Made by a program: the position numbers and the translations under genes. 21,740 nt of DNA, taken from positions 1 to 21,740 of the IMG/VR virus record IMGVR_UViG_3300009128_000731, one strand, 5' to 3'. The notes beneath the pieces are model-generated. The model had not been told where the DNA came from. It worked only from the letters and a program-made list of their open reading frames with translations, and searched no databases. Position 1 is the first letter of the stretch. Each line of letters begins with the position of its first letter. This DNA comes from a virus. Shown here one piece after another: positions 1 to 21,740 of the stretch.

Positions 1-46
1 ACCCGCAGCACAACTCGACGAACAGGCGGGGGCGGTCAGTGGTCAT
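1..46 (-). CDS. Possible DNA methyltransferase, N-terminus only (cut by window edge)
   Basis: Only the first 15 codons lie in the window. They read MTTDRPRLFVELCCG and then run off the edge. The string LFVELCCG resembles the SAM-binding motif I that opens many phage DNA methyltransferases (hydrophobic strand, acidic residue, then a Cys/Gly turn). I chose the ATG at 46 because GGAG sits 8 bases upstream. An in-frame ATG at 88 would add MARNIASLPFGAPT but has no ribosome site. The gene follows the lysis genes and a 66-codon gene in the same direction. A short motif is weak evidence, so the enzyme class (cytosine-5, N4 or N6) cannot be told from what is visible. Confidence 0.4.
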   Translation of the reverse strand, partial: MTTDRPRLFVELCCG

Positions 47-99
47 GGTAGGCGCTCCGAAGGGTAGTGATGCGATGTTCCTTGCCATGTCCGACGTTG

Positions 100-300
100 T
101 CAGCGGACCTCCCCCATGGTGAGTTGCGGTTGCCGTCGCGCCCTCGGCAACGCCGCGGTCGCGGTCGCGGTCGTGTCCTGCCTGCGCGACCCTGGCAGCA
201 CGGGGCCCCCACTCTCCTGTTCACCCTGGCGATAGCACCACGCGCCCGTGAGAATCCACGCGGCCACGCTCTCAGCTGTCACCTCTGGGGGGGGTGCCAC
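100..300 (-). CDS. Small protein of unknown function (66 aa)
   Basis: I do not recognise this protein. It starts with GTG at 300, preceded by a very strong ribosome site (AAGGAGG, 5 bases from the start), which is the main reason to believe it. The N-terminal half is protein-like (ESVAAWILTGAWCYRQGEQ, a short helix with two Trp). The C-terminal half is low complexity, with an alternating Thr-Ala stretch encoded by a small GCGGTC-type triplicate near 151-172. No membrane segment or known motif is evident. It ends 54 bases before the methyltransferase-like start at 46. It lies downstream of two GC-rich hairpins and could therefore begin a new transcription unit, although I see no clear promoter. 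Confidence 0.5.
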   Translation of the reverse strand: MAPPPEVTAESVAAWILTGAWCYRQGEQESGGPVLPGSRRQDTTATATAALPRARRQPQLTMGEVR

Positions 301-349
301 CGTACCCTCCTTCGCGCCCGCAAGCGTATCACACCCCAGAACCGACGAA

Positions 350-372
350 CCCCCCAGGGGTCTCCTGGGGGG
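350..372 (-). terminator. GC-rich hairpin, possible terminator
   Basis: A perfect 9-base-pair inverted repeat (CCCCCCAGG / CCTGGGGGG) with a 5-base loop lies in the 194-base gap after the lysis genes. The minus-strand side is followed by GTTCGTCGG, not a clear U-tract, so this would be a weak or non-canonical terminator. Its location at the end of the lysis cassette is what suggests the role. Confidence 0.35.
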
Positions 373-385
373 CTCAGCGAAGGAG

Positions 386-407
386 CCCAGGGCATGGCGT
401 CCCTGGG
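386..407 (-). terminator. Second hairpin in tandem, possible terminator
   Basis: A perfect 7-base-pair inverted repeat (CCCAGGG / CCCTGGG) with an 8-base loop stands 13 bases from the hairpin at 350-372 and shares its CCAGG core. Transcripts leaving the gene ending at 495 meet this hairpin first. It has no U-tract. Paired hairpins at a cassette boundary fit a tandem terminator, but they could also be a processing site. Confidence 0.3.
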
Positions 408-494
408 ATCGCTACCCACTGTAGCACAGCTCTGAGGGGGTGGTGAACCGGCTCGTGCTGGTGAACGCTCAGCAGCCGCTGAACGCTGTGCTGC

Positions 495-917
495 TCAGCT
501 GTGCATGTCCTCGATTTGGTCGTCAGCGTCGTCCACCCTGATCCGCATGATGTCCAGCTCGCGCTCGGTGAACTCCCCGCTGCTGGCGCGTAGCTGCATC
601 AGGGTCATGCGCTCGGGCAGCACGCGCAGCACCTCCAGCTGCTTGCTCTGAATCCGGCGCTGGTGCTGCTGCTCCAGCTGCTGACGTTCCAGGGCCTGCA
701 GCATGCGGTTCTGGCTGTCCAGCAGCTCGTCCTCACGCCGCGTTGCCCTGCATCCCTCCAGGCCAGCCTGCAGATCCTCGCGGGTGGGTACCGTGCTCAG
801 CCGCTTCACCATGGTCCACACCACAGGCACCTGCAGCAGCACGATCGCCAGGATGGCGCCCACTCCAGGCCCGTAGCTCACTAGCACCTGCGTCCAGTCC
901 ACTCCCACGGTCTCCAC
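495..917 (-). CDS. Membrane-anchored coiled-coil protein; holin- or spanin-like candidate
   Basis: This 140-residue protein starts at GTG 917 with GAGGAGG 5 bases upstream. One hydrophobic segment spans about residues 14-37 (GPGVGAILAIVLLQVPVVW). A long charged helix with heptad character, rich in Gln, Glu, Arg and Leu, covers about 47-95, and the tail is acidic (RVDDADDQIEDMHS). An N-terminal membrane anchor plus a coiled coil is the layout of Rz-type inner-membrane spanins. It also fits a small class of holin-accessory proteins. No outer-membrane partner with a lipobox is visible. It is the last of a tight run of small genes behind the lysozyme, which supports a lysis role. The function is inferred from layout and position, not from sequence identity. 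Confidence 0.6.
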   Translation of the reverse strand: METVGVDWTQVLVSYGPGVGAILAIVLLQVPVVWTMVKRLSTVPTREDLQAGLEGCRATRREDELLDSQNRMLQALERQQLEQQHQRRIQSKQLEVLRVLPERMTLMQLRASSGEFTERELDIMRIRVDDADDQIEDMHS

Positions 918-927
918 GTCGTCCTCC

Positions 928-1287
928 TCAGTCGTTGCCCGTGAACAGGTTGCGCGCGGTCCCCGCGATGCCCACCACCGAGCTGATCACCGTCAGCACC
1001 TCAGCCGCTGTGGGTCGCGCGGGCTGCGGGCGCACACCCGCCTTGATCTCCATGTTCCTCAGCCGCTTGCGCACGTGCTGCGCGCTGGGGCCCAGCAGCG
1101 TCCAGCAGCTGGTGCCGTCAGGGCGCCAGTAGTACCCGCGCCCGCTCCAGTACACGTTGCTCTGCTGCGCCTCGAACAGGTACAGCACCTCAGCGAAGTC
1201 GAACCGCTCCCCGCACCCCCGCACGCGGTCCTGGAACAGCAACGCGCGGCCAGCACGCACACGTGCGAGGGGGCGGTGGGGGCTCAT
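928..1287 (-). CDS. Small protein of unknown function in lysis region (119 aa)
   Basis: I do not recognise this protein. Its ATG at 1287 overlaps the previous stop in ATGA, so translation is coupled. The middle is rich in aromatic residues (SNVYWSGRGYYWRPDGTSCWTLL, about residues 43-65, split across a turn) and looks like a small beta sheet. The C-terminal part has a mildly hydrophobic helix, AEVLTVISSVVGIAGTA (about 95-111), that could sit in or on a membrane. Three Cys are present (25, 61 and none in a lipobox context, as far as I can see). The position between lysozyme and the coiled-coil membrane protein suggests a virion or lysis accessory, but nothing in the protein proves it. Confidence 0.6.
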   Translation of the reverse strand: MSPHRPLARVRAGRALLFQDRVRGCGERFDFAEVLYLFEAQQSNVYWSGRGYYWRPDGTSCWTLLGPSAQHVRKRLRNMEIKAGVRPQPARPTAAEVLTVISSVVGIAGTARNLFTGND

Positions 1288-1634
1288 GCTTCCGCCTTGA
1301 TCGCCTCGATGTCAGCCACCAGCTCGGGCACGAACCCCATCACCTCCAGGGTCATGGCGGTCCCGAACGCCTGGGGGTTGCCCAGGTTGTCCTGCACCAG
1401 CTCCAGCACGCGCTCGGTGAACAGCAGCGCGTCCTGCACCAGCTCCAGGTCCGCAGGGTCCACCTCGTACAGCTCCAGCATGGCCTGCAGCATCTCGCTG
1501 GGCTCCTCGTCGGTGCCCATGGTGTCCCTGAGCACCGCGCGCGCCAGCCCCAGCACCTTGCGCGTGCTGTCCTCGTCCACCGGCTGGCGCCTCAGCACCG
1601 TGTCCCTCGGGTTGAACCGTCTCGTACGTGGCAT
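1284..1634 (-). CDS. Helical protein of unknown function (116 aa)
   Basis: I do not recognise this protein. It starts at ATG 1634 with GGGAG 8 bases upstream. The first 25 residues are basic (MPRTRRFNPRDTVLRRQP) and the rest is almost all helix, acidic and amphipathic, with repeated Leu, Glu and Val. There is no membrane segment and no enzyme motif. Its stop overlaps the next start (ATGA at 1284-1287), so the two proteins are probably made in similar amounts. A small, charged, helical protein in this place could be a virion assembly or tail-tip chaperone. That is a guess from composition only. Confidence 0.6.
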   Translation of the reverse strand: MPRTRRFNPRDTVLRRQPVDEDSTRKVLGLARAVLRDTMGTDEEPSEMLQAMLELYEVDPADLELVQDALLFTERVLELVQDNLGNPQAFGTAMTLEVMGFVPELVADIEAIKAEA

Positions 1635-1664
1635 TTCTCTTGCTCCCTGTGTGAGCGCTCAGGT

Positions 1665-1925
1665 TCAGTCCTGTGCGCTGTCGTCGTCGTCAGCGGGTGA
1701 TGGCTCACCCTGGGGCTCTCCCGCGCTCTCAGCGGGCTCCTGGGCGTCCTCAGCCCCGTCCACGGACAGCAGCCCCATGGCCTCGTCCACGTCCAGCTCC
1801 GCGTGCAGCTCGATCCTGCCGTCACGCATCGTGATGGTGAGCCCAGCAGCAGCAGCTGCGATCACGATCAGCAGCTTCCACCAGTGCCTGCGCACCGTGT
1901 TCATTCCCTTGCTCTCGTCGCCCAT
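1665..1925 (-). CDS. Single-membrane-segment protein with acidic tail; holin-like candidate
   Basis: This is an 86-residue protein starting at ATG 1925, with GAGGAGG 6 bases upstream. A basic stretch (NTVRRHWWK) leads into one hydrophobic helix, LLIVIAAAAAGLTITM, about residues 18-33. The remaining 50 residues are polar and very acidic, ending in ADDDDSAQD. One membrane segment, small size and a start 11 bases after the lysozyme stop make a holin or pinholin a reasonable idea. However, a short N-side and a long acidic C-side also fit an inner-membrane spanin or a simple anchor. Canonical class II and III holins usually have a basic rather than an acidic C-terminus. I am confident it is a gene and less so about its role. 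Confidence 0.6.
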   Translation of the reverse strand: MGDESKGMNTVRRHWWKLLIVIAAAAAGLTITMRDGRIELHAELDVDEAMGLLSVDGAEDAQEPAESAGEPQGEPSPADDDDSAQD

Positions 1926-1936
1926 GTCCGTCCTCC

Positions 1937-2440
1937 TCAGAAGTGCCCGCTGAGCAGCAGCAGGTAGTCACTGGCCTTGGTACCGTACGCGTCCGCGCCA
2001 TCGTCCCCCGCCAGCAGCTTGCCCAGGCCCCCCAGCCCCAGCAGGTGCGCCACGCCCAGCATGCCGCTCAGGGTCACCTCACCAGCCGCGCCGTCACGGT
2101 ACGCGCTCAGCGGCTGGCCCACGTACTGCCCGTACCGCCTCCCCACGCTGCGCGCGTGGCGCTCCATGTGCTCGCGGAAAGCCAGCTCCTGGATGCCCGC
2201 GTTGCCCAGCCAGCGCTCGTCACTCCAGGGCTCCACCCACTGGAACGAGCTGTTCCCCCAGCCCTTCGCACCGGGCTTGCGCTCGGCGTACCCCAGGTCC
2301 GTCAGGCGCGCCATCCCGAATTGGTACCGCCCCAGGTACCCCAGGTCGTTGCGCACCGTGTAGTCCTTGCCGCTCTCCCGCTGGGCCAACGCCTCACGGA
2401 AGTCCACCCACCTCGGGTCTCGCTCTCCTGGCAATCCCAT
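1937..2440 (-). CDS. Phage lysozyme / lytic transglycosylase, GEWL-like
   Basis: This 167-residue enzyme is likely to cut the glycan strands of peptidoglycan, either as endolysin or as a virion-borne lysozyme. The visible signature is QRESGKDY with the probable catalytic Glu at residue 22, followed by DLGYLGRYQFG at 32-42, a pattern of goose-type lysozyme and transglycosylase folds in phages. Near the C-terminus, ADAYGTKASDYL matches the D-x-x-GT-x-x-x-Y closing element of the same group. There is no signal peptide, so release would need a holin. I chose ATG 2440 because AGAGGAGATAGAC lies directly before it. An in-frame ATG at 2464 would add eight residues but has no ribosome site. It opens the lysis cassette. 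Confidence 0.75.
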   Translation of the reverse strand: MGLPGERDPRWVDFREALAQRESGKDYTVRNDLGYLGRYQFGMARLTDLGYAERKPGAKGWGNSSFQWVEPWSDERWLGNAGIQELAFREHMERHARSVGRRYGQYVGQPLSAYRDGAAGEVTLSGMLGVAHLLGLGGLGKLLAGDDGADAYGTKASDYLLLLSGHF

Positions 2441-2618
2441 GTCTATCTCCTCTGGGCTCAGCATGCCCGCGCGGGGTGGTCAAATCCACCCCAGATCCCC
2501 CACCTCAGCAGGGCTGTAACAGCGCGCGTTACAAGCGCGTCACCCACCTGGGGTATGCGCTGCCATGGGGTATATCAACGGGTGTTATTACGTGGTAGCT
2601 TATTGCAACCCCGCAGAA
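2441..2618 (-). promoter_or_regulatory. Gap between tail and lysis modules with three dyads
   Basis: No gene is seen in these 178 bases. From right to left it holds an A+T-richer island (about 2563-2610) in an otherwise G+C-rich window, a dyad TGTAAC-7-GTTACA at 2515-2533, a perfect 7-base-pair hairpin GGGGTGG-TCAAAT-CCACCCC at 2473-2492 and the palindrome CCCGCGCGGG at 2466-2475. The AT island could contain a promoter for the lysis genes (GATATA near 2571 as a -10), but no well-spaced -35 is visible. The hairpin may end the tail transcript or cap the lysis transcript. Confidence 0.35.
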
Positions 2619-4235
2619 TCACACCAGAAACTCCACCACCAGCTCACGACCGGCGTCTTCGGTCCACTGAGCGTCCAGCACCATGCCCATGCGAGCGGTC
2701 CACCCCAGCTCACCGTCCGTCACCGTCACCGCGTCCCCAGGCCACACGCGCCCCCCTGGCCACTGGTCCACAAGGTACGGCACCCGCACCCGCTGCCCCC
2801 CGTGGTACGCGGCCAGAGCGCGCGCCACCACGTCAGCGCTGGGCTCGTCCTCAGCCCAGGTCAGCTCCACGCTCGCGGTGCCGCTGGGCCCATACTGGTC
2901 GTATGCCTGCAGCAGCCGCAGCTCACGCTTGGTACCGCTCTCCTCCAGCTCAGCAGGGTCACCGCTCAGCACGTGCTGGAGCTTCAGGCTGCCGTTCACC
3001 GAGCTGCGCCTGTAGCTCACGCTCACCGTGGTCCGCACGTCGTCGCGCTCGCTGAGCTGCACCAGCCCCGTGCGCTGGGCGTTCCCTGTGCCCCGCGTAG
3101 CGTCCAGGTGCACCAGGGCATCCCCTGGCGCGGTGAAGGGCTCCCACAGCCCGAAGAACAGCCCGTGCGGCCCTGTCTGCAGGCTCACAGGGAGGTCCGC
3201 CAGCAGCTCCTGCACCCACTGGTACGGGCTCAGGTTGCTGGTGGGTGCCGTCAGGATGTACGTGTCCACCAGCATGGTGTTCAGCCGCTGCTGCACAGCC
3301 GCCACGCGGCCAGCATCCCACCTCACCCGCGACTTGCGCAGCGCCCACACCAGCACGTCACCCAGCCCGCGGATCGGGTCGCCGCTGCTGGTGCCGTCCT
3401 GCAGCCCGTACGTGCGCACCCCCGCGCTGGTGTTCCAGCTGATCCACAGCTCGTCACCGTCATTCGGAGCAGCCGCTCCCAGCGTGCTCGCATCGATCGT
3501 GCACACGGGGCGCCCACGCCCGTCGTTGCTGTTGCTGGGCACGAAGTACACAGGGGCCGCGCCCGTCGTGGCGTTGTAGTACTCCACCTGCGCGCCAGCC
3601 TCAGCTGCCGCGGTGTGGTGCCCAGCGATCAGCACCGTTTCGCTCCCTGGGGTGTCGTTCACCAGCAGCCCAGGGGAACCGTAGAACTCCCCCGTGCTGT
3701 ACCCGCCAGGGCTGCCCACCACGATCGGGTACCGCTCACCGCTGGCGTTCTGCGCGGGGGTTGGCCACGTGCTGGCGAGCACCCGCTGGTACGGGCCCCA
3801 CAGCTCAGCTGTATCGTCCGCGTACGGAAGCTCCTCCAGGATGGCCACCAGGGGCACCACCGTCGCCCCCCACTGCGGCGCGCGCAGCCGCCCCACCAGC
3901 ACGTCCACCACCTCGTCCGTGGTCTCTGAGTACAGCCTGAGCGTGCCTACGGCGCTCCCAGGGTGGTGACCGTCAGCCACCAGCGCGGGCACGTCCACCT
4001 CAGCCGCCTGCCACAGCAGCATCGTGAGGCTCACCTGCAGCCCTCCCCCGTCCGTCCTGAACGGGCTCATGCCTTGGCTCACGCTGCGCGGCCAGATCAG
4101 GCCAGGGCGATACACGTGCTCCTCGCCCTCCACCGTGGCTGTCACCTCGTGCCCAGCGAGGTGCACCTGCACCCCCGCCCAGCTCAGGTCCAGCAGCCAG
4201 TGCAGCCGCCCCTTCAGCGCGTCCTCAGTGAACAC
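2619..4235 (-). CDS. Tail hub / tail-associated baseplate protein
   Basis: This 538-residue protein starts at GTG 4235 with GAGGAGGTG upstream and follows the 1112-residue tail protein after 3 bases. The N-terminal 130 residues are beta-rich (VTATVEGEEHVYRPGLIWPR, then VDVPALVADGHHPGSAVGTL) and resemble the opening domain of phage tail-tip hub proteins that I know from annotated siphoviruses. The segment ERYPIVVGSPGGYSTGEF (about 167-184) also recurs in that group. The C-terminal third is again beta-rich (VRVPYLVDQWPGGRVWPGDAV). There is no sign of a collagen-like or peptidase domain. As the last large tail gene before lysis, it probably closes the tail tip. The family call is from memory of pattern and position and is moderate. 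Confidence 0.6.
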   Translation of the reverse strand: MFTEDALKGRLHWLLDLSWAGVQVHLAGHEVTATVEGEEHVYRPGLIWPRSVSQGMSPFRTDGGGLQVSLTMLLWQAAEVDVPALVADGHHPGSAVGTLRLYSETTDEVVDVLVGRLRAPQWGATVVPLVAILEELPYADDTAELWGPYQRVLASTWPTPAQNASGERYPIVVGSPGGYSTGEFYGSPGLLVNDTPGSETVLIAGHHTAAAEAGAQVEYYNATTGAAPVYFVPSNSNDGRGRPVCTIDASTLGAAAPNDGDELWISWNTSAGVRTYGLQDGTSSGDPIRGLGDVLVWALRKSRVRWDAGRVAAVQQRLNTMLVDTYILTAPTSNLSPYQWVQELLADLPVSLQTGPHGLFFGLWEPFTAPGDALVHLDATRGTGNAQRTGLVQLSERDDVRTTVSVSYRRSSVNGSLKLQHVLSGDPAELEESGTKRELRLLQAYDQYGPSGTASVELTWAEDEPSADVVARALAAYHGGQRVRVPYLVDQWPGGRVWPGDAVTVTDGELGWTARMGMVLDAQWTEDAGRELVVEFLV

Positions 4236-4238
4236 CGC

Positions 4239-7200
4239 TCACACCTCCTCGATCATCGTGATCGGCTGGAGCTGCTCGAACTCGCTGCGGGTCTCGTGCC
4301 CCAGCACCGCGGGGCTCATCGGGTCCGTCACGATCCGCCCCCAGAACATGGCCCTGGTGCGGCTCTCCTGCTGCACCTTGCTCGCCCCCGTCTGCTTCTC
4401 CAGAGCGGTCAGCAGCAGCACGGGACACGTGGCCTGCTCAGCCCTGCGCACGATGCCCTCCACCAGCCGCCCTGTCTCACCGAACACCCCAGCGGGCTCG
4501 TTGCCCGAGCCGATCGCCACGTAGTCAACATCCGGCTGAGCCAGATCCAGCTCAGTCAGGTCGAACCCCGTGTCCACCCAGCTGAACGTCAGCTCCCGCC
4601 GCAGCTTGCCCACGGGGCGCGCGGTGGTCGTCAGGTCGGGCCGCTCCTGCAGGCTCAGCGGCTGCACGTGCACGTACTGGTACCCGCGGTCGTACCGGCG
4701 CGCCAGCAGGCGCACCGTGCCGATCACCACGTTGCCGATCTCGTAGTAGTCATCCCGCGTGTGCTGGGCCGGAATCCTGATCCGGTAGTGGTCGTACGTC
4801 TCGCCCCAGTGGCTGCTCACCACCGCACCGAACGAGCGCCGCCAGATCGCCCCCGTGCCGCTGCTGGGGTTGCCCGCCTCCACGTCCTCCAGGATCAGGG
4901 TGGGGCGCATCGTGGTGACCCCAGATCCCCGCCACGCGCCCCCGCTGTTGTGCAGGATCTTGCGGTACTGGTTCCCCTCGCCACCCGCTCCCAGGTCGAA
5001 CGTGTCCCCCACGTGATCCTCGGGGAACAGGTAGCGCTCTGCCGTGGTCACCTGGGCCTCGTCGGGCCGCACAGCCACCCCGTTGCGCTCGTACCTGATC
5101 CCGCTGTAATCGGTGTCAGCCTCCATGGTGGCCAGCGTCACCCACGCACCAGCCCCTGGCTTGCCCTCGAACACCACCTGCCGCACGTTGCTGTTCAGCA
5201 CGAAGCAACAGATCGCGTCACCCTCCAGCCACGTGGTGGCATCCACGTCCTCCAGATCCCAGGTGATCCACTCCTCCACGTTGTCCGCGCTGCTGCGCCA
5301 CGTGCGGCTCGGGCTTCCGCTGATGCGGGGGTCCAGGTTGCTCACGGGGTGGTCGTACCGCGTGGTGATGTCCCATGTCTGACCCACCGCGCACGGGCCC
5401 GAGCGAGCCCGCACACGTACGCCATCGTGCACACCCACGGGGAGACCGCTGAACGCCGCGGGGCTCAGGCACTCGGGGTTGCTCCAGTTGCTGCAGAACA
5501 GCGAGTAGAACGCGGGGTCCTCGCTCCACGCGTTCACGTCGTAGCTGTACCCCACCATGGACCAATGGCTGGTGTCGCTGCTGGTGGCGAGGTGCCCCCA
5601 CTGGATGCGGTTCGCCGCGTACGCGCCACCGCGGTCAGTCAGCGTGCCCGTCAGGCTCTCGGTCCACTCGCGCGCGTGAGCGTCGCTGGCGTACCACGTG
5701 CGGATCGTGCACGTGCCAGGGGTGCCAGCGAACTTCTCCATGGCCACCCGCACGTGCACCTTGCTGGTGAAGTCAGGGGTGGCCGTGCCAGCGAGGTGAG
5801 CCGCACCGTGCACGTCGTAGATCCGGAACCCCGTATCGTCCAGCTGGATGCTGGCCTCGTACTCGTACCCAGCACCATCCCCCAGCCTGAGCTTCACCGC
5901 GATCCGGTCCGTGGTCTTGCTGCCCTGGCCAGCTGGTACCCGCACCGCGAACTCCAGCATCACCTTGGTTTCACCAGCGCCCTTGGTCGACTGGTAGATC
6001 TGCGTCGCCGCGGTGGGGTTGATCTGCAGCTCACCAGCGGCCGTCAGCGTGCTCCAGGTGTCTACCCCCGTCCAGGTCAGGGCAGCGGGCAGATCCACCG
6101 GCAGGTACAGCTCACCGTTCGCCTGGGAGGTGGTGGCGGGCGCGTACCCCAGCGCGTTCACCTCCTCGAAGCTCAGATCGCTATCGTGCGTGCTGTCGGG
6201 CAGCGTGTGCTCGCTGTACCCCCCCAGCCACACGCACGCCACGCTGTCCCCCTCGTACGTGGTCGCGCTGCCCACGTACCAGCGGGTGCACAGGGCCGCG
6301 CGCCCCGCGGTGCTGGTGCAGTCGAAGCGGTTGAGGTAGTCGACGTTGCTTTCCCAGGTCAGCACCTGCGACTCATACAGGCTCCAGCTCGCTCCGAAAT
6401 CCCTGCTCTGCGCCAGCTGCAGCTCCCACTGCGTGCTGCCGCTGTTGTACCTGTTGTACAGCGCGTACAGCACCCCATCCTCATCGATCCAGCTGCACCC
6501 GCTGATCCAGTCGTTGCTCACCACCAGCCCCGTCCAGATCGCCACCACCAGCCCCTCACGGAAGTCGGTGTACGCGCTGCCGAACCTGTGGCTGTACGTG
6601 CCTGCAGTGGTGTACTCGGCCACGTGGCACGTCATCACGAACCCCCCCTCGGGGAGCGCGCTCACGCTGGGCTCGCGCCAGTCGTCATCAGCGCTGGGGG
6701 TGCTCGCCCTGGCCACCTCCTGCAGCGTGCCCCCCAGGTCGCTGCTGGCCCACTGGTGGATCACGAGGTTCCCGTGGTCCCCGTCCTCCGCGTACAGGAA
6801 CAGCACGATCTGCTCGTCGTTGTGAGCCGCACTGAGCTTGCGCATGGCCGTGAACGGGTCGCCCGCGCTGTCCACGATCGCCACGTCACAGCACCGCTGG
6901 CTGTGGATCGTCCAGGTCGCCCCCTCGTCGTCGCTGCGGTGCACATCGATCTGGTACTCGTCAGGGGTCACCATGAACAGCAGCACCCTGGGTTCAGTCG
7001 CCCCGTCGTACACCCTGTCCAGCTGCACGAGACAGCTGCAACGCCTGTTCGTGCCGTCCTGCACCCCGATGGCGACGGGGGTTCCCCACGTGCTCGTGCT
7101 GGGGTCGTACTGGCTCACGTAGCGGTTGCCCGTGCTGTCCGTGAGCCCCGTGCACAGCAGCTTCCCACTGGCCAGCCGCAGCACGTCCAGGGGTGGCTCC

Positions 7201-7577
7201 AGCACGTCGTCAGCCGTCATGTCGAACGGGTCCCACCCCGTCACGCTCATGTACCTGTCGCGCCCCTTGTACTCGTCCGTACCGTCACCCCCAGCCACGT
7301 CACGCCATACGAACGCCCCGTCCGTGGGGGTGGGGTGACCCGCACGCCGCGCCAGCAGCTCCAGCTGTCCCTTGGCGCTCTGGCTCCCGCTGGTCTCCAC
7401 CACCAGCTCCGTGTCCACCGCGGGCTCAGCCACACCAGGGCGCGGGCCGCTCTGGCTGTAACTGCTGTCCGTGCTGGCGCTCCCACCAGCCCCCACAGCC
7501 GTCAGGTTGTCGTTGCCCGCCCGCTCCTCGGGGATCACCATCGAGTGCAGGTAGTCCTGGGTCTGCTGCGTTCCCAT
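4239..7577 (-). CDS. Distal tail protein with sialidase-type beta-propeller and jelly-roll domain
   Basis: This 1112-residue protein starts at ATG 7577 with GGAGGTG seven bases before it. The N-terminal 105 residues are a linker rich in Ser, Gly and Gln. Residues about 105-460 carry two clear Asp-boxes, SDDEGATW at 215-222 and SRDFGASW at 391-398, plus a degenerate STSTWG at 160-165. These are the blade-turn motifs of BNR/sialidase propellers. Residues about 490-690 look like a concanavalin-type jelly roll (ELQINPTAATQIYQST, then VMLEFAVRVPAGQGSK). The C-terminal 220 residues (YRIRIPAQHT, YYEIGNVVIGTVRLL) resemble the tail-attachment part of other siphovirus distal tail proteins. The combination suggests a receptor-binding or glycan-cutting tail-tip protein. 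I did not identify the arginine triad of active sialidases, so binding is as likely as catalysis. Confidence 0.7.
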   Translation of the reverse strand: MGTQQTQDYLHSMVIPEERAGNDNLTAVGAGGSASTDSSYSQSGPRPGVAEPAVDTELVVETSGSQSAKGQLELLARRAGHPTPTDGAFVWRDVAGGDGTDEYKGRDRYMSVTGWDPFDMTADDVLEPPLDVLRLASGKLLCTGLTDSTGNRYVSQYDPSTSTWGTPVAIGVQDGTNRRCSCLVQLDRVYDGATEPRVLLFMVTPDEYQIDVHRSDDEGATWTIHSQRCCDVAIVDSAGDPFTAMRKLSAAHNDEQIVLFLYAEDGDHGNLVIHQWASSDLGGTLQEVARASTPSADDDWREPSVSALPEGGFVMTCHVAEYTTAGTYSHRFGSAYTDFREGLVVAIWTGLVVSNDWISGCSWIDEDGVLYALYNRYNSGSTQWELQLAQSRDFGASWSLYESQVLTWESNVDYLNRFDCTSTAGRAALCTRWYVGSATTYEGDSVACVWLGGYSEHTLPDSTHDSDLSFEEVNALGYAPATTSQANGELYLPVDLPAALTWTGVDTWSTLTAAGELQINPTAATQIYQSTKGAGETKVMLEFAVRVPAGQGSKTTDRIAVKLRLGDGAGYEYEASIQLDDTGFRIYDVHGAAHLAGTATPDFTSKVHVRVAMEKFAGTPGTCTIRTWYASDAHAREWTESLTGTLTDRGGAYAANRIQWGHLATSSDTSHWSMVGYSYDVNAWSEDPAFYSLFCSNWSNPECLSPAAFSGLPVGVHDGVRVRARSGPCAVGQTWDITTRYDHPVSNLDPRISGSPSRTWRSSADNVEEWITWDLEDVDATTWLEGDAICCFVLNSNVRQVVFEGKPGAGAWVTLATMEADTDYSGIRYERNGVAVRPDEAQVTTAERYLFPEDHVGDTFDLGAGGEGNQYRKILHNSGGAWRGSGVTTMRPTLILEDVEAGNPSSGTGAIWRRSFGAVVSSHWGETYDHYRIRIPAQHTRDDYYEIGNVVIGTVRLLARRYDRGYQYVHVQPLSLQERPDLTTTARPVGKLRRELTFSWVDTGFDLTELDLAQPDVDYVAIGSGNEPAGVFGETGRLVEGIVRRAEQATCPVLLLTALEKQTGASKVQQESRTRAMFWGRIVTDPMSPAVLGHETRSEFEQLQPITMIEEV

Positions 7578-7581
7578 GTCC

Positions 7582-9843
7582 TCACACCTCCGCGAACGGG
7601 TTCCGCAGGTACGCCTTGCTGGGCTGCATCGCTGCGATCTTTGCGCTGTACGGGTCCGCCCCTGTGCGGATCGCCTCCTGCTGGGCCGCGTACGTGGTCC
7701 GGTTGTTCACCTGCTGCACCACCGTCAGCTGCTCGCGGCCACCAGCGGCCACCCCGCGGTTCAGGTCGTTCACCCGCTGCTCGCCCAGCGCCCTGGTGGC
7801 CTGCTTGGTCAGCACGCTCTCACCCTGCTGGAGGGTCGCCGGGATCTCGTCCTGGCGGATCACACCGCCCGCGTGGAACTTGCTGTTGAACTCAGCCTCA
7901 GCCGCTCCGATGGTGGCCAGGAGCCCCACCATCTCACCGATGGCCACACCCACCGCGGCCAGCCCCGACTTCCAGTCCTGCTCGCTGCTCGCCCAGGTCG
8001 CAGCCGCCTGCACCATGGCCACCGTGGTACTGGCGAGCGCTCCAGCCACGGCCACAGCGAACTGAGCCCGCACCGCGTCCTCGTACGCCTTCGTACCCTC
8101 AGCGGACTTGGCCATCGCCAGATCGGTGATCGCGCTGATGTTGTCGAACGCGCCCTGAGTCAGCCCGTTCATGGCACCGCTCACCGCCCCCAGCTCCTCC
8201 AGGAACCCCTCCACCTGCGCGTGCCAGTGGGTCAGCGTGGCCTCACTGATGTCCGTCACCCCCTGCTGGTGACCGCTCCAGATCGCCTCAGACTCGTCCA
8301 CCACGCGCTCCACGCTGGGGATGTAGCCTTCCCACGTGGTGCGCCACACCTCAGCCATGGCCTCAGCGTGCTCCTGGGCCTGCTGCTGCAGCTTCTTCAG
8401 CAGCTCCTTCTGGGCCTTCTCCAGCGCCCTGGACTGCTTGCCAGATTCCTTCTGCACAACCTCGGTGCTGCTCTCCCATGCCCTGCGGTACTCGGTCACG
8501 ATCGCTGCAGCGTACAGCTCCAGATCGCTCTGCACCGCGGCCGGGCTGGGAGCCCCCATGGCATCCATCAGAGCCTGCCAGTCCTCCACCAATCGGGTGC
8601 CGTCCAGCACCGCCTGCACGATCGCCTGCTCCATGTCCTGGAACGAACTGGCCATGTCATCAGCTGCTGCCTCGGTGGGGCGCGTCATCCGCACGATCTG
8701 CTGCTCCAACACCTCGAACCGATCAGCGCCCGTCCCCACAGCGTCCAGCGTGTCCAGCAGCTCCTGATGCTCCAGGATGCCAAACGACTTGGCCGCCTGA
8801 GCGGCCATGGAGCGCGCAGCCTCGGCCATCATGTTCGTCTGCTCGACTGCCACCCCCACAGCCTCAGAGAAGCCCTCCACCACAGGCTCGGCGTCCCCGA
8901 ATTCCTCAGCCGTCTCGCCCAGCCGCTGGTTCAGCTTGCCCAGCGCCACCACGTTGTCGTCACTGTGCGCCACCAGCCCCGTCAGGAAGTTGAGCGTGGC
9001 CGTGAGCCGCGGAATCAGGGGCTCCAGAGCTGCCGACCGGAACGAGCGCCACGCCTGTTGCAGCAGGTACACCGCGTCAGCCAGCGCCTCAGCCTCCTTC
9101 GCCGTCTCGTTGCTGATGATTCCAGCCTGCTCGATCAGCTTGAAACTCTCCTGGAACGGCTCGCGACCCTTGGCGAAGCTGTCCACCATGGCGCGGCCAG
9201 CGCGACCCATCAGATCAGCCGCAACAGCCGTCTGAGCCGCACGATCCCCCAGCGTGGCGATACCGTCCGCCACCGCCAGCAGCCGCTCATCCACGTCAAG
9301 CTCAGCCAGATCCCGCGCGTCCAGCCCCATGCGTGCGAGCTGATCCGCTGCCGCGCCACCCTTGGTCCGCGCGTCATCGATCTTCCGGTTGAGGTTGATC
9401 AGCGCCATCTCAGCTCTGGCGCTGCCATCGGTCATCAGGTCCAGAGCGCCCTGCACCTTCTGGAAATCCTCAACGCTGGCGCCCACAGTGGCCGCACGCT
9501 TGGCTACCAGATTCACCTCGTCCGCGAACTCGATGGTTTCGTGCACCACTGCAGCCACCGCAGCAGCCGCAGCAGCCGCAGCCACCGCTACCTTTTTCCA
9601 GGTGATCGTGAGCGTGGCGCCCGCAGCCTCACCGATGTCCCCAGCGTCCTTGGTCTCTTCCCCCATGTCCCCAAGGGCGTCCCCAGCGTCATCGGCCGCG
9701 TCCTTGGCATCGTTCAGCCCTGCGGTGGTGCTCTCCCCCAGCTCCTCAGACTTGGCGATCGTTCGATCGATCTCCTCGTTCGCCTGACGCAGCGACTGCA
9801 CGAACGAGCTGATGTCCAGCTCCCACCGAAATTGCTCAGTCAT
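7582..9843 (-). CDS. Tail tape measure protein
   Basis: This 753-residue protein should set tail length and occupy the tail lumen. It begins at ATG 9843, which overlaps the stop of the chaperone extension (TGATG). Evidence: it is by far the longest Ala/Glu/Gln-rich, mainly helical protein. It has an alanine-rich hydrophobic segment VAVAAAAAAAAVAAVV at about 85-100, long coiled-coil stretches (SRALEKAQKELLKKLQQQ), and a C-terminal block with FHAGGVIRQDEIPATLQQGE starting at residue 656, which is typical of the end of tape measures. It sits directly after the chaperone pair, as in nearly all siphoviruses. At about 1.5 angstrom per residue the tail would be near 110 nm. No lytic domain is seen inside it. 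Confidence 0.9.
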   Translation of the reverse strand: MTEQFRWELDISSFVQSLRQANEEIDRTIAKSEELGESTTAGLNDAKDAADDAGDALGDMGEETKDAGDIGEAAGATLTITWKKVAVAAAAAAAAVAAVVHETIEFADEVNLVAKRAATVGASVEDFQKVQGALDLMTDGSARAEMALINLNRKIDDARTKGGAAADQLARMGLDARDLAELDVDERLLAVADGIATLGDRAAQTAVAADLMGRAGRAMVDSFAKGREPFQESFKLIEQAGIISNETAKEAEALADAVYLLQQAWRSFRSAALEPLIPRLTATLNFLTGLVAHSDDNVVALGKLNQRLGETAEEFGDAEPVVEGFSEAVGVAVEQTNMMAEAARSMAAQAAKSFGILEHQELLDTLDAVGTGADRFEVLEQQIVRMTRPTEAAADDMASSFQDMEQAIVQAVLDGTRLVEDWQALMDAMGAPSPAAVQSDLELYAAAIVTEYRRAWESSTEVVQKESGKQSRALEKAQKELLKKLQQQAQEHAEAMAEVWRTTWEGYIPSVERVVDESEAIWSGHQQGVTDISEATLTHWHAQVEGFLEELGAVSGAMNGLTQGAFDNISAITDLAMAKSAEGTKAYEDAVRAQFAVAVAGALASTTVAMVQAAATWASSEQDWKSGLAAVGVAIGEMVGLLATIGAAEAEFNSKFHAGGVIRQDEIPATLQQGESVLTKQATRALGEQRVNDLNRGVAAGGREQLTVVQQVNNRTTYAAQQEAIRTGADPYSAKIAAMQPSKAYLRNPFAEV

Positions 9844-10127
9844 CAGTCACCTCCAAGCCACCAATCCAGGGCCGCATCGGTCGCCCCGCCCTGTTTCATC
9901 TGCCGCTTCACCCTGGCCAGCCCGCGCCCCTTCGCTGGTGAGCGCTTGCCAGCCTTCAGCAGCTCCAGCTCCAGGCCATCGTTCAGCCCGCTCCCCAGCA
10001 GCTGGAACCTCAGATCCTCACCACGCGCCAGCAGCACCTCGCGGTACGCCAGCACGTCCACTTGCTCGCGCCTGGGCAGCTGGTACAGCGCGTGAGCTGA
10101 CCCCAGCAGGTTCAACCCCACGTCCAC
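9843..10127 (-). CDS. Tail assembly chaperone extension (gpT-like), probably made by -1 frameshift
   Basis: The 94-codon reading frame from GTG 10127 has no ribosome site: the nearest GAGG is about 18 bases away. The frame stays open upstream of 10127 without a stop up to the T-run at 10162-10166, where a -1 slip from the preceding gene would enter it. The joined product would have about 261 residues. The protein is basic in its last third (AGKRSPAKGRGLARVKRQMK) and ends in DWWLGGD, as small chaperone extensions often do. Its stop overlaps the tape measure start. By analogy with lambda gpG/gpGT, the fusion would hold the tape measure during tail tube assembly. Independent start at GTG 10127 cannot be excluded. 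Confidence 0.7.
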   Translation of the reverse strand: MDVGLNLLGSAHALYQLPRREQVDVLAYREVLLARGEDLRFQLLGSGLNDGLELELLKAGKRSPAKGRGLARVKRQMKQGGATDAALDWWLGGD

Positions 10128-10132
10128 CGCTA

Positions 10133-10627
10133 TCAGGTGCCCGTTGCCTCGGGCGGATCGGAAAAATCCGCGCGGGCGCTCGCCTCCTGCAGCTTGTCCC
10201 CAGTCACCACGCTCCCACTCAGCTTGCCCAGCAGCTCGGGCAGCACCGCCGTCACGAACGCGGGGCGGTACCCAGCACGGTGCAGCTCCTGCAGCACCTT
10301 GCGCCCGTACGGCACCAGCCGCCCAGCGTCCTCACCGTCAGGCAGCTCCGCCTCCAGCTCCAGCTCAGGGTGAGCCCAGCACAGCCCCACAGCCGCGCCC
10401 CCCAGGGTCCACAAGCCCTTGGTCTTGCGCAGCAGCTCGGCGGGCAGCGGGCCCCCCTCGCGGGAGCCCTTGGCGAAGTCGCCCAGCCCCGCCTCGTCAA
10501 ACAGGGTCAGCAGGTCGAGCGCGTCCAGCGGATAGGGCACCTCGAAATGGTGCTGCTCACCATCGATCTGGAGCTGAAACAGGTTAGCGTTCTGGCCGCT
10601 GGTCAGCGGCTCCTGGCGTGTCCTCAT
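10133..10627 (-). CDS. Tail assembly chaperone (gpG-like)
   Basis: This 164-residue protein starts at ATG 10627 with GGAGG six bases upstream. A longer frame to 10702 adds residues without a ribosome site. It is mixed in character, with an N-terminal strand-rich part (ANLFQLQIDGEQHHFEV) and helical segments (LDALDLLTLFDEAG, PYGRKVLQELHRAGYRP). No enzyme motif is present. Sequence identity alone would not name it. Position and size do: it lies between the tail tube gene group and the tape measure, and its last codons carry a slippery T-run with a hairpin behind it. In siphoviruses this slot holds the chaperone that coats the tape measure before the tube polymerises. Confidence 0.75.
   Translation of the reverse strand: MRTRQEPLTSGQNANLFQLQIDGEQHHFEVPYPLDALDLLTLFDEAGLGDFAKGSREGGPLPAELLRKTKGLWTLGGAAVGLCWAHPELELEAELPDGEDAGRLVPYGRKVLQELHRAGYRPAFVTAVLPELLGKLSGSVVTGDKLQEASARADFSDPPEATGT
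10139..10168 (-). promoter_or_regulatory. Candidate -1 ribosomal frameshift site
   Basis: Reading the minus strand in the chaperone frame, GAT TTT TCC gives five T in a row (10162-10166). Five bases after TCC follows a perfect 5-base-pair hairpin GCCCG-AGGCAA-CGGGC (10139-10154). The -1 frame then reads Phe, Arg, Ser and so on into the downstream chaperone frame with no stop. The heptamer is T TTT TCC. The P-site tRNA re-pairs perfectly but the A-site codon does not, so it is not a textbook X XXY YYZ site. Confidence 0.55.
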
Positions 10628-10652
10628 GCTGTCCTCCCTTTCCAGGGGGTGG

Positions 10653-10666
10653 GGGGCCGCAGCCCC
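10653..10666 (-). other. GC hairpin in front of the chaperone gene
   Basis: A 5-base-pair stem GGGGC-CGCA-GCCCC lies between the 87-residue gene and the ribosome site of the chaperone gene (gap 10628-10698). It has no U-tract, so it may stabilise or partly attenuate the transcript rather than end it. Confidence 0.3.
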
Positions 10667-10698
10667 TCCTATTTCGTGGTGGGTATTGGCGCTGTGCC

Positions 10699-10962
10699 TC
10701 ACCCGCCCTTGGTCTTGCGCTTGCGCTTGGCCTTCGGTTTGGGGGGCTCCTCAGCCTCCAGCGGCACCAGCTCGGGCACGCCGTCCAGCTGCTGCTTGAT
10801 CACAGCCAGCGCAGCCAGCGAGCGCTTGATCCTGGTGATCGCGTGCCGCCGCTTCATGCTCGGACCGCTGGGGTTCATGGCGGTCCCCTGGCGCTCCAGC
10901 AGCTCCTGCAGGGTGCTCTCCAGCACGCTGCCCAACTCAGCCACCTCGTGCGCGGCCAGCAT
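10699..10962 (-). CDS. Small basic-tailed protein of unknown function (87 aa)
   Basis: I do not recognise this protein. It starts at ATG 10962, overlapping the preceding stop (TGATG). The first 60 residues are helical (LGSVLESTLQELLERQG, then MKRRHAITRIKRSLAALAVIKQQL). The last 20 are Pro, Lys and Arg rich (PPKPKAKRKRKTKGG), like a nucleic-acid or acidic-surface binding tail. A similar basic tail ends the protein encoded at 18530-19348. Coupled translation with the beta-rich structural gene before it suggests a tail or connector role, possibly in tube completion. A role in tail assembly is inferred only from location. Confidence 0.65.
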   Translation of the reverse strand: MLAAHEVAELGSVLESTLQELLERQGTAMNPSGPSMKRRHAITRIKRSLAALAVIKQQLDGVPELVPLEAEEPPKPKAKRKRKTKGG

Positions 10963-11504
10963 CAGCTCGCGTTCCCAGCCAGCAGGATCTCGATCGTCTG
11001 GTTCGCGCCCACGGCGCCCAGCCCCAGGATGTCGCTGGTGGTGTTCGTCACCGTCACCCCGCTGGGGAACACGCGGAACATGCTCCCACCCGCAGGGATG
11101 CGGTCCAGGTCGCTGTCAGCGGCCAGCCAGCCCTCGGTGCCGCCATCGATCCACGCGTCAGCCGCGCCACCGTTGTCAGTGCCACCACCCACCACCAGCG
11201 AGCCGGTGGAGCTGGTGTTCACGATGCACAGGATCTTCACCTTGGCAAAGTCCACGGGGCGCACCGTGGCGTCCCCGTCGTCGTCCGTCTCGGCCAGAGC
11301 CTTCAGGTCCAGGTTCAGGTACGCGCCGCTGGTGATGGTGGCCTCGTCGCTCCACACCTCGTCAGCCTGTGACGCGCTCGTGCCGTCAGGCCACGTCAGC
11401 GCCTGCTCGCACGTCGCGGGGAACGTCAGCGTCCCCAGGTCCATCCCCACGGTGCGCGTCACCAGCGCCCGCAGCGTCAGCCTGCTCTCCAGGGTGTCAG
11501 CCAT
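10962..11504 (-). CDS. Beta-rich tail/virion structural protein
   Basis: This 180-residue protein starts at ATG 11504 with GGAGGATGAGGAC upstream. It is nearly all beta strand with Thr, Ser, Gly and Asp turns (GALAT-type strands, ITSGAYLNLDLKALAE, FAKVKILCIVNTSSTGSLVV, ending TNTTSDILGLGAVGANQTIEILLAG). The FAKVK-I-I-N-T pattern with a terminal I-L-L-A-G strand resembles a group of phage virion proteins that I have seen next to tail tube genes, usually annotated only as structural. It could be a second tail tube protein, a tube decoration or a neck collar. It directly follows the probable tail tube gene with a 146-base gap holding a hairpin. Assignment to the virion is fairly secure, the exact role is not. 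Confidence 0.65.
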   Translation of the reverse strand: MADTLESRLTLRALVTRTVGMDLGTLTFPATCEQALTWPDGTSASQADEVWSDEATITSGAYLNLDLKALAETDDDGDATVRPVDFAKVKILCIVNTSSTGSLVVGGGTDNGGAADAWIDGGTEGWLAADSDLDRIPAGGSMFRVFPSGVTVTNTTSDILGLGAVGANQTIEILLAGNAS

Positions 11505-11519
11505 GTCCTCATCCTCCCT

Positions 11520-11535
11520 GCGGGGAACACCCCGC
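11520..11535 (-). other. Hairpin in the gap between tail genes
   Basis: The gap 11505-11650 contains no gene. It has a perfect 6-base-pair hairpin GCGGGG-AACA-CCCCGC immediately before the GGAGG of the next gene, and a 12-base perfect palindrome TGGAGCGCTCCA at 11578-11589. Neither has a U-tract. They may tune the ratio of the tail tube and the following gene. Confidence 0.35.
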
Positions 11536-11650
11536 CAGAATCGTTGTCAGGGCACCCCAGCCAGCCGCTGAGCCCCGTGGAGCGCTCCAGGTGCGCATGC
11601 ACCCGCCCGAACACCCCACGCGCGTCAGAGGCGCGCTCAGGCGCTCAGGC

Positions 11651-12151
11651 TCAGCTCACCACCGTCGGCCGCACCGCGTAGCTGGTGAACGAAATGCTCA
11701 CCGTGTCAGGGTCGCCCTCGCTCAGCGAGCCGCTCACGTGGCAGTACGGCACCGTGATCACGTGATTGCTCGCGTCCCCATGAGACACGCCGTCGATCGT
11801 CCACCGGAGCGTGAGCGAGAACACCTCTCCGTTGGCGCCCATGGTGCTGACCCAGTTGCTGCCCACGTCGCCGCTCTGCAGCAGGAGTTCCTCCAGCGTC
11901 GCGTACGCCGCATCGCTCAGATCCCGCAGGTACGCCGTGAAGCTCCCCGTCATGGGCTGGTCGTCCCCGTACCGGATCGCGGGCGGGCTCGTGATCACTC
12001 CCCGGTCCAGGAACAGGCTGACCGCCTCCTCGGGGATGTTCAGGGTGAAGTCACCCGCCTCGAAGGCCACGGTAAGCGTGTTCGCCGCTCCGTTGTCCTC
12101 GAACGTCAGGGTGCCGTCTCGCTTGGTCTTGACGATCGTGCTGATGGCCAT
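11651..12151 (-). CDS. Major tail tube protein
   Basis: This 166-residue protein starts at ATG 12151 with GAGAGGAGG seven bases upstream. The pattern GTLTFEDNGAANTLTVAFEAG at the N-terminus (split by turns), LDRGVITSPPAIRYGDDQPMTGSFTAYL in the middle and an all-beta fold fit the tail tube subunits of many siphoviruses, in which hexameric rings stack around the tape measure. Size is normal for the family. It lies after the neck genes and before the chaperone pair, exactly where the tube gene is expected. The start is supported by spacing. The tube would be built from this protein, with the 180-residue neighbour as a possible second component. Confidence 0.75.
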   Translation of the reverse strand: MAISTIVKTKRDGTLTFEDNGAANTLTVAFEAGDFTLNIPEEAVSLFLDRGVITSPPAIRYGDDQPMTGSFTAYLRDLSDAAYATLEELLLQSGDVGSNWVSTMGANGEVFSLTLRWTIDGVSHGDASNHVITVPYCHVSGSLSEGDPDTVSISFTSYAVRPTVVS

Positions 12152-12164
12152 GCTTGGCCTCCTC

Positions 12165-12608
12165 TCAGATCAGGTTGCGCAGCTCAGCGCGCACCACGTC
12201 AGCCAGCCGGGCCTCCAGCTTGGCAATTTCGGTCTTGAACACCTTGTCCGCGTCCTCCAGGCACTGACCCGTGTCAGCCCCTGGGAAGTGCACGTACTCG
12301 GCGTAGTCCACGTCGTTCTCCAGCGTGATGCTGATCTGCTGGATGTTCGTGCGGGGAACGTCCGTCCAGCTCTCACCGCTCAGCCCGGTCGACTTGCTCG
12401 GGCCAGTCACCCCAGCAGGGGCGTGCCCCGCCAGCTTGTTCACCCACGTACCGCCCCGCGCGATCTCGTCCCTGATGGCGTGGCTTGCCTCGTCCACCAG
12501 CGGGCGCAGCTTGGGGATCAGCTCGGCCATGATCACCTCAGCTCCGGTGATCGGCTGAGCGCGCCCCTCGCGGGTGCCCGTCAGTACCAGCCCGCCCTTG
12601 ACGGCCAT
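12165..12608 (-). CDS. HK97-gp10-like neck protein
   Basis: This 147-residue protein starts at ATG 12608, where TGATG joins it to the previous stop. The segment IMAELIPKLRPLVDEASHAI forms an opening helix. Later, GLSGESWTDVPRTN and DVDYAEYVHFPGADTG (about residues 100-115) match the YA-x-YVH/EFG signature of the HK97 gp10 group, which joins the head-tail connector to the tail. The end is a charged helix (KTEIAKLEARLADVVRAEL). It lies directly before the tail tube gene. I rate the family as likely because of the YAEYVHF element and position. Alternative: another tail-completion protein of similar size. Confidence 0.65.
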   Translation of the reverse strand: MAVKGGLVLTGTREGRAQPITGAEVIMAELIPKLRPLVDEASHAIRDEIARGGTWVNKLAGHAPAGVTGPSKSTGLSGESWTDVPRTNIQQISITLENDVDYAEYVHFPGADTGQCLEDADKVFKTEIAKLEARLADVVRAELRNLI

Positions 12609-12907
12609 CAGAACCAAGCCTCCTCAGCGAAGTCGAACGCGTCCTCCAGCTCCTCAGTGGCCTCGATGCCCACGTCATCCACCAGGGCCGCAGGGCCCAC
12701 AGCAGCAGCACCAGCCACGGCAACAGCCTTGCGCCAGTCCACGCGGCTCAGCAGCTGCTCGTCAGCCGCCTCTGGCACCGCCTCGCGCAGGGTGTCAGCC
12801 TCGCGCTGGATCGCCCGTCGCTGTGACGCCTGCACCTCGGGCAGCAGCTGCTCCACCAGGGCACGCACGTCCACAAGCAGGTTCCCACTGGTGAACCCCA
12901 CGCTCAT
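12608..12907 (-). CDS. Small helical protein in connector region (99 aa)
   Basis: I do not recognise this protein. It starts at ATG 12907, overlapping the upstream stop in ATGA. It is acidic and helical (VDVRALVEQLLPEVQASQRR, EATEELEDAFDFAEEAWF) with an Ala/Val-rich central stretch (KAVAVAGAAAVGPAALVDD, about 62-80) that is only weakly hydrophobic. The longer frame to 12970 has no ribosome site. It lies between the terminator-like and gp10-like genes, all coupled, so it is probably part of head-tail joining. Its size would suit a head-closure or tail-completion protein, but no motif shows this. Confidence 0.6.
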   Translation of the reverse strand: MSVGFTSGNLLVDVRALVEQLLPEVQASQRRAIQREADTLREAVPEAADEQLLSRVDWRKAVAVAGAAAVGPAALVDDVGIEATEELEDAFDFAEEAWF

Positions 12908-13359
12908 GGCGTCACCCCAGGAAGCGACCAATCCAGCGCCATGCTGAACAGCACGCTGATGAACAGCCACTCGCCCAGCGGGTGCAGCGTGCGCGTGGTG
13001 CTCACGTGCACGGGGCGCGAGTACAGCAGCGGATCACGGTTCCGCGTGTTCCACGCCGCCACCACCGCCTCCTCGTCCTTGTAGCTCTGCACCGTCGTTG
13101 CCCGCTGGTCACGGGGGTCCAGCCGGTACGCCACCAGCAGCAGAGCGCTCACGTCCTTGCGGTCACGTCTTCCAGGCTGGCTGCGGTACTTCCGCGGGTC
13201 CGTCACCTGCAGCGTCAGCGTGAACGCACGATCCTGGGCCAGCCCAGGCTCACGCGTCACGTCCAGCGCCTGCGTGGCCTCGTGCAGCCCGTCAGCAGCG
13301 CCCTCAGCCACGTCCACCAGCGCGGTGTGCAGCTCCTCCTGGGTGACCGCTGTGCTCAC
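12904..13359 (-). CDS. Tail terminator-like protein
   Basis: This 151-residue protein starts at GTG 13359, which overlaps the previous stop (GTGA) and has GGGAGG eight bases upstream. A GTG at 13368 is an alternative start. An opening helix (EELHTALVDVAEGAADGLHE) is followed by strands and the basic loop KYRSQPGRRDRKDVSALLLVAYRL (about 60-82, two parts), then a helix DEEAVVAAWNTRN. This alpha/beta layout with R-D-R before a V-x-V strand is that of lambda gpU-like tail terminators, which cap the tube. Here it precedes rather than follows the gp10-like gene, which is not the usual order. The assignment rests on layout and context. Confidence 0.55.
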   Translation of the reverse strand: MSTAVTQEELHTALVDVAEGAADGLHEATQALDVTREPGLAQDRAFTLTLQVTDPRKYRSQPGRRDRKDVSALLLVAYRLDPRDQRATTVQSYKDEEAVVAAWNTRNRDPLLYSRPVHVSTTRTLHPLGEWLFISVLFSMALDWSLPGVTP

Positions 13360-14105
13360 CAGTGCCACCTCCCAGGTACCACCGTGGCCATCAGCGCCTC
13401 AGCGCCTCGCTGCTGCTCGTCACCGTCAGGCGCGCCGTCCTCGTCGAAGTCGTACGTGAACTGCAGCGCAGCCCAGCTGTTCTCGTAGCTCTGGGCGTAG
13501 TGCTCAGCCAGCTTCTCGTACTGGCCCGAGCTGCTGGTGGACGCAGCGCAGTCACGGAACGTGTAGCTCAGCGTCAGGTCCAGGTGCACGCCGTACAGGG
13601 AGCCAGCTGACAGCACCAGATTCGGACGCTTGCCGTTCTCCAGCAGCCGCAGCTGCAGCCGATCCCACGCTGCGTCCAGGTAGCTCTGCGCGGTACGCTT
13701 GCCCGCGCTGAACCACGTCTCCAGCTCGCTGTGCAGGCGCACCATGTCCGCCTGCGTCACCACCGGGTACAGCCGCCGCAGCACCAGCCAGCACTCGCGC
13801 GTGAACAGGTACGTGCGCCCGTCAGGCATCACCAGGGACCACCGCACCTGCCAGAGCGTGCTCACGCCCTCGGTGGCTGGCAGCAGAGCCGCACCCACCG
13901 TGTACGTGGCCACACCATCGCTCACCGTGACCTCCTGAGCGTCCACGATGGCCGTGCCGTCGCCCTTCAGCAGGCTCACCGTGCCGCTGCTGGGCGCCTG
14001 GAGCTGGCCGCTGCGGTACACCTGCAGCTCCATCACCTGCTCCGTAGCGCGCTGCAGCATCTCGGGCAGCACATAGCGCGTGGCGTACTGGTTCTCCTGG
14101 GGCAT
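13356..14105 (-). CDS. Head-tail adaptor-like protein with extra beta domain
   Basis: This 249-residue protein starts at ATG 14105, coupled to the previous stop (TGATG). Residues about 25-115 are beta strands with Gly and Ser turns (GTVSLLKGDGTAIVDAQEVT, then VRWSLVMPDGRTYLF), like a small immunoglobulin-type domain. Residues about 115-240 are helical (VVTQADMVRLHSELETWF, SYLDAAWDRLQLRLLEN), as in HK97 gp6-type adaptors that bind under the portal. It opens the run of connector genes. The C-terminal DFDEDGAPDGDEQQ is an acidic, EF-hand-like loop without a clear helix pair, so calcium binding is only a thought. The added beta domain is larger than the family core. Confidence 0.6.
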   Translation of the reverse strand: MPQENQYATRYVLPEMLQRATEQVMELQVYRSGQLQAPSSGTVSLLKGDGTAIVDAQEVTVSDGVATYTVGAALLPATEGVSTLWQVRWSLVMPDGRTYLFTRECWLVLRRLYPVVTQADMVRLHSELETWFSAGKRTAQSYLDAAWDRLQLRLLENGKRPNLVLSAGSLYGVHLDLTLSYTFRDCAASTSSSGQYEKLAEHYAQSYENSWAALQFTYDFDEDGAPDGDEQQRGAEALMATVVPGRWHW

Positions 14106-14536
14106 CAGCCGATCGCTCCACCCACTGACGCCTTGGCCGCTGTCACCAGCTGTCCCTTGCGCCTGTAGCTGTCAGGGTCCTTGTCCAGCTCCAGCCCAGC
14201 CAGCTCGATCAGCGTCTCCCAGGCTTCCCGCGTGTGCTCGCGCTCATCATCATCAGCAATGGCCCGAAGGGCTGCCGCACGTCCAGCCGGAGCCAGCGAG
14301 GGGCGCCCTCGGTCATCCACGGTGTGCTCCACATCGAACGCGTACGCGAAGCGCTCCGGTGGCCAGTCAGACGAGTCCACGTCCACCAGCTCATCCGCCA
14401 GCAGCTCCACGCGGGTCTCACCGTCGTCGCTCACCACGACCAAGCCGTCCTCCAGCACAGCATCGAAGGGGAGCACCAGGGGCCTCCCCCCCTCGGTCAC
14501 CAGCTGGCCGCGCACCTTCGCCAACTTCACTCGCAT
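14105..14536 (-). CDS. Unknown protein before the adaptor gene (143 aa)
   Basis: I do not recognise this protein. It starts at ATG 14536 with GAGGAGG five bases upstream. The N-terminal half is beta (RGQLVTEGGRPLVLPFDAV, DGLVVVSDDGETRVELLADE) and the C-terminal half is helical and charged (GRAAALRAIADDDEREHTRE, AWETLIELAGLELDKDPDSY). No Cys, no membrane segment and no enzyme motif are present. Its stop overlaps the adaptor start, so it is probably made with it. A role at the capsid vertex or in head-tail joining is inferred from location only. Confidence 0.6.
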   Translation of the reverse strand: MRVKLAKVRGQLVTEGGRPLVLPFDAVLEDGLVVVSDDGETRVELLADELVDVDSSDWPPERFAYAFDVEHTVDDRGRPSLAPAGRAAALRAIADDDEREHTREAWETLIELAGLELDKDPDSYRRKGQLVTAAKASVGGAIG

Positions 14537-14546
14537 GCTGGCCTCC

Positions 14547-16115
14547 TCACTCCACCACGATCGTCAGGGGCATCAGCAGCGATCCAGGCTGTGTCCCGTC
14601 GCTGCTGGCCTTCGCCCAAATGTTCAGGTACCTGTGCGGGCCGACACCGTCCGTCTCCACCACCACCGAGCCAGCCGCGTTGTAGGCTGCGCTGGATGCA
14701 CCCCCAGCCGTGGCCACCACCGCCGAGAACGTCCAGCTGGCTGCGTCATCGTCCAGCAGGTTCTGAGCGTCAGCCAGCACCAGCCGCAGCCGCGACTGAT
14801 CCACCGTGGGGGCATCGCTGCCCAGGTCGTAGTCCGCCACCAGCTGCTGCTCAGCGTTGCCCGTATCGAACTGCTGGGCGGGGTACAGGGGTGCGGCCGT
14901 GTTCCAAGACTGGCCACCAGCCGCGTGGTCCATGTATCCCACGTCCCCCACGTTCCCGTCCTGGGCGTTCGTGGTGTGGGACGTGATTCCGACCTTGAAG
15001 TTGTTCGCGCTGGCGAGGTGGTTTACCACCTGCTTCGTCCGCGTCCAACCGGACGGAAGCGTGCCCACCACCCCGTGGGCGTAGTAACACTTCACCGAAC
15101 CGGCCGAGTCGATCAGGATGCGGAACCAGATCCCACCGTTCCGCTGGCCTGCGGTCGCGTTCGTCCAGGTGCTGGCGCCCCCTGTGTTCGTGCGGATCTT
15201 GTCCGCGCCGTTCCACCCCACACCGATGTATGCATACGTGTTGTTCACGTCGTCGTCGGTGACCATCAGGGCCGTGGTGTTGTAGTTCGCGTCCCCGTCC
15301 CCGGAGATGAACGCTACCCACTCCTGCGTATCGTACGCTCTGGGGAACACGTCGTAGGCAAACGGAGCCGTGTGCGTGCCTCCATTCGTCCAGTCCGTGG
15401 CCGCGTTGGCGTGGTCGATGTTCCACTCATCCGCGGTGGTGGTGTTGTAGTCGGAGCTATCCAGCGATCCGCTGTTCAGCCACGTACGACTGCCGCCAGG
15501 GCTTGCAATGGCGTCACCCACCGCCTCTGGAAACGTGGTGCGCCGCATCAGCCGCACGTACTGACGCCCGTTCACCGCAGCCACCTCGTAGGTGTCAGCC
15601 ACGGCGGACACGTCGCTGCCAGTGATCTCGGCCACGCGGCCGGTGGCCACACCCGCAGGGAGCCCGGTGAAGTTGGTCCCATCGAGGGTGGGAGAACTTC
15701 CGGTGGTCACGTTCTGGTCAATGAACGTGTGATCGGACCCGTCGCTGCTGCGGTGGGTGTTGTTCAGGGCCACGTCCGCATGGTCCGAACCGTCGCCCGT
15801 GCTGTGCGTGGTGTTCGTGGCCACGTCCGCATGGTCAGATCCATCACCCGCGCGGTGAGCGTCGTTCAGCACCACGTTCGCGTGGCTCGTGCCGTCGCTG
15901 GCCGCGTGAGCGGTGGCGTCCGTGTCGATCCCCGCGCGAGCTTCGCCTGCGTACGTGGTGCCGCTGCGGGTGAACACTTCGCCGTCAGACACCTGTCCAG
16001 CCGTCAGCGTGGTGGGTCCGCCCGTCTCCCGCAGCCCCTCGGTCACGTCCACGATGTCATCGCGGTCCGTGTCGTAGACCGTCTCGCGCATCACGTCCTG
16101 GTACTTCTCAGGCAC
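14547..16115 (-). CDS. Fibre-like structural protein with 17-residue repeats and jelly-roll domain
   Basis: This 522-residue protein starts at GTG 16115 with GGGGGTGA upstream. Residues 1-68 form an N-terminal region (TGGPTTLTAGQVSDGEVF). Residues 69-136 are four 17-residue repeats with a His-x-x-x-[GS]-D-G-[ST]-x-H core, as in THSTGDGSDHADVALNN. Residues about 205-395 look like a concanavalin/LamG-type jelly roll (EWVAFISGDGDANYN, GGIWFRILIDSAGSVKCYYA, FKVGITSHT). The C-terminal 120 residues are beta-rich. Such His and Asp repeats in phage fibres usually form trimeric stalks. Jelly rolls often bind sugars. It lies between capsid and connector genes, so it may sit on the head or neck rather than on the tail tip. 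Confidence 0.65.
   Translation of the reverse strand: MPEKYQDVMRETVYDTDRDDIVDVTEGLRETGGPTTLTAGQVSDGEVFTRSGTTYAGEARAGIDTDATAHAASDGTSHANVVLNDAHRAGDGSDHADVATNTTHSTGDGSDHADVALNNTHRSSDGSDHTFIDQNVTTGSSPTLDGTNFTGLPAGVATGRVAEITGSDVSAVADTYEVAAVNGRQYVRLMRRTTFPEAVGDAIASPGGSRTWLNSGSLDSSDYNTTTADEWNIDHANAATDWTNGGTHTAPFAYDVFPRAYDTQEWVAFISGDGDANYNTTALMVTDDDVNNTYAYIGVGWNGADKIRTNTGGASTWTNATAGQRNGGIWFRILIDSAGSVKCYYAHGVVGTLPSGWTRTKQVVNHLASANNFKVGITSHTTNAQDGNVGDVGYMDHAAGGQSWNTAAPLYPAQQFDTGNAEQQLVADYDLGSDAPTVDQSRLRLVLADAQNLLDDDAASWTFSAVVATAGGASSAAYNAAGSVVVETDGVGPHRYLNIWAKASSDGTQPGSLLMPLTIVVE
15708..15911 (-). repeat. Four tandem 51-base (17-residue) repeats
   Basis: The four copies begin AHAASDGTSHANVVLND, AHRAGDGSDHADVATNT, THSTGDGSDHADVALNN and THRSSDGSDHTFIDQNV. 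Each is exactly 17 residues. The middle two copies are the closest to each other. Conserved positions are His 2, Asp 6, Gly 7 and His 10. Confidence 0.8.
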
Positions 16116-16127
16116 AAGTCACCCCCA

Positions 16128-16421
16128 TCACCAGACCGGCAGCACATGCGCGTTCGGCGTGCCGCTCGCGGCCTTCACGTTCAGGAAGATCGATTGGCCC
16201 TTGGACCCGCTGCCCTCGATGTACCGCGAGCCACCAGCACCCACCACGCGCTCCACGTAGTCGCCGCTGGTGTCGCCCGTCTTGTAGCGCACCGTGAACG
16301 CGATGGCCGCATCGTCCAGCCACACCTCGATGCTGGCCGCACCGCGGATCTCGAACTCGGTACCCAGGTAGCTCGTCGTGAGCGCCTGCACCGTGCTGCT
16401 ACGCATCTCTGTGCTGGCCAT
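16128..16421 (-). CDS. Small beta protein between two fibre-like genes (97 aa)
   Basis: This 97-residue protein starts at ATG 16421, with GGAGGAGGTGA placed before it. It is nearly all beta strands (TEFEIRGAASIEVWLDDAAI, AFTVRYKTGDTSGDYVERVV, SIFLNVKAASG) and has no Cys. I do not recognise a family with certainty. The size, fold type and place after the capsid and fibre-like genes would suit a capsid decoration protein or a small fibre-base protein. It ends 12 bases before the GTG of the 522-residue fibre-like gene. Expression may be high, judging from the strong ribosome site. Confidence 0.6.
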   Translation of the reverse strand: MASTEMRSSTVQALTTSYLGTEFEIRGAASIEVWLDDAAIAFTVRYKTGDTSGDYVERVVGAGGSRYIEGSGSKGQSIFLNVKAASGTPNAHVLPVW

Positions 16422-16443
16422 AGGTCACCTCCTCCACCCTGCT

Positions 16444-16477
16444 GCCCCTCCAGCGCGCTCACGCACGCCAGAGGGGC
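16444..16477 (-). other. Hairpin between fibre-like gene and small beta gene
   Basis: A 7-base-pair stem GCCCCTC / GAGGGGC encloses 20 bases that contain a second GCG-rich fold. It stands just after the stop of the 607-residue gene, in the gap 16422-16491, and could partly end that transcript. No U-tract follows. Confidence 0.3.
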
Positions 16478-16491
16478 GCTCAGGGGGTTGG

Positions 16492-18315
16492 TCAGCTGAT
16501 GGTGGCGCCGAGCGGGGACGGCGTGTACAGGATGTACGCGGTGACGTCACCAGCGGTCAGCGTGTCCACGTTCACGTCGGCGGTGATCAGCACCGCGGGG
16601 GTGCGGGCACCGTCATCGATGTCCACCCCGTTGCTGTCCAGCAGGGCGGGCGCGGTGGTCGGCGTCGAGCGCTGGCCCGTGGTCGCACCCGTGAACACGT
16701 CCTCGTTGTCCACGTAGCCGTCCGCGTCGGTGCCGTCGCCCACGTCGATCACGCAGCTGGCAGCACCGCCGCCGCTGAACACCGTGTCCAGATCGAACCA
16801 CGCCCCGTGCACGATCGCCTTGGCGGGGATCGCGGTGGCGAAGTTGATGCTCTGGCTGTTCGCGCTCGCGGTCAGCTCGGTGGTGGTGATCTGCAGCGCC
16901 AGCAGGCGCGGGATGCAGCTCGCCAGGGCCACGTCCTCGTCGGCCATGGACAGCAGCCGCACGCTGGGCGCGGTCAGCCCGCTCATGTCCAGCGCCATCT
17001 GACGCGTCGGGTCCGCGTCGTCGTTGCACAGGATGTCCGAACCGCTCGCGGCCTCCAGGATCACGTTGGCCGCGCTGTCCAGCTTCACGTCCCCGCTGGT
17101 GGTGGTGCTCAGCGTCAGGTCACCCGTGTCCGCGGTCAGGTTGCTGTTGCCCACGCCGTCCAGGCTGAGCGCACCCGTGGAGTCCACCGCGAACCCCGTG
17201 GTACCACAGTCCATGTCGATGCCACCCGCAGCGTCAGAGCACTCCAGGTAGATCGCAGCCGCCGAGCTGTCCGCGCTGGTGAGCTGAATCACGCCAGCCG
17301 CGTCCACGTCCAGCAGCCCTGCGGAGTCCGCGATCATGTCACCGCTGGTGGTGGTGTTCAGGGTCAGATCCCCCGTGTCCACCGTCAGGTTGGAGTTGCC
17401 CACCGCGTCGATGGACGCCGTGCCCGTGAAGTCCATGGTGCAGTTCACTGCATCCACGTCCAGATCGTCCACTGCATCGATCTCGATGTTGCCGGAGGTC
17501 GTGGTGTCGATCTGCAGGTTGGCGGAGTCGCGGTTCAGCTCCGCTGTGCGGATCTGATTGAACTCCCCGATATCCTTGGACGCGTCCACCACCACGCCCA
17601 GGCTGGCCGTCACGGTGCCAGCGGTCACGCCGTCCAGCACGTTCAGCTCAGCCGCGGTCGCGGTCAGCCCCATGATGTCGCTGGCCTCGATGCCCTGCAG
17701 CTTGGCCAGCCCAGGGTAGAACAGGATCTCGCCCACGGTCGCGGACTTGACCTTGACGACACCCACCTCCTGCACCACGTCCGTCGCGCCGGTCGGCGCG
17801 GTGTCCGTGTAGCCACCCGCGGTGTCCAGGTACAGCTTGTCCCCCACCGTGTACGCGTTCGTGTTCAGCGAGCCGATCGTGGCGATGCCACCGATCGCAC
17901 CCGAGCCGCTGGCCGCGATGGTCTCCAGCACCACGTACGTCGCCCTGGTGTCCAGGTCCGTGTTGGTGGCCGCGGTCACCTCGGGGTTCGTGCCGTCGTG
18001 CCCGCTCTGGTACACGAGGTCACCAGCGCTCAGGCCAGCACCGCCCGCGTCGGTGGCGATCTCCACACCACCCTCGCCCTCGACCCACGCGCCGCTCACG
18101 CGCCGGTACCAGTTGCCCGTTGCGCGGTCCACGTACAGCGATCCGTCGTTGCGGGTGTGCGTGGGCGCCACAGCGCCCGAGCTGATGGTGATGCTGGTGG
18201 CGAGATCCTTGGAGTCCGCGCTGTGCGCGATCACCACCTCGCGGAACGCCGCAGCGTTCTCCAGGCCAGCGGGTCGATAGGTCTTGTAGCTCGGCTGTGT
18301 CGTCAGTGCAGCCAT
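16492..18315 (-). CDS. Repeat-rich fibre-like virion protein
   Basis: This 607-residue protein starts at ATG 18315 with AGAGGAG eight bases upstream. Residues about 45-80 (APTHTRNDGSLYVDRATGNW, then SGAWVEG) and 155-203 (GDKLYLDTAGGYTDTAP, VGEILFYPG) are patterns that I know from phage structural proteins with small beta domains. GLTATAAELNVLDGVTAG (216-233) is the short hinge common in tail fibres. Residues about 260-430 are Asp, Thr and Ser-rich beta repeats without Lys or Arg over long stretches, probably a beta-solenoid or triple-beta stalk. The last 170 residues form a separate beta domain (HGAWFDLDTVFSGGG). It sits two genes after the capsid gene. A head fibre or a neck fibre is an inference. 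Confidence 0.65.
   Translation of the reverse strand: MAALTTQPSYKTYRPAGLENAAAFREVVIAHSADSKDLATSITISSGAVAPTHTRNDGSLYVDRATGNWYRRVSGAWVEGEGGVEIATDAGGAGLSAGDLVYQSGHDGTNPEVTAATNTDLDTRATYVVLETIAASGSGAIGGIATIGSLNTNAYTVGDKLYLDTAGGYTDTAPTGATDVVQEVGVVKVKSATVGEILFYPGLAKLQGIEASDIMGLTATAAELNVLDGVTAGTVTASLGVVVDASKDIGEFNQIRTAELNRDSANLQIDTTTSGNIEIDAVDDLDVDAVNCTMDFTGTASIDAVGNSNLTVDTGDLTLNTTTSGDMIADSAGLLDVDAAGVIQLTSADSSAAAIYLECSDAAGGIDMDCGTTGFAVDSTGALSLDGVGNSNLTADTGDLTLSTTTSGDVKLDSAANVILEAASGSDILCNDDADPTRQMALDMSGLTAPSVRLLSMADEDVALASCIPRLLALQITTTELTASANSQSINFATAIPAKAIVHGAWFDLDTVFSGGGAASCVIDVGDGTDADGYVDNEDVFTGATTGQRSTPTTAPALLDSNGVDIDDGARTPAVLITADVNVDTLTAGDVTAYILYTPSPLGATIS
17071..17415 (-). repeat. Internal duplicated segment in the fibre-like gene
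   Basis: Residues 301-332 and 384-415 share the string GNSNLT-x-DTGDLTL-x-TTTSGD followed by DSA. The copies are exactly 83 codons (249 bases) apart, at 17320-17415 and 17071-17166. The DNA is also closely alike, as in CCGCTGGTGGTGGTG. A weaker third relative (DTTTSGNIEIDAVDD) begins near residue 270. Confidence 0.7.
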
Positions 18316-18363
18316 CGGTCAGCTCCTCTCAGAGCGGCCCGCACCACTGCGGGCGGACCTTGG

Positions 18364-18537
18364 TTACTTGTCTGTCTGAACCGCGCCACGCTCCACGCGC
18401 AGCGCGTGCTTTCGCGCCCTCTCCTTCGCCTCGCGGGGGCTCATGCCCGTGTTCCGCCGGATCTTCGCTGCAAAGCGCTCCACCGCCTCGCGCCGCCCCT
18501 TGATCTCTCCACCGCTGCTGTCCCTGGTGTCAGGCAC
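18364..18537 (-). CDS. Small basic protein (57 aa), unknown function
   Basis: This short gene begins at GTG 18537, overlapping the previous stop at 18530-18532, and ends in TAA at 18364. It reads VPDTRDSSGGEIKGRREAVE and continues as a basic amphipathic helix (RFAAKIRRNTGMSPREAKER). Codons end almost entirely in G or C, as in neighbouring genes. The start region is G-rich (GGGGGG five bases before the GTG), not a classical ribosome site, so it is probably translated by coupling. The protein contains no membrane segment or known motif. It could be an assembly partner of the upstream basic-tailed protein or a DNA-contacting internal protein. Confidence 0.6.
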   Translation of the reverse strand: MPDTRDSSGGEIKGRREAVERFAAKIRRNTGMSPREAKERARKHALRVERGAVQTDK

Positions 18538-19348
18538 GCTTGCCCCCCCGCTTGGCCTTCACCTTGGGCCGCGCTGGCACCTTGGCAGCCCTGGGAGAGC
18601 TCTCCTGCTCCTCCAGAGCCCGCTGAGCCTCCCGCAGGGGCGCCGTGGCCTGGGCCAGCAGCGCACGCGCCGCGTGCTCAGCCTCGTCCGCGTCCTCGCC
18701 GCGCATCCTGGCTAGCACCCTGGTCTCAGTCAGCAGCCGCGAGCGCAGCAGGTCGTTGCCAGGGTTGCGCACCACGTCGTGCTCCAGGCGGCTCACGGCG
18801 TGCTGGCGCTTGTTCACCAGGGTCTCCCGCACCAGGGGGTCCAGCGGGTACACCAGCCCCTCCTGCACGAGGTGGTCCACGAACGCGCGGTGGGCGTCGT
18901 GGTCCATGATCCACTGCACACGGTCCACCACCACGTGCGGACGCTGGAACACCAGCACGTGGTGCACCCCGCCACCCTGCACGGGGAACCGTCTCAGGTA
19001 CCCGGTGCGGCCACTCCACCGCTCCCCGTGCACCTCCAGCTCCAGCTTGGCCAGCTTGGCATCCTGCTGCTGGATGATCGTCCAGCCGCCACGAAGCAGC
19101 TTGGCCTCAGCCGCGCTCAGGTCGCCCTCGCCGTTCACCCCGCCCAGCCCCGGCTCGTGGTGGAACCGCCCGAGCAGCGGGTGAAAGCCCAGCTCCTCGG
19201 TGTACCCCCAGCGGTTGGGGTGGTGGGTCAGCTCGAACGCCTGATTTGGCTGGGCGCCACGCCTGGGCAGGCCGCTCTGCTTGCGGGGGCCCCTCGTGAT
19301 CACCTGCTCGCCCGCAAAGGACGTGCCCTGGTTCGGCTGGTAGCTCAT
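18530..19348 (-). CDS. Unknown protein after the capsid gene, with basic tail (272 aa)
   Basis: I do not recognise this protein. It starts at ATG 19348, with GAGGAGG upstream. A longer frame to 19435 has no ribosome site. Residues 1-60 are polar with many Gln and Pro (MSYQPNQGTSFAGEQVITRG). Residues about 85-150 contain an alpha/beta part (DLSAAEAKLLRGGWTIIQQQ, then VHHVLVFQRPHVVVDRV). The rest is helical (FVDHLVQEGLVYPLDPLVRE, LLTETRVLARMRGEDADEAE). The last 25 residues are Lys/Arg-rich (PKVKAKRGGKRA). It lies just after the capsid gene, where scaffold-like, head-completion or internal proteins are found. His is frequent, but no zinc-binding pattern is clear. Confidence 0.65.
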   Translation of the reverse strand: MSYQPNQGTSFAGEQVITRGPRKQSGLPRRGAQPNQAFELTHHPNRWGYTEELGFHPLLGRFHHEPGLGGVNGEGDLSAAEAKLLRGGWTIIQQQDAKLAKLELEVHGERWSGRTGYLRRFPVQGGGVHHVLVFQRPHVVVDRVQWIMDHDAHRAFVDHLVQEGLVYPLDPLVRETLVNKRQHAVSRLEHDVVRNPGNDLLRSRLLTETRVLARMRGEDADEAEHAARALLAQATAPLREAQRALEEQESSPRAAKVPARPKVKAKRGGKRA

Positions 19349-19461
19349 GCTCTCCTCCTCGGCCGTCACCGATGTCCCGCTCTGGCGGGGCGGTGCGGAT
19401 CTCGGGTGTGCCAGCTGCAGCCCCAGCAGCACCACGCTGCCAGGGCCGCGCCAGCTGCTGC

Positions 19462-20382
19462 TCAGACCGCGCTGAGCGTGGTGACGCCTCGGGCGTCCTC
19501 GTTGATCTCGTACCCGCAGTAGTAGTTGCCCACCACCTTGGTCAGACCGCCCGCCGCGTTGCGCTCCATCTCCACCCAGATGGCGGAGTCCGGCACGGCC
19601 ACGTTCAGGAACGGGCTCACGGGCACGCGGCTGGAGATCAGCTGCGGGGTGGCCTCAGCGCCAGCCACCGCGCCCTTGGCGAACATCGCGCCCTTGTGGT
19701 CGGTGCCGTCGTTGGCCACCTGGGAGCTGGTCCACAGGCTCACGCCGTTGAAGTCGCCCTTGTAGCCCTGGGCCTTCATGGCGAGCAGCTCGGCCGTGCT
19801 GGCCTGATAGCTGATCGCGCCGCCCTCGCCGCGCAGGCTGGACTGGAACTCGGTGAACTGCTTCTGGCGCGCGATCCAGTACATGTCCCCACCGGGCACG
19901 TCCGCGATCTCCAGGGTGAACTGCGCATCGAAGAAGTCGTCCACGCTGAACACGGTGCCCGTGCTGCCCGCGGTCGAGCTGAAGCCGTCGATGGCCAGCC
20001 CGATCAGCTGGGAGGCGCGCCGCACCGCGGCCATGGCGATCCCCGCGGCCAGCCGCGGGATGTCCACCTTGCCGGTGCTGACGATCTGGAAGAGGTCGGT
20101 GGTGTCGTACCGGACCGCCTGACGGGCCACGGTCACGGTGGCGCTGGAGCTGCCCAGCGCGCTGTTGCTCACGTCCGCCGCCTCGCTCGGCCCGGTCATG
20201 ATCTCGTCAAAGGTCACCTGCGGGATCTTGACCGTGGCGGAGCCGGAGCCCGCGGGATCGTCGGCGAAGAACACCGTGTTGCGCAGGTCCACCTTGTCCG
20301 CGATCATCTCGTAGATCGCCTGATTCAGGATCGCCGCGAGTACGAGATCCCCCTGGTTTGCATAGCTGACTTCGTTGGCCAT
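19462..20382 (-). CDS. Major capsid protein, HK97-fold type
   Basis: This 306-residue protein should form the icosahedral shell. It starts at ATG 20382 (MANEVSYANQGDLVLAAILN), with GAGGAG 11 bases upstream. A GTG at 20409 in the same frame lacks a ribosome site. The N-terminal helix, then SATVKIPQVTFDEIMTGPSE (beta with an E-loop-like stretch), a long helix region (RLAAGIAMAAVRRASQLIGL, about residues 120-140), and the C-terminal beta (PVSPFLNVAVPDSAIWVEME) fit the order of HK97-type capsid proteins of this size. There is no N-terminal scaffold domain or visible protease cleavage site. No scaffold or protease gene lies in the window. It is preceded by a 450-base gap with a promoter candidate, as fits the most abundant virion protein. 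Confidence 0.8.
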   Translation of the reverse strand: MANEVSYANQGDLVLAAILNQAIYEMIADKVDLRNTVFFADDPAGSGSATVKIPQVTFDEIMTGPSEAADVSNSALGSSSATVTVARQAVRYDTTDLFQIVSTGKVDIPRLAAGIAMAAVRRASQLIGLAIDGFSSTAGSTGTVFSVDDFFDAQFTLEIADVPGGDMYWIARQKQFTEFQSSLRGEGGAISYQASTAELLAMKAQGYKGDFNGVSLWTSSQVANDGTDHKGAMFAKGAVAGAEATPQLISSRVPVSPFLNVAVPDSAIWVEMERNAAGGLTKVVGNYYCGYEINEDARGVTTLSAV

Positions 20383-20489
20383 GGTGCCGTCGTCTCCTCG
20401 GGGCTGCACTCAATCGGAGCAGCCTGGGTTGCTGCTGTGCCCGTTCGAGTTTTGCGTGCGACGGCACGGGGGGCGGGGTTACGCGTGTC

Positions 20490-20520
20490 AGCCTACCTGG
20501 GGATCGGCGGGGGGTGTCAA
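20490..20520 (-). promoter_or_regulatory. Weak promoter candidate for the capsid operon
   Basis: On the minus strand a perfect TTGACA (20515-20520) is followed after 19 bases by TAGGCT (20490-20495). The -35 matches the sigma-70 consensus exactly. The -10 has only T, A and final T. The spacing is longer than the usual 17. It lies about 110 bases before the capsid start. Confidence 0.35.
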
Positions 20521-20533
20521 GTGCGGTTGACAC
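20514..20533. promoter_or_regulatory. Perfect dyad overlapping the -35 element
   Basis: GTGTCAA-GTGCGG-TTGACAC is a perfect 7-base dyad with a 6-base spacer. Each half contains TTGACA on one strand. Overlap with the proposed -35 would suit an operator. A hairpin is also possible. Confidence 0.45.
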
Positions 20534-20544
20534 ATGGGGCGCAG

Positions 20545-20565
20545 CGTACCCCCTTGGGGGGTACG
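20545..20565. other. Perfect 9-base-pair inverted repeat
   Basis: CGTACCCCC-TTG-GGGGGTACG is a strong hairpin with a 3-base loop. Five A follow on the plus strand, so the minus transcript has its T-run before the stem, which does not fit a terminator for the genes here. It may be a protein-binding site or transcript cap. Confidence 0.5.
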
Positions 20566-20674
20566 AAAAACAGCCTGTGAGCTATCTGAGAGCGCGTGTG
20601 AGATGCGTGGTGTGGTTGGCTGGTGCTGGGGGCGCGCAGTGCGCGCAGTGCGCGTCAGTCGCTGGCTGGGGCGC
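20566..20674 (-). other. Non-coding part of the gap before the capsid gene
   Basis: I see no gene here. It has a short tandem repeat, GCGCGCAGT twice at 20632-20649 with a changed third copy (GCGCGTCAGT) to 20659, able to form GCGCGC-ACT-GCGCGC. The rest shows nothing recognisable. The stretch 20383-20489 nearer the capsid gene holds its ribosome site and a 5-base-pair repeat GCAGC-CTGGGTT-GCTGC. Confidence 0.4.
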
Positions 20675-20791
20675 TCAGCCCAGCAGATCCTGCTGCACGG
20701 GTCCAGTGCCATCCCACTGGTCGGCCATGGCCGCAGCGATGCCGGTGAAAAACCGCGAGCGCTCGCGCCAGCGGTCGGGTCTAGGAGGCAT
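20675..20791 (-). CDS. Possible small gene (38 aa)
   Basis: The reading frame from ATG 20791 to TGA 20675 reads MPPRPDRWRERSRFFTGIAA followed by AMADQWDGTGPVQQDLLG. It combines a basic N-terminus, a short amphipathic helix and an acidic end, and its codons mostly end in G or C. No proper ribosome site precedes it (GGGTG about 6 bases upstream at best). It lies 40 bases after the dipeptide-repeat gene. The same frame stays open upstream through the repeat array as an Ala-Thr/Pro-rich reading, which I take as chance. It may be a real short gene or merely an open frame. Confidence 0.35.
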   Translation of the reverse strand: MPPRPDRWRERSRFFTGIAAAMADQWDGTGPVQQDLLG

Positions 20792-20831
20792 GCGGTGCAC
20801 CCGTGGCGAGCGGTGAACGCATCGCGCTGTA

Positions 20832-21173
20832 TTAACCGTAGCCGTCGCCGTAGCCGGAGCCGGAGCCGGAGCCGTCGCCGTGGCCGTGGCCGTCGCCGTA
20901 GCCGTAGCCGGAGCCGTCGCCGTCGCCGTCGCCGTCGCCGTAGCCATCGCCGGAGCCGGAGCCGGAGCCGTAGCCGTCGCCGGAGCCGGAGCCGTAGCCG
21001 GAGCCGGAGCCGGAGCCGTCGCCGTGGCCGGAGCCGTAGCCGTAGCCGTCGCCGTCGCCGTCGCCGTAGCCGTGGCCGTCGCCGGAGCCGGAGCCGGAGC
21101 CGTAGCCGTAGCCGGAGCCGCTCCACGCATCCACGTCGGGGTGCCCGTCAGGAACGAGCGTCACGCGTTCCAC
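20832..21173 (-). CDS. X-Gly dipeptide-repeat protein (Tyr/Asp/Ser/His-Gly), unknown function
   Basis: This 113-residue protein begins at GTG 21173, inside the last codons of the previous gene (the stop at 21161-21163 is overlapped), with GAGGTG five bases upstream. Sixteen to seventeen ordinary residues (VERVTLVPDGHPDVDAW) are followed by 48 X-Gly pairs to the stop, where X is Tyr, Asp, Ser or His. There is no signal peptide or membrane segment. I recall similar Tyr/Asp/Ser-Gly proteins near DUF6948-like genes in phages and phage-rich contigs, with no known function. The composition, Gly every second residue and many Tyr, Asp and His, suggests a flexible, sticky or metal-binding chain, or a phase-separating one. 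That is inference. Confidence 0.75.
   Translation of the reverse strand: MERVTLVPDGHPDVDAWSGSGYGYGSGSGSGDGHGYGDGDGDGYGYGSGHGDGSGSGSGYGSGSGDGYGSGSGSGDGYGDGDGDGDGSGYGYGDGHGHGDGSGSGSGYGDGYG
20835..21122 (-). repeat. 48-unit hexanucleotide array
   Basis: On the plus strand each unit is GCC followed by G and one of TA, TC, GA or TG. On the coding strand the second codon is GGC in all units except the last one (GGT). X codons are only TAC, GAC, TCC and CAC. The order is not periodic at the unit level but shows a larger duplication (see findings). Confidence 0.9.
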
Positions 21174-21466
21174 GGTGACACCTCGGCGATCCTCTTGTCC
21201 GCGGCCTCGGCGGTCGGGATGATCTCGCAGGCGTCGAGTACGGCGATCCGCTCCACCGCCGGGGCGATGCGGGTGTAATTGTCGCCCGACTTCGCCGGAC
21301 CGGTCAGCGACAGGTCGGAAAGCGTCATCGCCCCCCGCCAGCGCCAGATCCGCCGGGAGTCGCTGAGCACGACCGTCCGCCCCTCGACGGCCTCGACCGT
21401 CCCGTAGTGCACCCCCGCGTCCCGCGCTCGGATGATGGCCTTGCGGCCGATGATGTTCTCGTACAT
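21161..21466 (-). CDS. Small conserved phage-type protein, DUF6948-like
   Basis: This 101-residue protein starts at ATG 21466 (MYENIIGRKAIIRARDAGVH), with GGAGG five bases upstream. A longer frame to 21604 would read through a hairpin and is unlikely. It has the beta-rich pattern GTVEAVEGRTVVLSDSRRIW, then RGAMTLSDLSLTG and RIAVLDACEIIPTAEAA, which I recognise as the family I remember as DUF6948, found in phages and mobile DNA. That recognition is from memory and not from a search. The function is unknown. The fold suggests a small SH3-like barrel. Translation of the X-Gly gene is coupled to it, so the two may act together. Confidence 0.75.
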   Translation of the reverse strand: MYENIIGRKAIIRARDAGVHYGTVEAVEGRTVVLSDSRRIWRWRGAMTLSDLSLTGPAKSGDNYTRIAPAVERIAVLDACEIIPTAEAADKRIAEVSPWNA

Positions 21467-21604
21467 GGTACCTCCCCACGCCGCCGCGCCTCGGCTGTGC
21501 AGCCGGAAAGGCACCGAGGCGCGACGACGGGGTAGATGGTTTGCTGTTCCGACTGCACGAGAGCAGTCTGCCACAGTCCCGCCCGCCGGTCTACTCCGAA
21601 ACAA
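21467..21604 (-). promoter_or_regulatory. Structured leader of the DUF6948-like gene
   Basis: Just before the ribosome site lies a 9-base-pair inverted repeat GCGCCTCGG (21486-21494) / CCGAGGCGC (21514-21522). A shorter, tighter hairpin CGGCTG-TG-CAGCCG (21492-21505) shares part of its left arm, so the two folds exclude each other. Further upstream is a perfect dyad GACTGC-ACGAGA-GCAGTC (21551-21568). No convincing -35/-10 pair is seen. Confidence 0.45.
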
Positions 21605-21621
21605 ACCCGCGGCGATTCGGA

Positions 21622-21740
21622 CTAGACGGCACTCGCGCGCTTGTGGTACGGGCGTGATCGCTGGAGATCCTGGAAAATCCGGATGACTACCCGATCGGGT
21701 GGAACCTCGCCATTAGCGACGGCACCACCTCGCACCCGTG
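21622..21740 (-). CDS. Possible C-terminus of an upstream gene (cut by window edge), uncertain
   Basis: A minus-strand frame is open from the window edge to TAG at 21622-21624 and reads, in its last part, DRVVIRIFQDLQRSRPYHKR followed by ASAV. Direction agrees with the other genes. However, G/C at third positions is only about 58 percent, lower than in neighbouring genes. A competing plus-strand frame (21661 to the edge) has a higher share. I cannot decide which, if either, is coding. Confidence 0.2.
   Translation of the reverse strand, partial: RVRGGAVANGEVPPDRVVIRIFQDLQRSRPYHKRASAV

Follow-up and report, generated by a model that had tools for sequence, protein, structure and literature searches.

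The array gene and its partner in the window

The window is the whole stretch of DNA that was analysed, a 21,740-base virus record; it is a metagenomic contig, so the exact unit number and order of the array described here carry an assembly risk. On its minus strand a DUF6948 gene lies directly upstream of a gene that encodes an array of X-Gly dipeptides. The features of the locus are the following.

20754..20767, minus strand: terminator-like stem-loop with a T-run, past the array gene; weak (1 found against 0.4 expected)
20832..21173, minus strand: array gene, 113 aa, MERVTLVPDGHPDVDAW followed by (XG)48 and the stop TAA; probable GTG start at 21173, set by the shared 13-nt overlap
20835..21122, minus strand: X-Gly array of 48 units (X = 18 Ser, 14 Asp, 12 Tyr and 4 His)
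20847..20990, minus strand: units 23-46, second copy of a higher-order duplication (self-alignment)
20991..21122, minus strand: units 1-22, first copy of that duplication (self-alignment)
21161..21173, minus strand: 13-nt overlap, the array start codon lying within the 3' end of the DUF6948 gene, at its C-terminal Trp codon
21161..21466, minus strand: DUF6948 gene (PF22253), 101 aa, with a predicted Sm/LSm-like fold (Pfam, AF2 model and fold matches)
21179..21184, minus strand: Shine-Dalgarno-like GAGGTG, 5 nt ahead of the GTG

The window array protein probably begins MERVTLVPDGHPDVDAW, because the GTG at 21173 and the GAGGTG upstream of it fit the overlap pattern shared by its relatives. In 84 of 117 loci the distance from the array start codon to the end of the DUF6948 stop is exactly 13 nt, Trp is conserved at the C-terminal DUF6948 codon where the two genes overlap, and a Shine-Dalgarno-like motif precedes 76 of the 117 array starts, against a fraction of 0.13 in control windows from the same genes. 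A promoter scan found none. Programmed frameshift fusion of the pair was considered and rejected, since the window overlap has no obvious slippery site and array starts are not confined to a single relative frame (-13, -16 and -17). The sole natural fusion, in which DUF6948 and array share one open frame, is at locus L014; it is in-frame and arose by insertion. At L014:5041-6030, part of the DUF6948 3' end is repeated behind the fused DUF6948 and 44-unit array, and another array of 44 units then follows in a frame of its own.

The order of X over the 48 units is SSYYSSSDHYDDDYYSHDSSSYSSDYSSSDYDDDDSYYDHHDSSSYDY, and Tandem Repeats Finder (TRF) reports period 6, 47.5 copies and 86% matches. An earlier note on this DNA, made from the sequence alone, had placed 48 X-Gly units at 20835-21122, which is correct for the minus strand, and had described every X codon as TAC, GAC, TCC or CAC; this holds for 46 of the 48, the exceptions being AGC at unit 1 and GAT at unit 30. 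The full count is 17 TCC, 13 GAC, 12 TAC, 4 CAC, 1 AGC and 1 GAT, and it bears out the absence of TTC, TGC and AAC from this array. Glycine is encoded by GGC 47 times and by GGT once. The protein has a charge of -17, and its translation contains no GG pairs in the array, which alternates strictly between X and Gly. RTX calcium-binding repeats are nonapeptides of the form GGXGXDXUX, and the array was rejected as one of them because GG pairs are absent and there is no RTX family match. Pfam also gives a TrAA12 hit on the array, at 25.5 bits with a cutoff of 30.9, which was set aside as reflecting composition.

The array contains a 22-24 unit duplication that is real but modest (p about 0.004-0.04). 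In a local self-alignment, units 1-22 line up with units 23-46 at a score of 22, which was matched by 12 of 1000 permutations and by 4 of 1000 pair-preserving shuffles; among single offsets, 22 units (132 nt) fits best, with 58% identity and p of 0.03-0.04. The earlier note had transcribed the X blocks at units 5-22 and 27-46 exactly and had expected an off-diagonal at 130-145 bases; the offset of 132 nt falls in that range, at modest strength. Its proposal that the array grew by block duplication agrees with this self-alignment and with a pair of relatives, L050 and L084, which have identical DUF6948 genes and arrays that differ by a 27-unit block.

The upstream gene clearly belongs to DUF6948 (E 4e-23, 81.7 bits, cutoff 27), a Pfam entry that gives neither a function nor an array partner. 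Its AlphaFold2 model, built from a 41-sequence alignment, has a pLDDT of 95 and is a five-strand small barrel with helices. Compared with the PDB, the model best matches Sm/LSm proteins, with a Foldseek E of only about 2e-3 and a top VIA Z of 8.8 (rmsd 1.8 over 66 residues), and 36 chains reach a Z of at least 8; in viral structure space its top matches are other DUF6948 proteins. The Sm fold is a helix followed by a five-strand small barrel, and DUF6948 shows these elements in the predicted model only. Pfam returns DUF6948 alone, with no Sm, LSm or Hfq family match, and the PDB holds no sequence match at E up to 1. Since sequence-level matches to Sm families or solved structures are absent, the Sm/LSm-like fold is a prediction from one model. 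The protein has a net charge of about +1, which makes simple charge complementarity with the acidic array a weak proposition, and it carries conserved Arg and Trp residues.

The strand of the window that carries the array also has recognisable tape-measure and tail-lysozyme-like genes, and upstream in a near-identical contig (L002) there is a gene with a weak likeness to scaffold genes, its Pfam Phage_scaffold match staying below cutoff. The window pair therefore appears to sit in a structural region, between scaffold-like and structural genes. Elsewhere the recurrent neighbour families of the pair are Erf, RecE-like, Sak4, RecT/Bet, SSB, primase and DnaB, as raw recurrences; the apparent placement of the window pair among structural genes means that a role in recombination is not universal. 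The pair has no constant genomic location, much as an autonomous cassette would behave. Elsewhere in the window, a 51-base tandem repeat of 2.7 copies (15749-15885) lies in a 522-aa ORF (14547-16115, minus strand) with AxNxTHxxxDGSDHxxV-like repeats.

Distribution of the pair

Relatives were collected with DNA patterns and with searches that started from DUF6948, as tblastn with the array protein found no relatives because that protein is of low complexity. An alignment of every DUF6948 subfamily (A1) proved too heterogeneous for scanning the collections, so a narrower one (A2) was used. An X-Gly array lies within 700 nt downstream of DUF6948 in 75 of 80 viral contigs, a set biased toward the A2 subgroup from whose search it came, in 30 of 35 genome contigs and in 9 of 10 phage records. 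The viral and genome contigs together thus give an array close behind DUF6948 in 105 of 115 loci, and inspection by eye adds more. Six DUF6948 loci had been flagged as lacking an array despite available sequence, and five of them carry one on inspection: L171, with Phe/Ser/Asp-Gly units, L192, L197, L138 and the degenerate L167. Locus L184 is a true loss, in which the overlapping start codon has been lost as well. Approached from the other side, among 97 array-first loci with upstream sequence, 75 have DUF6948 and 15 have its subfamily B, so that 90 of 97 are partnered; subfamily B is homologous to DUF6948 (hhalign probability 97.4, E 1e-11).

Phages that are unrelated to one another carry the pair, as do contigs assigned by binning to many bacterial phyla and to one archaeon. 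The array and DUF6948 are a conserved, translationally overlapping two-gene phage module. The earlier note had suggested that the array is coupled to the DUF6948 gene, and the conserved pair with its fixed 13-nt overlap supports this; it had missed the Sm-like fold predicted for the partner, the conservation of the overlap and the hypervariability of arrays between otherwise identical phages. A divergent DUF6948 relative (VVLDRGFVYVG...WGTTKGLGEL...KW) stands before arrays; its copies are A3 members, mostly missed by the Pfam model (examples are L040:281-598 and L011:772-1029, both on the minus strand). Three loci (L031, L055 and L049) have two or more X-Gly arrays, and at L026 an array that lacks a DUF6948 partner lies behind an ORF of 405 aa, which on visual inspection looks like a von Willebrand A-type protein.

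In most array proteins nothing follows the array. At gut-type loci the array continues in frame into a conserved domain of 150-160 aa (FAHG...WHHxLTGSCExGRxxFA...YGG), carried by L154, L155, L156, L157, L158, L159, L124, L132, L006, L037, L063, L071, L075 and L161. The domain has no match in Pfam, PHROG or NCBIfam; its AF2 model has a pLDDT of 93 and no convincing PDB fold match, the best having a Z of 6.1 over 67 residues, with weak dsRBD-like matches.

Conserved composition and rapid turnover of the arrays

Across 3,342 units in 128 non-redundant arrays from DUF6948-first loci, X is Ser in 36%, Tyr in 30% and Asp in 22%, about 88% together, followed by Asn (3.8%), Thr (1.9%), Phe (1.8%), His (1.1%), Cys (0.6%) and Ala (0.3%); the array filter behind these figures demands mostly polar X and slightly inflates them. 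The earlier note had limited X to Tyr, Asp, Ser and His and had predicted that Phe, Cys and Asn would stay absent from homologues. Neither statement survives the comparison: the core is Ser/Tyr/Asp with His at only about 1%, and Asn, Phe, Cys and Thr all occur in relatives. Asn makes up 51% of X in one array, Phe wholly replaces Tyr in L171, and L003 uses Asn/Tyr/Asp with T-ending codons. The proposal of selection on the X residue does stand. With independent variation at bases 1 and 2, about 295 Ala codons (GCC/GCT) would be expected, yet only 8 occur, the shortage being alike in C-ending and T-ending arrays; and the residues one transition away from TAC, TCC and GAC (His, Cys, Phe, Pro, Asn and Gly) are all rare while the transversion-linked trio Ser/Tyr/Asp dominates; both observations argue that the residue mix is under selection. 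The array proteins as a whole are 50% Gly, with a median of 16% aromatic residues, 21% Ser/Thr/Asn and a median charge of -9, and are almost without Lys/Arg. Acidic residues (about 12%) are spread along the arrays, and the aromatic share is as conserved as the acidic one. In targets of diversity-generating retroelements, adenine mutagenesis gives the variable codons a broad range of residues; the arrays were rejected as such targets because about 88% of X is Ser/Tyr/Asp.

The order of the units behaves differently from their composition. The Pectobacterium phages Ymer and Amona show 0 mismatches in 2,960 flanking nt (1,810 upstream and 1,150 downstream), yet their arrays, of 30 and 27 clean units, are at least 12 unit edits apart. 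Other arrays within the Ymer genus have 22 to 40 units, and lengths overall run from 10 to 88; with the 27-unit difference between L050 and L084, this agrees with the earlier expectation that length varies between relatives. The window and L002 have an identical partner gene and arrays that part after unit 15, L002 ending inside its array. The third bases tell of homogenisation: in DUF6948-first loci, to which the statistic was restricted because the array-first pattern fixes third bases, the minority third base of Tyr/Asp codons stands at 2.3% against 31% expected from local codon usage, and the minority Gly codon at 5% against 57%. Between neighbouring units, X base 1 is different in 46% of cases and X base 2 in 51%, against 7% and 10% for the third bases, with Gly bases 1-2 invariant by construction, as Gly defines the units. 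Variable X bases beside nearly fixed third bases imply that the units are young and homogenised while the X residue mix is kept. The array is thus homogenised at the DNA level, and unit number and order turn over fast. In L003 and in arrays of AT-rich phages generally, Gly is GGC even beside T-ending X codons, so the Gly codon is independent of genome composition.

What the separately encoded chain may do

The explanation that we favour, though we regard it as evenly balanced between right and wrong, is that the phage module combines an Sm-like core with a (Ser/Tyr/Asp)-Gly chain that is selected for composition and free in order. The chain is probably disordered and would act through composition and multivalency, not through sequence, with aromatics (Tyr, replaceable by Phe) as stickers and Ser/Asp/Gly as spacers. 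By analogy, it may bind its Sm-like partner or cluster that partner on nucleic acid, much as if the Gly-rich tail of Hfq were made as a separate polypeptide, and the conserved Arg/Trp of DUF6948 could contact the chain aromatics. Slippage and annealing recombination between the 6-bp units would re-deal the array, and selection at the protein level would maintain the Ser/Tyr/Asp mix. We put forward only tentatively a more specific version, a widespread phage ribonucleoprotein module of the Sm-like protein and the separately translated hypervariable chain, in which the chain would organise phage nucleic acid or mRNA into condensates, with composition alone being selected and recombination re-dealing the units.

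Each half of the pair resembles something known. Acinetobacter Hfq has an Sm core, a Gly-rich tail of GGFGGQ repeats and an acidic tip, and its repeat number matters (PMC11617691). The likeness lies in an Sm-type core, here a predicted one, with a Gly/aromatic repeat chain; unlike Hfq, the phage chain is usually a separate overlapping gene with a dipeptide unit built on Ser/Tyr/Asp, and by sequence DUF6948 falls outside the Hfq family. In composition the array also recalls the G/S-Y-G/S low-complexity domains of FUS/FET proteins, being Gly/Ser with recurring Tyr, and in a study of FUS the Tyr-rich domain is described as contacting arginines of a folded domain through Tyr-Arg cation-pi interactions (PMC5927716). 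The array differs in its strictly alternating Gly, its many Asp, its near lack of Gln/Arg and its phage origin, and phase separation by it is putative. At the DNA level the array resembles minisatellites (VNTRs) in unit-wise expansion and contraction, homogenised units and block duplication; it differs in varying mainly at X bases 1-2 and in keeping a three-residue core alphabet across divergent phages.

A related possibility, which we consider doubtful, is that the array is an autoinhibitory or recycling tail encoded separately, a nucleic-acid mimic competing for the DUF6948 surface. Acidic tails of Hfq or SSB compete for the nucleic-acid surface, and the acidity of the array proteins with their near lack of Lys/Arg fits such a part, as does the repeat tail with an acidic tip in A. 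baumannii Hfq (PMC11617691). However, the acid is distributed through the array instead of being gathered in a tip, the aromatic fraction is equally conserved, and nucleic-acid binding by DUF6948 is itself only putative.

It is improbable that the array is a passive spacer or solubility chain, for instance on the gut-phage C-terminal domain, for which flexibility alone would matter. The position of gut-type arrays before a conserved domain and the wide range of lengths would suit a spacer, but the usual array protein joins nothing, and a pure linker needs neither a constant aromatic share nor the exclusion of Ala. We think it quite improbable that the array serves as a surface kept variable by diversifying pressure, such as a decoy against a host sensor with DUF6948 as its carrier. 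Arrays do change fast between otherwise identical phages, and adjacent-unit variation at X (0.46-0.51) contrasts with that at synonymous sites (0.07-0.10); nevertheless, an X held to about three residues is a poor repertoire for evasion, and neither the array, DUF6948 nor the gut-type domain has a defence-related family match.

A repeat acting as DNA or RNA, as a recombination hotspot or structural element with an incidental open frame, would explain the homogenised third positions, the GGC kept beside T-ending X and the annealing recombinases that are often nearby. We hold it to be very improbable, since Ala is excluded whichever base ends the codons, the start codon and Shine-Dalgarno motif are conserved, the frame continues into the C-terminal domain, one array is fused to DUF6948, and L184 lost its array and the array start codon together. 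That the array differences are artefacts of short-read assembly is hardly credible: several contigs do end inside arrays (L002, L003) and the Ymer-genus phages were assembled from Illumina short reads with metaSPAdes (PMC11445585), but the Ymer and Amona arrays diverge from the first units after an identical start, with unique junction k-mers, and identical arrays recur in independent contigs.

In the literature searched no paper names DUF6948, an absence there that is not proof of absence overall, and strings of such Gly dipeptides appear there in three papers, none of them on phages. In that literature the pairing, the separate overlapping gene and the order-free hypervariability appear to lack a prior description, and beside the Pfam entry the predicted Sm/LSm-like fold and the partner gene would be new. 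The pair provides a clean set of natural, probably disordered sequences that keep their composition but not their order, with synonymous sites as an internal clock, so that what selection sees in a disordered chain becomes testable. If DUF6948 is Sm-like in function, a large phage branch would be added whose low-complexity partners are encoded separately. If the ribonucleoprotein or condensate reading is true, the phages that carry the pair would show, as an experiment of nature, how selection acts on a disordered protein whose sequence order is free.
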